From assembly GCA_030425045.1 (NCBI GenBank), contig JAUHVL010000007.1, forward strand, positions 1 through 64,000: 64,000 nt of DNA, given 5' to 3'. A model generated the notes under the pieces. It was not told the origin of the DNA and did not search any database. It saw only the letters and a program-made list of their open reading frames with translations. The translations under genes and the position numbers were made by a program. This document shows positions 1 through 64,000 of this stretch, in pieces (position 1 is the stretch's first letter; every line of letters begins with the position of its first letter). The stretch comes from a bacterium (GTDB lineage Bacteria; Bdellovibrionota; Bacteriovoracia; Bacteriovoracales; Bacteriovoracaceae).

Positions 1-2340
1 AGGGGCCAAGTAGTAGTTTTCAAATCCTCTCACTTCATTTTTTTGCTGCTCGAAATATTCGCCAATCTTTTCTTGAAGCGGAACAATTCCACAGCCGCGA
101 TTACCAGTATCGGCCATTAAAAATGTGGCAAACTTTTCAGAGAGACTCAGTTTTTTACATTGCCCAGAGCCAAGAGGAAACGTGACAGCGGTGTCGCCAT
201 TAAAAATCAAGTTCGCAGCATCTTGGTAGGCATTGGCACCTCTGGTGAAGTTTTTCGATTGATCAACCATGGTATCCCTAACATCCTCAAGGGCTTGGAG
301 ATAAGTATTAAAAGCCGAAGCATTTTGCTGCAAGTAGTTTTGTACTGTCGAGACAATAGTGGTGACTTCTGAATAAAGAGCATCATCACCATAGAGAGGA
401 CCAAATAAATGATAGTGTTGAAGGTCGGCATTACCATTACCCGTGATTCCTGGAGCGGGGACGATATAAGAGTTATGTTCAATTCCTGCAGGATTGGTGG
501 TGGGTGTATCGGTAATAATAGGAATCATATAATTAAGAGCATCGTATCTCGTTGCTCTTCTAGCATTAAAAATAGATCGTAAAACTTCGTCACTATCAAG
601 AATCCCTGATGCATCCTGATTCTGAGCAAAGATTTCAAACTGCTCTTTATTGTATAAACCAGATCTTTCGTTAGTGCTGACACTAACAGTGTAAGCTTGA
701 TTGAAAGTCGTCGCTTTATTTAATTGTTGAATTTGCTGAACGTTTAAATTTGATAATGTCGCCGCATCGGTGAAGTCATAAATAATATTGGGGACAACAT
801 AAAAACTACTCGATGCATTTGAAGGTGTTCCACCGAGAGTTTTGTTGGCAAATTGATCTGCCCAAAAATTTACTGTTGTTGGTAGGGGAAGACCACCAAT
901 TCGGTCTCTTTCTGTTGGAGTTAAAGCAGCAACGTTGAGGGTACTGGTATAGTTGGCCGTGTATCTTTTATCTGTCGATTCTCTCGCTGAAATTCTTCTA
1001 TTATCTTCGATTCTAAAAAGCTTCGGTCCAATTCTTCCCCCCATCGGTTTGGCAGCAGCGTAAGCAGTGAGTTCTACACCATCTGTTTCAGCAAACGGAT
1101 AGAAAAGCCCTACAAACTTAGCTTGTCCTTTGACAGGATAATAAGTCATCACTTTATGATTTTTAGTAAAGCCTAAAATATAACCAGGAACAGGAAGGGC
1201 CGCTTTCATAGAGCCGCAGGTTGCTTCTTCAGCGGTTGATGCATCAAAGTCACCAGATTTTGAAGCAAACATAGTAAAGAAAGTTACATAGTTAATAGGA
1301 TAGACTTGAAGGTCGACATAATGTTTAGTGCGAAACTCAGATCTCTCTAACGGTATGAGAAAACCACTCAAAGTATCATCTTCTGCAATAAAAGGTTCCG
1401 GTCTCAATTCCGTTAATTTAAACGTTCCAGCAAAGGGATCATCAACTGTTTTAAGATGACCACCGGATAAATTTCTAAAGCCTGCAAAATAAGCTTTGAT
1501 TGTTCTTTCATGTAGCGGAAGAGAAGAAGACTGAGAAAGAAGAGTGTCCATGGTCGTACAATTTCCAGCGTTGGCATTATTACAAATTGGTCGATCTTGT
1601 GGATACATATTCATAATCATTTCAACATTTCGGATACGGATGGCCAATTCGATGGCCGAAATCCAAGCCCCCGGTCTTGATGAAGCAATTTGAGGTACGT
1701 CGGTAAAGATTCTATTTTGTGCGGTTCCATAGGCCCAAAGCATGGCCGCCCCTAAATTAATATTTGATCTCGCTGAACAATCTTCTGCTTTTGTTCGCAC
1801 AATACTATTGAGAAACTCTTCGTGGTGTTTTGAAATTGAGGGAAGGCCAACAGTATCAAACCTGGGAAGACCGGGAACAGAAACGATTTCACAAATATTA
1901 TGAGGTGAACCGTAATGAATACAAATTGAAGGAACATTAAAAGGATCAAATGCAGTTGAATCAAACTTTGGATCAGCAGGGTTTTTATAAAAAGGTCTCA
2001 ACCTAAAATTCATGCCACCGGGGTTTAATGTTCCATCATTAATTTTACCAAGCTCTGTTGCTTCAATTCCCTTTTGGCCAAGGACATAATATTTGAACAT
2101 CCACTCTTTAAAAGTATTACGAAGTTCGAAATTGAGATAAGCAATATTTGTTAATTGTCTCGCTTGGACAGCGGCACCAGAATAAGCGGCTGCATCGACA
2201 GCATTTTGAAGGTTGATTTTTGCTTTAACAAAGAGACCGACATTGATCACAAAGCCTAAAAAGCCAATGATAACCATGACGGATATTCCAAGGAATACAC
2301 TTATCTGACCTTTTTCTTTTAAACTTTTTTTTATTTTCAT
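1..2340 (-). CDS. TadE/TadG-like exported protein, 3' end cut by window edge
   Basis: An uninterrupted frame of 780 codons starts at the ATG at 2338-2340 and is still open at base 1, so the C-terminus lies outside the window. The N-terminus has a short basic stretch, the motif GQISVFLGI and one hydrophobic helix (about residues 12-36). Then comes LQNAVDAAAYSGA, the classic start of TadE/G-like proteins (Flp pilus assembly family), in which the helix anchors a large extracytoplasmic domain. The rest (residues 60-780) is not recognised; it contains scattered Cys and no repeats. There is no clear Shine-Dalgarno sequence upstream of 2340. By family knowledge such proteins are minor pilins or surface proteins of Tad machines, but no other tad gene is visible here, so the role is inferred from the N-terminus only. 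Confidence 0.75.
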   Translation of the reverse strand, partial: MKIKKSLKEKGQISVFLGISVMVIIGFLGFVINVGLFVKAKINLQNAVDAAAYSGAAVQARQLTNIAYLNFELRNTFKEWMFKYYVLGQKGIEATELGKINDGTLNPGGMNFRLRPFYKNPADPKFDSTAFDPFNVPSICIHYGSPHNICEIVSVPGLPRFDTVGLPSISKHHEEFLNSIVRTKAEDCSARSNINLGAAMLWAYGTAQNRIFTDVPQIASSRPGAWISAIELAIRIRNVEMIMNMYPQDRPICNNANAGNCTTMDTLLSQSSSLPLHERTIKAYFAGFRNLSGGHLKTVDDPFAGTFKLTELRPEPFIAEDDTLSGFLIPLERSEFRTKHYVDLQVYPINYVTFFTMFASKSGDFDASTAEEATCGSMKAALPVPGYILGFTKNHKVMTYYPVKGQAKFVGLFYPFAETDGVELTAYAAAKPMGGRIGPKLFRIEDNRRISARESTDKRYTANYTSTLNVAALTPTERDRIGGLPLPTTVNFWADQFANKTLGGTPSNASSSFYVVPNIIYDFTDAATLSNLNVQQIQQLNKATTFNQAYTVSVSTNERSGLYNKEQFEIFAQNQDASGILDSDEVLRSIFNARRATRYDALNYMIPIITDTPTTNPAGIEHNSYIVPAPGITGNGNADLQHYHLFGPLYGDDALYSEVTTIVSTVQNYLQQNASAFNTYLQALEDVRDTMVDQSKNFTRGANAYQDAANLIFNGDTAVTFPLGSGQCKKLSLSEKFATFLMADTGNRGCGIVPLQEKIGEYFEQQKNEVRGFENYYLAP

Positions 2341-2429
2341 GTGTGTCGAATTTTAAAAAAACCTTACCGCTCTCTATCAATGTAGCAAAACGCTCGGTTA
2401 CGGTTCTTTATGGTACTAGTGTCATATAT

Positions 2430-2655
2430 TGAGCACCATTTGTAACCCTTGGAATTTTTGTGCTTTGTGTTGGAACGAAACTTGAAAGGGTAATAATGTT
2501 CCATGGGGTTATTCGAGACCATGGATGTGGAACGTTGATTACTCGAAATTCACTTCAAGCATATTCAAAGTCTTCTTACTTGAGTGAAAGCTCTGGTAAG
2601 CCAAACGGATTTGTCTTGCCGGAGGGACCGAGGGGTCCCCCCGGACCTTTTTTAC
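2430..2655 (+). ncRNA. candidate structured leader RNA or small RNA ending in a terminator
   Basis: This stretch shows no convincing coding frame but dense self-complementarity. GTTCC 2498-2502 can pair with GGAAC at 2472-2476 or 2529-2533, and CCATGG at 2501-2506 pairs with CCATGG at 2519-2524. TTCACTTCAAG 2549-2559 pairs with CTTGAGTGAA 2579-2588 with one bulge. CTCTGGTAAG 2591-2600 pairs with CTTGCCGGAG 2615-2624, capped by a CAAA-CGGA-TTTG hairpin. That last stem shares bases 2619-2624 with the terminator stem, so the two exclude each other, as in riboswitches and attenuators. A possible -10 (TATATT, 2425-2430) lies at the left end. I could not match it to tmRNA, 6S, SRP, RNase P or the riboswitch families I know. 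It could be a leader of the gene at 2704 or a free small RNA. Confidence 0.5.
2619..2653 (+). terminator. intrinsic terminator upstream of the zinc-ribbon gene
   Basis: The stem CCGG-A-GGGACC (2619-2629) with loop GAGG and arm GGTCCC-C/C-CCGG (2634-2644) is followed by ACC and six T (2648-2653). It is G+C-rich in an A+T-rich background and faces rightward. Its left arm is also used by a competing upstream hairpin. Confidence 0.75.
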
Positions 2656-2662
2656 CGGCTTC

Positions 2663-2680
2663 TTAGCAATGGATTGCTAA
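2663..2680. repeat. 7-bp perfect hairpin between terminator and gene start
   Basis: TTAGCAA (2663-2669) and TTGCTAA (2674-2680) flank the loop TGGA. It is followed by TATAAT (2684-2689), which would place a transcript start only a few bases before the ATG at 2704. Either that box is chance, or the gene also has a very short-leader transcript. Confidence 0.4.
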
Positions 2681-2703
2681 CGGTATAATGGAGTGAGGAG
2701 TGT

Positions 2704-3120
2704 ATGGGTAAGAGAATGAAGATAAATTACAGACCGCTTGAAAGTAGAACTTATCGTTATAAAAATCCTGCAATGGAATTCTTCTGTCCGTTGTGTCGTA
2801 CAAAAAGGGCCATCACCACAAACCCACACCTCACGCTAAAAAACTACCTCCAAATTAGTATGCTTACGGTAGTCACTTCAATGGTGCTATGGCCGATAAT
2901 GAGTGGGCGATCAGTCTTTTCCTTTTTTATTTTCTGGGCCGGATTTGAAGGGGCTAGAAGGTTACTCTTCAGAAAAGAGATCCCCTGTCCTCATTGTGGG
3001 TTTGATGCATCTTGGTATAAACGGGATGTGAAGGTGGCAAAAAAGCTCGTTCACAATTTTTGGGAAGCTAAAAGTCCGGAATCTGATGAGTCAGATTCTG
3101 AAGCGATCAATCAAGCTTAA
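2704..3120 (+). CDS. small membrane protein with split zinc ribbon
   Basis: This 138-residue protein has two zinc knuckles, CPLC at about residue 28 and CPHC at about residue 97. They are separated by two hydrophobic segments (roughly 50-68 and 70-85), so the two half-ribbons would come together on the same, probably cytoplasmic, side of the membrane. The C-terminus is acidic and Ser-rich. GAGGAG sits three bases before the ATG. I do not recognise a named family. The structured, terminator-bearing stretch just upstream suggests its transcription may be controlled by attenuation. Confidence 0.7.
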   Translation: MGKRMKINYRPLESRTYRYKNPAMEFFCPLCRTKRAITTNPHLTLKNYLQISMLTVVTSMVLWPIMSGRSVFSFFIFWAGFEGARRLLFRKEIPCPHCGFDASWYKRDVKVAKKLVHNFWEAKSPESDESDSEAINQA

Positions 3121-3239
3121 ACCGCCTATTCATGGTGCTTTCACACTTTCAATAAGTTAAAATTCTTTTAATAAATCAGCTTGGCATATGAATTATGAAC
3201 GGGCTAAGCTTTATTACCGTTTTTAAAATAGATTGTTTT

Positions 3240-3267
3240 AGTAGGTTATTAAACTCGGTTACCTACT
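3240..3267. promoter_or_regulatory. 7-bp inverted repeat in the ssb leader
   Basis: AGTAGGT (3240-3246) and ACCTACT (3261-3267) form a perfect inverted repeat with a 14-base spacer, ending 22 bases before the ssb ATG. It could be an operator or an mRNA hairpin. No known operator was matched. Confidence 0.35.
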
Positions 3268-3289
3268 ATGAAAAAAAGGGAGAACATTT

Positions 3290-3757
3290 ATGAGTATTAA
3301 CAAAGTAATCCTAATTGGACGTTTAGGACAGGACCCCGAATTAAAGTACACACCTTCTGGTGCAGCTGTTGCCAACTTTTCAATTGCAACTTCTGAAAGC
3401 TGGACAGATAAGTCTGGTCAAAAGCAAGAGAGAACTGAATGGCATAGAATTGTTGTTTGGGGAAAACTGGCCGAACTTTGTAATCAATATCTAGCGAAAG
3501 GAAGACAAGTTTTTGTTGAAGGTTCACTTCAAACTCGTTCTTGGGATGATCAGCAATCTGGTCAAAAAAGATATATGACAGAAGTAAACGCTAGAAATAT
3601 TCAATTTCTAGGTGGACAAGCGAGAGAGTCACAAGGTGATGCTTCTTTTTCTCAGCAACCAGCCGGACCTGAAATGAGTAATAACGGTGGAATGATGAAT
3701 CAAGATTATAATATCTCAACAGATTCAAACTTCACTGCTGATGATATTCCGTTTTAG
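3290..3757 (+). CDS. ssb: single-stranded DNA-binding protein
   Basis: At 155 residues this is a normal-length bacterial SSB. The N-terminal OB fold (residues 1-110) has the hallmark start [17 protein letters not shown], with [14 protein letters not shown] and [15 protein letters not shown] following. A flexible Gln/Asn/Gly-rich linker leads to the acidic tip DDIPF, which recruits replication and repair partners. GGGAGA is placed well before the ATG. It coats single-stranded DNA in replication, repair and recombination. The gene stands alone, with an inverted repeat in its leader and a two-way terminator after it. Confidence 0.97.
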
Positions 3758-3785
3758 TCATTAATTTAAAATTCTTTTATTTTGT

Positions 3786-3806
3786 AAGGCCAGTTTTACT
3801 GGCCTT
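3786..3806. terminator. two-way terminator between ssb and the acyltransferase gene
   Basis: AAGGCCAG (3786-3793), loop TTTTA, CTGGCCTT (3799-3806), followed rightward by ATTTTATT. It lies between two convergent genes and can serve both, more strongly for ssb. Confidence 0.85.
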
Positions 3807-3809
3807 ATT

Positions 3810-5825
3810 TTATTCTTCAAGACTTTCTAAAACCTGCTTTAAAATTTTAATAGAATAAACTCCAGAAGGGTGATTGCTGTCATCGTAGAACACTTTGTTT
3901 GTGTTATGGGTTTCACAACGGCCTTGAGAGATAGTATTGCAAACAAGTTTGTGAGGATAAACTTTTATGAGATTAGGGTGATTAAGTTGATCAAAAGTAT
4001 CGAAAACTTTCTTTGAGAAGTTCTTATAGTTTTCATAAGAAGTCGTAACTCTATTTTTTTGAAAGTAATCTTGAACTTTATTGATATCAGTTTTTCCTTT
4101 TATCGTTTTAAACTTCTGATAAATAATGTTTGGGATATGCCAACCTGCAGGTGGTATAGGATAAAGAAGAACGACTCTGACATTATTATCTAACAGGTTT
4201 TGAATTGAGGAGATGATTCCTTTTTCAAGGGAGACATCGCCTTTCATTATATTCCAGTCTTCACTGGTTTCAATACCACCTTCGCCGTTATCATAGGGCT
4301 TTTGGTTAAAATACATTGGAAAGCGACCACCAATTATTGCTATGGGGTTTTGGCTGTTAATTATCTCACTGGTTCTTTTTTGTTGGTACTCTCTATTGCA
4401 AAAACTTTTAATGAGACCAGTTTTTCGATCTATCAAGTCAAAGTCTTTGAGGTAAACACAGCCCATTTGGCCATGAAAATGATAATTGAAGTTATGCTGC
4501 TTAAAGAAAGGTTCAAAGACAATATGAAGGCTTCCCATATGACTGTCACCAACTAAATGAATGGTTGACTCTTTCAAGTCATCGATGTTGTAGTTTTGAT
4601 CTAAAGTTGCAATTAGGTTTTTGGCATATGTTCTTCTACCAGCTTGACTATCAAATGAGTCCCTTACAATAGAGGGGAGTCTATCTACAAAGCCATTTTT
4701 TCTAATTGCTCTATTGTGATACCACAAAAGAGTAATTGTTAATAATGCTAGAATACTGAAAAGCCATTTGTGTGAAATGATGTTTTTATATCTACATGTT
4801 TTTTCAATGGCAAAATAAGATATTAATGAAAAGATAAAAGTTAAGATGATAAGATAAACTTTTTCTAGGTTACCTAAGTTGTGATAAGTCATTCTCGCAA
4901 AGGCAAAAAATGGTTGATGCCAGAGATAAAGAGAATATGAAATTAACCCAATAGAAACGAAAAGTTTTGTTGAGAGTAGCTTTGAAACAATATCTTGTCC
5001 ATCTGCTATATAGATAATGAGACAAGTGCCTACTATCGGTATTAAAGTTAAAAAACCTGGGTGAGCAGTATTTTTATCAAATATAAAAAACGATACAACT
5101 AATAAAATTAAGCCAGTCAGGGTTAACAAGCTTGGCTTTTTTATATTAGGCTTTTTATATTTTTTTACCTCGAGATAGGCGATAAGCGTTCCTGCAAGTA
5201 GCTCCCAGGTTCTAGATGTTAAATAATAAAAGCTAGCGGAAGGATTTGTGTTTGTATACCAGATGGAAAAAAAGAAGCTAAAAACAATTACTAAAACAAT
5301 CGCTAGTAAAACTTTTTTCTTAAGTTTTTTACAGCAAAATAAAATAAAAGGTGGGAAAAAAATATAAAATTGTTCTTCGAGAGATAGGGACCACGTATGT
5401 AGAAAAGGACTTAAGTCAGTTCCTTCTGCCCCATAATTTTGTCCAGCATGATTAAAGAAAATATTTGAGCAAAAAGCAATAGAATAGATAATAGACTTTG
5501 AAAACTCTATATATCTAGATGGAATTAATATAAACCAAGCCAGAATTGTTGAGACAATCATAACGAGGAAGAGGACTGGAATGATTCTTCTAATTCTTCT
5601 TATATAGAAATTCAAATAAGAAAAAGTATTAGTTTTATCAATCTCTTTAAAAATAATTCTTGAAATGAGATAGCCAGATATGACAAAAAAGACATCAACA
5701 CCAATATAGCCACCTTTTAAGAAAGTACTTCCGTTTAAAAGGAACTGTGCATGATAAATAATAACGGCCAAAACGGCGATTGTTCGTAAACCGTCAATCT
5801 CTGGACGATAAGATCTAGATTGCAT
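3810..5825 (-). CDS. OafA/YrhL-type membrane acyltransferase with SGNH domain
   Basis: This 671-residue protein has two parts. Residues 1-370 are a multi-helix acyltransferase-3 domain starting with YRPEIDGLRTIAVLAVIIYH, including the active-site His of that signature and the characteristic SLEEQFYI. Residues about 400-670 are periplasmic and contain GDSHMGS, the nucleophile block of an SGNH hydrolase, and a late DDSNHPS that fits the catalytic Asp/His block. Family members move acetyl or other acyl groups onto surface polysaccharide. It is likely to O-acylate LPS or another envelope glycan; the exact substrate is not visible. It is followed downstream by the ssb terminator and preceded by the two-component genes nine bases away. 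Confidence 0.92.
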   Translation of the reverse strand: MQSRSYRPEIDGLRTIAVLAVIIYHAQFLLNGSTFLKGGYIGVDVFFVISGYLISRIIFKEIDKTNTFSYLNFYIRRIRRIIPVLFLVMIVSTILAWFILIPSRYIEFSKSIIYSIAFCSNIFFNHAGQNYGAEGTDLSPFLHTWSLSLEEQFYIFFPPFILFCCKKLKKKVLLAIVLVIVFSFFFSIWYTNTNPSASFYYLTSRTWELLAGTLIAYLEVKKYKKPNIKKPSLLTLTGLILLVVSFFIFDKNTAHPGFLTLIPIVGTCLIIYIADGQDIVSKLLSTKLFVSIGLISYSLYLWHQPFFAFARMTYHNLGNLEKVYLIILTFIFSLISYFAIEKTCRYKNIISHKWLFSILALLTITLLWYHNRAIRKNGFVDRLPSIVRDSFDSQAGRRTYAKNLIATLDQNYNIDDLKESTIHLVGDSHMGSLHIVFEPFFKQHNFNYHFHGQMGCVYLKDFDLIDRKTGLIKSFCNREYQQKRTSEIINSQNPIAIIGGRFPMYFNQKPYDNGEGGIETSEDWNIMKGDVSLEKGIISSIQNLLDNNVRVVLLYPIPPAGWHIPNIIYQKFKTIKGKTDINKVQDYFQKNRVTTSYENYKNFSKKVFDTFDQLNHPNLIKVYPHKLVCNTISQGRCETHNTNKVFYDDSNHPSGVYSIKILKQVLESLEE

Positions 5826-5834
5826 TAAATGATA

Positions 5835-6479
5835 TTACTTGATCCCGTGATCAAGAGCAAACTTTATAAGATCTACAGTTGTCTTAAGATTTAGCTTTTC
5901 TAAAATACGTGATCTATAGGTAGAAGCTGTACTGGTACTGATACCCATTAATAAGGCAATATTACTTAAAGAATGACCTTCGGAGAGTTTACTTATAAAT
6001 TCAAATTCTCTCGGGGAGAGTTGTTCTAAGCCTTCTTTTTTGGCACTTGTGGTGGTGAGCTTTTGAATAACTTCAGAACTAATAGATGAAGAAACGTGAC
6101 TTTTTCCTTCATAAACTTTCTTGAGAGCTAAAATCAACTCGTCGATATCATCAGACTTAACCACATAACCGAGCGCCCCTGCATTTAAGGCCTTTACTGC
6201 GTAGCTAGCATTTTTATTAAAACTAAAAAAGAGAATGCGTATTCCAGATTTATTATTAACGATATCTTCTGTGACTTTTAGGCAGTCAACTCCAGGCATA
6301 CTATAGTCTATTAAAAGAATTTCGATACCTTTATTTTTTAGTGCTTTTTCAAGTCCTAAGCTATCGCCAGCTGTTGCCAATACTTCGAATTGATTTGTTT
6401 CCTGCAGAACCTGAGCGAGAGCATCTCTTACCATTGAGTGATCATCTGCTAGTACAATTTTTATTTTTTCTGCATTCAT
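5835..6479 (-). CDS. NarL/FixJ-family response regulator
   Basis: The receiver domain (residues 1-120) has the acidic pair in VLADDHS, phospho-acceptor Asp58 in LIDYSMPG and a conserved Lys in VVKSDD. A LuxR-type helix-turn-helix (about 150-210) reads LSPREFEFISKLSEGHS. I take the ATG at 6477-6479, one base after the kinase stop; an in-frame TTG at 6497 would give a six-residue extension and is less likely. The kinase gene directly upstream (6481-7389) is its partner. The output is transcription control of unknown targets; the adjacent acyltransferase, nine bases downstream, may share the transcript. Confidence 0.92.
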   Translation of the reverse strand: MNAEKIKIVLADDHSMVRDALAQVLQETNQFEVLATAGDSLGLEKALKNKGIEILLIDYSMPGVDCLKVTEDIVNNKSGIRILFFSFNKNASYAVKALNAGALGYVVKSDDIDELILALKKVYEGKSHVSSSISSEVIQKLTTTSAKKEGLEQLSPREFEFISKLSEGHSLSNIALLMGISTSTASTYRSRILEKLNLKTTVDLIKFALDHGIK

Positions 6480-6480
6480 A

Positions 6481-7389
6481 TTATAGTGGTACCGCAATTT
6501 TTACTCTTGTTCCAGCGCCTGCTTCTGAGTTGATCTCTAAATGACCATTCATAAGATCAACTCTTTCTTGCATACCTTTTAGTCCAAAAGTATCTTTTTT
6601 GGATTCATCTAAAAATCCAACGCCATTATCTTCTACTATAGTTTGAAGAGTATTATTCTCTTGCGCAATATGTATTTTAATTTGATTGGCCTTTGAATGC
6701 TTACAAACATTATTAAGCGCTTCTTTAATGGTTTTATAGAGGTTCTCTCTTGTAAATTGATTTGAAATACCTTTTTCAATATCAATATAGGTATGAATTT
6801 TAAGTCCAAAGATCATTTCATATTCATGAATCAGCTCTTCTAGCGTTTCAAAAAAATTAGGGTTTGAATAATCAGGTGTTCTGAGCTCTGAAATAATATG
6901 CGATATTTTTCGACTTAAACGATCAATGCAAGCTTTTAAACTCCCATAAGCATCATTTTGTTTTTCATTTTGAGGGGGAGATATTTTTTTTAGTAAATGG
7001 AGATTTAAATTGAGAGCAGCTACATTTTGAGCAAGGTCATCATGAATATCTCTTGCGATTGACTGCCGCTCTTTTAATTGCAGCTCCATTAATTTTTCCG
7101 ACATTAGGTTTAGACGGTATTGATTAACTTTATCTCTTTTTTGGGTTTTTACATAAAAGTAGGCGATGGCCAAACAGCAAAGAGAAGAAAGAATATTGAT
7201 GGAAATAATAAAATAGAGTGAGTCACCAACATTAAGACCAATAATTTCTAAGTTTTTCAGCTGGCTTTCAAATGAGTTCCTCATTTGAAAAGCAGAATAA
7301 GAAGTCGTCACATTGGCAATTGTAGTTGCTGCCCAGAGAAGCCATGGCCAGTTATCTTTTATCTTTCTCGTAAATTGTGGTTTCGTCAT
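6481..7389 (-). CDS. membrane sensor histidine kinase, HisKA_3 type
   Basis: At 302 residues the protein has two transmembrane helices (about 14-35 and 57-80) enclosing a very short extracytoplasmic loop. Then comes a HisKA_3 dimerisation block with phospho-accepting His116 in ERQSIARDIHDDLAQN, and an HATPase_c domain (N box IKEALNNVCKHSKA, G1 box VEDNGVGF, C-terminal EAGAGTRVKIAVPL). This places it with NarX/DegS/LiaS-like kinases that work with LuxR-type regulators. The loop is too small for a classical ligand pocket, so sensing within the membrane or by a partner protein is more likely. Confidence 0.92.
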   Translation of the reverse strand: MTKPQFTRKIKDNWPWLLWAATTIANVTTSYSAFQMRNSFESQLKNLEIIGLNVGDSLYFIISINILSSLCCLAIAYFYVKTQKRDKVNQYRLNLMSEKLMELQLKERQSIARDIHDDLAQNVAALNLNLHLLKKISPPQNEKQNDAYGSLKACIDRLSRKISHIISELRTPDYSNPNFFETLEELIHEYEMIFGLKIHTYIDIEKGISNQFTRENLYKTIKEALNNVCKHSKANQIKIHIAQENNTLQTIVEDNGVGFLDESKKDTFGLKGMQERVDLMNGHLEINSEAGAGTRVKIAVPL

Positions 7390-7454
7390 TTTCCTATAAC
7401 CTTAATTTGTTTATAGCCTATAAATTATTCAATGACGATGATGATCTTAATTAG

Positions 7455-7757
7455 TTAGTTTCGAGTTTTTAGCTGAATCAATGTATGAGAATCAAGTTTG
7501 ATCGTATTTAAAAGCAGCTCATGATCGAGAAAAGAGTCAATTTCCTCTTTTGTTGGAGGGTATAATAGGCCATCTCCTATCAGGGATTTGATCAAACGAG
7601 AGTTATTTTCCACCATCGCTGCGGCCACTTCAACAAGATCAACATCGTAGTCGAGTAGATATACTTTTTCAGTAAGACCTTCTTGTTCAAGATCGGTCCA
7701 AAGACATTCTGTTTTTTGATTTTCTATTTTTGATTTTATTTCGTTTGAATCTGTCAC
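7455..7757 (-). CDS. DUF2288-family protein
   Basis: This 100-residue protein contains the block DLVEVAAAMVENNS followed by IGDGLL, then a conserved C-terminal helix ending in HTLIQ. The pattern resembles DUF2288 proteins, which read LDLVEVAAA at the same place. The start is GTG at 7755-7757; a nearby ATG is out of frame and meets a stop at once. No function is known for the family. It has no signal peptide or membrane helix. Confidence 0.65.
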   Translation of the reverse strand: MTDSNEIKSKIENQKTECLWTDLEQEGLTEKVYLLDYDVDLVEVAAAMVENNSRLIKSLIGDGLLYPPTKEEIDSFLDHELLLNTIKLDSHTLIQLKTRN

Positions 7758-7767
7758 GGCATTTTAA

Positions 7768-7797
7768 AGACCACTTGCTTTTGAAGACAAGTGGTCT
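7768..7797. terminator. hairpin terminator after the histone gene
   Basis: AGACCACTTG (7768-7777) and CAAGTGGTCT (7788-7797) make a perfect 10-bp stem. On the + strand it is followed by a strong T-rich run; on the - strand, the direction of the histone gene, by TTTAAAAT. Most likely it ends the histone transcript. Confidence 0.65.
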
Positions 7798-7813
7798 GTT
7801 TTTATTTTTTTAA

Positions 7814-7999
7814 TTAGAAGTCTGTTGCTTTAACAGTTTTTCTTCCATTAGCTGTACAACGCTCTTGAGCATCTTTAATCATGTTGTGAACTCTTTCATT
7901 TAATCTTTCTAGAGCTTCACCTGAAACGTTAAGTCCAGTAGCTTTAAGAGCTTCTTTTGTTTTTGATCCAACTAATAGCATTTCTTGATCTTTAGACAT
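7814..7999 (-). CDS. histone-fold DNA-binding protein (Bdellovibrio HBb/Bd0055-like)
   Basis: I choose the ATG at 7997-7999 because AGGAG (8006-8010) is then six bases upstream; the ATG at 8005 would touch it. The product is 61 residues. Its shape is that of a single minimal histone fold: a short alpha-1 (LLVGSKTKEALKATG), a long alpha-2 (about 26-50), and loop 2 plus the start of alpha-3, GRKTVKATDF. That last segment closely matches GRKTIKAED of archaeal histones such as HMfB. Bdellovibrio bacteriovorus encodes a comparably short histone that is a major chromatin protein. This one should dimerise and coat or bend DNA. It is monocistronic, with a good promoter and its own terminator, as expected for an abundant protein. 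Confidence 0.88.
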   Translation of the reverse strand: MSKDQEMLLVGSKTKEALKATGLNVSGEALERLNERVHNMIKDAQERCTANGRKTVKATDF

Positions 8000-8042
8000 C
8001 TGCATCTCCTATTTTTATGTTAGTGGGTGATTACTAAAGGTA

Positions 8043-8077
8043 TGGCAATATTCTAGTGAGAAAATACGTGCTTTCAA
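8043..8077 (-). promoter_or_regulatory. sigma-70-like promoter of the histone gene
   Basis: Read on the - strand, TTGAAA (8072-8077), a 16-base spacer and TAGAAT (8050-8055) form a near-consensus promoter. Transcription would start near 8043, giving a leader of about 45 bases before the ATG at 7999. Confidence 0.5.
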
Positions 8078-8151
8078 TCAAATAATTCATTTAAAGGCAG
8101 TTAAATTACAAAAACACTGAAGTTTAGTGAACTTATTGCGCTGCTCTTGAC

Positions 8152-8667
8152 TTATTTTTTTGCCGCATCAAGAAAATTTTTCAATAAAAACAGTCCAAGA
8201 GAGTCAAAATTAAAGTAGACTTCTCCACTCATTGTTTTCTCTATGAGTTCGTCTACAGTAAAAAGTTTTTTTTCTAAAATAAGTCCTTCATCGTCCGCAT
8301 GAAAAATTTTTGAGTCACTTAAACCTCGAGCGAGCACAAAATATTTATCGACATTAACACTCCCTCTATTTTTTACATGAGATAATAAAATGAGGTCTTG
8401 TGCTTTTTTTCCGATTTCTTCTTGCAGTTCTTTTTGTGAGTTTTCTTCCCAAGAGAGATCGTCTTCAAGAAAACCTGTTACGGGTTTCCACCTTTCTTTA
8501 ATCTCTTCATGAGGTCTGACTTCCTTAATGAAATAGATACGACCATCTTCTTCCATAGGAAAAACAATGACAGCTCCTTTTATATAGGCTTTTTCATAGA
8601 TAACATCATCAACATAGAGTTCTGTTAGCTTTATATATTTGCCATCATAAAAAGTTTTTTCATTCAC
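8152..8667 (-). CDS. Nudix hydrolase, ADP-ribose pyrophosphatase-like
   Basis: This 171-residue protein carries a Nudix box around residues 86-107 whose core reads KELQEEIGK (consensus REUXEEXGU), preceded by VTGFLED. These Glu residues bind the metals that drive pyrophosphate cleavage. The upstream pattern FIKEVRPH and the downstream strands suit NDP-sugar or ADP-ribose pyrophosphatases, but the substrate cannot be fixed from sequence. The GTG start at 8665-8667 overlaps the msrB stop in GTGA, so the two are translationally coupled. That suggests a shared role in cleaning up oxidised or damaged metabolites. Confidence 0.88.
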
Positions 8668-9098
8668 TTAAAAAGTTCCAGGTATTCACCATAACCTTCA
8701 GCTTCAAGTTCGCTTTTAGGAATAAATCTTAAGGAAGCTGAGTTGATACAATAACGTAATCCATTTTCTGCTGGACCGTCTGGAAAAACGTGACCAAGGT
8801 GGGAGTCTGCATTCTTCGATTTTACTTCTATTCTCTCCATGCCATGAGAGTGATCCATCTTTTCTACAATATTGTCTTCTTTGAGTGGGTGAGTAAAAGA
8901 TGGCCAACCTGAGCCGGAGTCGTATTTATGAACAGAAGAGAAGAGAGGTTCTCCTGAAATAATATCTACGTAAATTCCTTCTTCTTTATGATCCCAATAC
9001 TGATTATCAAAAGGCCTTTCTGTTCCCCCTTCTTGGGTGACACAAAGTTGAAGTGGGTCGAGTTTTTTTATGGCATCTTTTTTTGAATTTTCATCCAT
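8664..9098 (-). CDS. msrB: peptide methionine-(R)-S-oxide reductase
   Basis: The 144-residue protein contains [35 protein letters not shown] and [11 protein letters not shown]. These are the full set of MsrB blocks, with catalytic Cys117. The zinc-binding CxxC pairs of some MsrB proteins are absent, as in many active homologues. I choose the ATG at 9096-9098 because GGGAGA lies six bases upstream; an in-frame longer reading to 9137 has no ribosome site. It repairs the R form of methionine sulfoxide in proteins. There is no signal peptide, so it acts in the cytosol. It is coupled to the Nudix gene. Confidence 0.96.
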
Positions 9099-9139
9099 AG
9101 GATTCTCCCTTTTTTTCAGCAGAGAGATTACATACAAAA

Positions 9140-9162
9140 AGGCCCTCCATCAAGGAGGGCCT
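9140..9162 (-). terminator. terminator of the small secreted protein gene
   Basis: On the - strand AGGCCCTCC, loop TTGAT and GGAGGGCCT form a 9-bp stem followed by TTTTTG. It lies between the 9193-9630 gene and msrB. Confidence 0.85.
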
Positions 9163-9192
9163 AATATTCTAAAAAACTTTAACTAGTTTTGA

Positions 9193-9630
9193 TTAGTTTC
9201 TAGTACAAGTGATTTCACTTGTTTGGCTAGTTCCAAAAGCAGTAGTAGTTTCTGTTAACATAAGAGTGTTAGCATCTGTCATGTAGTCAGTTGTAACATA
9301 TGTAAAATCGAATCCACCGTTAGCTGCGTCAGTTTTTCCTGCCATTTCTTGAACAAGCTTGTTTGAACCATCACAGTAAGCTTTAAAAGTACCACTTGCT
9401 AAACCGTTACCAGCAGGAACATCGTAAGATACGTTGTCAGCAGGTACAGGTTCATTGTTGTAAGAAACAACTGGGAAACCAAGAGTCATATCAACAGTTA
9501 CGTTAAGAGGAACGTTAACCATTGAACCATTTTGGTCTTGAACAGCACAAGTGTAGTTTCCGGCCATGTCAGCACAAGCAATCGCAGCAGGAACCATAAG
9601 AACAGCAACTAAGGCCATTAATCTTTTCAT
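9193..9630 (-). CDS. small secreted protein of unknown function
   Basis: This 145-residue product has a clear signal peptide (basic MKR, hydrophobic core, cleavage near ACA-DMA at about 20). The mature part of about 125 residues is rich in Thr, Asn and Val and looks all-beta. It has Cys in NYTCAVQ, AYCDG and EITCTRN, which could form one or two disulfides. AAAGGAGAAAAT precedes the ATG and a strong terminator follows, so it is a well-expressed single gene. I do not recognise the family; an export or predation role would be guesswork. Confidence 0.75.
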   Translation of the reverse strand: MKRLMALVAVLMVPAAIACADMAGNYTCAVQDQNGSMVNVPLNVTVDMTLGFPVVSYNNEPVPADNVSYDVPAGNGLASGTFKAYCDGSNKLVQEMAGKTDAANGGFDFTYVTTDYMTDANTLMLTETTTAFGTSQTSEITCTRN

Positions 9631-9732
9631 ATTTTCTCCTTTTTATTTTGTGCACGGAACATATAGCATTGCTTCATGTGTGTAAACAAAAAATCTTCGT
9701 GGAGTTAGAAGATGTTAATGCGCTGTGCGCAA

Positions 9733-12267
9733 TTAGCTGTTTATGAGTGTTCTAGGGGATATTTTGAATAATTTTCTCAATGTAAAAAAAGAAATTGCCT
9801 GTGTAAGAATAATCAGAATCACTAGGGTCACCAGGGGTGTTTCCCACTCGAACTGGGGGATACTATCAAAAATAAAGTAAGCAAAACAAAAGTTGAGAAG
9901 GAAGCTTAAGAGGATTCCAAAAAGAGAAGCAATAATCGTTACGAGTAATGTTTGCAAAGAGAAACTCGATCGTATTGTCTGGTTATTTGCACCGAGTGCT
10001 TTATAGAGTCCTATCTGATTAATATTTTTATTCGACTGAAAATAGCTAATAGAAAAAATAACAAAGAGACCACAAAGTATACAGAGAGCGGCCATCCATC
10101 TCAGAGCATCGCCCATTTGATCGATATAATAAGCAATTTTTTCAATAAGCCTAGTGACATCGATAATAGAGACATTGGGAAATGTATTTACAATTTCGTT
10201 TTGAACCATATTTCGTGATTGTTTATTAACTTTAATAGTTGCGAGATGGGTTTTGGGAGCAAACTCCAAGACCCCTGGTTGAAAGAGGATAAAGAAATTG
10301 GGATTAAATGTGTTCCATTTTACTTTTCTAAAACTTGTTACCACGCCTTCAATTTCTAAGCCTTGGATAAGAAATTTTAATTTATCATTCATCTTGATAT
10401 CGAGACGTTTTGCGAAGCTTTCGACGATTGAAATTTCAGGAAGTTTTGAAGAGGCTTCATCCCAAGTACCTTTGAAGAAACGTCCTTTAAGAATCTCTTC
10501 TCCATTAAGAAGTTCTCCTCGAAAAGATAAGTTGAAGCCTCTGTTTCTCATTCTTCTTTCTCTTTCTTCCTCTCTCGTCATGGCCTCATTACTACTCTTG
10601 CCTTTTTCAAAAGCAATATCGTTAACACTGATAAGTTTCGCTCTAATCATAGGTGCCGCAATATTGATTGGTATATCCTTCTTCTCTAAAAAGCTTTCGA
10701 GAGGTTGCATCTGATCAGACTGGATATCAAAGAGAAAAAAACTGGGAACTTTACTTTTATTGGGAGATTCAAATTCCGTCGTGAGAGTTGTTTTAACTTG
10801 AGGAATAAAGTTTATAAGTAAAACTCCAAGCCCAATGGCCATTAGGCTCGTTGTGGTTGAGATTTTATGTCTAAGGAGAAAACGGACGGCCCATTTCCAA
10901 GAGAGGGCAGAAGAGCTTTTGAATTGGCTAAAAATTTTCAGCGTTGGAAAGCCAAAGAAAATAAGTAGCACACTACTCAAAAATAAAAGACCAAAAAAGA
11001 GCCCACCAGTTTTGAGAGACTTTGCTTGAATTAAACATAGAATGAAAAACATGACTAAAATGGGAATAAAGGAAAGAACTTGTTTCAGCTTCCATTGAAA
11101 AGGAAATTCACTTTTTTCTTTAAGTAAAATATTTGGATTGAGAAATTTTATTTGAGATAAAAAGGGGTAACACAAAAAGACACTTGTTAGTGCTCCTGCA
11201 GCTAAGGCCAAAGCGATTGTTCCGTAGGTAATACTGAACTCAAGTGGAAAGGGTGAGAATTCATTCGTGAGGTTAATCAAAAGTGGAATTAAAACCCAAG
11301 AGAGAATTGTCGCAATGAGAGCGGAGACAACTCCGAGCAGAGCAACTTCTATTAAATAGAATCGAAGTATTTTTGTGTGGGAAAGACCAAGGCTTAAAAA
11401 GATCGCCAGGTCATGTATTTTACTGGCGAGGAACGATCTAATGAGATAACAAGCTCCGATGATCGACAGAAAGAGTGCAGAGAGAGCTGTGAGTCCTAAA
11501 AAGTCGTTGAAGTAATTTGCCAGTCTTGCCGTTTGTTCACCAGAATCTTTATGTGTTGAAATGCGAATATCTGGATCAGGCAGTAAAATATTAAATTGGT
11601 CCTTAATTGTTTCGAGTTCATCTTCAGTTGTATTTGGTATATGGAAGTGGATTTTATGCCTTACGATACTTCTTTGTTTAATCAGCCCAGTCTTTTTGAG
11701 AGTGTCGATACTCATGAAAATCCGAGGTGCCATTTGGGTTGAGATTGCGGCAGAGGGGTCATCGTTGACCACATCAGCAATATCGAGCCACATATCACCA
11801 ACTTTTAATTTATTATTTACTTCAAGTCCAAGCTGAAAAAGTATTTCCGGATAGGCCCAGATGATTTGTTTATTTTTTATGGTGGCGGCTTCACCATTTT
11901 TTTCAGTTTTTATTGTGCCATAAAAAGGAAAGTCTCCAGAAATGGCCTTGATTTGAACCATTCTCGAGTTTGGCTTTTCTCCTCTCACCATAGAGTAGAG
12001 CTCTTTTACGTGAGCGTACTTTGCATTTTCTGGAAGAGTTTCGACAACTTTTTGTAACTCACTTTCAGAGATCGGTCTTCTTGCACTAACGGTTAAGTCC
12101 GCCCCAAGTATCGCTTTAGATCTTTGGCTTATGGTATTTCTTATGGACCCGCCTAATCCCTCAATAGCAATAAGGCTGGTAAGTCCCAAAGCTAAGTTTA
12201 AAATAAAAAGTCTTACAAAAGAGAGTTTCCCAATGATGTCTTTTTTTAAAAAAGAGAATAAACTCAT
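9733..12267 (-). CDS. ybbP: ABC transporter permease, YbbP type
   Basis: At 844 residues with about ten membrane helices, this protein has two FtsX domains (around residues 255-390 and 725-840). Large extracytoplasmic regions lie after helix 1 and before the second FtsX unit, the topology of the MacB/YbbP/LolCE mechanotransmitter class. The second FtsX domain contains YKALGANNQTI, the usual coupling-helix motif. It overlaps ybbA by 4 bp (ATGA), and tesA is first in the operon. In E. coli the same three genes are neighbours, though tesA is divergent there. The YbbAP complex is thought to extract hydrophobic molecules for TesA to act on; here a shared transcript strengthens that link. Confidence 0.9.
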   Translation of the reverse strand: MSLFSFLKKDIIGKLSFVRLFILNLALGLTSLIAIEGLGGSIRNTISQRSKAILGADLTVSARRPISESELQKVVETLPENAKYAHVKELYSMVRGEKPNSRMVQIKAISGDFPFYGTIKTEKNGEAATIKNKQIIWAYPEILFQLGLEVNNKLKVGDMWLDIADVVNDDPSAAISTQMAPRIFMSIDTLKKTGLIKQRSIVRHKIHFHIPNTTEDELETIKDQFNILLPDPDIRISTHKDSGEQTARLANYFNDFLGLTALSALFLSIIGACYLIRSFLASKIHDLAIFLSLGLSHTKILRFYLIEVALLGVVSALIATILSWVLIPLLINLTNEFSPFPLEFSITYGTIALALAAGALTSVFLCYPFLSQIKFLNPNILLKEKSEFPFQWKLKQVLSFIPILVMFFILCLIQAKSLKTGGLFFGLLFLSSVLLIFFGFPTLKIFSQFKSSSALSWKWAVRFLLRHKISTTTSLMAIGLGVLLINFIPQVKTTLTTEFESPNKSKVPSFFLFDIQSDQMQPLESFLEKKDIPINIAAPMIRAKLISVNDIAFEKGKSSNEAMTREEERERRMRNRGFNLSFRGELLNGEEILKGRFFKGTWDEASSKLPEISIVESFAKRLDIKMNDKLKFLIQGLEIEGVVTSFRKVKWNTFNPNFFILFQPGVLEFAPKTHLATIKVNKQSRNMVQNEIVNTFPNVSIIDVTRLIEKIAYYIDQMGDALRWMAALCILCGLFVIFSISYFQSNKNINQIGLYKALGANNQTIRSSFSLQTLLVTIIASLFGILLSFLLNFCFAYFIFDSIPQFEWETPLVTLVILIILTQAISFFTLRKLFKISPRTLINS

Positions 12268-12923
12268 TGAACTTTTCCTGCTTTGAGATGAATGGTTCTT
12301 TCACAACGAGCAGCAAGCTCAAGGTCATGGGTGATAAGGATAAAGGTCATTTTATACTGATCGATAAGGTTAAATAATAATTCCATAATACTATTACTTG
12401 TTCCTTGATCGAGGTTTCCGGTGGGCTCATCTGCAAAGATTAATTTTGGAGAATGAACAAAGGCCCTCGCAATGGCCACTCTTTGGCATTCCCCTCCCGA
12501 TAATTGGTTAGGAAAGTGGTGCATTCTATGATCAAGCTTTACATGTGTTAAAAACTCTTTTGCTTTTTCTTCGGCGTTAGGGTCACCATTTATTTCCAGT
12601 GGAAGAGCCGCATTCTCAAGCGCCGTTAGGTGAGGGAGTAAGTGAAACTGTTGAAAAATGATACCAATATCTTTGGCGCGGTATTTGGTGATCTCTTCCA
12701 AACTCATACTTGCGAGTGATTTGTCTTGAAACTTTATGTCTCCCGAGGTTGGGCTCTCTAAGCCTGCTAGCAAGGAAAGAAGTGTCGTTTTTCCACTGCC
12801 TGAAGTACCTGTGATAGAAACAGTTTCACCTTCAGAAAATTGAATTTGAATATCGTTGAGTACTTGAAGACTATTTTCACCTTGCTGATAGCTCATTGAT
12901 AAGTTTGTCGTTTGTAAAATCAT
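12264..12923 (-). CDS. ybbA: ABC transporter ATPase, YbbA/LolD type
   Basis: This 219-residue ATPase contains Walker A GTSGSGKTT, Q loop IFQQFHLLPH, signature LSGGECQR, Walker B LIFADEPTGNLD and the switch His in ITHDLELA. The sequence belongs to the LolD/MacB subclass that partners FtsX-type permeases. It overlaps ybbP by 4 bp and follows tesA by seven bases, so it powers that permease. Confidence 0.94.
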   Translation of the reverse strand: MILQTTNLSMSYQQGENSLQVLNDIQIQFSEGETVSITGTSGSGKTTLLSLLAGLESPTSGDIKFQDKSLASMSLEEITKYRAKDIGIIFQQFHLLPHLTALENAALPLEINGDPNAEEKAKEFLTHVKLDHRMHHFPNQLSGGECQRVAIARAFVHSPKLIFADEPTGNLDQGTSNSIMELLFNLIDQYKMTFILITHDLELAARCERTIHLKAGKVQ

Positions 12924-12930
12924 CTTTTAC

Positions 12931-13527
12931 CTACTCTAAATGATTGATTAAAAAGTCATAAACGGTTTTCGCCACTATCTTGTGACCTTCCTCATTGGGA
13001 TGAATACCATCACTAATATTATATTTTTTTATTCCCCCAACTCCTTTTAAAAGAAAAGGGAGATAAAGGGTGTTGTATTGCTTAGAAAGTGAAGAGTACA
13101 TTTTCTCAAAACTGGTTCGGTACTCTTCTCCATAGTTGAAAGGTAACTTCATTCCAACGAGAACGACCTTAACATTTTTCTCTTGGAGTAGCTTGATAGC
13201 TTTCTCAAGGTTTTTCTTCGTCGCTTCGACTTTAATTCCTCTTAACCCATCATTTGCACCAAGTGCGATTAAAACCATATCGGGTTTATTTTTTAACTGC
13301 CACTTTAAACTTGATGTGGCGATGGCCGTTGTCGCTCCAGCAGTACCCGCATTGATAATTTTGAGATTGGGAAATTTTTCTTTGAGTTTATTTTCTAAGA
13401 TTGTTGGATAAGAGTTTTCTTTCGAGACACCATAACCTTCTGTAAGTGAGTCTCCTAGGATAACAATTCTCTTTGCTTCGCAATTAAATATAAAAATAGA
13501 TAATAAAAATGTTATAAAATAATGCAT
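12931..13527 (-). CDS. tesA: TesA-like periplasmic SGNH esterase/lysophospholipase
   Basis: The 198-residue product has a short signal peptide (to about residue 18). It then shows the SGNH blocks in order: GDSLTEGYG with nucleophile Ser27, NAGTAG (block II Gly), GANDGLRG (block III Asn) and DGIHPN with the catalytic Asp and His. Size and motifs fit E. coli TesA, a broad acyl-esterase, thioesterase and lysophospholipase. AAGGAG lies six bases before the ATG. It is first in a three-gene operon with the YbbAP transporter. Confidence 0.93.
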   Translation of the reverse strand: MHYFITFLLSIFIFNCEAKRIVILGDSLTEGYGVSKENSYPTILENKLKEKFPNLKIINAGTAGATTAIATSSLKWQLKNKPDMVLIALGANDGLRGIKVEATKKNLEKAIKLLQEKNVKVVLVGMKLPFNYGEEYRTSFEKMYSSLSKQYNTLYLPFLLKGVGGIKKYNISDGIHPNEEGHKIVAKTVYDFLINHLE

Positions 13528-13583
13528 AACAATCTCCTTGCCATAAGTATAATCGCAAGAGAGTAAAGCATAAAGAAATAGCG

Positions 13584-14183
13584 GTGGATCAATTAAGTTT
13601 TTTGTCTAAGAAACGTGAGATTTTAATCGATAGTGATGGCAGAGCTATCGTATATCCGCAGGTTATTGAAGAGCATCAACGCTTAATGGATGAATTAATT
13701 CAAGAACTCCCATGGCGGCAAGACTATATTACCATGTACGGAAAAACTCATCCCATTCCACGGTTGCAATTATGGATGGCGGACAATGGACTAAGTTATA
13801 CTTACTCAGGAATTGAGATGCAGCCAATTGAATTTCATCCTGTTGTTTTAAAAATAAAAGAGCTTACCGAGCAAAAGGCAAAAATCAAGTTTAACTCCTG
13901 TTTAATTAATTACTACCGAGATGGAAACGATTACGTTGCTTGGCATGCCGATGATGAGAAGGGTTTGGGTCCTACCATCGCTTCCGTTAGTCTTGGGCAG
14001 CAGAGAAGCTTTAAATTTAAACATCGAAGCTTACCACTAAAAAAAGCAGTTGATTTGCAAGGGGGAGATATCGTTGTGATGGAAAAACCTCTTCAAGAAT
14101 TTTGGCTTCATCAAATCTCTAAAACTAAAAAAGAGGTTGGTCCGAGAGTGAATCTAACTTTTAGGACAATGAGTAGACCTTGA
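13584..14183 (+). CDS. AlkB-family 2-oxoglutarate/Fe(II) dioxygenase
   Basis: This 199-residue protein has all residues expected of AlkB enzymes. They are iron ligands His121 and Asp123 in WHADDE, His176 in WLHQI, Arg188 and Arg194 in RVNLTFR for 2-oxoglutarate, and NSCLINYYRDG ahead of the first ligand. SLGQQRSFKFKH and YSGIEM resemble the human ALKBH2/3 branch, which removes alkyl groups from 1-methyladenine and 3-methylcytosine. It probably repairs alkylated DNA or RNA. The start is GTG with a poor ribosome site. No ada or alkA is nearby. Confidence 0.92.
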   Translation: MDQLSFLSKKREILIDSDGRAIVYPQVIEEHQRLMDELIQELPWRQDYITMYGKTHPIPRLQLWMADNGLSYTYSGIEMQPIEFHPVVLKIKELTEQKAKIKFNSCLINYYRDGNDYVAWHADDEKGLGPTIASVSLGQQRSFKFKHRSLPLKKAVDLQGGDIVVMEKPLQEFWLHQISKTKKEVGPRVNLTFRTMSRP

Positions 14184-14187
14184 GGAA

Positions 14188-14442
14188 TTACTTGAGAGGC
14201 TTAAGTTCAAATGGTGAACATTTATACCTAAAATCTCTTCCTTTTTTTTTCTTATGACAGATCATATTTACGACAATGGAGTTTGAATTTTTTTTCTTAC
14301 TTAGTTTTTCTATATGATTAGATAGGTGAAGTGAGTCACCTACAGAAAGAGTCAAAGGTGGTCCTAACTCATTTTTTTTCTCTGTAATTCCTGCGAAACA
14401 TAAACTTTGTCCAATTAAGTAGAAAAAGAGTAATCTTCTCAT
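14188..14442 (-). CDS. small exported protein of unknown function
   Basis: 84 residues with a signal peptide (cleavage near CFA-GIT, about residue 17) and a basic mature part with two Cys that may pair. It overlaps the upstream Cys-rich gene by 4 bp (ATGA), so both are translated together. No family was recognised. Confidence 0.65.
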   Translation of the reverse strand: MRRLLFFYLIGQSLCFAGITEKKNELGPPLTLSVGDSLHLSNHIEKLSKKKNSNSIVVNMICHKKKKGRDFRYKCSPFELKPLK

Positions 14443-15119
14443 TGTTCAATTACTCCTGAGCGAAAGTTGATACCACGATTAACCTGAGGTCTTCCTTGGG
14501 GGGAGACCCATGATGGAAAGTCAGCATTAGCGCACTGTGAAGGAGAAGGGCATTGATTATTTTGGGCTTCACAAGCTACATCTGCTAATTCCCCATTTCG
14601 AAGAACTCCTGAAGGGCAATAAATAACACCCAAACATGCTGGTGTTCTTCCGCAAGCAGTTGTACCCGGGTTTATTATAGTTTTTGTAACAAAGTAACAT
14701 TGTGATAAGGGATCAGAAGATGCTTGTTGTCCACCTTGTCTTCCTTGGTCACTGATTATCTGATCGATTCTCCCACGGTCAAAGTCACACTGGCTTCTCA
14801 ATAGAGCACTTCTCATTTCTCCTCCTGAGCTGGCGGTTCTTAATGCCTGAGCAAAAGCAAGTCTACATGTAGGTGAATCAACGTTGTTACCATGACAGTT
14901 TTGCTGCTGACATGCTTGCTGCACTTGATCTGCAACCCTTCTTTCTAGTAAAAAATTACGTGCATATACTGTAGATAAGCTGCCTCCATTTCTACAATTT
15001 ACAACTTCTTCTGCGACATTTCTGAAAAGGTCTTTCTCTCCTCCTCTTCGACAGGGGTCTTGAGCTAACACAATATTTGTAAATAAGAAAAATAAAACAG
15101 CGGTTATGACTTTGTTCAT
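14439..15119 (-). CDS. Cys-rich secreted protein of unknown function
   Basis: 226 residues with a signal peptide ending near VLA-QDP (residue 19). The mature protein has about 16 Cys in short motifs such as QACQQQNCHG, ACLGVIYC and NQCPSPSQC, so it should be heavily disulfide-bonded outside the cytoplasm. A Gly/Gln-rich linker (about 125-135) separates a helical N-terminal half from a Cys-dense C-terminal half. I know no matching domain. It is coupled to the next small exported protein. Confidence 0.72.
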   Translation of the reverse strand: MNKVITAVLFFLFTNIVLAQDPCRRGGEKDLFRNVAEEVVNCRNGGSLSTVYARNFLLERRVADQVQQACQQQNCHGNNVDSPTCRLAFAQALRTASSGGEMRSALLRSQCDFDRGRIDQIISDQGRQGGQQASSDPLSQCYFVTKTIINPGTTACGRTPACLGVIYCPSGVLRNGELADVACEAQNNQCPSPSQCANADFPSWVSPQGRPQVNRGINFRSGVIEQ

Positions 15120-15291
15120 ACGAATTCCTTTTTTATCATCTCTTAAATTATAATCTTAAATTCTTAGAAATATTATAAGGTAAATCTTTCCACAGTTTAA
15201 AAAACGATGTCTTTTCAGTTACTTGGTTTTTACTTATGTGATCTGAATGCCAACTTTTGTTGGAGTATGGTGTTGTTATCTTGAATGATCT

Positions 15292-15753
15292 TTAATTAAG
15301 AAGTAGGTACTTATCAAATGGAGGATCATCTAAGTTTATTTTTTCAATAAACTCTATTCCGTTTATACCAAGGTAGATATTTGGAAGAGTAGTGAAGAGC
15401 TCCTTTGCTCTCGCTAGATGTCCTATCGCTGCCTCTTTCATATTCATTCTAAATTTTACACCAGCAGCAGCTATTTTTATGAGGGCTTTTAATAAGTCAG
15501 CTTCTTTTCCTTTTCGATTATTTTCATTCCAAATGGCCTCTAGGTAGACATGACTTTCCCAGAAATAACCAAGGTTCAACAAATCTAGTGAATAAAGATA
15601 ATGTTGGTGAGTTTTGTAATTACTTGTAGAAATTGGATAAGTTTCTAAATCTTTTCCAAATCCATGCCCACCTTCTTTTTCTGGATGAGGGTGGTGCCCT
15701 GGGAGAAAAGCGTAGGGAGGTAAAGGCTCTGCCGTAAGCCTGTTATACATCAT
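15292..15753 (-). CDS. DUF309-family protein
   Basis: 153 residues. The central part, GYFWESHVYLEAIW followed by LLKALIKIAAAGVKFR, matches the DUF309 pattern (FxxAHExLExxW, then a helix of the xxGLIQLAAA type). The N-terminal 40 residues are Pro/His-rich and not part of the domain. No biochemical role is established for the family. The start overlaps the stop of the preceding membrane protein gene (TAATG), so the two are coupled. Confidence 0.75.
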   Translation of the reverse strand: MMYNRLTAEPLPPYAFLPGHHPHPEKEGGHGFGKDLETYPISTSNYKTHQHYLYSLDLLNLGYFWESHVYLEAIWNENNRKGKEADLLKALIKIAAAGVKFRMNMKEAAIGHLARAKELFTTLPNIYLGINGIEFIEKINLDDPPFDKYLLLN

Positions 15754-16100
15754 TAAATTCTATAATTTACAATAATGGCCGCCACAACAAATAAGCACAT
15801 TGCTACCCAGTAGGCAGTATAACCGTGTTGTTTGAAACGTTTACCAACGACTGGAAGACCGACAGCTAGAGTTATCCAAATCGCAATTTTAAGCATGGCC
15901 CAAACAGGCATGCCACCATGTGAAACACCAATTCTTGCGAGTAGACCCATACCACTGACGAGGATAAAGAAAGAGCCAACTCCAGAGAGAATTTTGAGAA
16001 GTTTGATTTCTTTTTCACCAACAAGTTGAATCGACATTGAGGTGAAGACAATCATTAAGCTTGTAAGGTGAATAATCTTATACAATTCATATGAAAACAT
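15753..16100 (-). CDS. small integral membrane protein
   Basis: 115 residues with four predicted helices (about 5-25, 33-52, 65-82 and 93-112). His11 in IIHLTSLM and a His in VSHGG could bind a cofactor. The look is that of small SirB- or CopD-like membrane proteins, but the match is too weak to name. It is first in a two-gene unit with the DUF309 protein. Confidence 0.65.
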   Translation of the reverse strand: MFSYELYKIIHLTSLMIVFTSMSIQLVGEKEIKLLKILSGVGSFFILVSGMGLLARIGVSHGGMPVWAMLKIAIWITLAVGLPVVGKRFKQHGYTAYWVAMCLFVVAAIIVNYRI

Positions 16101-16193
16101 TGATGACTCCGTTTTTTTTGATGAGACTATAATTTCTAAATGATACTGACAAGTAAACTTCGTTAGTGATAACTAAAATATAAGGAGTTCAAA

Positions 16194-16559
16194 ATGTTTG
16201 ATAAGATAAATGTTTTTGGAGAAAAGCTTCAAGAGTGCGGTTGTCATCCTATGACTGGATTTTTTAGAGATGGTTATTGCAACACTGACTACTCAGATAG
16301 GGGAATGCATACTGTTTGTTGTGAAGTGACTGAAGAGTTCTTAGAGTTTAGTAAAAAGGTCGGAAATGATCTCTCAACTCCTAAGCCAGAGTTTGGTTTT
16401 GTTGGTCTTAAGCCTGGAGATCATTGGTGCCTATGCGCTGGTCGTTGGTTAGACGCTTATAAAGCAGGGAAAGCACCTCTTGTTAAACTTGAAGCTTGCC
16501 ACGAGGAAACACTAGCAATCATTCCTTTGGAAGCCCTGAAAGAGTTTGCCCTTACGTGA
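16194..16559 (+). CDS. DUF2237-family protein
   Basis: 121 residues that follow the DUF2237 pattern closely from end to end: NVFGEKLQECGCHPMTGFFR, GMHTVCCEVTEEFL, GNDLSTP, FVGLKPGDHWCLCAGRW and ACHEETL. The conserved Cys pairs and His suggest metal binding, but no activity is established. AAGGAG lies eight bases before the ATG. It stands alone between divergent genes. Confidence 0.9.
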   Translation: MFDKINVFGEKLQECGCHPMTGFFRDGYCNTDYSDRGMHTVCCEVTEEFLEFSKKVGNDLSTPKPEFGFVGLKPGDHWCLCAGRWLDAYKAGKAPLVKLEACHEETLAIIPLEALKEFALT

Positions 16560-16615
16560 CATAAACGCTTTTTCGTTGTCTAATACAAACTAAGCATTTA
16601 AAAATTGGAACGTTT

Positions 16616-18784
16616 TTGGAAAGTTTAGAAAGACGCCTTGGTCTTTTCTCTGTTGTGACCATCAGTATGAGTTCGATGGTGGGAAGTGGGATTTTTATCT
16701 TACCTGGAATTGGGTTTGCTGCGACTGGTCCTTCTCTTTATCTCGCTTTTTTACTTTCAGCATTATGTATTTTACCGGCTGCCATGAGTAAGTCTGAGCT
16801 TGCTACTTCTATGCCAAGTAGTGGGGGAACATATGTTTATGTTGAAAGAACATTCGGTCCCCTCTTTGGAACGATTGTAGGACTGGGTTTATTTCTTTCA
16901 ATCTTGTTAAAAGCAAGTTTTGCTCTTGTCGGTATTGGTGCTTATTTTAGTGTCATTAGTAGCTTTCCGCTGTTGCCCACCATTTTAACTTTTCTGTTGG
17001 CCATAGGGCTTTTAAACGTTTTTGGTGTCGGGAAAGTGAGTACATTTTTAACGGCAGTTCTTTTTATCACCATTATTGGTATGGTTGTTCTAAGTATTTA
17101 CTCTGTTCCTTATTGGAATATGGATAATTTTAATCCTTTGTTAACAAAAGGTGAATCAGGTCTCGCCGTAGCAACTGGTTTGGTTTTTGTTTCATTTGCA
17201 GGTGTAACGAAAGTTGCAGCTATTGCTGAAGAAATTAAAAACCCTGAGAAAAATCTACCAAGAGGAATTCTTTTATCTCTTTTAATTGTGACTTTAATTT
17301 ATTGTGGAATGAGTTTCATTTTAGCGGCAACTTTTAAGAATGCAGAAATTGCAGGTGATCTCATGCCCATTTATCGACTAGCAGAAAAAGTAGGTGGACC
17401 TACAATTGCGATTGTTATTTCTGCGATTGCCGTTTTGACTATGGTGAACACCTCTAATGCTGGAGTTCTCGCTGGTTCTAGATTTCCCTTCGCGATGTCG
17501 AGAGATCATTTACTTCCCGGTTTTTTAGGAAGACTTCATAAAAGTTTTTTAACACCTATTTTCAGTATCATATTAACGGTGGTTATTATTGCCTTCGTAC
17601 TCACCACGATGGATGTGACAAAAATTGTAAAGCTTGCTTCGGCTTTCAAAATTATTATCTTTATGGTGGTAAATGTTGCTGTTATCGTTCTCAGAGAAAC
17701 AAGAGTTCAGTGGTACAAACCAAGTTATAAATCTCCTTTTTATCCTTGGGTTCAGATTTTTGGAATTCTTTCGGGTATTTTACTTCTCATTCAGATGAAA
17801 GAGTTAGCTATTCTTGCGGTGGTTGTTATCGCGATTCCCGGAACACTTCTTTACTTTTTTTACTCAAGAAAGCGAACTACCAGAAGAGGTGTTATAGGGA
17901 TTAGGGGAAGGCGAACGGATCTTTTACAACAGGAAGAAACTATTGAGCCCGTATCTCCTCTCACCACGAATGACTTTCATCGTGATGCCAAGGTGATTTG
18001 TAGTATCTTCGGAAAAGAAAGATCTCCCGAGATGTTAATTGAAATGGGATTGGCCATTAGTGATAAATCAGAACTTGAAGTACTTCACCTTTCTGAAGTT
18101 CCCGAGCAAACAAGTTTACACGATATGGTTGAGGAACCGCCGGCTTTACGCTCACTAAGAAGACGTGTGTTGGCAATGGTTTCAGAGACTGGTGAGTCTG
18201 TGCATTTTGATAATGTTGTTAGTCGTGATATGTCGCGAACTATTTTTGAAATTTCTCAACGACTTCATTGTAAATGGTTAATGATTGAATACCGTGGACG
18301 AAATCGTGGAGCTCTGACTGTCGATAATCCCATTGGATGGTTGAAGTCTCATCTTCACTGTAATCTTGCTATTTTTAGAGATACGGGAATTCGTTATATT
18401 CGTAAGATAATGGTTTATATTAATTTAGATAGAAATGATGCTCTGGTATTAGAAACTGCCGAGCATCTTGCAAGAGTGAATAAGGCACAAGTAACGTTAG
18501 TACGCTTTGCTAAAGATGATGTTGATATTGAGAAAGTAAGGTTTGAAAAGTCTTACCTTGATAGTTTAAAAAGTAAACTTAAGGTTATTACGCATACTAA
18601 AGTTTTAACGGGAAAAAATGAAATTAAAACATTACTCTCTGAGACGGTTGAGTTTGACCTCTTTGTTCTTGGAAGCGCTGATCATACATTTGTAAGAACA
18701 ATTCTAGGATCTTTTGATGATAAGCTCATTGCAGGAGCTGCATGTTCAGTATTAGCAGTTCATGCTTCATCCAATCTTGAATAA
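16616..18784 (+). CDS. APC-family amino acid permease with C-terminal UspA domains
   Basis: 722 residues. Residues 1-435 form a twelve-helix amino acid/polyamine permease with the helix-1 signature SSMVGSGIFILPG and the helix-6 block FVSFAGVTKVAAIAEEIKNP. Residues about 455-718 are cytosolic and read as two UspA-like units, the second ending LFVLGSADHTFVRTILG, a typical nucleotide-binding tail. The only plausible start is the TTG at 16616, because the first in-frame ATG falls inside helix 1. Permease-UspA fusions are known and are thought to tie uptake to energy or stress state. The substrate is unknown. Confidence 0.9.
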   Translation: MESLERRLGLFSVVTISMSSMVGSGIFILPGIGFAATGPSLYLAFLLSALCILPAAMSKSELATSMPSSGGTYVYVERTFGPLFGTIVGLGLFLSILLKASFALVGIGAYFSVISSFPLLPTILTFLLAIGLLNVFGVGKVSTFLTAVLFITIIGMVVLSIYSVPYWNMDNFNPLLTKGESGLAVATGLVFVSFAGVTKVAAIAEEIKNPEKNLPRGILLSLLIVTLIYCGMSFILAATFKNAEIAGDLMPIYRLAEKVGGPTIAIVISAIAVLTMVNTSNAGVLAGSRFPFAMSRDHLLPGFLGRLHKSFLTPIFSIILTVVIIAFVLTTMDVTKIVKLASAFKIIIFMVVNVAVIVLRETRVQWYKPSYKSPFYPWVQIFGILSGILLLIQMKELAILAVVVIAIPGTLLYFFYSRKRTTRRGVIGIRGRRTDLLQQEETIEPVSPLTTNDFHRDAKVICSIFGKERSPEMLIEMGLAISDKSELEVLHLSEVPEQTSLHDMVEEPPALRSLRRRVLAMVSETGESVHFDNVVSRDMSRTIFEISQRLHCKWLMIEYRGRNRGALTVDNPIGWLKSHLHCNLAIFRDTGIRYIRKIMVYINLDRNDALVLETAEHLARVNKAQVTLVRFAKDDVDIEKVRFEKSYLDSLKSKLKVITHTKVLTGKNEIKTLLSETVEFDLFVLGSADHTFVRTILGSFDDKLIAGAACSVLAVHASSNLE

Positions 18785-18785
18785 T

Positions 18786-19580
18786 ATGAATATTAATTAT
18801 CCCCAAAGAATTATTTGTTTAACGGAAGAGTCTGTAGAATGGTTATACAAACTTGGAGAGCAAGACCGTATCGTGGGAATCTCTCAGTTTGTAGAACGCC
18901 CACTTAATGCTAAAAAAAATCATCCTATTATTACTTCCTTTATTAAATCTAATTATAAAAAAATTAATGAACTTAATCCGGATCTGATTCTAGGGTTTTC
19001 TGATATTCAAAAAGATATCGCGAGAGATTTAATTGAGATGGGTTTTAATGTATGGATTTCTAATCATAGAAGTCTCAGTGAAGTGATGGAATATTTATTG
19101 GCCCTCGGGACACTTGTTAATAAAAGAGAGTTGTCATTAGAGATAATAAAAACCTACCAAAGTAAGATTGAAAACGTGCGAAGTAAATCAACAAAAGAGT
19201 TTCGTGTATATCTAGAAGAATGGGATGATCCAAAAATTTCAGCTATCAAGTATTTTTCAGAGATTGTTGAAATCTGTGGTGGCAAAAATATTTTTAAAGA
19301 AAAGGCAAATGGGTTTCTTGCTAGGGAAAGATTTGTCGATGATAAAGACGTGATAAAACACAATCCCGAGTGGATACTCGCCTGTTGGTGTGGGAAAAAG
19401 GTTTCACTTCCCTCGATTCTTTCAAGAGAAGGGTGGCAAGAGGTTGAGGCCATAAAGAAAAAACAAGTGCTTGAATTGGATCCGGCGATCTTCTTACAGC
19501 CAGGTCCAGCATTATTTGAGAATGGACTAGATATTATGTATAACATTTTTAATGTTGAAGATAATCGGAATCGTTTATAG
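18786..19580 (+). CDS. BtuF/FepB-like periplasmic-binding fold protein without signal peptide
   Basis: 264 residues. The sequence follows the class III periplasmic-binding fold: RIICLTEESVEWLYKLG, then INELNPDLILGFSDIQKDI, a long middle helix, EWDDPKISAIKYFSEIVEICGGKNIF and HNPEWILACWCG. It resembles cobalamin-binding BtuF relatives. There is no signal peptide, so it should be cytosolic, as in several proteobacterial homologues annotated as cobalamin-binding. I start at the ATG two bases after the permease stop; an in-frame ATG 24 bases earlier is possible. It overlaps trmO by 29 bp. Confidence 0.78.
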   Translation: MNINYPQRIICLTEESVEWLYKLGEQDRIVGISQFVERPLNAKKNHPIITSFIKSNYKKINELNPDLILGFSDIQKDIARDLIEMGFNVWISNHRSLSEVMEYLLALGTLVNKRELSLEIIKTYQSKIENVRSKSTKEFRVYLEEWDDPKISAIKYFSEIVEICGGKNIFKEKANGFLARERFVDDKDVIKHNPEWILACWCGKKVSLPSILSREGWQEVEAIKKKQVLELDPAIFLQPGPALFENGLDIMYNIFNVEDNRNRL

Positions 19581-20250
19581 CCCTTTTAAAGAAAAGTTTG
19601 GTATCCCTAGACAGCCACGTCTTGCTAAAAATATCAAAGCAACAATTACTATCTCTAAAGAGTTTAATGACCCCTCTTACTTTAAAGGACTTGAGGACTA
19701 CAGTCATCTCTGGTTAAGTTTTTTATTTGATAATAAAGAGAATGAGTCTCCGACTGTGAGACCACCTCGGCTTGGTGGTAAACAAAGAATGGGAGTTTTT
19801 TCAACTCGCACACCTCATCGTCCTAATAGTTTAGGTTTATCTGCTGTTAAATTAGAAAAAATTACATATGACGATGAAATAAAAATACAAATTTCAGATC
19901 ATGATCTTTTAGATGGTACACGTATCGTAGATATAAAACCTTATCTTGCAAAGTGGGATATCATTGAACATGCTAATAATGGTTGGGTTGAAAAACACTC
20001 TGTTGAAAGTTGTGTAAATGTCATTTTTGATTCTGGAGCCAATAGTATTTTAACAAAGAGACTTAAAGAAGAGTTGGTTACGATTATTGGCCTAGATCCT
20101 CGTCCTGTGCATCAAAAGGGTGTTTTCGACTTCTCGACAAAGATATATTCCATGAAGTATGATTGCTTCGATATTCATTGGAAAATGAAAGATAATCAAA
20201 CGGCCATAGTTTTCAAAATTGATGGCCTAACTGAGGAGAATTTTAAATGA
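19552..20250 (+). CDS. trmO: tRNA (N6-threonylcarbamoyladenosine-37) methyltransferase TrmO
   Basis: 232 residues of the TsaA/YaeB family. The conserved core reads IGIVYSPFKEKFGIPRQP, then FKGLEDYSHLWLSF, RPPRLGGKQRMGVFSTRTPHRPNS (split here for length: RPPRLGG, MGVFSTRTPHRPN) and LDGTRIVDIKPYL. TrmO uses S-adenosylmethionine to methylate t6A at position 37 of certain tRNAs. A C-terminal extension (about 150-232) matches the second domain of E. coli TrmO. It starts 29 bp inside the BtuF-like gene and ends in a 4-bp overlap with a lipoprotein gene. Confidence 0.95.
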   Translation: MLKIIGIVYSPFKEKFGIPRQPRLAKNIKATITISKEFNDPSYFKGLEDYSHLWLSFLFDNKENESPTVRPPRLGGKQRMGVFSTRTPHRPNSLGLSAVKLEKITYDDEIKIQISDHDLLDGTRIVDIKPYLAKWDIIEHANNGWVEKHSVESCVNVIFDSGANSILTKRLKEELVTIIGLDPRPVHQKGVFDFSTKIYSMKYDCFDIHWKMKDNQTAIVFKIDGLTEENFK

Positions 20251-20735
20251 AAAGTGTTTTATTATTTCTTGTTCTCTTGGCCTCTTGTACGACGACCCCA
20301 ATCGCTCTGAAGTCTGATTTCCAAAAGCTTTCAGAGAGAAAGTCAGGAACACTTCTTACGATAAATTTAAAAACAAATGGTCATATTAGAGAGGGGCGAA
20401 ACTGTCACTTAAATTTTGAAGATGATGTAAATAAATATGAACTGATCTTAAATGAAGGAATATGGGATTACGCGCTTCCGTTTAATCAAAATCAAGCTGA
20501 GCTAACAAAGATTACTTGTGGCCCTTTTTATTATTATGATCTTCGCAATCAAGGAGCAAAGTTCAAATTTACTAACGATAAAATTAAGTATCTAGGAATT
20601 CTAAATTTTGAGTTAGAAGAAAAAGGTAAGATGGAATGGGGATTGGCCACCATCAATAAAGACAAATTAAACGATAGAATTCTAGAGATGGGACTAGATC
20701 AAAATAATGTTGAAATTGATATTTTAAAAATTTAA
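20247..20735 (+). CDS. lipoprotein of unknown function
   Basis: 162 residues with a lipoprotein signal ending in LASC (Cys14) followed by Thr, which favours outer-membrane sorting. The mature part looks beta-rich, with two further Cys (NCHLNF, ITCGPF) likely to pair. ATGA overlap with trmO means translation is coupled; GAGGAG sits before the ATG. No family was recognised. Confidence 0.7.
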   Translation: MKSVLLFLVLLASCTTTPIALKSDFQKLSERKSGTLLTINLKTNGHIREGRNCHLNFEDDVNKYELILNEGIWDYALPFNQNQAELTKITCGPFYYYDLRNQGAKFKFTNDKIKYLGILNFELEEKGKMEWGLATINKDKLNDRILEMGLDQNNVEIDILKI

Positions 20736-21331
20736 CAATTTTTTTGATTTAACGTTTCAATAACTTCTTTAATAGACTCAACGGCAAGTTGTAATTTTCC
20801 AAAAAAAGATTTTTGATGGGGAATATATTTAAAACAATTATGCTGTTCCCAGATTTTTCTTAACTTGTTGTTAAGTTCTACAGCTTGTTTATTACTTTCA
20901 GTTCTGGCAGGGTTTCCGCCTTCAATGGAGATATCACCTACTGCTGCCGTTTCAAAAAATAAAACGGCATCGTATCGTTTTAATTCATCTTCATAACTAG
21001 AGTGAAGTGAATTAAAAAAAGAGTCTTCTCCATCAGGCCAGTAGGCAGCACCATCGATTGTTCCCCTATCACAGAGAAGTACTCTATTTGGATAAACTGA
21101 GTGTTGAATATCCTCCATGTTTTTTTGAACATGGTAGATGGCCTTCTGAGCAGATCTACATGCTTCGCTTTCGTCTCTTCTTGGAAATCCGCCAGTAAAT
21201 AGAATCGTTGCTGTTTCAGGAACGACAACAACCTCTTCTCCTAGTTCTCTTCGTATGAGGTCGAGAGCTGTTGTTTTCCCTCCTCCGGGACCTCCTGTTA
21301 GAACAATGCGGTGTGAGTTGTTTTTAATCAT
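20732..21331 (-). CDS. AAA_28-type P-loop ATPase/kinase
   Basis: 199 residues from the ATG at 21329-21331. A longer frame reaches 21394, but that start would lie two bases from the divergent CoA-transferase start, leaving no promoter. The protein opens with HRIVLTGGPGGGKTTALD (Walker A), then VVVVPETATILFTGGFPR and LLCDRGTIDGAAYWPDG (Walker B-like), and ends in a helical lid. This is the AAA_28 family, which includes the NadR kinase domain and Ttd14-like proteins that bind GTP or phosphorylate small molecules. The substrate is not known. It overlaps the convergent lipoprotein gene by 4 bp. Confidence 0.8.
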   Translation of the reverse strand: MIKNNSHRIVLTGGPGGGKTTALDLIRRELGEEVVVVPETATILFTGGFPRRDESEACRSAQKAIYHVQKNMEDIQHSVYPNRVLLCDRGTIDGAAYWPDGEDSFFNSLHSSYEDELKRYDAVLFFETAAVGDISIEGGNPARTESNKQAVELNNKLRKIWEQHNCFKYIPHQKSFFGKLQLAVESIKEVIETLNQKNC

Positions 21332-21396
21332 GTTTAAGTAATAGTTATTTACTGGTATTTTAACATTAGTTTGAAAAAAACATAGAGAATTCATCC

Positions 21397-23544
21397 ATGG
21401 AAAAGTCTGATAATCTAGAAGTTATTGTTGAGAAAATAATTGAGAAAGTTGGTCCCCAATTAGTAATGGGTATTCCTCTTGGTGCGGGAAAGCCTAATCC
21501 TCTGGTCAACGCAATTTATCAGAAAGTAAAAAGTAATCAAAATTTAAGTCTGACGATTTTAACCGCCCTTACCTTACAAAAGCCTGGCGAAAATAGTTTC
21601 ATCGAAAAAAGATTCTTTGGTCCTTTAAATAAAAGAGTTTTTGGAAATTACCCTGAGCTTGAGTACGCTGTCGATCGTGACAAAAATAAAGTTCCAACAA
21701 ATATAAAGATAATAGAATTTTATTATCCTCCTGGAAAATTACTCAATAATAGTTATGCTCAAAGAAATTATCTTTCGACCAACTATACTCATGCTGTCAG
21801 AGATATATTAGATCGTGGAGTTAATCTGATTTGTCAGCAGGTAGCAAAAAGAGAAGTCGAAGGTGATACTCTTTATAGTCTAAGTTGTAATACAGATATC
21901 ACTGTGGACATAATCAATGGGGCACATCAAAGAGGTATGTCTATCACTGTTGTAGGGCAAGTAAACCAACAGCTACCCTTTATGTACGGTGAATCCATAT
22001 TAACTTCAACTCATTTTGATTTGATGCTGGATGATCCAACTTTAGAGTTTAAAGTATTTGGTCCACCTAAAATGAGCGTAACAGCCGCTGATTATTTAAT
22101 TGGTTTTCATAGTTCTACTTTAGTTAAAGATGATGGTGAAATACAAATTGGAATTGGTTCGCTTGGAGATGCTCTCGTTTACGCCTTATGTTTGAGGCAT
22201 GAAGAAAATGATCGTTATATGGATTATCTGAGAAGATTAGATATTTCTCCTCAGGTTTTTCCTGTTTTGAAAAAGTTTGGAGACTTTGGGCATTTTCATC
22301 GGGGGCTCTTCGCTGCAACGGAGATGTTTGTCGATAGTTTTATCTTTTTATTTCAAGCCAAAATCTTAAAAAAGAAAGTTTACGACCATGTTGTTATTCA
22401 GCGCCTTCTCAATTCTGGTGAACTCGATGAGGATTTTAATCCTGGGATAATTGATCTTCTCATTCGAGAAAAAGCAATTGGCACTATTTTATCTCGAAAA
22501 GATTTTGAATTCTTAAAAGAATTTGGAATTTTTAGACAGAGTTTAAAATGGGTGGATAATAAAATACTTTTAGAAGATGGTACAAGTATAGGGCCCAATC
22601 TTCTCGACAATATGCTTACGATAAAATCTCGTTGTCTCGGAAGTAAATTAAGAAATGGAGCTGTTTCCCATGCCGGTTTTTTCTTAGGTCCAAATAGCTT
22701 TTATAAGTATTTAAAAGACCTTCCTATTGCAACAAGAAAGCTAATTCGAATGAAGCAAATTTCAAAAATTAATCATCTCTATGGTCATGAAGAAATTGAT
22801 AGGCTTCAAAGAAAAAATGGACGCTTCATAAATAATTGTATGAAAGTGATGTTAAACGGAGCTGCTTGTTCAGATGCTCTTGAAAATAATAAACAGGTGA
22901 GTGGTGTAGGGGGGCAATATAATTTTGTGGCCATGGCCCACGAACTTCCCGATGCGAGATCTATTTTACAATTGAGAAGTACGAGAACAAACTCAAAGGG
23001 AAAAGTAGAAAGCAATATTGTTTTACAATATGGAAATTGTACTGTTCCGAGACATTTAAGAGATATTGTCGTGACAGAGTATGGAATTGCTGATTTGAGA
23101 GGTAAGACCGATGAAGAAGTTGCTATAGAGCTTATTCAAATTGCCGACTCTCGTTTTCAGTCTCAGTTAATGGCGAAAGCGAAGAAAACGGGAAAACTAC
23201 CTTACTCTTATAAACTTGATGAAAGGTTCAAAAACAATTTCCCTTGGAAAATTAAAATGTTTATTGAAGCCGAACAAGAAAAAGGTTTTTTCTCTCCCTT
23301 CCCATTCGGTACAGATTTTACAGACGAAGAAATAAAAATTGGCAAAGCTTTAAAATATTTAAAGAAAATTAAAGGAAGTAAAATTGGTTTTCTTTTCTTT
23401 TTACTAGGCTCATTTTTTTATAAAGTTGATTCCCAAAAGTTTGTGGGTCTACTTAGGAGAATGGAGCTTCAAAATCCAAAGGCATTTAAAGAAAAACTGA
23501 TGAAAAAGATTTTATTAAATGCCTTTGAAAAGTCGAGTTCTTAA
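21397..23544 (+). CDS. acetyl-CoA hydrolase/transferase-family protein (long form)
   Basis: 715 residues, longer than the usual 430-630. A CoA-transferase family I fold is visible: PLGAGKPNPLVNAIY near the start, IGIGSLGDALVYAL in the middle, and the C-terminal acetyl-CoA hydrolase block GVGGQYNFVAMAHELP followed by IVVTEYGIADLRGKTDEE. Family enzymes exchange CoA between acetyl-CoA and acids such as succinate or butyrate, or hydrolyse it. The middle insertion (about 280-420) and the last 100 residues have no assignment. It starts 65 bp from the divergent ATPase gene. Confidence 0.88.
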   Translation: MEKSDNLEVIVEKIIEKVGPQLVMGIPLGAGKPNPLVNAIYQKVKSNQNLSLTILTALTLQKPGENSFIEKRFFGPLNKRVFGNYPELEYAVDRDKNKVPTNIKIIEFYYPPGKLLNNSYAQRNYLSTNYTHAVRDILDRGVNLICQQVAKREVEGDTLYSLSCNTDITVDIINGAHQRGMSITVVGQVNQQLPFMYGESILTSTHFDLMLDDPTLEFKVFGPPKMSVTAADYLIGFHSSTLVKDDGEIQIGIGSLGDALVYALCLRHEENDRYMDYLRRLDISPQVFPVLKKFGDFGHFHRGLFAATEMFVDSFIFLFQAKILKKKVYDHVVIQRLLNSGELDEDFNPGIIDLLIREKAIGTILSRKDFEFLKEFGIFRQSLKWVDNKILLEDGTSIGPNLLDNMLTIKSRCLGSKLRNGAVSHAGFFLGPNSFYKYLKDLPIATRKLIRMKQISKINHLYGHEEIDRLQRKNGRFINNCMKVMLNGAACSDALENNKQVSGVGGQYNFVAMAHELPDARSILQLRSTRTNSKGKVESNIVLQYGNCTVPRHLRDIVVTEYGIADLRGKTDEEVAIELIQIADSRFQSQLMAKAKKTGKLPYSYKLDERFKNNFPWKIKMFIEAEQEKGFFSPFPFGTDFTDEEIKIGKALKYLKKIKGSKIGFLFFLLGSFFYKVDSQKFVGLLRRMELQNPKAFKEKLMKKILLNAFEKSSS

Positions 23545-24002
23545 TAACGAGCGTTTGGATCGTGATCATCTATCCAGATAATATGATCGGGGATGATCTC
23601 TGGAGTATGACCTAAAATATTTTTAGCTTGGTAAAATGCATCCACCATGAGGTCTAATTTTTTTCCATGGAGCTTTTTCATTTGTCGGATAAGCTCATTA
23701 CTTTTCTTTTGATCATGATTCTCTTTTGTAATGCTATTAAAAAAGACAACTTTTAATTTTCTGAGTTCAAGATTAAGCTCTTGTACTTTTGTGTAAGTTT
23801 CATACTGAAGAGCGATGAAATCATCTTTTACTTCTGGATCAATATCTGGTGAATCGAGTATATCCTTGTGAGCACGATCTAAAATAGTCTTTTGCTTAGC
23901 AGTGAGTGTGACTTGATCTTTTTCTATTTGAACCTGTTTTTTGACAGGATTAGCACATGAGGTAATGAACCCTAAAAGTAGAATAACCCATAATATTTTC
24001 AT
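23541..24002 (-). CDS. helical lipoprotein of unknown function
   Basis: 153 residues with lipobox ITSC (Cys16) followed by Ala. The mature part is mostly helical with heptad-like Leu spacing (about 60-115), so a coiled coil is likely, and it ends with an Asp/His-rich tail IIWIDDHDPNARY. It faintly recalls Spy/CpxP-type periplasmic helical hairpins but lacks their signature. The gene overlaps the convergent CoA-transferase gene by 4 bp. Confidence 0.68.
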   Translation of the reverse strand: MKILWVILLLGFITSCANPVKKQVQIEKDQVTLTAKQKTILDRAHKDILDSPDIDPEVKDDFIALQYETYTKVQELNLELRKLKVVFFNSITKENHDQKKSNELIRQMKKLHGKKLDLMVDAFYQAKNILGHTPEIIPDHIIWIDDHDPNARY

Positions 24003-24110
24003 AAAAGCTCCTTCTGTTTTTTATCATCATTAATGAAAATACTGGCTATGAGTATGAGAGTTTATACAGAAGAAACTGATTTATCTCAGCTTTTATTAAT
24101 TTGATGAAAA

Positions 24111-24548
24111 TCAAAGAGCTAGTGAGCGAATATACTGTTCAATATCGCTCACTTCTTTATCTGTGAGCATATTTTTCCAGCCAGGCATGTCACCCTGCCA
24201 TCTTGAAACCATAATATAGAACTTAAAGTTGGGGACTTCTTTGGCCATTTTTACGAGATTCCGTGGCACTTTATTGATTTGATTTTTCATGGGCCCGTTA
24301 CCTGTGCCATTGACACCATGACAACTTTGACAATTTTGTTGGTAAACCAACTTGCCTCTTGCCACAGCTTCTTCATTAATGGGAGCAGGACTTGCAACTT
24401 GCTTCGAATTTTTTTCTTGAGTAACGGGAACAATTCCGTGACGAACTGGTTTATTGTTTTTGTAGTAATAATTTCTAGATTCTCGGTTAACGTTAGAGCA
24501 TGAATAGAGAAATAGAGCACTTAAGAGAGTAATCGTAATTGTTTTCAT
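24111..24548 (-). CDS. class I cytochrome c lipoprotein
   Basis: 145 residues. Lipobox LYSC places a lipid on Cys17; a tether of about 40 residues leads to a single cytochrome c domain with haem site CQSCH (Cys73, Cys76, His77) and GVNGTGNGP. The probable distal ligand is Met121 in GDMPGW. It would sit on the periplasmic face of a membrane and pass electrons to or from a respiratory complex; the partner is not in this window. It abuts the upstream small-protein gene with a one-base overlap. Confidence 0.92.
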   Translation of the reverse strand: MKTITITLLSALFLYSCSNVNRESRNYYYKNNKPVRHGIVPVTQEKNSKQVASPAPINEEAVARGKLVYQQNCQSCHGVNGTGNGPMKNQINKVPRNLVKMAKEVPNFKFYIMVSRWQGDMPGWKNMLTDKEVSDIEQYIRSLAL

Positions 24549-24748
24549 TATTTTTTCTTATTGATAGCTTCTTCGTATTTTGCAATTTCTTCAGGAGATA
24601 AGGTTGTTCTGTCGAAAGTTTTTGTACTTTGTCGTGATTTTTGAAACTCTTCACATTCGTGTTTCGCACCATCAATTTCAACGGGAACATTTTTTCTTCC
24701 GTCTTTCATCCATACGATTTCTTTATTACAAAACTTACATTTGGCCAC
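24548..24748 (-). CDS. small zinc-finger-like protein
   Basis: 66 residues opening with AKCKFCNKEIVWMKDG and containing AKHECEEF, so CxxC plus His/Cys could bind one zinc. The C-terminus is charged and helical. The start is GTG with AGGAG six bases upstream. Similar short proteins of the type CxxCgkxivWvkt...vpvd are common and uncharacterised. The start of the cytochrome gene overlaps its stop. Confidence 0.72.
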   Translation of the reverse strand: MAKCKFCNKEIVWMKDGRKNVPVEIDGAKHECEEFQKSRQSTKTFDRTTLSPEEIAKYEEAINKKK

Positions 24749-24799
24749 AATGATCTCCTCGAATACTTAAGATTATCTCCATGTGGAGGATTTGTCAGC

Positions 24800-25939
24800 T
24801 TATATTAAACGCTCGATGGCCCGATTTAAGGTGTCGTTATCTTTAGCAAAACAAAATCTTAACATTTTGCTTCCCTCGTTTGATTCTTGATAAAAGGCTG
24901 AGGGAGGAATAGCAGCCACTCCTTTTTCTTTAATAAGTTCCAAACAAAAATCAACATCACTTTTACCCGCTGGTAATTCCGCCATTGCGAAATATGTTCC
25001 TTCGGGCTTTATGATCTTGAGTTCACTTTTTTCAAGAGAGTTTACGAATAAGTTTTTTTTATCTTCATAGATTTTTTTAAACTCAGGAATGTACTGATCA
25101 ATTTTTTGTAAAGCCTTTGCCGCCGCAAATTGAAAAGGGTGGTTGGCGCAGAAGACATTAAACTGGTGAATATTTCTCAGTGCTTTTGTCATGACTTCAG
25201 GTCCACAAGCCCAACCAATTTTCCATCCGGTTACACCAAAAGTTTTTCCTAATGAAGATAAGGTGAATGTTCTTTCTTTCATTCCTTCTAATGTCGCAAT
25301 TGGTGTGTGTCGTTTTCCGTCAAAGACCAGATGTTCATAGACTTCATCACTGATGACAAAGAGGTCGTGTTTAATGGCAAGCCCAGCGATAATATTTAAT
25401 TCCTCATGGGAGAATACTCTACCTGTTGGGTTATGAGGATTATTGAGAAAAATGACTTTGGTCTTATTGGTAATATTTTTTTCAATAGCAGATGCATTTA
25501 TTTTAAACTCTGGTTTTTCAAGAGTGATAAATTTTGCTTTTGCTCCCGCTAATTGAGAGATGGCCAAATAAGAGTCATAAAATGGCTCAAACAATAGAAC
25601 TTCATCACCCGGGTTTAATAAGGCAGTTGCGGCACAATATAATGCTTCTGTGCATCCTGCTGTGACGGTGATTTCATTAGTTTGGTAATCAAGATTGTAG
25701 AATCTTTTATAATATTCACTAAGCTCATGAACTAATCCATTATTACCACTCGAAGGTGAGTATTGGTTGTGGTGATTTTCATTCACCGACTCTCTTGCCA
25801 GTTCTAGTAACCACTCTGGCGCATGAAAATTAGGAAAACCTTGAGATAGGTTAATCGCTTGAAATTCATTAGCTGTTCGACTGATTTCAGAAAAAATACT
25901 TTCTTTAAACGTTGTGGCAATTCTATTTAGTTCCTTCAT
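24800..25939 (-). CDS. PLP-dependent aminotransferase, YbdL/kynurenine-aminotransferase type
   Basis: 379 residues of class I/II aminotransferase. Visible blocks are INLSQGFPNFHAPEWL, TVTAGCTEALYCA, LNNPHNPTGRVFS, VISDEVYEHLVF and SLGKTFGVTGWKIGW, in which the Lys of SLGKTF carries PLP. The QGFPNF motif and length suit the YbdL/CcbL branch, which transaminates methionine, glutamine or kynurenine. It probably helps in methionine salvage or amino acid breakdown, which would suit an organism living on peptides. It is divergent from gdhA. Confidence 0.9.
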   Translation of the reverse strand: MKELNRIATTFKESIFSEISRTANEFQAINLSQGFPNFHAPEWLLELARESVNENHHNQYSPSSGNNGLVHELSEYYKRFYNLDYQTNEITVTAGCTEALYCAATALLNPGDEVLLFEPFYDSYLAISQLAGAKAKFITLEKPEFKINASAIEKNITNKTKVIFLNNPHNPTGRVFSHEELNIIAGLAIKHDLFVISDEVYEHLVFDGKRHTPIATLEGMKERTFTLSSLGKTFGVTGWKIGWACGPEVMTKALRNIHQFNVFCANHPFQFAAAKALQKIDQYIPEFKKIYEDKKNLFVNSLEKSELKIIKPEGTYFAMAELPAGKSDVDFCLELIKEKGVAAIPPSAFYQESNEGSKMLRFCFAKDNDTLNRAIERLI

Positions 25940-25962
25940 CCCTGAAGACTATGTTTTTTTCA

Positions 25963-26036
25963 AAGGTACGTCCACACTTTTGGGACTTGTTGTGTCAACA
26001 ATGACTCTGTTAGTCCCAAAAGTGTGGACGTACCTT
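25963..26036. repeat. perfect palindrome with 25-bp arms in the ybdL-like/gdhA gap
   Basis: Bases 25963-25987 and 26012-26036 are exact reverse complements over 25 bases with a 24-base loop. The loop itself holds a small hairpin, TGTTG-TGT-CAACA, at 25988-26000. Neither side is followed by a T run, so it is not a normal terminator. It fills most of the 141-base gap between two divergent start codons. It has the look of a REP- or MITE-like element or a large dimeric operator. I saw no second copy in the window. Confidence 0.85.
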
Positions 26037-26080
26037 ATGGGTTTTCGTAATATCTCTTGTCTTTTATAGAGAGGGAAAAA

Positions 26081-27424
26081 ATGAATCGTTACGCTTCAAC
26101 TCAAAATTTTATGGAATATGTGCAAAGTCGGAATGTTGGTCAACCAGAGTTTCATCAAGCTGTTGAAGAAGTTATTGATTCGCTACTTCCTGTCGTTCAA
26201 GAAAATAAAGAGTTTCAAGAAGCAAAAATTTTAGAAAGAGTTGTTGAGCCTGATCGGATCGTTTCTTTTCGAGTTGTTTGGTATGACGATAAAGGTGAAG
26301 CTCAAGTGAATCGTGGTTATAGAGTTCAATTTAATAATGCCATTGGACCGTACAAAGGTGGGCTTCGGTTTGATCCTAGTGTGAACGTTAGTATTTTAAA
26401 ATTTCTCGCCTTTGAACAAATTTTTAAAAACTCCTTAACAACTCTTCCCCTAGGGGCAGGAAAAGGTGGAGCTGACTTTGATCCCAAGGGTAAATCAAAT
26501 TTAGAAATTATGAGGTTTTGTCAGAGCTTTATGAATGAGCTGGCCAAATATATTGGTCCGGATATTGACGTTCCTGCGGGAGATATTGGAGTCGGTGGAC
26601 GAGAGATTGGATACCTTTTTGGCCAATATAAAAAAATAAGACAAGAATTTACGGGAGCCTTAACGGGTAAAGGTCCAACTTGGGGTGGAAGTTTAATAAG
26701 ACCAGAGGCAACTGGCTATGGTGCTGTATACTTCGCTAGAAATATGCTTAAGTTTAATAAGAAAGATATAGCTGGAATGGAATGTGCCATTTCTGGTTCA
26801 GGTAATGTGGCCCTTTATGCTGCCGAGAAAATTATTCAACTTGGTGGTAAAGTTCTAACTCTTTCTGATTCGAAAGGTTTTATCTTTGATAAAGATGGAA
26901 TTAACGCAGAAAAACTAAACTACCTCCATGATTTAAAAACAGTTCGTCGTGGGCCATTAAAAGAATTTGCAGAGAAGTTTAATGTTGAATATCACGAAGG
27001 TAAAAAACCTTGGGGTGTAAAATGCGATCTCGCTTTTCCTTGTGCTACTCAAAATGAGCTTAATGGAGAAGACGCTAAACTTCTTACAGGAAATGGATGT
27101 TTTCTCGTTAGTGAAGGAGCTAATATGCCTTCAACTCCAGAGGCCATTGAAGTGTATAAAGAAATGAAAGTTCTTTATGGCCCAGGAAAAGCAGCTAATG
27201 CTGGTGGTGTGGCCGTCTCAGGTTTAGAGATGGCACAAAATAGTATGCGTCATTCTTGGAGCCGCGAAGAAGTTGAAGATAAACTTGCTTGTATTATGTC
27301 CAGCATTCACGATTCATGTATTGCTTACGGTCAGACCCAAAACGGTGTTGATTACCTCAAAGGGGCTAATATCGCAGGCTTTATGAAAGTTGCAAAAAAT
27401 ATGGTCTCATTTGGAGTAATGTAA
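26081..27424 (+). CDS. gdhA: NADP-type glutamate dehydrogenase
   Basis: 447 residues, the standard length of hexameric bacterial GdhA. It contains GYRVQFNNAIGPYKGGLRF (substrate site with the first Lys), PLGAGKGGADFDPKGKS with the catalytic Lys region, DVPAGDIGVGGREIGYLFG, and a Rossmann-type SGSGNVALYAAEK. The ATG at 26081 follows GAGAGGG; an in-frame TTG at 26057 lacks a ribosome site. It joins 2-oxoglutarate and ammonia to glutamate or works in reverse. The large palindrome upstream lies in its promoter or leader. Confidence 0.96.
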   Translation: MNRYASTQNFMEYVQSRNVGQPEFHQAVEEVIDSLLPVVQENKEFQEAKILERVVEPDRIVSFRVVWYDDKGEAQVNRGYRVQFNNAIGPYKGGLRFDPSVNVSILKFLAFEQIFKNSLTTLPLGAGKGGADFDPKGKSNLEIMRFCQSFMNELAKYIGPDIDVPAGDIGVGGREIGYLFGQYKKIRQEFTGALTGKGPTWGGSLIRPEATGYGAVYFARNMLKFNKKDIAGMECAISGSGNVALYAAEKIIQLGGKVLTLSDSKGFIFDKDGINAEKLNYLHDLKTVRRGPLKEFAEKFNVEYHEGKKPWGVKCDLAFPCATQNELNGEDAKLLTGNGCFLVSEGANMPSTPEAIEVYKEMKVLYGPGKAANAGGVAVSGLEMAQNSMRHSWSREEVEDKLACIMSSIHDSCIAYGQTQNGVDYLKGANIAGFMKVAKNMVSFGVM

Positions 27425-27470
27425 GACTCAATTTCTTGTATTATCGTTTTCCCTTGGACACAATTTCCGG

Positions 27471-28121
27471 ATGAAAATTTTAGTCATTCTTTTCATCCTC
27501 ATTTCATCTTCTTACGCCGATATTGTGCAAGACCTCCATACCGAGATTGAGCAAGATTTTATTCCAAAATTAACGGATAAATTTGGCGATTGTGGAGAGA
27601 AATCTTGTATTGAATTTAATGATGGTAAGTATTATTTCAAAGGGGCTGATAAAAAGGTTTGTTTGCCTTGGACTGCTTGTAGTTTCTATAGCTGCATGGA
27701 AGAGAAATACAATTGCGAATCTCAAAAGATAAATTATTTTACTGAATTGGCAGAACCAACTTGTAATCAATATGTAAAAAATATTGGAAACAATTATTAC
27801 TCTCAAGAGGGTAAAGAATGGGTTTACTCGGTCATGGTTTGCTTACAAAAAGGTTTAATCGAAGAGTGTGAAATTAATGAAAACTGTGATCTCGCTAATC
27901 CTCGAGTTTCTTGCCCTCATATCGTAGAGTTTACCTTAGATTACCATCCCGGTTGTTATATCAATAGTGGAGTGGGAGTTTGTCATTTATCTTTTCAAGA
28001 TAAATGGCGTATTTGGAATACGGTTTATCCTTTTATGACAAAACGTGAGCGCAAACAGGCTTGGAAAGTTGTTTGGTACTGCCTCACTCCTAATAAATCA
28101 GAAATGCCTCGTGGCTTTTAA
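27471..28121 (+). CDS. Cys-rich exported protein of unknown function
   Basis: 216 residues with a short signal peptide (cleavage near SYA-DIV, residue 16). There are about 15 Cys, many in pairs spaced 4-6 apart (GDCGEKSCIEF, WTACSFYSCMEEKYNC, ECEINENCDL), so several disulfides are likely. The C-terminal half contains YHPGCYINSGVGVCHLSF. No domain was recognised. It lies between gdhA and the oligoendopeptidase, 18 bases from the latter. Confidence 0.7.
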   Translation: MKILVILFILISSSYADIVQDLHTEIEQDFIPKLTDKFGDCGEKSCIEFNDGKYYFKGADKKVCLPWTACSFYSCMEEKYNCESQKINYFTELAEPTCNQYVKNIGNNYYSQEGKEWVYSVMVCLQKGLIEECEINENCDLANPRVSCPHIVEFTLDYHPGCYINSGVGVCHLSFQDKWRIWNTVYPFMTKRERKQAWKVVWYCLTPNKSEMPRGF

Positions 28122-28139
28122 AAGTTAAGGAGAAAGATA

Positions 28140-29915
28140 ATGAATTCGCACAATGATAATATTCCTGTATGGGATAACACCGCTGTTTTTAAATCAAGTG
28201 ATGATCCTGAGATAAATAAAACATTAGAATTGGCTTCTGTCGATATTCAAAAAATGGCAGAAAAAATTACGGGATCATTAGATATACCTCTTATTCAAGA
28301 GATGTTGAAAGAGTATGAGCGTCTCATTGTCGATCTGGCCACGATTCGATCTTATGCTCACGCTTGTTTTTCTGTTGATTCTGGAAATGAAAGTGCAGGA
28401 GCCTTGATTCCAAAAGTATCAAAGGTATTAAGTGAATTGAGTATAACTATGGTTCCTGTCATGAACTTTATTCAGAAAACTGATGAAGAGACGATTACAA
28501 AAATTCTCGATGATGAGTTTATAAAAGAGATGGATTTCCAAATTCGCTACTCAAGAGAGCAAAGAGACTTTTCTCTTTCGGATGAAGAGGAAAAAATTCT
28601 TGAGGGAATGGGGCAAGATGGAATTCATGCTTGGGGAAGATTGTATTCGACCATCGCAGGAAGTTTGCAATGTGAGATTGATGGTGAGTTAACGGGTTAT
28701 GCCAACGCCGCCAATATGATGTATCAGCCTGATCGAGAAAAAAGAGAAAAGGCTTGGCGATCAATTCAAAAAGCGTGGGGTACGCATGAAGATACAATAG
28801 CGTCAGTACTAAGTAGTATTAATGGTTGGCGTTTAACAGAAAACCGTTTTCGCTCTAAGAAAAAAGATTTTCATTATTTCGATAAATCTTGTCATGAAAG
28901 TCATATCAATAGAAAGACATTAAATTCTTTAATGGATACGACTTATGAAAATCGTGAAATTGGTAAACGCGCGATCAAGGGCATGGCAAAGTATATGAAG
29001 CTCGATAAACTTGCTCCTTGGGATATCATCGCGAATGCTCCTGTCGAAGGAGAAGGGAGTTATATTCCTTTTCAAAAAGGGATTGATTATATTGCTGAAG
29101 CTTATAGCGAATTAAGCCCCGAGATGGGTGAGTTTGTTCATATGATGAATAAGAAAAATTGGATCGATGCTAAGCCTACAGAGAAAAGATCTCCCGGAGC
29201 TTATTGCACAGGGTTTTATAAATTAAGAGAGCCTCGTGTTTTTATGACTTACGATGGGGGAATTGGAAATATCACAACACTTGCCCATGAACTTGGTCAT
29301 GCTTATCACTCTTGGGTGATGAGAGATTTACCAATTTGTCGAACTCATTATGCTATGACAACAGCTGAAACGGCTTCTATTTTTGGAGAGACGCTTGTTC
29401 GTCATTACCTTTTTGAAAAGTTAGAAAGTCCAAGTGAGAAACTTCAGATCGCTTGGGATGATGCTATGACTGCTTCTGCGATGATTTGTAATATTCCTGC
29501 CCGCTTTGAATTTGAAAAAGAAATGGTAGAAATGAGAAAACAAAAATCATTATCACCAAGTGATTTAAAGTTGATTATGAATAATGCTTGGGGAAAATGG
29601 TATGAAGATTCGCTCTCTGAGTATGACGAAATGTTTTGGGCATCTAAATTACATTTTTCTATCAGTGAAATCGGTTTTTATAATTACCCTTATCTCTTTG
29701 GCCTACTTTTTGGTCTAGGAATCTATTCTTATAAAGATCAATATGGTGATAAATTTCATGAGCTCTATGTCAATGTTCTTAGAGATACAGGCTCGATGAA
29801 TGCTATCGATTTGATTCAAAAGCATTTTAAGACAAGTATTGAAGATAAAGATTTTTGGCAGAACTCTCTTAATATTTTAGATGACTCTGTTAAACGATTT
29901 GAATCGTTGATTTAA
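28140..29915 (+). CDS. pepF: M3-family oligoendopeptidase
   Basis: 591 residues of the PepF/M3 family. The zinc site is HELGHAYHSW (HExxH) followed by the third ligand Glu in TTAETASIFGE. Typical family blocks are seen on both sides: RSPGAYCTGF before and ISEIGFYNYPYLFG after. There is no signal peptide. It cleaves short peptides in the cytosol, which fits growth on protein from prey or debris. AAGGAG lies eight bases before the ATG. It overlaps the convergent C1 peptidase gene by 4 bp. Confidence 0.95.
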   Translation: MNSHNDNIPVWDNTAVFKSSDDPEINKTLELASVDIQKMAEKITGSLDIPLIQEMLKEYERLIVDLATIRSYAHACFSVDSGNESAGALIPKVSKVLSELSITMVPVMNFIQKTDEETITKILDDEFIKEMDFQIRYSREQRDFSLSDEEEKILEGMGQDGIHAWGRLYSTIAGSLQCEIDGELTGYANAANMMYQPDREKREKAWRSIQKAWGTHEDTIASVLSSINGWRLTENRFRSKKKDFHYFDKSCHESHINRKTLNSLMDTTYENREIGKRAIKGMAKYMKLDKLAPWDIIANAPVEGEGSYIPFQKGIDYIAEAYSELSPEMGEFVHMMNKKNWIDAKPTEKRSPGAYCTGFYKLREPRVFMTYDGGIGNITTLAHELGHAYHSWVMRDLPICRTHYAMTTAETASIFGETLVRHYLFEKLESPSEKLQIAWDDAMTASAMICNIPARFEFEKEMVEMRKQKSLSPSDLKLIMNNAWGKWYEDSLSEYDEMFWASKLHFSISEIGFYNYPYLFGLLFGLGIYSYKDQYGDKFHELYVNVLRDTGSMNAIDLIQKHFKTSIEDKDFWQNSLNILDDSVKRFESLI

Positions 29916-30817
29916 AGTATATAGGTAACAGAGGTCACTTCTTTTTTTACAATGTCTTCACTTACCCAAAAGTGTCCATTGCGACAGTTTTCACGGTAAG
30001 GTGAAGTGAAGTTACAGCTAGTGCCCCAAGTGTTTCTAAAAAGGTATTCTTTAACACCATTCTTTATACGTCGATCCACAATCGTGTTGACATGAAGTCC
30101 AACAAGTTTTCCATAAAAAGGCGCTCTTTCTCCGAAAAGAAAGTCTACATTATAATGAACTATAGGAACTGCGCCTAAGTTCAGAGCTTCATTGATAAGC
30201 TCAATTCTTTTTTGTTTACTTTGAAAGCCAAGCTCTGAGCCTATGATTTCATATTGGTCAATTTTTATCTCACACTCATTATCAATCCACTCACCATATG
30301 TTTTTTCAAGAGATTTAAATGGGCTAAGTAGAGAAATGAGATTGTCAGAGTTGAGGCCCGGTAAAAATGTTTCACCAAGTTTTTTTAACTTATCAATTTT
30401 TTCAACAGGTTCGTAGGGGCTTATGGTAGACCGGTAAGATTGGTGGGTCGTGAGGAGCTCACTAAATTGATCTTCATGAACTGTTCCATCTCTAAACTCT
30501 TTTCTCTGATTGCAAACGGTGTTCTCTGCAGCTGTTCTTAAAGCTTCACTGGACATCCCTGCTTGTAATTGGTTGGGGAGGGTATTGAATACTGGAGACA
30601 TGAAAAAGTATTCAAGGTTTCTTCTTTTTTCAAAATATCGAATTGCTATAGAAAAGGCACCAACTCTCTGACCTGTTTTAACAGTAAGAGCATCGGCAAC
30701 GGCATGAGCAAAACAAATATTGGTTCGCCATTGGTTTCTGACTGGACCAAGTTGATCTCGAAGTTCATTAGCAAAACTAGCACTAGATAAGAATAAACAG
30801 AGTATTAAAAATTTCAT
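29912..30817 (-). CDS. secreted papain-like (C1) peptidase
   Basis: 301 residues with a signal peptide (to about residue 16). The mature start, LGPVRNQWRTNICFAHAVAD, is the C1 pattern GPVRNQGxxGxCWAFA, giving oxyanion Gln29 and nucleophile Cys35. Near the C-terminus VGLHVNTIVD supplies the His and LFRNTWGTSC the Asn. Two changes are notable: Gly to Trp directly after the Gln, and Trp to Phe after the Cys. No long propeptide precedes the enzyme, unusual for papains. It is likely exported and could act on prey or matrix protein; activity is not certain. Confidence 0.85.
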   Translation of the reverse strand: MKFLILCLFLSSASFANELRDQLGPVRNQWRTNICFAHAVADALTVKTGQRVGAFSIAIRYFEKRRNLEYFFMSPVFNTLPNQLQAGMSSEALRTAAENTVCNQRKEFRDGTVHEDQFSELLTTHQSYRSTISPYEPVEKIDKLKKLGETFLPGLNSDNLISLLSPFKSLEKTYGEWIDNECEIKIDQYEIIGSELGFQSKQKRIELINEALNLGAVPIVHYNVDFLFGERAPFYGKLVGLHVNTIVDRRIKNGVKEYLFRNTWGTSCNFTSPYRENCRNGHFWVSEDIVKKEVTSVTYIL

Positions 30818-30962
30818 GGGGTAAGTTTATAATGAAATTCGGATAGAAAGAGTAGAGGTGGTAATTATTTTAGTTGGCGTTTATAAAATAAACAGTTCCA
30901 AGTGGTACAAAGCCTAGAGGTATAAAACAGGAAGATTAGATTGGACCCAGTTTTTCCATAGA

Positions 30963-30977
30963 CCTTGTACCACAAGG
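30963..30977. repeat. 6-bp hairpin plus distant partner repeat
   Basis: CCTTGT-ACC-ACAAGG (30963-30977) is a perfect small hairpin. Part of it, TTGTACCAC (30965-30973), is also the reverse complement of GTGGTACAA at 30902-30910, allowing two alternative folds. The 30818-31004 gap otherwise shows no coding frame with a ribosome site. Confidence 0.4.
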
Positions 30978-30985
30978 GAACGATT

Positions 30986-31013
30986 AAGCCGCAGGCCGTG
31001 CGGCTTATAGTTT
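30986..31013. terminator. terminator overlapping the end of the 54-residue ORF
   Basis: AAGCCGCA (30986-30993), loop GGCCG, TGCGGCTT (30999-31006). On the + strand it is followed by ATAGTTTTT, a good rightward terminator; on the - strand it begins at the stop codon of the small ORF but lacks a long T run. It can be read either way. Confidence 0.65.
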
Positions 31014-31169
31014 TTCTAAGCAGATATATTTTTCTAAGATTGGTCTATCGTTTGGAAGGATAAGAGGTTCGATATCATCATCGTTGTAAAAGATCTCTGA
31101 AAGAAGCCAATGCATTTTCTTGTTTAGATTAAGTGGGAATTCTGTTGTTAACTCGTGGTGTGTGTTCAT
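31005..31169 (-). CDS. 54-residue small protein of unknown function
   Basis: The ATG at 31167-31169 has a textbook AAGGAG (31175-31180) five bases upstream. A sigma-70-like promoter lies about 120 bases further up and a hairpin sits at the stop codon, so a complete small transcription unit is visible. The protein starts MNTHHELTTEFPLNLNKK and is acidic in the middle (YNDDDIEP), with no signal peptide, membrane helix or Cys pair. No family was recognised. The long structured leader suggests regulated translation. Confidence 0.6.
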   Translation of the reverse strand: MNTHHELTTEFPLNLNKKMHWLLSEIFYNDDDIEPLILPNDRPILEKYICLEKL

Positions 31170-31291
31170 TTTTTCTCCTTGTTAAGTCCCATCCGTGGGA
31201 GCTTGAAAATTGGGTGCAGTTAGCCGGGTGCCCTGTTTAGGGCAGATCAAACATTCTGCGAAAGTTACGCTTTTTTTCCGTTTTGTGTGTG
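31170..31291 (-). promoter_or_regulatory. structured 5' leader of the 54-residue ORF
   Basis: Read on the - strand, the leader holds TGCCCT-AAAC-AGGGCA (6-bp hairpin, about 31229-31244) and TCCCA-CGGA-TGGGA just before the ribosome site. The second could hide or expose AAGGAG. It does not fit the preQ1, SAM-II, guanidine-II or c-di-GMP consensus patterns that I compared by eye. Confidence 0.4.
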
Positions 31292-31470
31292 TAATATTAG
31301 TATAAGTTACGCATAAATTACGCGCAAGTCACATTGAATCACGACTGTTTTTCTTTCTTCAATAATTAAATAATTCTAGATAGATAGCTGGGTTTATTTT
31401 TTAACCTTTTTATTTGAGCGATGAATATTTTGATAAAGTTACGCATTTTTATAAATTTTAAAATGCGTAA
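31262..31470. repeat. cluster of TTACGC motifs, candidate operator array
   Basis: TTACGC occurs at 31265, 31307, 31318 and 31439, and inverted at 31465-31470. Three copies extend to AAGTTACGC. The last two form an 11-bp perfect inverted repeat, TTACGCATTTT (31439-31449) and AAAATGCGTAA (31460-31470). Start-to-start distances of 42, 11 and 121 are near whole helical turns. Two copies lie inside the spacer of the putative promoter of the 54-residue ORF, so a bound protein would block it. Apart from this array the 31170-31591 gap shows no coding frame that I can support. Confidence 0.55.
31299..31327 (-). promoter_or_regulatory. candidate promoter of the 54-residue ORF
   Basis: On the - strand TTGCGC (31322-31327), a spacer of exactly 17 bases and TATACT (31299-31304). 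The -10 is five of six to consensus and the -35 three of six. The spacer contains two TTACGC motifs. Confidence 0.45.
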
Positions 31471-31591
31471 GTAATTGATAATTCCAAACAATAAAAACTG
31501 TGATGTTTTTAGACATACCGATGTAAAGATTTCTCAAGTTTCCAATGCTCTAAGTTTTTAACTTATGATGTGAAAAACAAAGGAATTTTTA

Positions 31592-32164
31592 ATGAAATCT
31601 ATATTAATTTTGACCATGGTCATTCTTTCCCAAACGGCGCTTGCTGGTACTCTTATTCACGAAAACTCTCTTGATCGCTATGAACTTTCAGCAGAATGTG
31701 TTGATTCTAAATGTAATGAGATTGATATAACTCTTTTGAGTTCAAGTCAGTCGAGACCAGCGACAGAAAAAGTTGTTCGGTTAACGAATGATAAAGTTGC
31801 TATTGAAAAGATTAACCGATCTGTCTGTAAGCAAAACCTTAAAGATACTGCTGTTGAAGCTGGTCTTTATATGATTGCCGCTGGACCTCTTATGGCAAAG
31901 CTTGTCCATACTCCTAATCAAGGTATTGTTAGAGAGACTATCACCAGAGGTTGTGCTTTTGCTGCCGGTGTCGCTTTTAATGTTGTCGCATTTCCTTATT
32001 TTGCTGGGCGAGGGGCTTTTGATATCGCCAGAGCGATGAAAGATAACAGGGGCTTTTCTGAGGCTTTAAATGTACTTCTTTTTAAAGACGAAACTCTCAA
32101 TATCGACCATGAAGTGAATCACCTTATCGTGAATGGTTTTTTCTACGGACTATTAGATAATTAG
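31592..32164 (+). CDS. exported protein with hydrophobic C-terminal half
   Basis: 190 residues with a signal peptide ending near ALA-GTL (residue 18). The first 90 mature residues are polar with Cys pairs (ECVDSKCNEID). The second half has two hydrophobic stretches (about 88-105 and 122-142) that could associate with a membrane. AAAGGAA precedes the ATG. No family was recognised. Confidence 0.68.
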   Translation: MKSILILTMVILSQTALAGTLIHENSLDRYELSAECVDSKCNEIDITLLSSSQSRPATEKVVRLTNDKVAIEKINRSVCKQNLKDTAVEAGLYMIAAGPLMAKLVHTPNQGIVRETITRGCAFAAGVAFNVVAFPYFAGRGAFDIARAMKDNRGFSEALNVLLFKDETLNIDHEVNHLIVNGFFYGLLDN

Positions 32165-32248
32165 AACGAAAGACTTTTAGCGTTATTATTTTCCATCAGG
32201 TGATATTTTGGGTATATTCCGCTTCAAATAATGAACTTAGGAATTACC

Positions 32249-34222
32249 ATGAAAAGTCTTTGGGATGATAATCACGCTAAAACTCTAAACAATGACCCTC
32301 TCAAATTACGAGCTTATACTTCAAACCTTCTCGGTGCAGATCAAGATTTGGTGATGCATGGAGGAGGAAATACTTCTGTAAAAGTAATGGAAAAAAATAT
32401 TCTTGGTGAAGAAAAGGAAATTCTTTACGTCAAAGGATCGGGCCATGATTTAAAAACGATGGGGCCAGAGGGGTTGTCACCATGTGATCTCGAATATCTT
32501 AAGAAATTGTGTCAGCTCGATACGATGACGGATATGGAAATGGTACGGGAGATGAAGTTTTCTCAAATGATTCACTCGGCACCAACTCCATCTGTAGAAG
32601 CCATTTTACATGCCGTTATTCCTTTTAAATTTGTCGATCACACTCATACTGATGCCGTGGTTACATTAACAAATAATCCAAAAGGGGAAGAAATTATCGC
32701 TAAGGTCTACGGTGATGATATTATGGTGCTTCCCTATACGATGCCTGGTTTTATTTTGGCGAAACAGATTTATGAAGCCACTAAAAATGTTGATTGGAAT
32801 AAGTTAAGAGGAATTGTGCTTTTAAATCATGGAGTCTTTACATTTAGTGATGATCCAAAAGTTGCTTATGAAAATATGATCGCTATCGTTTCTGAGGCAG
32901 AAAATTATCTCAAAGAAAATGGAGCTTGGGATAATATGGCGAAAGGAAAAAGTAATCTACACGATAAACATCTTATCGAAATCGCATCCATGAGAAAAAA
33001 GTGTATGGATTATTTTGGTGCTGCCATGTTAACAAGACTAAAAGATGATGAGCTTTCAGTCGGCTTTAGTAATCTAGAAAATGTTAAAAATAGTGCGACA
33101 AGAGGACCGATCACTCCTGATCATGTTATCCAAACTAAAAGAATTCCGGTTATTCTAGAAAGTGATAAAAGTATTGATGAGTATGTTGGGGAGTATAAAA
33201 ATTATTTTGAAAAAAATAATGATGGAACTTTGACATGTCTCGATCCTGTTCCGCGAGTGGGGGTTTGGCCTGGACTTGGTATGATGGCCTTTGCTCCTAA
33301 TATCAAAAGAATGAATATTATCTCTGATATTGTTGATCATACGATGAAATGTATTCAACAAGGGGAAGCTCTTGGCGGTTGGAAAACGTTAACAGCGGAA
33401 CAGATTTTTGAATTAGAGTATTGGGAATTAGAGCAAGCTAAATTAAAAAGAGGGCCCGCTAAAAAAGAATGGGATGGAAAAGTTGTTCTCATTACCGGCG
33501 CTAATTCCGGGATTGGAAAAGCTTGTGCAGAAGACTTTTTAGCTCAAGGTGCATGTGTTGTAGGGCTAGATATTAATCCCGAAGTTAAAGAGTGTTTTTC
33601 TTCTCAAGCTTTCTTAGGCTTGGAATGTGATGTGACGAATACTGAAAGTTTGAAACTTGCCATCAAGCAATCGATTCTTAATTTTGGCGGTATCGACTGC
33701 GTGGTAAGTAATGCTGGCTCATTCCCTAAAAGTTCTGCCATTGAAGATCTTGATGATGAAAGTTGGCAAAAAGCTATCGATCTTAATTTAACCAGCCATC
33801 TAAAATTAATGAGAGAATGCATTCCCTATCTAAAGTTGGGGTATGACCCCAGTTTTATGATCATGGCCTCCAAAAATGTGATGGCTCCAGGTCCTGGAGC
33901 GGGAGCTTATTCAGTTTCAAAAGCGGGAATCACTCAGCTCGGTAGAGTTGCTACAATGGAGCTTGGAAAACATGGAATTAGAGTCAATATGGTTCACCCC
34001 AACGCAATCTTTGATACAGGGGTATGGACTGATGACGTTTTAAAAAGTCGAGCGGCTAACTATGGTCTCTCTGTAGAAGAATATAAAAGGAATAATATTT
34101 TACAAACAGAGATTACTTCTAAAGACGTTGCTGTCTTAACACGAGTCATGGCAGGACAAGCTTTTTCAAAGACTACTGGTGCTCAAGTTCCAATTGATGG
34201 TGGTAATGAGAGAGTGCTTTAG
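32249..34222 (+). CDS. bifunctional class II aldolase / short-chain dehydrogenase
   Basis: 657 residues from the ATG at 32249, which has AGGAA eight bases upstream; an ATG at 32231 has none. Residues 1-400 are a class II aldolase/epimerase domain with VMHGGGNTSVK, the zinc ligands in DHTHTDAVV and LNHGVFTF. Residues about 410-657 are an SDR domain with Rossmann motif ITGANSGIGKA, NAGSFP and YSVSK. The order equals the RhaE/RhaD-like family of bifunctional sugar enzymes that oxidise an aldehyde after aldol cleavage of a sugar phosphate. No sugar kinase or isomerase lies nearby, so the substrate is open. Confidence 0.93.
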   Translation: MKSLWDDNHAKTLNNDPLKLRAYTSNLLGADQDLVMHGGGNTSVKVMEKNILGEEKEILYVKGSGHDLKTMGPEGLSPCDLEYLKKLCQLDTMTDMEMVREMKFSQMIHSAPTPSVEAILHAVIPFKFVDHTHTDAVVTLTNNPKGEEIIAKVYGDDIMVLPYTMPGFILAKQIYEATKNVDWNKLRGIVLLNHGVFTFSDDPKVAYENMIAIVSEAENYLKENGAWDNMAKGKSNLHDKHLIEIASMRKKCMDYFGAAMLTRLKDDELSVGFSNLENVKNSATRGPITPDHVIQTKRIPVILESDKSIDEYVGEYKNYFEKNNDGTLTCLDPVPRVGVWPGLGMMAFAPNIKRMNIISDIVDHTMKCIQQGEALGGWKTLTAEQIFELEYWELEQAKLKRGPAKKEWDGKVVLITGANSGIGKACAEDFLAQGACVVGLDINPEVKECFSSQAFLGLECDVTNTESLKLAIKQSILNFGGIDCVVSNAGSFPKSSAIEDLDDESWQKAIDLNLTSHLKLMRECIPYLKLGYDPSFMIMASKNVMAPGPGAGAYSVSKAGITQLGRVATMELGKHGIRVNMVHPNAIFDTGVWTDDVLKSRAANYGLSVEEYKRNNILQTEITSKDVAVLTRVMAGQAFSKTTGAQVPIDGGNERVL

Positions 34223-34887
34223 TCGTCAAGAACTCCGACCTTACACGATTTCACGAGAGAGAGAACTTTGGTCATTTTTAATGGCTCAGTAAACTTGGTT
34301 GCTAATTGATAATGTTTATTTTGCTCGTCAACCAATCTTTTGTGAACAACAACCGCCTCAAGCATTTCTGTCCCTTCATTTGCAATACGATTAATATTGA
34401 TAATGTCTCCAGGTTGGAGAGGATATGCGTGTTTTTCTTGTAATAAGACAGCACAACCAGACTGTGAAAGATCTATTAAAATACCAATTACTTTTTCATT
34501 TATTCTTAGTGATGATAATTCGACTTTTGCTTTTAACTCTTTTTGAATTTTGAAGCGAGTATTTTTTCTACCGTCCGAGGTATCAATGGTTGTGTCATCC
34601 GCCGTAACTTTGACAGTAGAATATTTTACAATGATATAATAACGATCAAAAATAAAGCCACCGGGTCCAATTTCAATTTGATCGTCACCAACGGAAAAAG
34701 TAAGTGGTTTTTTAGGATTAAAATCGTAATCGTGGTTATTTCCACTAACTCTAAAAACAACGAAGTGTTGAGTTTCTAAACGACAAAGCATTCTGAAAAG
34801 ATACGATATACCCTCTTGAGAAATATTTACTTTAACATTTTCGCGCTCGACATCTTTGGCGAAAGACAAAAAGTCATTTGTATTCAC
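34219..34887 (-). CDS. PilZ-domain c-di-GMP-binding protein
   Basis: 222 residues. The C-terminal PilZ domain (about 105-215) has RKNTR (RxxxR) and DLSQSGCAVLL (D/NxSxxG), both needed to bind cyclic di-GMP. The N-terminal 100 residues have a YcgR-N-like beta pattern but no firm family. The start is GTG at 34885-34887, with AGGAG eight bases upstream, and both lie within or next to a 13-bp hairpin. The upstream MerR/B12 gene is 54 bases away on the same strand and may share the transcript. Confidence 0.9.
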   Translation of the reverse strand: MNTNDFLSFAKDVERENVKVNISQEGISYLFRMLCRLETQHFVVFRVSGNNHDYDFNPKKPLTFSVGDDQIEIGPGGFIFDRYYIIVKYSTVKVTADDTTIDTSDGRKNTRFKIQKELKAKVELSSLRINEKVIGILIDLSQSGCAVLLQEKHAYPLQPGDIININRIANEGTEMLEAVVVHKRLVDEQNKHYQLATKFTEPLKMTKVLSLVKSCKVGVLDD

Positions 34888-34935
34888 CGACTAAACTCCT
34901 AATTTTGTTTAACTTATTATCGGTTTAGTCGGTGA
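34884..34935 (-). promoter_or_regulatory. hairpin covering the start codon of the PilZ gene
   Basis: TCACCGACTAAAC and GTTTAGTCGGTGA (34884-34896 and 34923-34935) are exact reverse complements over 13 bases with a 26-base loop. In the mRNA the GTG start codon is fully paired in the stem and the last G of the AGGAG site closes the loop. This is the layout of a translational off switch. It might instead be a DNA operator. Confidence 0.6.
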
Positions 34936-34941
34936 CTTTAT

Positions 34942-35853
34942 TTAGAGTGTAGGTCTACTTTTTTCTAGTAACCATGTTTTGAGATCATCAAACGTGTTCA
35001 TATAATCTAGTTTGATGTTTACCAGAGAAACGTGGTCAATCTTTTTATATAATCCAGACAAGAAAACTGTCGTTTTGATATTTAAAAAGACATCTAATTT
35101 CATAAGATAATCAATTAAGTTCTTCTCTTGCCAGTCTTCAGAGAACGTCGAACCTAAAATGATATAGTCTGCCTTAATTGTATTAATGGCCTCGGCAAGA
35201 GGTTGGGCAGGTAGGTTGATACCAAAATAGTGACTGTTGATTCTAAAGTGACGACAGTAAACATTGGCCATTAATAACCCAAGCTCGTGAAGGTTTCCTT
35301 CTGGTGTAGAAAGAACCAATTTTGGAGTATGCGGGCTAGGTGGCGTTAATTGAATTTGCGATAAAAGATCTCTTGCAAGGGCCGAGATGGCATGCTCTTG
35401 AGTGATCGAGTATTGTCCATTGGCTACTTTTTGTCCCACTTCTCTAAAGAGAGGAAGAAGAATTCTATCGATAAAAGGAAGGTCTCCTAGTTCTTGCTTC
35501 ATTCTAATGAGCTCATAATAGAGATCATCTAAACGGTATTCTTTAAGAAGTTTAAAAATAAGATTGATACTTTTTGTCGCTACTTTTTGAATTTTAGGAG
35601 CTTGGTTATTGAGTCCGTGGTAGAGATCTCTTAGCTCCTTTTCTTCCATTTTAGCTAGCTTAGAAATCCTATGTCCTTGGGAGACTAAGAAGGCCAAGAG
35701 CTGAAGTTTGTCTAGGTCTTGTTGAGTGTATAGCCTTTGTCCACCATCACTTCTTAGTGGATCTACGACTCCATATCTTCTCTCCCAGGCCCTTAAAGTG
35801 TGGTCAGAAATGCCACAAATGTCTGAAACTACTTGAATATTAAAATTACTCAT
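34942..35853 (-). CDS. MerR-family regulator with B12-binding domain (CarH/LitR-like)
   Basis: 303 residues. An N-terminal MerR winged helix (1-70) contains HTLRAWERRYGVVDP and GGQRLYTQQDL. A helical cap (about 95-170) has ITQEH, matching the EH of the CarH W-x9-EH motif, though the Trp position is Val. A B12-binding Rossmann domain (175-300) has EGNLHELGL, where the His would be the lower axial ligand of cobalamin. In this family light breaks adenosylcobalamin and releases the repressor from DNA; some members use B12 without light. It is divergent from a TIGR01777/DUF1722 unit, genes often found in light-induced operons. Confidence 0.9.
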   Translation of the reverse strand: MSNFNIQVVSDICGISDHTLRAWERRYGVVDPLRSDGGQRLYTQQDLDKLQLLAFLVSQGHRISKLAKMEEKELRDLYHGLNNQAPKIQKVATKSINLIFKLLKEYRLDDLYYELIRMKQELGDLPFIDRILLPLFREVGQKVANGQYSITQEHAISALARDLLSQIQLTPPSPHTPKLVLSTPEGNLHELGLLMANVYCRHFRINSHYFGINLPAQPLAEAINTIKADYIILGSTFSEDWQEKNLIDYLMKLDVFLNIKTTVFLSGLYKKIDHVSLVNIKLDYMNTFDDLKTWLLEKSRPTL

Positions 35854-35895
35854 TAGACAAATCCTTTTTTGTACAGTTAATAGCTCGACATTAGT

Positions 35896-35921
35896 TTGAC
35901 ACGATGTTAAACTATTGTCAA
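35896..35921. promoter_or_regulatory. inverted repeat TTGACA-N14-TGTCAA in the divergent gap
   Basis: TTGACA (35896-35901) and TGTCAA (35916-35921) form a symmetric site between the MerR/B12 gene and the oxidoreductase gene. Each half is also a perfect -35 hexamer, but no good -10 follows at normal spacing in either direction. A TGTACA palindrome lies at 35870-35875. Candidate operator of the regulator. Confidence 0.4.
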
Positions 35922-35936
35922 GGAAAAGGGGTGAAA

Positions 35937-36893
35937 ATGAAAATACTTATTTCAGGTGCTACAGGTTTAATTGGAAAGCAATTAGTTAAGACATTAAGTG
36001 ATAAAGGTAATGATGAACTGGTCCTGCTCGCACGAAATAAAAGCAAAGCTGAAAAAATGTTTTCAGAAAAAGTTTCTGTCTTTGAATGGAGAAATCCTGC
36101 CAGTGATATGGTTGCACAAGAAGCTTTTGAAGGTGTCGATGCTATTATTCATCTAGCAGGTGAGCCTATTGCCGAAGGGAGATGGACTACTGCTAAGAAA
36201 GAAAGGCTTTGGAACTCGAGAGTCGATGCAACTAAAAACTTAATTTCCTCTTTAGAAAATGCAGCAAACCATCAAGTTAAGTCATTTGTTTCTTCTTCGG
36301 CCATAGGGTTTTACGGAAGTAGAGATGATGAAACATTAGATGAAGAAAGTTCAAAGGGAAGCGATTATCTGGCAGATCTTTGTTCTAACTGGGAACAAGC
36401 TGCTCATTCTGAAAAATTATCAGATACTCGGTTTGTTCAACTGAGAACTGGAATTGTTCTTTCTACTGAAGGTGGAGCACTGACAAAAATGCTTCCTCCT
36501 TTTAAGCTTGGTGCAGGTGGAAGGCTTGGCAGCGGTACTCAGTGGATGAGCTGGATTCATATTCAAGATATGGTGAATTTAATTATCTTCTCGATGGAAA
36601 ATAATAACGTAAAGGGAGTTGTTAATGCGACAGCACCTAACCCTGTGACGAATTCAGAGTTTACGAAAGTTTTAGCGTCAACATTAAATAGACCGGCAAT
36701 TTTTCCAGTCCCGGGATTTGTATTGAAAACAATCTTCGGAGAAATGTCCTGTATTCTTTTGGAAGGGCAAAAGGTTATTCCTAAAAAGTCACTGAACCAC
36801 GAGTTTAATTTTCAATATGCGAGTTTAAGTGATGCCCTCGAAAGTTTACTTGTTAAAAAGAAAAATTTAAAAGCTCTCACATCGGAGGCGTAG
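35937..36893 (+). CDS. TIGR01777-family NAD(P)-binding oxidoreductase (YfcH-like)
   Basis: 318 residues from the ATG at 35937, preceded by AGGGG. It shows the Rossmann motif MKILISGATGLIGKQLV, the YfcH/SDR39U1 signature IIHLAGEPIAEGRWT, SSSAIGFYGSR and LRTGIVLS, and a C-terminal VPGFVLKTIFGEMS block. The family is atypical SDR of uncertain substrate. In many gamma-proteobacteria it travels with a CarH/LitR-type regulator, photolyase and DUF1722. Here it is divergent from such a regulator and directly upstream of a DUF523/DUF1722 gene. Confidence 0.9.
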   Translation: MKILISGATGLIGKQLVKTLSDKGNDELVLLARNKSKAEKMFSEKVSVFEWRNPASDMVAQEAFEGVDAIIHLAGEPIAEGRWTTAKKERLWNSRVDATKNLISSLENAANHQVKSFVSSSAIGFYGSRDDETLDEESSKGSDYLADLCSNWEQAAHSEKLSDTRFVQLRTGIVLSTEGGALTKMLPPFKLGAGGRLGSGTQWMSWIHIQDMVNLIIFSMENNNVKGVVNATAPNPVTNSEFTKVLASTLNRPAIFPVPGFVLKTIFGEMSCILLEGQKVIPKKSLNHEFNFQYASLSDALESLLVKKKNLKALTSEA

Positions 36894-36925
36894 GTGGAAA
36901 ACCTAACATTCTCGTCAGTTCATGC

Positions 36926-37804
36926 TTGCTTGGAAATAAAGTTCGCTATAATGGTGGCCATACAAAAAGTGATTCACTTTTGGCCTTAGAGCCATTCGTA
37001 AACTTTATTCCGATCTGTCCTGAAGTGGATATGGGAATGCCGGTTCCGAGAAAAACCTTAAGAGTTGTCGAAGGTGAGCTCATTGATAGTGAAGAAGTAA
37101 ATTGGACAGCAAAGGCAAAGGCAAAATTTCATGAGTATAAGTTAGAAATCGACTGGGATAATATTCATGGAATGATTCTTATGAAGAAATCACCTTCTTG
37201 TGGACTTGAGAGAGTTAAGCAATACCAAAAGGGTTCCAAACAGCACTTAGAAATGGGACAGGGATACTTTGCCAAAAGATTGAGAGAGAATTTTCCTCAT
37301 ATTCCTTACCTTGACAGTGGCAGATTAGAATCAAAAAGTTTAAGAAATAATTTTTTGATACAATTATTTTCGTATTATCGATTTAGAAAAACACCTCAAA
37401 CAGTGGCTTTTTTACAGGAGTTTCATAAGGCCCACAAATACCTTCTTATGGATAAAAGCCAAATTGGTTTGACCAAGTTAGGGCAATTGGTTGCTGGTGC
37501 GAGAAAAGATAATCTTCATGAATCTTTTGAAGCTTACTTAGAAGGATTCATGGAGAATATGAGAAAGGTCGATACATCTAAAAAGAAACTAAATACTCTT
37601 TATCATTTGATGGGATACTTAAAGAAAGATCTACCAAAAGATGATAAAGAATTTCTTTTGAAGCTATTTGAAGAATGTCGTGCAAATCAGTCTCGACTTG
37701 CAGAGCTTGAAAAACTTATTCATTTTTTGGTTAATAAATTTAAAGTAAATTATCTTTTAGACCAAAATTATTTTGAACCGTACCCCGTAGAACTTAGATC
37801 ATAA
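36926..37804 (+). CDS. DUF523/DUF1722 protein with apparently frameshifted start
   Basis: The readable frame encodes a DUF523 domain (GNKVRYNGGH, PICPEVDMGMPVPR, MKKSPSCGLERV) and a YbgA-like DUF1722 domain (about residues 160-285). No ATG, GTG or TTG exists upstream in this frame, although it stays open to 36857 and encodes the expected family start KPNILVSSCLLG. A GGAGG site (36884-36888) is well placed for the GTG at 36894, but that GTG leads into the wrong frame. One extra A in the A4 run at 36898-36901 would join them. So the gene has a one-base deletion (real or sequencing), a recoding site, or an ATT/ATC start. The TTG at 36926 would delete the conserved Cys. Confidence 0.8.
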   Translation: MLGNKVRYNGGHTKSDSLLALEPFVNFIPICPEVDMGMPVPRKTLRVVEGELIDSEEVNWTAKAKAKFHEYKLEIDWDNIHGMILMKKSPSCGLERVKQYQKGSKQHLEMGQGYFAKRLRENFPHIPYLDSGRLESKSLRNNFLIQLFSYYRFRKTPQTVAFLQEFHKAHKYLLMDKSQIGLTKLGQLVAGARKDNLHESFEAYLEGFMENMRKVDTSKKKLNTLYHLMGYLKKDLPKDDKEFLLKLFEECRANQSRLAELEKLIHFLVNKFKVNYLLDQNYFEPYPVELRS

Positions 37805-38591
37805 GTGTTTGAGCAAGCGCCCTTTTTTTATCAAGTTCGAACCTTATAACAGGGCATTCGAGAGATTTTTTTTCAAGTAAGACTGGATTGTAAGTTTCAT
37901 AACAGGGGATGAAGAGTTTTAAATATTCGATGATCTCTTCTTGTCCCATCGCCCCTTTTCCCATCTCTCTTCGCTCTTTTTCAGCTTGTGCTCGCCAATC
38001 AAGAACATAATGAGACTCCAAAGCATGGAGGTGGATAAAAAAATCAAACGAACGATTCAATCGATGATAGCCCTCGAGAACTTCATTTATTTTTTTCATA
38101 TCATCGGATACTGTTTCTAATGGTGCATAACCTAACATCCAACCTTCAAGAATAATCAGATCCGGTTTATGTTCGAGTCTTGTCCACTTTTCAAGAGGAA
38201 AGCGATCTCCCTTTCCGTCGAAAGCGGACTTATTATAGCGAGGTATATCAACAAGTTTTCCTGCCTGTAGAGAATCCAAGGTTTCATACATGAGGTTCAT
38301 GTCATGTGTTCCAGGATAACCTCTTTCTTGTAGGTAGGGGTGAGCTGAGGATTGAGCAAGTTTTAGTTGATCATCTCTTGTTAGATAAAAGTCATCAATT
38401 GAGATCTCAAGCGCGTTTATATTTTTTTCTTCTTTCAGATTCTTCACTAAATAATTTGCAAAAGTACTCTTGCCTGTACCTTGAGGTGCACTTATACCGA
38501 GCAGAGGAATCTTTTCTCTTTTTATTTGAAGTTGTTCACTAATCCAGGATTTAGCAGGACTATAAAAATCTAAAACGCGTTCCACATCCAT
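37794..38591 (-). CDS. D-glycerate 3-kinase-like P-loop kinase
   Basis: 265 residues. The P-loop is GISAPQGTGKSTFA; then ISIDDFYLT, HPYLQERGYPGTHD, IPRYNKSAFDGKGDR and LIILEGWMLGY follow in the order of the plant and fungal GLYK/TDA10 family. It would phosphorylate D-glycerate (or a related acid) with ATP, feeding it into glycolysis. The family is uncommon outside plants, fungi, cyanobacteria and some proteobacteria. It ends 11 bp inside the convergent DUF1722 gene and starts 22 bp inside the upstream outer-membrane gene. Confidence 0.88.
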   Translation of the reverse strand: MDVERVLDFYSPAKSWISEQLQIKREKIPLLGISAPQGTGKSTFANYLVKNLKEEKNINALEISIDDFYLTRDDQLKLAQSSAHPYLQERGYPGTHDMNLMYETLDSLQAGKLVDIPRYNKSAFDGKGDRFPLEKWTRLEHKPDLIILEGWMLGYAPLETVSDDMKKINEVLEGYHRLNRSFDFFIHLHALESHYVLDWRAQAEKERREMGKGAMGQEEIIEYLKLFIPCYETYNPVLLEKKSLECPVIRFELDKKRALAQTLMI

Positions 38592-39289
38592 CTCGTTGAA
38601 AATTGAAAATGATCACCATTTCCTCTGACATAGTCTGCGTTACGATTTGTCGTTTGGGTAACCCAGCTTTGTTCAAAGTTATTGATAATTATTCCATCCC
38701 ATGGAACGAAAGGAATGACAATTGTTAATCCTAAGGCAGCATAACCGGTTCCAGAAAGACTTGTTGGCCCGTAGAGATACTTGTTGTAACGACTGTCGGC
38801 AACGCTAACCTTACCTGAGATTTTTGTCAGAGGGAATAAAGGGGCTTGAAGGCGAAACTCACTATAAGTTCCTTTAAAGCGGTAAAGCTCTCGAGAAACC
38901 ATGGCACCAACTTCAAATTTCTTTTTGGGGCCAAAAGCATAAGAAAACTTAATATTGCTATCGATACTATCACTTCTTTGGTTACGGTAATCTTCTTCGT
39001 GGTCATTAAAACGTATCCAAGGTCGGTCATCATTAAAATAACGCGCTCCAATCTCAAGTTTAAAAACACTCTCTCGTTCGGGAAAAAAGTCATAAGAAAC
39101 CGAAGGGCCAAAAACCTTTAAGTGTTTGTCGAAAAAGAGTAATCCAGGTCCAATCATCATTGTTGGATAAGGCCAGATTTGTGCTCCGCGATAGATGCTT
39201 TGAGTACTAAAGGCGCTCATGACAGTAATATTAAACAGATCAGCTTTAGTATTGATAGAAAAGAGAAGAAAAATGAGCAGTGTTTTCAT
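38570..39289 (-). CDS. MipA/OmpV-like outer-membrane protein
   Basis: 239 residues with a signal peptide (to about KADL, residue 17), alternating hydrophobic strands and a C-terminal aromatic ending FSTRWMWNAF typical of a beta-barrel inserted by BAM. SIYRGAQIWPYPTMMIGPGL resembles the first strands of MipA/OmpV proteins, but the match is partial. It overlaps the kinase gene by 22 bp. Confidence 0.65.
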   Translation of the reverse strand: MKTLLIFLLFSINTKADLFNITVMSAFSTQSIYRGAQIWPYPTMMIGPGLLFFDKHLKVFGPSVSYDFFPERESVFKLEIGARYFNDDRPWIRFNDHEEDYRNQRSDSIDSNIKFSYAFGPKKKFEVGAMVSRELYRFKGTYSEFRLQAPLFPLTKISGKVSVADSRYNKYLYGPTSLSGTGYAALGLTIVIPFVPWDGIIINNFEQSWVTQTTNRNADYVRGNGDHFQFSTRWMWNAF

Positions 39290-39343
39290 TATTTTTATTA
39301 TTCTTGTTAGATATTTCGTTAAAGTACCCTTAAAATCTTTATC

Positions 39344-39715
39344 ATGAAAGCTCTTGTTGTAGAAGATGATAAAGATATCTTAGATATCGTTTCTGGTTAT
39401 TTGAAAGATTTAGACTTAAGTGTCGAAACGGCATCAAGTGCTGAAGAGGCCATTGAAAAAATGGCCAGTAATCGATTTGATTTTTATTTTGTCGATATTA
39501 TTTTGCCTCAAATGAATGGTATCGAACTCACTAAAAAAATAATCAGTCATGACAAAAACTCAAAAGTTGCCGTGATGACTGGAGGAGGAGAGGGGATTGA
39601 TATCGTCAATCAAATTCTTCTCGATGCAGCTGTACATAAAGGCGCACTTCATAGTCTTGCTAAGCCTTTTACCTATGATGATATTGCGGATCTTGTGACT
39701 CGTTTTAAATCTTAA
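39344..39715 (+). CDS. single-domain response regulator (CheY-like)
   Basis: 123 residues forming only a receiver domain: acidic pocket VVEDDKD, phospho-acceptor Asp51 in FVDIILPQMNG, Thr in VMTGGG and Lys in LAKPFTYDD. There is no output domain. The following radical SAM gene starts two bases after its stop, so the two are translated together, an unusual pairing. Confidence 0.9.
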   Translation: MKALVVEDDKDILDIVSGYLKDLDLSVETASSAEEAIEKMASNRFDFYFVDIILPQMNGIELTKKIISHDKNSKVAVMTGGGEGIDIVNQILLDAAVHKGALHSLAKPFTYDDIADLVTRFKS

Positions 39716-39717
39716 AG

Positions 39718-40857
39718 ATGAAGTCACTCCATCAAAATAAATTAATACAAAAAAGAAGAGAAAGTGTGCAAGTTTCTAAGCAAAAGTTTAGAGAACATCA
39801 GCTTGATCCTCAAAAATTTTGTATTATGCCATTTGTGAATATTATTCTTGAGCCAACGGGTTCAATCGGGATTTGTCGTCAAAAGGGTACAGACTTTTCC
39901 ATGGGGAATATCAAAGACGGCGGTCTTAAAAAAGTTTGGAATAATGATAAAATTCGCGCATGGAGAAGAGACTTTCTAGACGGAAAAGCGGAAGTCTGTG
40001 ATCGTGAATTGAGACATCGTCAATGTCAGCTTTGTCCTCAACTCAATCAACTCCTTCCTCATGCATCATTAAAAGAAGTTATCGAAAGCCCTCCCTTAAG
40101 GTTAACAGCAAACTTAAATGGTAAATGTAACCTCGAATGTCAGATGTGCCATATCTGGCAAATGCCTAACGATGTTTATAACGAAGAAAACTTCTGGGGC
40201 CCAGCTAGAGAGATGATGTTTCCCTACCTGAAAGAAGTTGACATGCTATCGGGGGAGCCTTTTATCCAAGCTGATACCTTTCGTTTAATAGATGAAATCT
40301 CCAATGTTAATCCAGATTGTGAATGGTCCTTTACAACAAATGCTCATTGGCTTTTAAATAAAAAAATAATTGGTGCGCTCGAGAAAGTTAAAGTTAAAAA
40401 CCTTATGATAAGCATTGATAGCTTAGACCACGCCACTTATGCCAAGATTAGGAAAAAAGGTAACTTGGATTTAGTACTTCGTAACCTTGAATTGCTTCAA
40501 GCTTATGAGCAAGATCGAATAAGTAGAGGACTTAGTAATTTCTCTATGAATCTTAATATCACGATACAAAAAGATAATTGGCGTGAAGCGAAGGATATGA
40601 TTGATTGGGGGTTAGAGAGAAATCTTCATCCACTATTTATTTTTTGTTATGAGCCACTTCAGCATTCTTTACTTAGTTTATCCCGTGATCAAAGAAGAGA
40701 AATTCTCGATTGTTATTTAAATTATGATTGGACCTATCTAAGTATGTTAAAGAAAATCTGGCATCCTGTTGTCGACTCATTAGAAAAGCATGAGAAAGCG
40801 TATTATTTTCAAGCTTTCTTGGGTAAAAGAGAGCAATTGCAAGCAACTTATCTGTAA
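39718..40857 (+). CDS. radical SAM protein with N-terminal twitch/SPASM-like cysteines
   Basis: 379 residues. The radical SAM cluster motif CNLECQMC (Cys137, Cys141, Cys144) lies unusually late. It is preceded by a Cys-bearing segment (Cys35, Cys53, Cys94, and CQLC at 103-106) with MGNIKDGGLKKVWNNDKIRAWRR, which is how SPASM/twitch domains look. So the auxiliary-cluster domain is at the front rather than the back. After the motif come LSGEPF (the GGE-like SAM motif) and ISIDSLD. Relatives modify peptides or proteins; no precursor peptide was identified. It is coupled to the receiver gene upstream. Confidence 0.88.
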   Translation: MKSLHQNKLIQKRRESVQVSKQKFREHQLDPQKFCIMPFVNIILEPTGSIGICRQKGTDFSMGNIKDGGLKKVWNNDKIRAWRRDFLDGKAEVCDRELRHRQCQLCPQLNQLLPHASLKEVIESPPLRLTANLNGKCNLECQMCHIWQMPNDVYNEENFWGPAREMMFPYLKEVDMLSGEPFIQADTFRLIDEISNVNPDCEWSFTTNAHWLLNKKIIGALEKVKVKNLMISIDSLDHATYAKIRKKGNLDLVLRNLELLQAYEQDRISRGLSNFSMNLNITIQKDNWREAKDMIDWGLERNLHPLFIFCYEPLQHSLLSLSRDQRREILDCYLNYDWTYLSMLKKIWHPVVDSLEKHEKAYYFQAFLGKREQLQATYL

Positions 40858-40912
40858 AAATAATCGACACCACTTGAAATTATTACAAATATCAACCATT
40901 TAGCTCATCTGG

Positions 40913-42184
40913 ATGCTAAAAATAAGTATGAAAATATTAATACTTATTATGGTGAGTCTGCTCACCACTCATTCATTTGCTCGGTCTATTTTTAATTTTG
41001 CCGACCAAGAGTATGTCTTTGAAAATAACGATCCTGTGGAGATCTTTATTATTGGAGAAGGTGATGAGCTTGCTCATAGTTTTGTTGAGTCGGCAGTCAC
41101 CAGGGCCAGAAAGCATAAGCAGGTTTTTCCTGATAGAAAGCAATTATTAATTTGGACAACAGAGCATGGCTCAGAAGAAGATCGTCAATATCTCGAAGAA
41201 AGAAATTTAAAGCCGATACTAATTGATGAAAAACAATTACCCGTTCTCGACTTATTAAATGCTCTTTCTAAAATTAAAAATATTCACTCCCTACATTTTT
41301 TTGGACATCATAGTGCTGTGTATGGAGCAGCTCTTCAATCAGGTGAGCAAAAACTTAACTTTATTGATCGCCATGATCCTTGGCAAAAGAAGCATCCTGA
41401 ATATGAACAAAAATGGAGAGAGGTTTTAAGAAACCTGACGGAGTCTGCCTATATCTATTTACACGGTTGTAATACAGGTTTTATTACAGCAGTAAAAATG
41501 AGCCAGCAGTTTAATATTCCCGTTTTTGGTTCTCTCAGCGCCACTGCTTTTCAAAACTTATTTGAAGATGGAAAGTGGTACCATCGTCATCCTGGACAAT
41601 TTCCTGATGAGGGAAGCTGGGCATCTGTTAATAGAACAAGCTTTGATGAAAAAGAAGTATGTTGGAAAGGTTATTGTTCTCGGTTAAAACCAGAGGTTTA
41701 TCCTTATTATGGGTACTGGGGTGATTACGATACAGGTCTTCCGTTTTATAAAGCATTTTGTGCTTACGACAAAAGTTATACCAAAGATGTTGATCGATGT
41801 TATAGGGCCATGATTGAAACGATTTGGACGTGGCCATCGACAATAAAAGACTCACATCTTTCTTACGAGGGATTTGTGGATTCTTTAAAAGACTTCTTGT
41901 GTCCTCTCAATACGAAAGATGAGTTTTCATATATTAATGAGAACTGCATGCAAATGTTAACAGATATTCAAGAGGGGAGAACTCCCTTTCTCTTTGGTGA
42001 AAGAATGTTTCACGGTAACACTACTTTTTGTAGTCTTGATGGTTGTGAGTACGACTGGCAACTTGAACATGTTGGAGATGAAGATACCCCAACATATATT
42101 TTCATTAGTGAAGACTATGGAAATGAGCCCTTTGCGCGCGAGTTTGAACTTTATTTAAAAGCATATGAACAATTATTTTTATAA
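40913..42184 (+). CDS. secreted protein with clan-CD-protease-like His and Cys blocks
   Basis: 423 residues with a signal peptide (to about FAR, residue 24). Two hydrophobic strands each end in a typical clan CD dyad element: SLHFFGHHS (His132) and YIYLHGCNTGF (Cys186). This is the spacing and pattern of caspase, gingipain and CHAT or DUF4347 domains. The C-terminal half (about 240-420) is rich in aromatics and Cys (ten or more), without known domain. I infer a secreted cysteine peptidase-like fold; the residues after the Cys differ from classical members, so activity is unsure. Confidence 0.6.
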   Translation: MLKISMKILILIMVSLLTTHSFARSIFNFADQEYVFENNDPVEIFIIGEGDELAHSFVESAVTRARKHKQVFPDRKQLLIWTTEHGSEEDRQYLEERNLKPILIDEKQLPVLDLLNALSKIKNIHSLHFFGHHSAVYGAALQSGEQKLNFIDRHDPWQKKHPEYEQKWREVLRNLTESAYIYLHGCNTGFITAVKMSQQFNIPVFGSLSATAFQNLFEDGKWYHRHPGQFPDEGSWASVNRTSFDEKEVCWKGYCSRLKPEVYPYYGYWGDYDTGLPFYKAFCAYDKSYTKDVDRCYRAMIETIWTWPSTIKDSHLSYEGFVDSLKDFLCPLNTKDEFSYINENCMQMLTDIQEGRTPFLFGERMFHGNTTFCSLDGCEYDWQLEHVGDEDTPTYIFISEDYGNEPFAREFELYLKAYEQLFL

Positions 42185-42203
42185 ACAACTTTAGGGAGTC
42201 CTT

Positions 42204-42758
42204 ATGAAACGTTTATTAATTTCTCTTCTTCTTGCTATTTTATCTTCAGGTTATGTTTTTGCTGGAGATTGTGATTCTATTTCACAACGTGATCGTCGAG
42301 ATTTATGCCGACAGAATAAAGAGATTGAGAAAATTTTAAATACGGGTAGTATTACCGCTAACTTCTCTGTTAATTGTGGAGTTTTGGGACTAAGTGATTA
42401 TCAAACACTGTGTAGACAGAATAAACAAATCTTAAGACTTGCACGATATAAAGCAAGGGCAAGTAATCCGAGTTTTGATTTAAGAGATAAGTTCAGATCA
42501 GGTGAGTATCGTGAACTTAGTGGAGACTGTCTAGGTCAGCGAGGATTTGTTCAGGTTTCACAAAAAAGAATTACGTTGAAATGGCATAATAATTTTCAAG
42601 TAACCTACGAGTGCCCAAGTGCTAATAGTAATCGATGTTTAGCTGTGGCGACTAATGGAGAGGATGTTTCACTTGATGGACGATATCTTTCTATTATGGG
42701 AAGAAACGATTTTATCGTTACGAGGCATAATACAATTAAGTGTCATTACAAAATGTAG
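42204..42758 (+). CDS. exported protein with duplicated LCRQNK motif
   Basis: 184 residues with a signal peptide ending near VFA-GDC (residue 20). RRDLCRQNKEIEKIL and YQTLCRQNKQILRLA are an obvious internal duplication about 37 residues apart, each with a Cys. The C-terminal part looks like a small beta domain with paired Cys. GGGAG precedes the ATG. Unknown function; it follows the clan-CD-like gene by 20 bases and could be cotranscribed. Confidence 0.68.
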   Translation: MKRLLISLLLAILSSGYVFAGDCDSISQRDRRDLCRQNKEIEKILNTGSITANFSVNCGVLGLSDYQTLCRQNKQILRLARYKARASNPSFDLRDKFRSGEYRELSGDCLGQRGFVQVSQKRITLKWHNNFQVTYECPSANSNRCLAVATNGEDVSLDGRYLSIMGRNDFIVTRHNTIKCHYKM

Positions 42759-43466
42759 TTAAGCGACTTGCCTGTTGGTGAGGAGGATTTTCTTTAGAAC
42801 CTCTCCATCAATGAGTCCAAGGAACCTTATTCCTGCTCTAAAGATTTTTACATCTGGCATATCAAGTACAGGGCAGATGTAAACGACTTCACCTTTTAAA
42901 TTATTGGGAACGGGGATATCAGAAATACTTCTTATTTCGATAATATCACCAAGTTGATATCTTAAAAGGTGGTGGGTATGAAGCTCAAGACCCATTCCCG
43001 TTTGGGAAAGATCATAACAGTTAATAGAGAAGTTTTTAAAGTTACCTGAACCCTCAAGTCCTACCTCTTTTCTGTGGAGAACAGATCTCGACGAAAAGCG
43101 TTTTAGGTCAAAACGCTGGCTTTCTCTATGCTCGATCAGTTTTACTTCTTCTGGAAACTTAACGATGAGTTTTGATTTACTAGAAATAAAATCAGTCGTT
43201 TTAAAAATAATACTTCTTTCTTCTCCATGCATGTAAAGAGTAATATTTTTTTCAAATTTATATTTTGTCTTTTTGTCATCTAGAGGAACAATAACGAGGT
43301 TTCTGCTTTTTTTATCAATTTTTTCAATAATAGAGTCGCTGACGATTCTTTCTTCTTTTCCAATGTTTTGCCACATGACAATAGGAGTCGCCTTTACACT
43401 AATCGCCTCAAGGGTTTTAAGTATCTCAGCAATATTGCTACATTCCTGATATTTTTCAAAATCCAT
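42759..43466 (-). CDS. PilZ-domain protein, second in the window
   Basis: 235 residues. The PilZ domain (about 125-230) contains RESQR (RxxxR) and DLSQTGMGLEL (DxSxxG). The first 120 residues look like an N-terminal beta domain with AISVKATPIVMWQN at its start, a common layout of paired PilZN-PilZ proteins. It should bind cyclic di-GMP and change partner contacts. It abuts the convergent exported-protein gene with no gap. Confidence 0.88.
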   Translation of the reverse strand: MDFEKYQECSNIAEILKTLEAISVKATPIVMWQNIGKEERIVSDSIIEKIDKKSRNLVIVPLDDKKTKYKFEKNITLYMHGEERSIIFKTTDFISSKSKLIVKFPEEVKLIEHRESQRFDLKRFSSRSVLHRKEVGLEGSGNFKNFSINCYDLSQTGMGLELHTHHLLRYQLGDIIEIRSISDIPVPNNLKGEVVYICPVLDMPDVKIFRAGIRFLGLIDGEVLKKILLTNRQVA

Positions 43467-43577
43467 ATTCTCTCCAAATATATTTCATTTTATCATTGAT
43501 TGTGTTTGTTCATTATTAGGCATAAATTGCATCTCTGCTTTAGAACCGTTCTCAAGGTAGAATAGAAGTGGCTGTGT

Positions 43578-44945
43578 ATGGAAAATAAAGTAGACAATTT
43601 TACTCTGAGTAGCGTCTCCTTAACCGATGTTGGGGTTAAGAGAGACCATAATGAAGACTATATCCTTATGGATGAGTCTCTTGGACTTTATATCGTCTGT
43701 GACGGTATGGGCGGGCACGCTGCTGGGGAGGTCGCCAGTGAGGAAACAGCTAAGGCCATTTTTCATTACATAAAGAAAAACAGTAACGTTATAAAAAAAT
43801 ACGCATCAAATATTCAAGAAGCGACAGCTAAAAAGTTTATCAAAAAAATAGTAATGGACTCAATTATTCGCTCGAATAAACAAGTTTATGACTTAAGTGA
43901 GAGTGATCCCGATAAAAAGGGAATGGGGACCACGCTTGTGATGAGTTTGGTTGTTGGAAATTTCGCTTTCTTCGCCCATGTCGGCGATAGTCGCGGTTAT
44001 ATGCTGAGAAATTCAGAGTTAAATCAGCTTACCGAAGATCATTCTTTTGTGAATGAGATGGTCCGAGAAGGAGTCTTGACTAAAGAACAGGCCTTAAATC
44101 ACCCACAAGCTAATTTAATTACACGTTCGATAGGAATTCAGCAGACGGTAGTTGCTGACTTTTTGTCTGTGGAGTTAATGCCTGGTGATCGCATTCTTCT
44201 TTGTAGCGATGGACTTTACGAGTATTTTCGTGAAGAAGAATTGACGAGGCTGATGGGCGCTAAAAGTATTTCAAGTGCTTCAAATAAAATGATTGAAGTC
44301 GCCAATAAGCGCGGTGGGAAGGATAATATATCAGTTATTCTTGTTGGTATACAAGACTCTTGTGAAGCTCCTGTTCACCCTGATCAGGTTACTCCAGATA
44401 AGAAAGTTAAAATTCTTCAAAAGATTCCTCTTTTTAGAAAAATGGATTATCGAGAAATAAACTTATTATTAGAGCATTCTTCATCTATTAATATTCCTGA
44501 GAATATGAATGTGATCAATCAGGATGAAGAAGGTGATGATATGTTTGTCCTTTTAAAAGGAGAGGTTAAAGTCATCGCTCATGGCAATGAAGTTGCAACG
44601 TTAAAAGCAGGGAAATATTTCGGAGAAATGAGTCTTGTGGATAAAGCTCCACGCTCTGCTACTGTAACCAGTACGACACCATGTAAACTTCTTGCGTTTA
44701 ATAGAACAGAGCTTTTTAAATTATTACGTAAAGAGCCACTTATTGGAATGAAGGTATTTTGGGCATTTTTACAAAATATGAATTCACGTCTAAGAGAAAA
44801 TGACAAAATTGTACGAGAAATTATGCAGTCAGAGACTGATAATAATGAAAACGCCCAAAATGAAGTTCATGATCCATGGTCACATGAAGGCCCATCTGAA
44901 GAAAATGAGACTGACGCTAATCAGCCTCATCGTTTAGTATTTTAA
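43578..44945 (+). CDS. PP2C-type protein phosphatase fused to cyclic-nucleotide-binding domain
   Basis: 455 residues. Residues 8-245 are a PPM/PP2C phosphatase with the metal motifs VKRDHNEDYIL, CDGMGGHAAGE, GTTLVMSL, HVGDSRGY, LCSDGLYEYF and GGKDNIS. Residues about 278-395 are a CRP-like cNMP-binding fold with MNVINQDEEGDDMFVLLKGE and KYFGEMSLVDKAPRSATV, where FGE and the Arg match the phosphate-binding cassette. The last 50 residues are acidic and disordered. It likely removes phosphate from Ser/Thr in response to cAMP or cGMP. No partner kinase is in the window. The acetyltransferase gene follows with TAATG coupling. Confidence 0.93.
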   Translation: MENKVDNFTLSSVSLTDVGVKRDHNEDYILMDESLGLYIVCDGMGGHAAGEVASEETAKAIFHYIKKNSNVIKKYASNIQEATAKKFIKKIVMDSIIRSNKQVYDLSESDPDKKGMGTTLVMSLVVGNFAFFAHVGDSRGYMLRNSELNQLTEDHSFVNEMVREGVLTKEQALNHPQANLITRSIGIQQTVVADFLSVELMPGDRILLCSDGLYEYFREEELTRLMGAKSISSASNKMIEVANKRGGKDNISVILVGIQDSCEAPVHPDQVTPDKKVKILQKIPLFRKMDYREINLLLEHSSSINIPENMNVINQDEEGDDMFVLLKGEVKVIAHGNEVATLKAGKYFGEMSLVDKAPRSATVTSTTPCKLLAFNRTELFKLLRKEPLIGMKVFWAFLQNMNSRLRENDKIVREIMQSETDNNENAQNEVHDPWSHEGPSEENETDANQPHRLVF

Positions 44946-45553
44946 TGAGTTCTAAAAAACTTGTCCCACCTTTAGAGTTTAAAAGCGATCGTTTAGTCCT
45001 TAGACCTTTAAAGATTAGTGATTATGAAAGTTGGATAGCGGGATATAAGAGTTTACTTCCCAAACAGACAGAATTTGATGAAAGCTTTATTCTAAGATCA
45101 GACTGCAAAAAAGAAAACTTTAAGAAGCTTGTTACTTTTTTTAATAATAATATTAAAAAAGGTGAGATCTATCAGTTATTTGCCTTTGATAAAAGTTCAA
45201 GCATTATTATTGGTTCGGCTCAATATTCTTTGGTGCAAAGATATGAGTCTCAAAGAGCATACCTCGGTTATAGCGTTCTAAATAATCACTGGGAAAGGGG
45301 ATATGGTTTTGAGCTTGCAAATGCAATGATAGATCATGCGTTTAAAAAAGTTAAACTCCATAGACTAGAAGCTGAGATTCTTCCACATAATAAAATCTCA
45401 ATAAAGTTATCAAAAAAACTGGGAATGAGTTGCGAGGGAATTCGAAAGAAATGTCTGTATGTAAATGGAGAATGGAAAGATCATAAAGTATACGCTATTA
45501 CTGCTGAGGATCGAGGTATATTTAATATGAAACCTAATAAGCGTTTTCTATAA
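44945..45553 (+). CDS. GNAT acetyltransferase, RimJ/RimL type
   Basis: 202 residues with the RimJ/RimL layout: SDRLVLRPLKISDYESW at the start, GSAQYS, YLGYSVLNNHWERGYGFELA (acetyl-CoA loop) and KLHRLEAEILPHNKISIKLSKK, LGMSCEGIRKKCL at the end. Relatives acetylate the N-terminus of ribosomal or other proteins. It is coupled to the PP2C-cNMP gene through TAATG, so both may act on a common regulatory target. Confidence 0.92.
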   Translation: MSSKKLVPPLEFKSDRLVLRPLKISDYESWIAGYKSLLPKQTEFDESFILRSDCKKENFKKLVTFFNNNIKKGEIYQLFAFDKSSSIIIGSAQYSLVQRYESQRAYLGYSVLNNHWERGYGFELANAMIDHAFKKVKLHRLEAEILPHNKISIKLSKKLGMSCEGIRKKCLYVNGEWKDHKVYAITAEDRGIFNMKPNKRFL

Positions 45554-45555
45554 AA

Positions 45556-45584
45556 GTGCTATCCAAAATATCTTTGGATAGCAC
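45556..45584. terminator. 12-bp-stem terminator between convergent genes
   Basis: GTGCTATCCAAA (45556-45567), loop ATATC, TTTGGATAGCAC (45573-45584). Read leftward it is followed by TTTTATAG, fitting the DUF1854-ABC operon end; read rightward there is no T run. Confidence 0.75.
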
Positions 45585-45590
45585 AACTAG

Positions 45591-46058
45591 TTACTCAACT
45601 AGGTAAGAAAGAATTTTTCTTTCATTTCGCTCTAAACGAGATAGCTCTGGAATTTCGTAAAAATCTCCATATAAATCCTGAATGACAAATTTTCCATTGC
45701 CTTTTTTTTCAGGCCAATCTTCAAGATTGGTGTAGAAGACACGATCGCCACTGGCCGTTCTCACATCATAGCGTCTTAACTCAACATCTTCATCAATAGA
45801 GTTGATACCGACAACCTTGATTGTAAACTCAATTCGATCAAGGTACTCGGTAATCATCTTAGAGTCTCTTGCCGTAAGTTCACTAATGTCGCCGACAAAA
45901 AGATACTCTAAACCTTCCTCATCATGGAAAGAGAGGAATTCCCTGGGCTTAGTCCAGGGAAAACATCTCGTGATTCTAATATTGATCCACTCTTCTTTGT
46001 GAAATAGTTGCAGCTGACCAGAATTATTAAATTTAAATAAGTTTTCACTATAAGTCAT
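45591..46058 (-). CDS. DUF1854-family partner of the ABC exporter
   Basis: 155 residues from the ATG at 46056-46058, which has AGGAGG five bases upstream; a GTG six bases earlier overlaps that site. The sequence follows DUF1854: ITRCFPWTKPREFLSFHDEEG, then EYLFVGDISELTARDSKMI, VRTASGDRVFYTNL and the C-terminal IQDLYGDFYEIPELSRLERN. Genes of this family sit next to a long ABC exporter and are named in some databases as linked to cyanophycin metabolism. Here the exporter gene is directly upstream (14 bases). No cyanophycin synthetase or cyanophycinase is in the window. Confidence 0.8.
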   Translation of the reverse strand: MTYSENLFKFNNSGQLQLFHKEEWINIRITRCFPWTKPREFLSFHDEEGLEYLFVGDISELTARDSKMITEYLDRIEFTIKVVGINSIDEDVELRRYDVRTASGDRVFYTNLEDWPEKKGNGKFVIQDLYGDFYEIPELSRLERNERKILSYLVE

Positions 46059-46072
46059 AGTCACCTCCTTTT

Positions 46073-48316
46073 TTAGACAACAAATGCTTCATCCATTTCT
46101 TTTTGCATTCGTTGTAGTTTTCTATAGGTTCCATTCTCTTTTGCTAATAGCTCGGAATGTGTCCCTTTCTCTTTAATCGAGCCTTTTTCGACAACAAAGA
46201 TTCGATCAGCTTTTCTTAGCGTTGATAAACGGTGAGCAATTGCTAATACAGTACGCCCTTCAACAAGTTTATCTAAAGCATCCTGAATTTTTCTTTCAGT
46301 CTCAGTATCAACAGCTGAGGTCGCCTCATCAAGAATAAGTATTTTAGGGTCAGTTAAAACTGCACGAGCAATACTTATTCTTTGTCTTTCTCCACCTGAG
46401 AGTGTGTGTCCTTTTTCTCCTACAACGGTGTCGTAACCATGTGGTAGTCTTAGGATAAACTCGTGAGCGTTCGCGATTTTAGCTGCTTCTACAACTTTGC
46501 GACGATCAACTTCATCCATTCCATAGGAAATATTATCAAAGATACTTCCATGAAAAAGATAAGGGTCCTGTAAAACCATTCCTACTTGTTTTCTAAAAGA
46601 TCCAAGTTTTAAATCTTTTAAATTCATTCCATCGATAAGGATTTCTCCACTATCAATGTCATAAAAACGAGTGAGGAGTTTGGTTAACGTCGACTTACCA
46701 CCACCACTGGCCCCAACTAGACCAATCATTTCTCCTGCTTTTATGTCAAAGCTCATTTGATCAACAACTTTTCGTACACCATCGTAGCTAAAGCAAACTC
46801 TTTTAAAGCTGATGTCTCCTTTTACGTTGAGTTCAATACTTTTCCCTTTACTGCTATCAATACTAGGGTTGGTATCGAGAATTTCAAAAACTCGATGAGC
46901 TGAAGAAAGAGCTCTATTTAGCATTCTAGCCATCTGTCCAATGATTTCAATTGGTGTTGAAAACATCGTCACATAAAGTAAAAACGAGACAAATACCCCA
47001 GCGCTTAAATGTGTTGGGCTATTGCTCTCACTAAAGAGTCGTGGAATAGCTAACCACCAAACGGTAATAATCGTTAAGTGCATACTAAGCATTAAAGCTG
47101 GCCAAAATTTAGTCCAACTTCGGTGAATATTATTAAACTCAACGGTTACAGTGTCGTTTCGCTCGTTAAACCTTTTCTTCTCTCTCTCTTCCTGATTAAA
47201 AGCTTTTACAACTTGGATACCAGGAATCGTGTCAGAAAGAACGTTGGTCACCTCAGTCCACTTTCTCCAACCACGAAGAAATAAATTCTTCATATGCTCA
47301 CCATGACGATAAATACAAAAGAGCATAATCGGTACGGGGAGAGTCATGACTAGTCCAAGCCTCCAGTCGAGTGTGATAAGCACAGCACTTAAACTAATTA
47401 GTGTAATGATAGCAATCCCAACCTCTACGACTCCAAAAGCGATAAAGTCCCAAATACGATCTGTATCAGAGCTAACTCGAGAGATGATACTTCCCGTTTG
47501 TTTTTTCGAAAAAAAGTCCATACTCAAACGTTGTAAATGAGAATAGAGCTCTTTTCGAAGATCCATGGCAACATATTCACCTAAGATCGACATTTTTCTC
47601 AAGCGTAACCACATAAATACTTCTCTTAAGACATAACAACTAATAAGAGCAGCAAGAGCGATCCAGGCTAAACTAATCGCCTCACTTGCCTCTAACTTTC
47701 CATCCTGGAAGGGACGAATCATTTTATCGATCATTAAACCTGAGATATAAGCAGGTGCTAATGAAACGATCGTTGCCAAAAAAGCACCGAGTGCACCCCA
47801 AATAAGGCTTTTCTTATAGGGGAGTAGGTACTTTAAAAGTCGAACCAAAGTGGCTGATTGTTTTTTCGCGATTGAGTTTTGTGCCTCTAAGATGGGACGC
47901 ATAACTGACTCTTGGTAAAGCTCATCAGAGTTGCATTCTAAGTAGTCGATGCTTCGACCTTTAATCATCTGATTCACTAGGTAGCTAATATGTCCCATGG
48001 CAATTTTTTGCCTTGAGGTAAAATTGATCTCTGCTAATGGGTAACAATCGTGATTTTTAATAAAAATCAATGAATGAGTACTCAAAGAATGAACTTCTTT
48101 TACTTCTTCAATAGAACAAAGAGTTACTTCTTTAATGTTTTCCTTTGTCGCAATGATCAAACATCTCTCGGTTACAATAACCCAACTCTCACTAAATTTC
48201 TTTTCGCTATCAAGATCAGCAAGTGCATACAGATAAATGTTTTCTTTAATCCGGTTACGGATCATATCTGGCAATCTGCCTTCTTGATGAATGTATTCTT
48301 TTATTAATGTATTCAT
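46073..48316 (-). CDS. ABC exporter half-transporter with N-terminal extension
   Basis: 747 residues. The first 150 residues are an extra soluble domain (ending near SIDYLECNSDEL) not found in ordinary MsbA-type exporters. Then come six membrane helices (about 165-450) and an ATPase with Walker A GASGGGKST, signature LSGGERQR, Walker B ILILDEATSAVD and switch His AHRLST. This layout, with DUF1854 as the next gene, is that of the exporter type linked by name to cyanophycin metabolism. It works as a homodimer; the substrate is unknown. AAAGGAA precedes the ATG. Confidence 0.93.
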   Translation of the reverse strand: MNTLIKEYIHQEGRLPDMIRNRIKENIYLYALADLDSEKKFSESWVIVTERCLIIATKENIKEVTLCSIEEVKEVHSLSTHSLIFIKNHDCYPLAEINFTSRQKIAMGHISYLVNQMIKGRSIDYLECNSDELYQESVMRPILEAQNSIAKKQSATLVRLLKYLLPYKKSLIWGALGAFLATIVSLAPAYISGLMIDKMIRPFQDGKLEASEAISLAWIALAALISCYVLREVFMWLRLRKMSILGEYVAMDLRKELYSHLQRLSMDFFSKKQTGSIISRVSSDTDRIWDFIAFGVVEVGIAIITLISLSAVLITLDWRLGLVMTLPVPIMLFCIYRHGEHMKNLFLRGWRKWTEVTNVLSDTIPGIQVVKAFNQEEREKKRFNERNDTVTVEFNNIHRSWTKFWPALMLSMHLTIITVWWLAIPRLFSESNSPTHLSAGVFVSFLLYVTMFSTPIEIIGQMARMLNRALSSAHRVFEILDTNPSIDSSKGKSIELNVKGDISFKRVCFSYDGVRKVVDQMSFDIKAGEMIGLVGASGGGKSTLTKLLTRFYDIDSGEILIDGMNLKDLKLGSFRKQVGMVLQDPYLFHGSIFDNISYGMDEVDRRKVVEAAKIANAHEFILRLPHGYDTVVGEKGHTLSGGERQRISIARAVLTDPKILILDEATSAVDTETERKIQDALDKLVEGRTVLAIAHRLSTLRKADRIFVVEKGSIKEKGTHSELLAKENGTYRKLQRMQKEMDEAFVV

Positions 48317-48335
48317 TTTTTATTCCTTTAGGTTT

Positions 48336-48370
48336 GCCACCCACCGATTAATAAAGGTTCGGAGGGTGGC
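48336..48370. repeat. symmetric hairpin at the end of the 87-residue gene
   Basis: GCCACCC-A-CCGA (48336-48347) pairs with TCGG-A-GGGTGGC (48359-48370), with matching A/A mismatches. It overlaps the stop of the 87-residue gene and sits just before the ribosome site of the ABC exporter. No T run follows, so it may slow or attenuate rather than end transcription. Confidence 0.5.
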
Positions 48371-48611
48371 TGTTCCTAGACTTAACGTATTCTTCACTAT
48401 TGTTGAGTTCTTCTGGTCTATGATGAGGACTATGATGCCGGTAAAGTGTCGGCGTCGTTAGTACAGCATTGGCCAGATGAACTAAAAAAGCATCAAAGTT
48501 TAGAAAGAGGGACTTGATTGCCCTAGCAAAACTTCTTGTAGAATAGTTCAGCCCTTTTGCTAAACGGTTCAGTTCTTTTTCTAGTTCGACTAGATACTTG
48601 TCGTTGTACAT
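48348..48611 (-). CDS. 87-residue protein of unknown function
   Basis: The ATG at 48609-48611 has AGGAG six bases upstream. The product is helical in its first 55 residues (LVELEKELNRLAKGLNYS, SFARAIKSLFLNFDAFLV) and has a His/Pro-rich tail YRHHSPHHRPEELNN that could bind metal. There is no signal peptide. The gene lies 31 bases upstream of the ABC exporter on the same strand and may be its leader gene. Confidence 0.55.
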   Translation of the reverse strand: MYNDKYLVELEKELNRLAKGLNYSTRSFARAIKSLFLNFDAFLVHLANAVLTTPTLYRHHSPHHRPEELNNSEEYVKSRNSHPPNLY

Positions 48612-48696
48612 AATGCACTCCTGTATTGGTTAAATGTTAATAGTTTCCCGGTGTTATGCTTGTTCGCAAGACACGTAAAAACTCGTATTTCCCAAA

Positions 48697-48713
48697 GGGA
48701 AATTCAAAAAAAT
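48697..48713. terminator. hairpin between two small ORFs, possible terminator
   Basis: ATTTCCC-AAA-GGGAAAT, a perfect 7-bp stem. Read leftward it is followed by ACGAGTTTTTACG. It lies downstream of the 41-residue ORF and upstream of the 87-residue one. A CTTG-TTCG-CAAG tetraloop hairpin lies just beyond it. Confidence 0.45.
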
Positions 48714-48747
48714 AAAATGGTTAAAGTAGTTTCCGCGTTTTTTTGCG

Positions 48748-48873
48748 CTAGGAATCTTGGGTGTTATCCGTCAGCATTCCCGTCTTCTTACGTGGTTTGC
48801 CGGTCAGATCATTACAGATAAAGGCAACCACTGAGTTAGATACTAACTGCGAATTATAAATTGAAATGTTCAT
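48748..48873 (-). CDS. 41-residue small ORF with strong ribosome site
   Basis: The ATG at 48871-48873 has AGGAGGT four bases upstream, the best ribosome site in this region. The product starts MNISIYNSQLVSNSVVAF and ends in a basic then polar tail (GKPRKKTGML). It is too short to assign and might be a leader peptide for the following 87-residue and exporter genes. Confidence 0.45.
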   Translation of the reverse strand: MNISIYNSQLVSNSVVAFICNDLTGKPRKKTGMLTDNTQDS

Positions 48874-48974
48874 GGCTACCTCCTTCTTGGATATGTATGT
48901 TTTAAAAATAACTTATATTAAAAATAAGTCAACAATAAAAATAATATTTTTTTTAAAGATTCTGTTAGGGCAGG

Positions 48975-49002
48975 TTGGCCTAATAAAAACTTATTAGGCC
49001 AA
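48975..49002. terminator. 12-bp perfect hairpin after the VOC gene
   Basis: TTGGCCTAATAA (48975-48986), loop AAAC, TTATTAGGCCAA (48991-49002). It starts eight bases from the stop of the VOC gene, as expected of a terminator, though no T run follows the stem. Confidence 0.55.
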
Positions 49003-49009
49003 TGTGTGT

Positions 49010-49402
49010 TTAGGCGAGGTCTTTTTGAATATCACCACCGAACCTTTCAGATAATTCTATCTCGTATCCGGATGGGTCAGTGATATAAATTGATTTGGAA
49101 TATTTATAATCCCAATCTAAATCGATAGGGATGTTATTCTCTTTTAATGCTTGGGTGACATCTTCAAAATTATCGATATGAAAACCGAGATGAGAGAAGT
49201 CTTCTTTTTTAAATTTAAAATTCGGATCTTCATAAACACAAAGATAAACAGTATTTTCTTTTCCGATGATAGCATAGGGATGACCGGAGTTATCACCTTC
49301 TTCGAAAACCTTAAAGCCAAATAGATTTTTATAAAAGCTCTTTGTTTTCTCAAGATTATTTGTATTTATATTTAAATGATCCATTCCTGTAATGTTTAAC
49401 AT
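49010..49402 (-). CDS. VOC-family (glyoxalase-like) metalloprotein
   Basis: 130 residues with the vicinal-oxygen-chelate fold: MDHLNINTNNLEKTKSFYKN, FSHLGFHIDNFEDV and IYITDPSGYEIELSE. Probable metal ligands are the His of MDHLNI, the His of HLGFHI and the Glu of YEIELSE. Family members include fosfomycin-resistance proteins, dioxygenases and lactoylglutathione lyases; none can be chosen here. AGGAGG precedes the ATG. Confidence 0.88.
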   Translation of the reverse strand: MLNITGMDHLNINTNNLEKTKSFYKNLFGFKVFEEGDNSGHPYAIIGKENTVYLCVYEDPNFKFKKEDFSHLGFHIDNFEDVTQALKENNIPIDLDWDYKYSKSIYITDPSGYEIELSERFGGDIQKDLA

Positions 49403-49512
49403 TGTTACCTCCTGTTCTGTGGTTACAATTTAAACGGCTTTGGTAAAAAAATCCAATTGTCTTAGGCTATTTGATGATAGGGAAAAGTTATATAAGTGGA
49501 AATGAGAATAAA

Positions 49513-49535
49513 GGTGGCACATTGAAAGTGCCACC
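49513..49535 (-). terminator. terminator of the 132-residue basic protein gene
   Basis: On the - strand GGTGGCAC, a 7-base loop and GTGCCACC form an 8-bp stem followed by TTTATT. A second stem, AACTAGCTTTT with AAAAGCTAGTT (about 49546-49569), covers the last codons of the gene. Confidence 0.7.
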
Positions 49536-49543
49536 AGAATTTA

Positions 49544-49942
49544 TTAACTAGCTTTTTTAAAAGCTAGTTTTTCAGTATTCGACCAATTTGTTTTGAGTTC
49601 ACGATACTTTTTAAGGTCTTTGTGGAAAGCTCTGTCAAATTGTCTATGAGCAGTTGGAATCACTTTGTTAATATACTTGTAGTAGTGATTGTAGATATGA
49701 TTCCCAAGAAACTTTGTATAGAATGCAAAAGAAGTGTCTTCTGTAGCCCAGTATCTTTTAGCGAAGGTTTTTACTTCGTTATTCATTTTTTTATACCACT
49801 CATTAGCTTCTTTCGATTTAATAAAGTTACCAACAAAAAGTGGCTTTCCTTTATAAACGATACCAACCTCATAACCGTATCCTGCTTTTTTAAGATAAGA
49901 CTTGTAAGTTGATTTACCATGCTTGTAGCTTTTTGATTTCAT
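49544..49942 (-). CDS. basic protein of unknown function
   Basis: 132 residues from the ATG at 49940-49942, which has GGAG six bases upstream; a start four codons earlier overlaps that site. The protein is rich in Lys, Tyr and Phe. It opens with a beta-like stretch (YGYEVGIVYKGKPLFVGNFIKSKEANEWY) split here by function: VGIVYKGKPLFVG resembles an AP2- or integrase-N-like strand set. The rest is helical. No enzyme motif is visible. It could bind nucleic acid. Confidence 0.6.
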   Translation of the reverse strand: MKSKSYKHGKSTYKSYLKKAGYGYEVGIVYKGKPLFVGNFIKSKEANEWYKKMNNEVKTFAKRYWATEDTSFAFYTKFLGNHIYNHYYKYINKVIPTAHRQFDRAFHKDLKKYRELKTNWSNTEKLAFKKAS

Positions 49943-50056
49943 AACAATCTCCATGTTTTATTTGAGATACCTTTGTCGGAGTATTGTTTTATTAATCAAG
50001 ATAATTTTTTTATTTTAATAACGGCAAATTAATCCTAAAACAGATAAAGTTGATTA

Positions 50057-50635
50057 TTAACGATATTGAATTGGGTCAATCGTAATTTCGCTTAAGTTTA
50101 CGTTCTCTGGTTGACTTAAAACCCACTCAACGAGGTTAGCAATATAGCCTGTATCTATTTTTCTAACTTGAGGATGTTTCTTCTCTACGTTTGGTGTGGC
50201 TAAATATCCCATCGATAAATAAGTAATACGAATGCCAGAGGGTTCTGAGCCGTGACCGCCTAGAGAGGCCATACTTAAATTTCGACAAAAACTTTTCAAT
50301 GCTTTTTTTTCAATGGGGTACATCCACTGTGTTCCTTTAACAGGAGTGTCCGCGGTACTACCAAATGAAATGATTTGGCCTTTTTTGCTATTTTCTAGCC
50401 AAACTTGATAAACCTTCTGAAGTAATAAAGTCTGTCTGAAGTTTGATAAGGCACTACAATTGATAAATACATCATAGTCTAAACTTATTTTTGCGAATTC
50501 ATCTCTGGTATCAAATTTAGCGAGGTCATAGTTTTCATTAGTTCGACTTATGAATCTAGCATCAGGAAACTTTTCAAATAGTGCCTTTGCTAACCCATAC
50601 TCTTTGTTCCCTGATATAATGATTTTCTTCATCAT
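50057..50635 (-). CDS. short-chain dehydrogenase-like protein of the biosynthetic cluster
   Basis: 192 residues, shorter than the usual 240-250. It begins with KKIIISGNKEYGLAKALFEK, where the Gly-rich nucleotide loop is reduced, followed by INCSALSNF (the NAG-like site). The catalytic Ser is in SFGSTAD and the YxxxK pair in MYPIEKKAL. It probably still binds NAD(P). It ends the leftward arm of the cluster, eight bases after the acyl-AMP ligase, and may reduce or oxidise the acyl starter or product. Confidence 0.78.
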   Translation of the reverse strand: MMKKIIISGNKEYGLAKALFEKFPDARFISRTNENYDLAKFDTRDEFAKISLDYDVFINCSALSNFRQTLLLQKVYQVWLENSKKGQIISFGSTADTPVKGTQWMYPIEKKALKSFCRNLSMASLGGHGSEPSGIRITYLSMGYLATPNVEKKHPQVRKIDTGYIANLVEWVLSQPENVNLSEITIDPIQYR

Positions 50636-50643
50636 AGATCCTT

Positions 50644-52302
50644 TTAGAACTTATCTTTAAGCAGTTTTCCAACTTTTAATACTTGGACTTTGAGTGTTGT
50701 TGTTTTGGGGAGCTCACCTTCGAGAACAAAGATATACTGTGGTCTTTTATAAGACGCTAAAGACTGAGACATTTCGAGTAAGTCATTTTTTACTTTTTTA
50801 ATATTGTCCTCAGAGTACTCTGGGTAGAATTCAGGGTTCAATGTACAGGCCAGAATAACTTGTTCGTTTTCACAATCTTCCTGACCTTCTATTTGTCTTT
50901 TTCCTAAGATACATAGGTCGCCAATATCTTCTTTTTGGGCAAAAAAGTTTTCGACCTCCTCTGAGTGAACCTTCTTACCTCCATCAAGAACGATAAGTCT
51001 TTTCGCTCTTCCTTTGATAAAAAGATAACCATCACGATCAATTAATCCAAGGTCACCTGTTTTAAAATATTCACCATCAAAAGTGTCTCTGGTTAACTCT
51101 TCATTCTTATAATAGCCCTTCATGATTTGAGGACCTTTGGTATAGATTTCTCCAATACCTTCATCATTTGGATTATGTATTTTGATATCGATACCTTCAA
51201 TTGGTTTGCCAACGCTACCAAATCTAGTGTGAGAAACAGTATTAACGGCCAGTACTGGTCCTGTTTCAGTTAGCCCATATCCTTCATATAAATTCAGGCC
51301 AATTGTCTGGTACCACTTTGGTAACTCTAGCCCTAGGGAAGCTCCTCCTGTAACCATTCTGTAGAGCCCAGGGCCAATTTTTTTATAGAGACTCGAAAAG
51401 AGTTTACGTTTTATCTTTTGAGATTTGATAAACTTTGCAATTGTAAATAACGTATAAAACATTATTTTCTTTAAGATTGGTCCATCATTTAGACCTGCAA
51501 TAATACCTTTTCTTATACTATTGATAAGAAGGGGAACTGTAATCATTTGAGTGACACCACGCTCATGAATACATTGAAAAAGATGTTCTTTTTCTAAGCT
51601 TTGAGCAAGACACATCTCACTGCCGTTAGAAAGATTGATAAAAATATCTGTGGTAATAGCAAACAAATGATTGATAGGTAGCATAGACAAAAAGACTTCC
51701 TTATTGTCTGTTAATAAGTGTTTTGCCAAACTCTCGCATTGAAAAAGAATCGTCGACGTTTTAACCATGACTCCCTTTGGAGTTCCAAATGTCCCCGAGG
51801 TATAGATCATCACAGCGATATTTTCAGGATCTGGTGTGTTGAGATAAGAATCGACAAAGTCAGGCACATCACGAAAATATGTTTCGTTCATCCCCGGATC
51901 TAAGTTTAAAATTCTGGGGGTTGATTCAATCAGTTCATAGGCTGATCTGAAAAGATCACTTTGAGAATTTGAGTAAGCAATGACATCGCAGTCACTATGA
52001 TCAATTAATCCCGCAATTTCAAGTGGCGAAAGTTTTATATCAAGAGGGATGACGGTGTTATTACTCAGTAAAGATCCAAGTAAGAGGATATTAAAATTAG
52101 CTGTTGGTTCGGTAATAACAATTATTTTTTTATGATTAAACTCAATCGAATTAAAATAATGAGCAAGAGTTTTTGCTTCTTTCACGAGCTCGGCGTAAGT
52201 AACTTCAATAAACTGATTATCTTTCAGCCATGAAAACGCAATTCTATTGCCATAGTTCTTTTCTAAACAGTTAATAAAGGACAGGACGTTACTATAGTCC
52301 AT
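50644..52302 (-). CDS. acyl-AMP ligase / acyl-CoA synthetase
   Basis: 552 residues from the ATG at 52300-52302, 19 bases after the thioesterase stop; an ATG at 52344 lies inside that gene. The ANL core motifs are present: MIYTSGTFGTPKGVMVK (P-loop), YEGYGLTETGP, YFKTGDLGLIDRDGYLFIKG and RLIVLDGGKKVHSEEVE. There is no carrier-protein domain. Since the nearby megasynthase starts with a free ACP and lacks its own ligase domain, this enzyme very likely activates the starter acid and loads that ACP, as the fused AL domain does in MycA. Chain length of the substrate is not readable. Confidence 0.88.
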   Translation of the reverse strand: MDYSNVLSFINCLEKNYGNRIAFSWLKDNQFIEVTYAELVKEAKTLAHYFNSIEFNHKKIIVITEPTANFNILLLGSLLSNNTVIPLDIKLSPLEIAGLIDHSDCDVIAYSNSQSDLFRSAYELIESTPRILNLDPGMNETYFRDVPDFVDSYLNTPDPENIAVMIYTSGTFGTPKGVMVKTSTILFQCESLAKHLLTDNKEVFLSMLPINHLFAITTDIFINLSNGSEMCLAQSLEKEHLFQCIHERGVTQMITVPLLINSIRKGIIAGLNDGPILKKIMFYTLFTIAKFIKSQKIKRKLFSSLYKKIGPGLYRMVTGGASLGLELPKWYQTIGLNLYEGYGLTETGPVLAVNTVSHTRFGSVGKPIEGIDIKIHNPNDEGIGEIYTKGPQIMKGYYKNEELTRDTFDGEYFKTGDLGLIDRDGYLFIKGRAKRLIVLDGGKKVHSEEVENFFAQKEDIGDLCILGKRQIEGQEDCENEQVILACTLNPEFYPEYSEDNIKKVKNDLLEMSQSLASYKRPQYIFVLEGELPKTTTLKVQVLKVGKLLKDKF

Positions 52303-52321
52303 AAATGTTACCGACCAGTTG

Positions 52322-53083
52322 TTAAGTATTTTTAGTAATATCAATCAACTTATCGACAAATGGACCAGGTTTCTCAAATAGATAAAAGTGATCACCATCA
52401 AAATATTTAACTTTCGGTGGTTCTAAAAAAATATTAGACCATAGGAGTTGGTCTTTTTTGGGGGCCAGTGAGTCTTTCATGGGGATAAACAAAAAAGAAT
52501 TAAGCGGAACAGGGGGGGATTTTTGGTATTGATAAGTCTCTAGGAAATGAAGGTCACGTCTTAGAATCTTCATAAAGTAATCAAAGAAATCTTTATGTTT
52601 TTTTATCTCCTCAGGAATAAGAGGAGATTCTCCAAAATACGCATTAAACTCTTCAGCACTGATTTGGCTGATCTTTTTTCCTTTTACTTTAAACTCTAAA
52701 TAAGGGGCTCGATAGCCAGAGAGGACTAACTGAAGTTTTTCAACGGCCATTCCTTGATCTATAAGATGTAATGCAAACTCAAAACCTGTAACAGCACCCA
52801 TACTATGACCAAAGATAATAACGGGGTCATCAAGGAGTTCTTTGATTTCTTCTTTTAGATTTAAAAGAAATTGACCTAAATGAATCGTCTCTGAATCATT
52901 TAATCGACCAGGAAGATCAACCAAAACCAGGTTGGCATAGTCAGTTAATGGTTTCACGATACGAGAATAACTAGCAGAGTTGCCACCGGCATGATGAAAG
53001 ATTAAAACACTACGGTTTGTGTTTTTTCCTTTGATAATTTTACAAATTCTTTGAGATTCCAATTCTTTATCCGATACGAACAT
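52322..53083 (-). CDS. type II thioesterase
   Basis: 253 residues of the PF00975/GrsT type: LIFHHAGGNSASYSRIV, LVLVDLPGR, the nucleophile elbow IIFGHSMGAVTGFEF and the catalytic His in FDGDHFYLFEK. Such stand-alone enzymes free stalled or mis-primed carrier proteins in PKS/NRPS systems and sometimes release product; no thioesterase domain exists in the megasynthase here. It starts only 33 bases from the divergent 53117 gene. Confidence 0.93.
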   Translation of the reverse strand: MFVSDKELESQRICKIIKGKNTNRSVLIFHHAGGNSASYSRIVKPLTDYANLVLVDLPGRLNDSETIHLGQFLLNLKEEIKELLDDPVIIFGHSMGAVTGFEFALHLIDQGMAVEKLQLVLSGYRAPYLEFKVKGKKISQISAEEFNAYFGESPLIPEEIKKHKDFFDYFMKILRRDLHFLETYQYQKSPPVPLNSFLFIPMKDSLAPKKDQLLWSNIFLEPPKVKYFDGDHFYLFEKPGPFVDKLIDITKNT

Positions 53084-53116
53084 TATAACTAATTTTTTTT
53101 CAATAAGGATAGTATC

Positions 53117-53530
53117 ATGGAAAATGAGATCGGTTCTCTAAATATTCATCTCGGTTGGATATGGATGGTAACAGGAATAGCCTCAGGGTCAATTCTTGGA
53201 ATGTGGGCCTTTGATGGTCCGCTACCAGCACCTCCTAATCATAAAGACTATAATGACTTACCACGAAGATTAGTAAGGCTGGCGCATATTGCCATGTTTA
53301 TGCTGCCTCTTATTTCAATTGTTTTTGGTGGGTATATTAATTCGATTCCCTTAAGTGATGAGACAAAACAATTGGCCTGTACTCTATGGTTGATTTGTAT
53401 GTTTGGAGTTCCCACTTTATTGATTGCTGCGTCTTTTTATTTGCCATTTAAATATTTAGAAGTAGTGCCAGTAACATCAGGCTTTGTTGCCTTATGTATT
53501 ATGGGCTACGGCCACTATTTACTTTTATAA
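53117..53530 (+). CDS. four-helix membrane protein of the cluster
   Basis: 137 residues with four helices (about 14-35, 55-78, 85-108 and 113-135). A conserved-looking cytosolic loop reads NDLPRRLVRLAHIAMF, and His residues in NIHLGW, LAHIAM and GYGHYL lie near the membrane faces, which might bind haem or iron. I know no family. It is first in the rightward operon, 38 bases before the diiron protein, so an electron-supply or substrate-handling role is an inference only. Confidence 0.68.
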   Translation: MENEIGSLNIHLGWIWMVTGIASGSILGMWAFDGPLPAPPNHKDYNDLPRRLVRLAHIAMFMLPLISIVFGGYINSIPLSDETKQLACTLWLICMFGVPTLLIAASFYLPFKYLEVVPVTSGFVALCIMGYGHYLLL

Positions 53531-53568
53531 ATTTTAATCAAGTAAACATTTTATTAAAGGAGAATGTT

Positions 53569-54393
53569 ATGAGTAACAAAGTCGATGATCCAAGAGGTTA
53601 CGGAAGAAAAGCATGTCAAGACTCTGTTGACCCTGCTGTTTGGGAAAAAAATGTAAAGTTTACACAAAAGCTTCAAAGCTTATTATTAAAGCATCCTATC
53701 TCTAGTCATCCCATTAAAGAATTTTTTGAAAATGAGACTATCGATAAAGAAAAAACATTAAAGCTTCACTATGAATTTGGTCATGGTTTTGCTCAAATTT
53801 TTACAGATGCGGTTGTGAGAGCAATGTATGAATCAAAAAGTTTAGAAGCGAGACTTGGACCTGCTGGGAAGTCAACGTCACGTTTTTTATGGGCGATAAA
53901 CTTAATGGATGAACTGGGATACGTTCCAAGTGGAAATACTGAATCTTATGCAGGTAATCCCGATGGTGCTCACTACTATCTCTACATGCAAACAATTAAT
54001 CAATTGGGTGGAGATGGAATGAATCTCGTACATTATGATGCGACAGCTGAAACAAAAGCTTGTCGTGCAAGCTTTGAAGATAACTACTCAGACTATGAGC
54101 TTCTTTGCTGTGTACTTGCACTATCTGAATCAATTTTTGATAAGTTTGCAGGTGCATGGGCAGACAATATTAATAAATCAACAGGGATGGATACATCACA
54201 AGGATATCATACGATTCACGTTGAAGATGATGAAGGTGAGTCTATTGATGACGATCACTCTGAAGATGGATGGTGTCTTGTAAACCAAGCTCTTCAGCCA
54301 GAAAGACACGATGAAATCGAAGCTAGAGTAAAAGAGTGGTTAGATGTTTGGTACAAGTTTGCAGATAAGATGATGGAAATCGCTGCTTCTTAA
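53569..54393 (+). CDS. haem-oxygenase-like diiron oxidase/oxygenase candidate
   Basis: 274 residues from the ATG at 53569, with AAAGGAG eight bases upstream; a longer frame overlaps the previous gene. The protein is all-helical. It has candidate metal ligands in the arrangement of haem-oxygenase-like diiron proteins (the UndA/BesC/SznF superfamily): E69-x-x-H72 in HYEFGHGF, Glu187 in LALSESIF and H217-x-x-x-D221 in YHTIHVEDD, with further acids and His230 in DDDH. Family members cleave C-C bonds of acyl or amino acids, or oxidise nitrogen. In this cluster it might oxidise the beta-amino acyl product. The assignment rests on fold and ligand pattern. Confidence 0.68.
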   Translation: MSNKVDDPRGYGRKACQDSVDPAVWEKNVKFTQKLQSLLLKHPISSHPIKEFFENETIDKEKTLKLHYEFGHGFAQIFTDAVVRAMYESKSLEARLGPAGKSTSRFLWAINLMDELGYVPSGNTESYAGNPDGAHYYLYMQTINQLGGDGMNLVHYDATAETKACRASFEDNYSDYELLCCVLALSESIFDKFAGAWADNINKSTGMDTSQGYHTIHVEDDEGESIDDDHSEDGWCLVNQALQPERHDEIEARVKEWLDVWYKFADKMMEIAAS

Positions 54394-54399
54394 CTAGAA

Positions 54400-57300
54400 A
54401 TGAAAACTAAAGATCAAATAATTGACTGGTTTGTACAAAAGATTGCAAACCTTTCAAGCTGTAAAAGGGAAGAGGTCGATATATCTCTTCCCTTTAATCA
54501 TTTAGGTCTTTCGTCTCTTGACCTTGTTCAATTATTGGGAGAATTCAATAGTTTTGTAGGTGAAGAGTTTTCTCCAACTCTTTTTTTTGAATACCCAGAT
54601 ATAGAAAGTTTTGCAACTTATGTTGCTGATCCACAAAGAGATAAAGTAGCGATAGATTTTAGTATCGATACAAGTGTTGAAACGGGACCTGTCTCTGTTA
54701 TTGGAATGTCTTGTCGCTTTCCAAAGGCCAACTCTCTTGAGGAGTTTTGGAAGCTACTTGTCTCGGGAAAAAGTGCTATCTCTCAAGAGGGAACAAAAAG
54801 GTGGAAGCGCCAAGGAGATTTTCCACCTTACGCTGGTTACCTAGATGATCCTTTCTCTTTTGATGCTGCTCACTTTGGAATATCGCCTGCTGAAGAAAAA
54901 GAAATGGATCCCCAGCAAAAGCTTCTTATGGAGTTAAGTTGGCATGCCATAGAAGATGCAGGTTATGCTCCAGAAGAGTTACGAGGAAAAAAAGTTGGAG
55001 TCTTTATTGGGATTTCGACAAGTGATTTTTCACTTGAGAAAATTCTCTCTTCTCAAAAAGCGGGAATCTTTACCGGAACGGGTATAGCACACTCCATTGC
55101 AGCAAATAGAATCAGCTATTTTTACGATTTCAAAGGGCCAAGTTTTGCTGTTGATACGGCCTGTTCGTCTTCACTTGTGGCCCTCGATCAAGGCTATCAG
55201 TCTTTAAATCGGCATGCTTGTGATATCGTTCTTGTTGGCGGAGTCAATTTACTACTCTCTCCTTATTTGTTTGAGTCCTTCTATAAAGCGGGAATGCTTT
55301 CTCCAGATGGTTTGTGTAAAACATTTTCTGACGATGCCAACGGATATGTTCGTGGAGAAGGTGGTGGCTTTATTGTCTTGAAAAGAAAAAGTGACGCAAT
55401 TAAGGACAAAAATAGAATTTACTGTAATCTACTTTCAACCGCAATCAATCAAGATGGAAATACAAATAATATTACAGCACCAAACGGGAATGCTCAGCAA
55501 TTGGTGATTAGGGAAGCTATTTCACGAGCAGGACTAAAAACAGAAGATATCGACTTTATTGAAACTCATGGTACGGGGACAGCTCTTGGTGATCCTATTG
55601 AATATGAATCTATAAGAAAAGTTTTTAGTAAAGATGAGAATACTGTAAAATTAGGGGCATTAAAAACGGTGATAGGTCATCTCGAAGCATCTGCGGGAAT
55701 TGCTGGAGCAATAAAAACATGTTTATCCCTCTACCATGGCCATTTTCCTGCTAATTTAAACTTCAACAAATTGAATTCTAAAATTACCAAGGTTTCACCA
55801 AATATTGAACTATTGCTAAAGCCTGAAACGCTTAACCCTAAAGAAGTTTATCGTACGGGAGTGAGCTCATTTGGTTTTGGAGGGACTAACTCTCATGCTA
55901 TTTTTGAGTCTTATAATAATCAAAAATTAATGATTCCTCTTAAAAGGAGTAGAGATCAAAAAAAATTTGGTTTTTACTTAAGTGGCAGTTCTAAAGAGGC
56001 GCTGATAAAAATGGGAGAGTCTCTCGCAAATATGAAAGAGGAGTTATCTCTTTCAGATTTGTCATCTCATCTTTTTTATCACAAAGACAAATTGAAATAT
56101 CGTATCTTTTTTCAAGCGAAATCATGGGCCGAATTTAAAAAGAAATGTGCAAGTATAGCATTAGGGAATTTTAGTGATGTTTACTATGGTGAAAATACTG
56201 TTAAAACTAATCTGAAAACGGCATTTCTCTTCACTGGCCAGGGATCACAATACCCTAATATGTCGAGAGAGCTGTATTATACTAGTACTTTCTATCGTAA
56301 AGTTTTTAATCAGTGTCTTAATACTTTTCAGCAATATTTTGAACAGGATCTTCAAAAAATCGTCTTTCCCAAAGACGAATGCATGGATATTTACGAAACA
56401 GCTTATGCTCAACCCTTATTATTTTGTTGTGGTTATTCACTATACAAACTTTATGAGCATCTTGGATTAACGCCAAGTGTGTCACTCGGTCATAGTTTAG
56501 GTGAAATCATTGCTGTCACTTGTGCAGAGATGATGAGTTTAGAAGATGCTTGCTTACTCGTTTATCACCGATCAAGGTTGATGCAAAAAACAACTGAAGG
56601 GGCGATGCTTGTTGTTTATCAGTCTTATGAAGATTGTAAAAAACTAGCAGATAATGAAACAGTTGATCTCGCTGCCGTTAATGGACCGAGATTATGCGTA
56701 CTCTCAGGAACGGTTGAGAAAATTGAAAGAATAAAAAATATTTGTGAAGAGCAAAATGTAAAAACCAAACTTCTAAACGTAAGGCAAGCTTTTCATTCTA
56801 GGCTAATGGAGCCAATTGTTGAAGAGTTTAAACAGGCAATTGATAGTATTGTCTATAGGGAAGCTCTTTTTGATGTTATTAGTGCTCACTCACTAGAAGT
56901 ATTAAAACCTGAAGACTTGAGCGCGGAATTTTGGGCGAAACATTTACGAGAACCAACATATTTTTACAAGGCAATGACTAAACTTGAATCAAAAGGGTGT
57001 CAGTTCTTGCTTGAAGTTGGAGTTAATCCCGCTCTACTTCCTATGTACAAAATGTTTCAAAAGGAAAGTGCAACGCTCTTAACGACTCTTGATCGAAAGA
57101 AAGAAGATGACCTTGCCTTAGAGAGTTCTTTGGGAAGACTTTTTGTGAGCAATAGTAATTTAAAAATTCATCCCTTTACTTCGAAGAAGCCAAGACAAAG
57201 TCTCAATTTACCTTTAACCCCATTTATTCATAAAAAAGTAGTTAGTGTTACTGAGGATAAGAAGATGAAAAAATCTAAAGAGGATTTAAAATCAGAACTA

Positions 57301-60300
57301 AAAGATATCATGGTGAGAGAACTTGGTATCGAGAGAGCATTAATCGAAGATGAAGGCTCACTCATGAATTTAGGAGCAGACAGTCTTACTTTACTCAATA
57401 TCCTTGAGATGATTAATGATGTGTATGGTGTAAATATCCCTGTCTCAAGTATTTTCTCTGAATTAGATAGTTTAAATAAAATTGTCGAATATATTGATTC
57501 AAACACTATTGTTGAACAGAAGCCTGTTGAGATTAAAGGGCCTTCATCATCAGCTTTTGAGGATCTTGATTTAAGTTTTCAGACAAATGGAAATATGAAT
57601 GTTAATGAAGTTATTCAAAAACAATTAGAAATTATCCAAATGCAACTGAAAGTTCTCGGAGGACAACCTGCTGGGAGTGTACCGAATGTCCTCGATTCAG
57701 TACCCGTACCCAAATCAGATAATAAAAAAGATGATTCTATGTCAGGTAAAGGAGTTCTTGGAAATTTCAATACTAAGGCCATGACGATAACAGAAGATAT
57801 CGAAGAGGGGAAAAGAGAATACTTAGAGAATCTGATAAGAAGATTTACTAGTAAAACAGCAAAATCTAAAGAGCATAATCAAAAATATAGAACATCATTG
57901 GCCGATAACAGAGTTAGTGCAGGCTTTAGACCTCAACTAAAAGAAGCGGTGTATCCCATTATCTTTAAGAAAGCGAAAGGGGCACGTTTTACTGATTTGG
58001 ATGGAAACGACTTTGTCGATTTTACGATGGGCTTTGGTGTTAACCTCTTTGGTCATTCACCAGACTTTATTCAAGAAAAAATAACAGAGCAATTAGAAAC
58101 CGGAATGGCGGTAGGTCCTCAATCAGACTTAGCAGGACCTGTGGCTGAAAAGTTTTGCAAACTTACAGGAATGGAAAGAGTTGCATTCGTCAATTCTGGA
58201 ACAGAGGCAGTGATGACGGCGGTCCGACTGGCCAGGGCCAAAACAAGAAGAAATAGAGTTGTTCTTTTTGAAGGTTCTTATCATGGTCATTCTGATGTCG
58301 TTCTCGGAAGAAAAAATAGAAGAAACCAAACACTCCCTGTAGCTGCTGGTATTCCAACTGGGTTGATTAATGATCTCATCGTTCTAGACTATGACTCTGA
58401 TGAAGCACTCACTTATCTTCAATCTCATGGCAACGAAATAGCTGCGGTAATTGTTGAAGGTGTGCAAAGTAGATTCCCTGAAATTCAACCAAAAGAGTTT
58501 CTTTTAAAAGTAAGAGAGCTTACTAAAAACTCTGGTACGGCAATGATTGTTGATGAAGTCATCAATGGTTTTCGATCAAAAGTTGGAGGAGTTCAAGAAG
58601 ACTTTGGTTTTAAAGCCGACATCGCAGCTTATGGAAAAATTATCGGAGGTGGACTTCCTATTGGTGCACTGGCTGGCAAGAAAGAATATTTAGACTTTAT
58701 TGATGGTGGCTTTTATCAGTTTGGTGATCAAAGTTTTCCTCAAAATGAAATTACCTTTTTTGCAGGAACATTCTGTAAGCATCCCCTTGCGATGTCTGCT
58801 TGTTACGAAGTCTTAAAAAAGATGGAAGAGAAGGGAACAGAGCTTCTCGCAGATCTTAACCAAAAAACTAATGCTATGGCGGCTGAGTTAAATGAGTACT
58901 TTGATTCATTAGGTGTGCCTATTCAAATTGTTAACTATGCTTCTTTGTTTAGATTTAAATTTCAAGGGAATATGGACTGGCTATTTATCTCACTCAATGA
59001 AAAAGGGATTTATATTTGGGAAGGACGTAATATGTTTATTTCCACGGCCCATACTGATGCAGATATTAGAGAATTTGTTGATAAAACGAAAGAAGCCGTT
59101 AATGAGCTCATTAATATTGGCTATATTAAGGCAAATAGAAAGGTTGAAATAAAGCCTAAAGAAAAAGTCATTAGCAAACATAAATTTATAGATGCTCATC
59201 ATCGGTTTGCAAAATTAATCCAGCAAAATCAAGTTGGAGAACAGGCAGGTGTTATTGCATTAGCAATGGAGCTTGAAGGAGACTTTAACTTTAAGGCGTT
59301 AAAGTCAGCTGTTAGTGAAACTCTTAATCGTCATGAAGTTTTTGGTTCTCGCTTTTTTGTAGAAGATGGTGTTATGGAACTTGGTCATGAAAATACTTGT
59401 CAGGTTCAAGAAATCGATTTCAGAGATCTGGAGAATAGCTCATCTCATCTTTATGAATGGATGTTGGAAAACGTAAAAGAGCCTTTTAATTTAAAAGAAG
59501 AAACAGCTCTTCGTTTACATGTTCTTCATACGGAAAAAGAAAAAGCGACTCTCTCTCTGGTTTGTCACCATCTCCTCATGGATGGTCTCTCAATTGCTTT
59601 TTTAATAGATGAGCTTTCAAAAAGATATACAATGCACTCAGGAGGAAAGAGGCAGAAGTTAATGGATGCCATTCCATTCTCTGAATTTGTTAGTGATTAT
59701 GAAGCGAATAAAGAGAAGGTAAGTGAGCAGAAACAGTTTTGGCTTGAGCAGTATAGTGAACCTTATACAAGAATAGAAAAACTAGAATCACAAGATCTTC
59801 AAGCCAATCGTCTCCATAAAACGATAGAGAAGGAACAATATAAAAAAATTAGGATGTTTGGTTACAAACATAAAAGCTCGCTCTTACAGACGATGTTAAG
59901 TTATTTTTCTTTTTATATGCGAAATTATCTAAAAGTTAATGATCTTTGTGTCGGAATCCCAACGGCAGGACATCAATCAATAAAAAAATCTATGGTTGGG
60001 AACTGTGTAAATATTATACCCTTAAGACTGAAAATAAGTAATCATGAAAACCCCTCATTGCTTATTCCTGAAATTAAAGAACTTCAGTTAGAAGCATTTA
60101 GAAACTGTGAATATCCATCCACAGTACTCAAAGAAGAATTAAATATTGATCCCATTCAAATAAGTTTTAATATCGAGCCCGTTGATGAGCTTCCTAAGTT
60201 TGGAAATTTAAAAGCTAAAATTAAGACTTATCCTATTACGGCATGTGAATTTGCTCTAAGTTTTAATATAATGAAAGTTGAAGATAATTTAGAAATTGAG

Positions 60301-60387
60301 ATGGATTATCAAAGTGGTCTGTTTACTTCTTCAGAAGCAGAGTCATTTCTTGATGGTTATCTCGAGTTATTAAAGAGTATTTCATGA
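54400..60387 (+). CDS. hybrid megasynthase: ACP-KS-AT-ACP-aminotransferase-C
   Basis: 1995 residues in one frame. ACP1 (1-78): Ser39 in LGLSSLD. KS (95-510): Cys255 in VDTACSSS, His390 in THGTGT, His427 in GHLEASAG. AT (605-900): Ser699 in GHSLGE and AFHS at 797-800, the malonyl-type form. ACP2 (960-1035): Ser995 in LGADSL. A Gln-rich linker follows (1065-1085). Class III aminotransferase of GSA type (1165-1575): NSGTEA, DEVINGFR and PLP Lys1413 in YGKIIGGG. Condensation domain (1595-1990): intact HHLLMDG (His1724, Asp1728). There is no KR, DH, ER, A or TE domain. The order equals the front of MycA/ItuA. Expected chemistry: one malonyl extension, beta-amination, then condensation with an unknown acceptor. 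Confidence 0.95.
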   Translation: MKTKDQIIDWFVQKIANLSSCKREEVDISLPFNHLGLSSLDLVQLLGEFNSFVGEEFSPTLFFEYPDIESFATYVADPQRDKVAIDFSIDTSVETGPVSVIGMSCRFPKANSLEEFWKLLVSGKSAISQEGTKRWKRQGDFPPYAGYLDDPFSFDAAHFGISPAEEKEMDPQQKLLMELSWHAIEDAGYAPEELRGKKVGVFIGISTSDFSLEKILSSQKAGIFTGTGIAHSIAANRISYFYDFKGPSFAVDTACSSSLVALDQGYQSLNRHACDIVLVGGVNLLLSPYLFESFYKAGMLSPDGLCKTFSDDANGYVRGEGGGFIVLKRKSDAIKDKNRIYCNLLSTAINQDGNTNNITAPNGNAQQLVIREAISRAGLKTEDIDFIETHGTGTALGDPIEYESIRKVFSKDENTVKLGALKTVIGHLEASAGIAGAIKTCLSLYHGHFPANLNFNKLNSKITKVSPNIELLLKPETLNPKEVYRTGVSSFGFGGTNSHAIFESYNNQKLMIPLKRSRDQKKFGFYLSGSSKEALIKMGESLANMKEELSLSDLSSHLFYHKDKLKYRIFFQAKSWAEFKKKCASIALGNFSDVYYGENTVKTNLKTAFLFTGQGSQYPNMSRELYYTSTFYRKVFNQCLNTFQQYFEQDLQKIVFPKDECMDIYETAYAQPLLFCCGYSLYKLYEHLGLTPSVSLGHSLGEIIAVTCAEMMSLEDACLLVYHRSRLMQKTTEGAMLVVYQSYEDCKKLADNETVDLAAVNGPRLCVLSGTVEKIERIKNICEEQNVKTKLLNVRQAFHSRLMEPIVEEFKQAIDSIVYREALFDVISAHSLEVLKPEDLSAEFWAKHLREPTYFYKAMTKLESKGCQFLLEVGVNPALLPMYKMFQKESATLLTTLDRKKEDDLALESSLGRLFVSNSNLKIHPFTSKKPRQSLNLPLTPFIHKKVVSVTEDKKMKKSKEDLKSELKDIMVRELGIERALIEDEGSLMNLGADSLTLLNILEMINDVYGVNIPVSSIFSELDSLNKIVEYIDSNTIVEQKPVEIKGPSSSAFEDLDLSFQTNGNMNVNEVIQKQLEIIQMQLKVLGGQPAGSVPNVLDSVPVPKSDNKKDDSMSGKGVLGNFNTKAMTITEDIEEGKREYLENLIRRFTSKTAKSKEHNQKYRTSLADNRVSAGFRPQLKEAVYPIIFKKAKGARFTDLDGNDFVDFTMGFGVNLFGHSPDFIQEKITEQLETGMAVGPQSDLAGPVAEKFCKLTGMERVAFVNSGTEAVMTAVRLARAKTRRNRVVLFEGSYHGHSDVVLGRKNRRNQTLPVAAGIPTGLINDLIVLDYDSDEALTYLQSHGNEIAAVIVEGVQSRFPEIQPKEFLLKVRELTKNSGTAMIVDEVINGFRSKVGGVQEDFGFKADIAAYGKIIGGGLPIGALAGKKEYLDFIDGGFYQFGDQSFPQNEITFFAGTFCKHPLAMSACYEVLKKMEEKGTELLADLNQKTNAMAAELNEYFDSLGVPIQIVNYASLFRFKFQGNMDWLFISLNEKGIYIWEGRNMFISTAHTDADIREFVDKTKEAVNELINIGYIKANRKVEIKPKEKVISKHKFIDAHHRFAKLIQQNQVGEQAGVIALAMELEGDFNFKALKSAVSETLNRHEVFGSRFFVEDGVMELGHENTCQVQEIDFRDLENSSSHLYEWMLENVKEPFNLKEETALRLHVLHTEKEKATLSLVCHHLLMDGLSIAFLIDELSKRYTMHSGGKRQKLMDAIPFSEFVSDYEANKEKVSEQKQFWLEQYSEPYTRIEKLESQDLQANRLHKTIEKEQYKKIRMFGYKHKSSLLQTMLSYFSFYMRNYLKVNDLCVGIPTAGHQSIKKSMVGNCVNIIPLRLKISNHENPSLLIPEIKELQLEAFRNCEYPSTVLKEELNIDPIQISFNIEPVDELPKFGNLKAKIKTYPITACEFALSFNIMKVEDNLEIEMDYQSGLFTSSEAESFLDGYLELLKSIS

Positions 60388-61412
60388 GAATGTTAATCGT
60401 CATTTTTGTTTGCTTTGTGATTATTGTTGGGAGGCATACCTATAAAGTTTATGTAGACTCTGGGGGTAATTATGAAGTTCCAAATAAAAGTCTAGGCTAT
60501 TGTAGAAGTATTACTGATATCATTGGGCCAGAGGACTTGGCGCTAGCCGGAAATCAAGTTTACATCTCTTCTAATGATAATCGTATGCTGGGTAAAAATA
60601 TTAAATACCCTAATGGAAATATCTTTTTATTGAATTTAGAAAATGGAAGAATCTCTTTAGTAGAGCATGATTACCAAGGAGAATTTCACCCTCATGGTAT
60701 TGACTACCTAGAATCTAAACTAGGGAAATTTTTATATGTGGTCAATCATAAATCAAAAGAGGATTCAATACTTATTTTTAGAGAACTTAAGGGAAAGCTG
60801 ATTCTTTATAAAGAAATTACAGATAAAGAAATTGCAAACGGAAATGATGTTGTCGCTTTTGATCTAGAAAAGTTTTATATGACACGTGATCATAAGTTTA
60901 GAAGTCATATCGGACGTTTTATTGAGAATTTTTTAAGAATAGGTTATGGCAAATTAGTTTTTTATAATAATGGCGATGTAAAAGTTGTTCGAGAGGGGAT
61001 TAAGTTCTCAAATGGCTTGGCCATCGATAAAAAGTCATACCGACTATACATGGCGGAGATGTTGGGGAAAACTGTGCATAAATTTGATATTACAAATTTG
61101 GCGAAACCAAAACATATCGGTCAGCAAAGCTTTGATGGGGCGCCAGATAATATTTATCTCGATGGAGATCATCTATACGTAGCAACTCATAATAGAGTAT
61201 TAGATTTAAAACAACATCAAGCTTCAAGTGAAAAGCTTTCACCTAGTACTATCTATCGTTGGTATGTAAATTCTGGAAGACCTGAAATGATTTACTCCAA
61301 TGATGGTACGGAGATTCCTGCGGCATCTGTCGCCATTCCGGTAAACGATAAAATAATTCTTGGAACTATTTTTGAAAAGAAGTTGTTGATCTGTGATTAT
61401 GCAAAAAATTGA
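60384..61412 (+). CDS. paraoxonase (PON)-like lactonase
   Basis: 342 residues with an N-terminal hydrophobic anchor (about 3-16) like the retained signal of PON1. It then has six-bladed-propeller motifs matching PON calcium and active sites: GPEDLA (Glu50, Asp51), FHPHGID (His dyad region), NGNDVVAF (Asn154, Asp155), MTRDHKF, FSNGLAID (Asn210) and GAPDNIYLD (Asp255, Asn256). PON enzymes hydrolyse or form lactones, including acyl-homoserine lactones. ATGA overlap with the megasynthase shows coupling. It may close or open a lactone in the product, or protect the cell from it; it faces outside the cytoplasm. Confidence 0.85.
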   Translation: MRMLIVIFVCFVIIVGRHTYKVYVDSGGNYEVPNKSLGYCRSITDIIGPEDLALAGNQVYISSNDNRMLGKNIKYPNGNIFLLNLENGRISLVEHDYQGEFHPHGIDYLESKLGKFLYVVNHKSKEDSILIFRELKGKLILYKEITDKEIANGNDVVAFDLEKFYMTRDHKFRSHIGRFIENFLRIGYGKLVFYNNGDVKVVREGIKFSNGLAIDKKSYRLYMAEMLGKTVHKFDITNLAKPKHIGQQSFDGAPDNIYLDGDHLYVATHNRVLDLKQHQASSEKLSPSTIYRWYVNSGRPEMIYSNDGTEIPAASVAIPVNDKIILGTIFEKKLLICDYAKN

Positions 61413-63666
61413 AAACCTGATTTTCAAAAAGTCTAATCTCTCATTAATCATTGGATTAATTTTATTTTTGTGTTTCTTGCCTGGAGTGATGAACGTCAAG
61501 CTAAATTTTGGTATCAGGATTTGGTTTAAACAGGGTGATGTTCTGATTGAGAAATTTGATAGATTTCAGAAAGTATTTGGAAGCGAGAATACAATTTTCT
61601 TAAGTGTTTCCCATCAGGATGAACTTTGGGAAAAAGAAAAAATTGCGAAACTTTTGTCTCTTCAAGAAAAACTTTGGGACTTACCCGATGTAAGTCGTGT
61701 TGAGTCTCTTTTTAATTACAGTATGATTAAAATGGAAGAGGATGACTTTGTTATTGAACAAGTTTTAGAAGATCCTCATGTCAACCTTGCTGAAATTAAA
61801 AAGTTAGCATTATCTAATTTAGATCTCCCAGGAATTTATATTTCAAAAGATGGATCTATGGTTAATACGATTATCCGTCTTAAGCCAAGCTATCAGGGGA
61901 ATGAAGATTATTCTCATGTGATGAAAGAATTAAAAGATCTCATCTCACCGCTTAAAGATGATGGTTTTGATTTCGCTATTATTGGAACAACTCCGGTTGT
62001 TGAAGAATTTAGAGTTTTTGGTGAAAATGATCTTGCGCTAATGATTCCAGTCCTTCTGTTACTTGTTGCGATTTCTCTTCTTGTTATTTTGAAATCAAAG
62101 CTTGGACTAGGAGCGACCTTTTCAGTCATCACCTTAAGTGTTGTTTCAACATTTGGTTTATCGGGTTACCTTGGTATTCAACTTAATAATATCAGCTCTA
62201 TGGTTCCCATGGTTATTATAGCGATTGCCTTAGCAGACTCGATTCACTTTATCTCTTCAATTCATATGAAAGGGAAAACGTTACTTGAAAATTGTCGTTA
62301 TTCGTTTCAAAAAAACTTTGCGGGAACTCTACTTACTTCGGTTACAACGACACTCGGTTTTTTAAGCTTAACGACATCAGATATCGTTCCAATCAGAGAC
62401 TTTGGTATTCTCTGTGCGTTTGGTTCTACTATTGCGTGGGTTTATTCAATACTTGTGGTGATACCACTTTATTTAAAATTTGGAGAAAACGAGAAAATGC
62501 TAGAGCATTCTATGCCTTTTCCTTCTCAAGCGATTTGTAACCTTGTTGAGTTTCACTATAAGAAAATTGTTATTGTGTTTATCTTTATTACGGGTGGCTT
62601 CTTGTGGTTGGCCTCCCATAATAAAGTTAATTCTAACCCTTTTGAGTACATTGATCCTTCTACTCAGATCTATAAAGATAATGAGCTTCTAAAAGAAAAT
62701 TTCGGAGGTCTTTCTGCATTTGAAATATTATTTGATAGCGGAAAAGTCGATGGAGTTTATAACCCAGAATTCCTTCGTAAAATGGATGAGTTTCAAGCGT
62801 GGTATTTAGATAATTATCCTGATGCTCGAATGGCCTCAATGATCAATACAATGAAATATTTGAATCAAGGTTTTAATGGCGCCAAAAAAGAAAACTTTAA
62901 ATTGCCAACGGATTCAAAAATTGCAGCTGAGCAGATGTTATATTATTCGATGGAACGTCCACCAAACTTAGATATAACGAATGTAATTGATATTAAGAAT
63001 AGATATTTACGTTCAACTCTTTTTTGGGAAATTCAAGATTCTGATCGCTATATTGGTGAAACAAGAAAAATTCAAAAGAAGATTGAAGAGCTTGGTCTCG
63101 ATGGATTAATTACAGGAAGAGAGTATCTTTATAATGGTATGAATGATTACGTTGTTGAATCATATTTTACATCTATCGCTATTACGATTTTCCTTATAAC
63201 AATCTTAATGATGTTTATCTTGAAGTCATTTACCTTGGGCTTAATATCAATGCTTCCCAACCTTGTTCCTCTCATCATTGGCGCGGGAACAATTTATCTA
63301 AGCGGCAAAAATATTGATGTGGGAATCGTGTTGGTTTCGAGTATTTGTTATGGAATTGCAATTGATGATACGATTCACTTTCTTCTCGATTATAAAAGAA
63401 AGGCCCATACGGGAGAGAAGTTAAGAGATATTTTTAAAGAAGTATTAGATGGTACCGGTACTGCTCTTACTACGACGACATTTATCATTGTTTTAAGCTT
63501 TAGCGTCTTTTGGTTTGCTCGCTTTATCCCCAACTATAATTTTGGTGTTTTTAGTAGTTTGATCTTAACAATTGCACTGCTAACAGATTTTCTTTTATTA
63601 CCCAGTCTTTTGTATCTCTTGAAATTGAAAAAAGTTGCGGATGAAAGTAGAGACGCTGCCAGATAA
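61393..63666 (+). CDS. RND-superfamily transporter (MMPL/HpnN-like)
   Basis: 757 residues with the duplicated RND layout: helix 1 at about 16-35, a large extracytoplasmic loop, helices 2-6 (about 215-365), helix 7 near 390, a second loop, and helices 8-12 (about 590-745). Repeated motifs IAIALADSIHFISS and CYGIAIDDTIHFLLDY carry the Asp residues of the proton relay. Such single-subunit RND pumps export lipids and lipopeptides (MmpL, HpnN). It overlaps the PON gene, so it is the last cistron and the likely exporter of the product. The start is GTG at 61393 or ATG at 61399. Confidence 0.93.
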   Translation: MIMQKIENLIFKKSNLSLIIGLILFLCFLPGVMNVKLNFGIRIWFKQGDVLIEKFDRFQKVFGSENTIFLSVSHQDELWEKEKIAKLLSLQEKLWDLPDVSRVESLFNYSMIKMEEDDFVIEQVLEDPHVNLAEIKKLALSNLDLPGIYISKDGSMVNTIIRLKPSYQGNEDYSHVMKELKDLISPLKDDGFDFAIIGTTPVVEEFRVFGENDLALMIPVLLLLVAISLLVILKSKLGLGATFSVITLSVVSTFGLSGYLGIQLNNISSMVPMVIIAIALADSIHFISSIHMKGKTLLENCRYSFQKNFAGTLLTSVTTTLGFLSLTTSDIVPIRDFGILCAFGSTIAWVYSILVVIPLYLKFGENEKMLEHSMPFPSQAICNLVEFHYKKIVIVFIFITGGFLWLASHNKVNSNPFEYIDPSTQIYKDNELLKENFGGLSAFEILFDSGKVDGVYNPEFLRKMDEFQAWYLDNYPDARMASMINTMKYLNQGFNGAKKENFKLPTDSKIAAEQMLYYSMERPPNLDITNVIDIKNRYLRSTLFWEIQDSDRYIGETRKIQKKIEELGLDGLITGREYLYNGMNDYVVESYFTSIAITIFLITILMMFILKSFTLGLISMLPNLVPLIIGAGTIYLSGKNIDVGIVLVSSICYGIAIDDTIHFLLDYKRKAHTGEKLRDIFKEVLDGTGTALTTTTFIIVLSFSVFWFARFIPNYNFGVFSSLILTIALLTDFLLLPSLLYLLKLKKVADESRDAAR

Positions 63667-63680
63667 GGCAGCGTGGTTTT
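63653..63680. terminator. terminator closing the biosynthetic operon
   Basis: ACGCTGCC (63653-63660), loop AGATAA containing the stop, GGCAGCGT (63667-63674), then GGTTTT. It ends the rightward operon and sits between convergent genes. Confidence 0.8.
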
Positions 63681-63682
63681 AA

Positions 63683-63955
63683 TTAGTTTCTTCGAGGCCC
63701 TCTGTTTTCTCTTTCTCTAGCGATTGAAACTCTAAGTCCTCTTCCGCCAAAGTCTTGACCATCAAGTCCATCAATACAGCTTTTTGCTTCTTCAGCTGTT
63801 TCCATTTCGACAAACCCGAAACCTTTACTTCTTCCCGTCTCAAAATCTGTAATTACTTTACATGATTTTACTGTTCCAAATTCTGCAAACCTATCTTGTA
63901 ATTCTTCGTTTGATACTTGGTAGGGAAGGTTTCCTACATACAATCTGCTACTCAT
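63683..63955 (-). CDS. RRM-type RNA-binding protein
   Basis: 90 residues consisting of one RNA-recognition motif: RNP2 LYVGNL near the start, RNP1 KGFGFVEM in the middle, and a short basic tail REAR-like ending ENRGPRRN. Such single-RRM proteins occur in cyanobacteria and many deltaproteobacterial-type genomes and often respond to cold. AGGAGAAAAAAG precedes the ATG. Confidence 0.95.
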   Translation of the reverse strand: MSSRLYVGNLPYQVSNEELQDRFAEFGTVKSCKVITDFETGRSKGFGFVEMETAEEAKSCIDGLDGQDFGGRGLRVSIARERENRGPRRN

Positions 63956-64000
63956 CTTTTTTCTCCTGAGCCTATTAAAACAACCCTTAGGGCTAATAAC

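Follow-up and report, generated by a model that had tools for sequence, protein, structure and literature searches.

The stretch of DNA analysed here (the window, 64,000 nucleotides) encodes a true bacterial histone of 61 residues, which, on sequence and modelling evidence, consists of a single histone fold without tails. By analogy with the histone HLp of Leptospira perolatii, this alpha3 protein would act as a face-to-face (FtF) tetramer wrapping about 60 bp of DNA, and would probably be an abundant protein and a main organiser of the nucleoid. We assign this reading a probability of roughly 0.8.

The histone reading frame runs on the minus strand from an ATG at 7999 to a stop codon at 7816-7814 (61 codons). 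A Shine-Dalgarno sequence, AGGAG, ends 6 nt upstream of this ATG, supporting 7999 as the correct start. A longer in-frame reading from an ATG at 8005 was rejected, since that codon directly adjoins the AGGAG without any spacing, and reading the same interval on the plus strand was rejected because of its many stop codons. Orthologues with 64-83% identity are present in 20 further genomes from this class, and the 21 clade sequences show purifying selection (mean pS 0.62 vs mean pN 0.15). Together with the match to a histone in the PDB, these comparisons indicate that the reading frame is real and not a chance one. All features discussed are listed in the table below.

Table. Features of the histone locus and of the encoded protein; functions of individual residues are predicted by comparison with HLp.
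Feature	Positions	Strand	Basis or remark
Histone CDS, 61 aa (MSKDQEMLLVGSKTKEALKATGLNVSGEALERLNERVHNMIKDAQERCTANGRKTVKATDF)	7814..7999, stop codon included	minus	Translation, PDB match, model, selection
Predicted FtF tetramer residues R47 and N51, end of helix 2 (codons 47-51)	7847..7861	minus	Equivalent to HLp R49 and N53; 20/20 of clade
Loop 2 and C-terminal one-turn helix, GRKTVKATDF, residues 52-61	7817..7846	minus	Predicted RKT DNA-contact loop, R53-D60 clamp, F61
Helix 1, residues 11-19, GSKTKEALK	7943..7969	minus	Predicted DNA-facing S12, K13, K15, K19
Putative promoter TTGAAA-N16-TAGAAT(A), conserved spacer end TTCTCAc	8049..8077	minus	Clade conservation
Terminator-like stem-loop downstream of histone	7768..7797	minus	-16.7 kcal/mol, z -5.1
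Shine-Dalgarno AGGAG	8006..8010	minus	Sequence; similar Shine-Dalgarno at same place in orthologues

The source genome (3.97 Mb, 99.9% complete) has nearest named relatives that are mostly labelled Bacteriovoracaceae and Halobacteriovoraceae. A viral or phage origin of the histone was rejected, as a search of a viral collection gave no relative. No conserved operon or neighbourhood of the histone gene was found among the relatives examined, and the gene is therefore taken as a stand-alone unit; the sole recurring neighbour, seen in a few relatives and at varying distance, is similar to the NUDIX-like reading frame at 8155-8556. Downstream on the same strand (5835-7389), the translations read as a sensor histidine kinase and a LuxR-type response regulator, but no link of this pair to the histone is conserved in relatives. 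An Rfam search of the window gave no matches.

The best match in a phmmer search against the PDB is HLp (E 6e-10, residues 4-61), and further matches are HBb of Bdellovibrio (1e-4) and HTkC of Thermococcus (0.0064). Profile searches gave a more ambiguous picture, as the Pfam model PF00808 (CBFD_NFYB_HMF) scored 19.0 bits (E 0.0017), below its gathering cut-off of 21.4. The histone matches in Pfam and NCBIfam were all sub-threshold and by themselves left the case undecided; histone identity was settled by the PDB and fold searches. PF00808 reaches E 0.01 or better in 31 of 47 relatives, suggesting that this model is weak for the histone subclass. An AlphaFold2 model of the single chain, built from a 47-row alignment (pLDDT 91.7), has the histone fold, with helices at residues 11-19, 27-50 (24 residues) and, as a single turn, 58-60. 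In Foldseek/VIA comparisons the model fits HLp to 0.8 Å over 57 residues (Z 8.7) and HBb and HTkC to 0.9-1.0 Å, while the fit to HMf-type histones is looser (1.6-1.8 Å). In the alpha3 histones described in PMC11390915, helix 2 is about one turn shorter than in HMfB and the third helix has 3-4 residues; judged by its modelled helices and the fold comparison, the window protein is an alpha3 histone. It has no N-terminal ZZ-type zinc finger and hence is not a ZZ histone. A sequence-only reading of this DNA had proposed a minimal tail-less histone on the basis of the C-terminal GRKTVKATDF and the helix lengths, and the PDB matches, the short modelled helices and the fold comparison all bear this out.

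The subtype is indicated by a small set of residues. According to Schwab et al. (PMC11390915), FtF histones form a two-sided tetramer and conserve R48, N52, R54, T56 and D61, whereas bacterial dimers such as HBb are described there as lacking R48 and N52. In the window protein these five positions are R47, N51, R53, T55 and D60, and they are invariant in 20 clade members. HBb has S and D in the columns of the R/N pair, and in HBb, ZZ and doublet histones the pair is not kept together. In HLp, which forms an FtF tetramer wrapping about 60 bp of DNA, the contact between the dimers is made by R49, S52 and N53 on one side and F63, T61 and R55 on the other (Hu et al., PMC12701072). Using a register in which the HLp number equals the window number plus 2, the interface and clamp positions are occupied by R47, A50, N51, R53, T59, D60 and F61. 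In 19 of the 20 clade members there is T or S at position 59, and 19 likewise have F at position 61; the tail-less proteins of the clade stop exactly at position 61, like HLp.

Conservation extends to the predicted DNA-binding surface. The loop-2 and C-terminal residues map to R55, T56, T57, D62 and F63 of HLp, and S12, K13, K15 and K19 of helix 1, all clade-invariant, correspond to S14, K15, K17 and K21, which contact DNA in structures 9QT1/9QT2 (PMC12701072). T55 likewise occupies a conserved DNA-contact position, and R53, K54, T55 and D60 are invariant across 47 aligned FtF and dimer histones. Thus, by sequence and model comparison, the histone fold and most of the dimer-dimer, loop-2 and DNA-contact positions of HLp are conserved. 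Substitutions are found at HLp S52 (A50), loop-1 T27 (V25) and dimer-core V16 and L47 (T14 and Q45), implying that details of the interface differ from HLp. Moreover, the protein has 11 K/R and 9 D/E residues, and with this small net charge it may have a weaker basic band than other histones do.

Family tree analysis points in the same direction. In an IQ-TREE tree of 113 histone domains, based on 57 columns and hence poorly resolved, with HLp and HTkC on long branches, the window histone belongs to a 24-row clade (bootstrap 99, SH-aLRT 99). Other bacterial FtF histones (Bdellovibrionota, Myxococcota), HLp and archaeal FtF histones of Diapherotrites lie on its side of the tree, and the HBb, ZZ and doublet histones group together on a separate branch (99/97). 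The FtF residues missing from HBb and this grouping make tetramer wrapping in a nucleosome-like manner the more likely mode of action.

The histone gene appears to have its own promoter, as the sequence-only reading had claimed. The window promoter agrees with the clade consensus at 12 of 12 positions, and 10 or more of the 12 are retained in 18 of 20 clade members, compared to 13% of shuffles. A genome-wide count (3.97 Mb) gives a single copy of the 15-mer TTTCTCACTAGAATA, and any other site resembling the full pattern has at least 3 mismatches to it. A generic sigma-70 scan of the histone region alone performed no better than on shuffles and was uninformative, so that the support comes from clade conservation. 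Immediately ahead of the -10 box, the spacer element TTCTCAc is also conserved in the clade and unique in the genome, perhaps as a regulator site or as part of an optimised promoter. The terminator claimed by the same reading fared less clearly, since the downstream hairpin is very stable (0 of 200 shuffles are equally stable), but its T tract is weak on the strand of the histone (TTTAAAAT) and it is the opposite strand that has the long T run. A consensus terminator scan did not call this hairpin, and textbook terminators follow most orthologues. No plus-strand gene obviously ends at the opposite-strand T run.

Codon usage was taken as a proxy for abundance, using codon adaptation index (CAI) weights derived from 24 genes in the ribosomal-protein region; on its 58 scored codons the histone has a CAI of 0.80, compared to 0.63-0.77 for those 24 genes. 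This value is reached by none of 56 reading frames in the window and by 0.7% of 60-codon chunks. Among the other histone and HU/IHF-family genes of the genome, the CAI is 0.73 for a tailed FtF histone, 0.53 for a ZZ histone and 0.61, 0.52 and 0.72 for the three HU/IHF-family genes. From its codon usage and conserved promoter, the window histone is probably among the most abundant proteins of the cell. Together with the PDB matches and the fold, this also favours the earlier proposal that it is a component of histone-based chromatin, which we consider likely.

The second FtF histone of the source genome has 73 residues and a lysine-rich tail (G000 contig 72, L002), and the ZZ histone is a Cys-rich protein of 147 residues (contig 62, L003). 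Within the class, 57 of 129 genomes have an FtF match at E 1e-8 or better, and about 21 of 129 have a histone of the window type (E below 1e-21). Of 18 proteins in the tailed FtF group, 11 have K at position 47; the group has Y or H at position 59 and I or V at position 61, and the chain usually continues past the last of these. As a lead, these differing positions suggest that tail-less and tailed paralogues have different dimer-dimer faces. In L011, L016, L103, L107, L113 and other tailed FtF proteins, N-terminal AKKAAPKK/AKKTAKK repeats of H1-like composition, about 3 to 40 residues long, precede a nearly constant FtF domain. Window-type FtF genes also occur on two contigs of 66-69% GC from MAGs labelled Gemmatimonadota (L076, 5001-5171; L079, 2353-2523), where a similar amidohydrolase-like gene lies nearby and the histone itself has high GC3; these features look more like an ancient horizontal transfer than like contamination.

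Other modes of action have to be weighed against a wrapping tetramer. The sequence-only reading had seen a relative of HBb, itself known to bend or coat DNA. Such an action, by a dimer that forms no tetramer, would fit the alpha3 fold common to both proteins (about 1.0 Å to HBb chains over 55-57 residues), the common phylum, and a mixed bacterial histone profile that scores HBb as high as HLp, although this profile includes HBb-like rows. We nevertheless consider it quite improbable, as the single-sequence match is better for HLp by about five orders of magnitude, the protein has the R/N pair missing in HBb and ends exactly at F61, and the tree places it away from HBb. The likeness to HBb thus holds for membership in the alpha3 superfamily and is misleading for mechanism. 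A low-abundance, specialised DNA-binding or regulatory protein with a histone fold, as the ZZ histones seem to be, is likewise an improbable reading in view of the ribosome-like codon bias, the dedicated conserved promoter and the strong Shine-Dalgarno sequence; the ZZ histone of this genome, a type with low expression as reported in PMC11390915, has ordinary codon usage. This second alternative draws on the absence of the gene from most genomes of the class and on the presence of a second FtF histone and three HU/IHF-family proteins, which could take over part of the organiser job.

Finally, the window histone might work mainly in mixed oligomers with the tailed paralogue, in the manner of histone variants. 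A second FtF gene accompanies the window type in 14 of 21 genomes, and in the source genome both proteins keep N51 and R53 and both genes have a high CAI. The remaining 7 genomes give no second FtF match, which suggests that the window type is able to act alone, and in many tailed copies the replacement of R47 by K and of T59 by Y and the C-terminal extension argue for separate assemblies. We therefore regard mixed oligomers as the main form as unlikely.

A further group, single-chain doublet histones of about 131 residues with two HBb/ZZ-like alpha3 folds, was observed in 46 of 129 genomes of the class and is absent from the source genome. Examples are L039 (1404-1883, minus), L040, L041, L042, L043, L044 and L045, in genomes G003, G011, G021, G032, G024, G004 and G034. 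In the tree, next to the ZZ histones, the first halves make up one clade and the second halves another, which probably reflects a single fusion event. AlphaFold2 predicts an intramolecular pseudodimer (pLDDT 92.7, pTM 0.86), one half of which fits HBb to 0.4 Å. Doublet and window-type histones never occur in the same genome (12 and 12 of 48 genera, none shared; p ~0.018 by a statistic that ignores phylogeny). It is tempting to see in the Bacteriovoracaceae a system of histone variants, with a tail-less FtF core, a lysine-tailed FtF histone whose dimer-dimer face is altered by K at position 47, Y at position 59 and a longer C-terminus, a ZZ-finger histone and, for sister genera without the window type, doublets, forming distinct particles on bacterial chromosomes; this idea is tentative and rather doubtful.

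If the window histone does act as a wrapping tetramer, as we propose from the HLp structures, two chains would pair head to tail via helix 2, and two dimers would close face to face at both ends into a torus-shaped tetramer, in which R47, N51 and R53 from one dimer would face T59, F61 and R53 from its partner. DNA would wrap non-specifically on a basic rim formed by S12, K13, K15, K19, loop-1 G27 and loop-2 K54 and T55, at about 60 bp per tetramer, the figure measured for HLp. The gene would be transcribed alone from its dedicated promoter, and its product would serve as a main nucleoid organiser beside the lysine-tailed FtF histone and the HU/IHF proteins.

The occurrence of histones in this lineage, presented as news by the sequence-only reading, had already been reported in 2024 for FtF histones in the class Bacteriovoracia (PMC11390915), so that the window protein adds a member to a known kind and is no new type of chromatin protein. 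Our literature search found no paper devoted to Halobacteriovorax or Bacteriovorax histones, nor one specific to the doublet group. How this lineage combines histone paralogues, doublets included, is less documented than the FtF class itself. With HU/IHF proteins, a ZZ histone and two FtF paralogues (one of them tailed) in one genome, and in the phylum that also holds the HBb-bearing Bdellovibrio, this lineage is well suited for studying how wrapping histones share their work with bending ones, and also whether true variants exist among bacterial histones. The default view that a histone of the Bdellovibrionota behaves like HBb is hereby corrected.

Among known systems, HBb (Bd0055 of Bdellovibrio bacteriovorus; PDB 8CMP, 8FVX, 9EZZ, 9F0E) has the alpha3 fold, the RKTxxxxD loop and the phylum in common with the window histone, but it does not have the tetramer pair R48/N52, goes no further than a dimer, acts by bending or coating DNA and lies on another branch of the tree. 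HTkC (PDB 9F2C) and the FtF histones of Diapherotrites/Iainarchaeota have the same minimal tail-less FtF architecture but are archaeal; HTkC has about 35% identity and E in place of N, whereas the Diapherotrites proteins keep R/N/R and end at the final position of the window protein. The FtF histones of Bacteriovoracia in PMC11390915 are of the same bacterial class and the same FtF class, and the window protein almost certainly belongs to them; the consulted text of that survey makes no split between tail-less and lysine-tailed paralogues and does not describe their promoter, codon bias or co-occurrence. The closest system is HLp (PDB 9QT0-9QT2, PMC12701072). Differences are the sequence itself (about 42% identity), N-V in loop 1 where HLp has M-T, K54 where HLp has T56, the lack of the smc/map neighbours of HLp, and the HU/IHF proteins and two other histones, which Leptospira does not have. 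Both proteins have the same fold, length and one-turn third helix, the tetramer residues R/N/R, the C-terminal F, the S-K-x-K motif with a distal K in helix 1, and the RD clamp.
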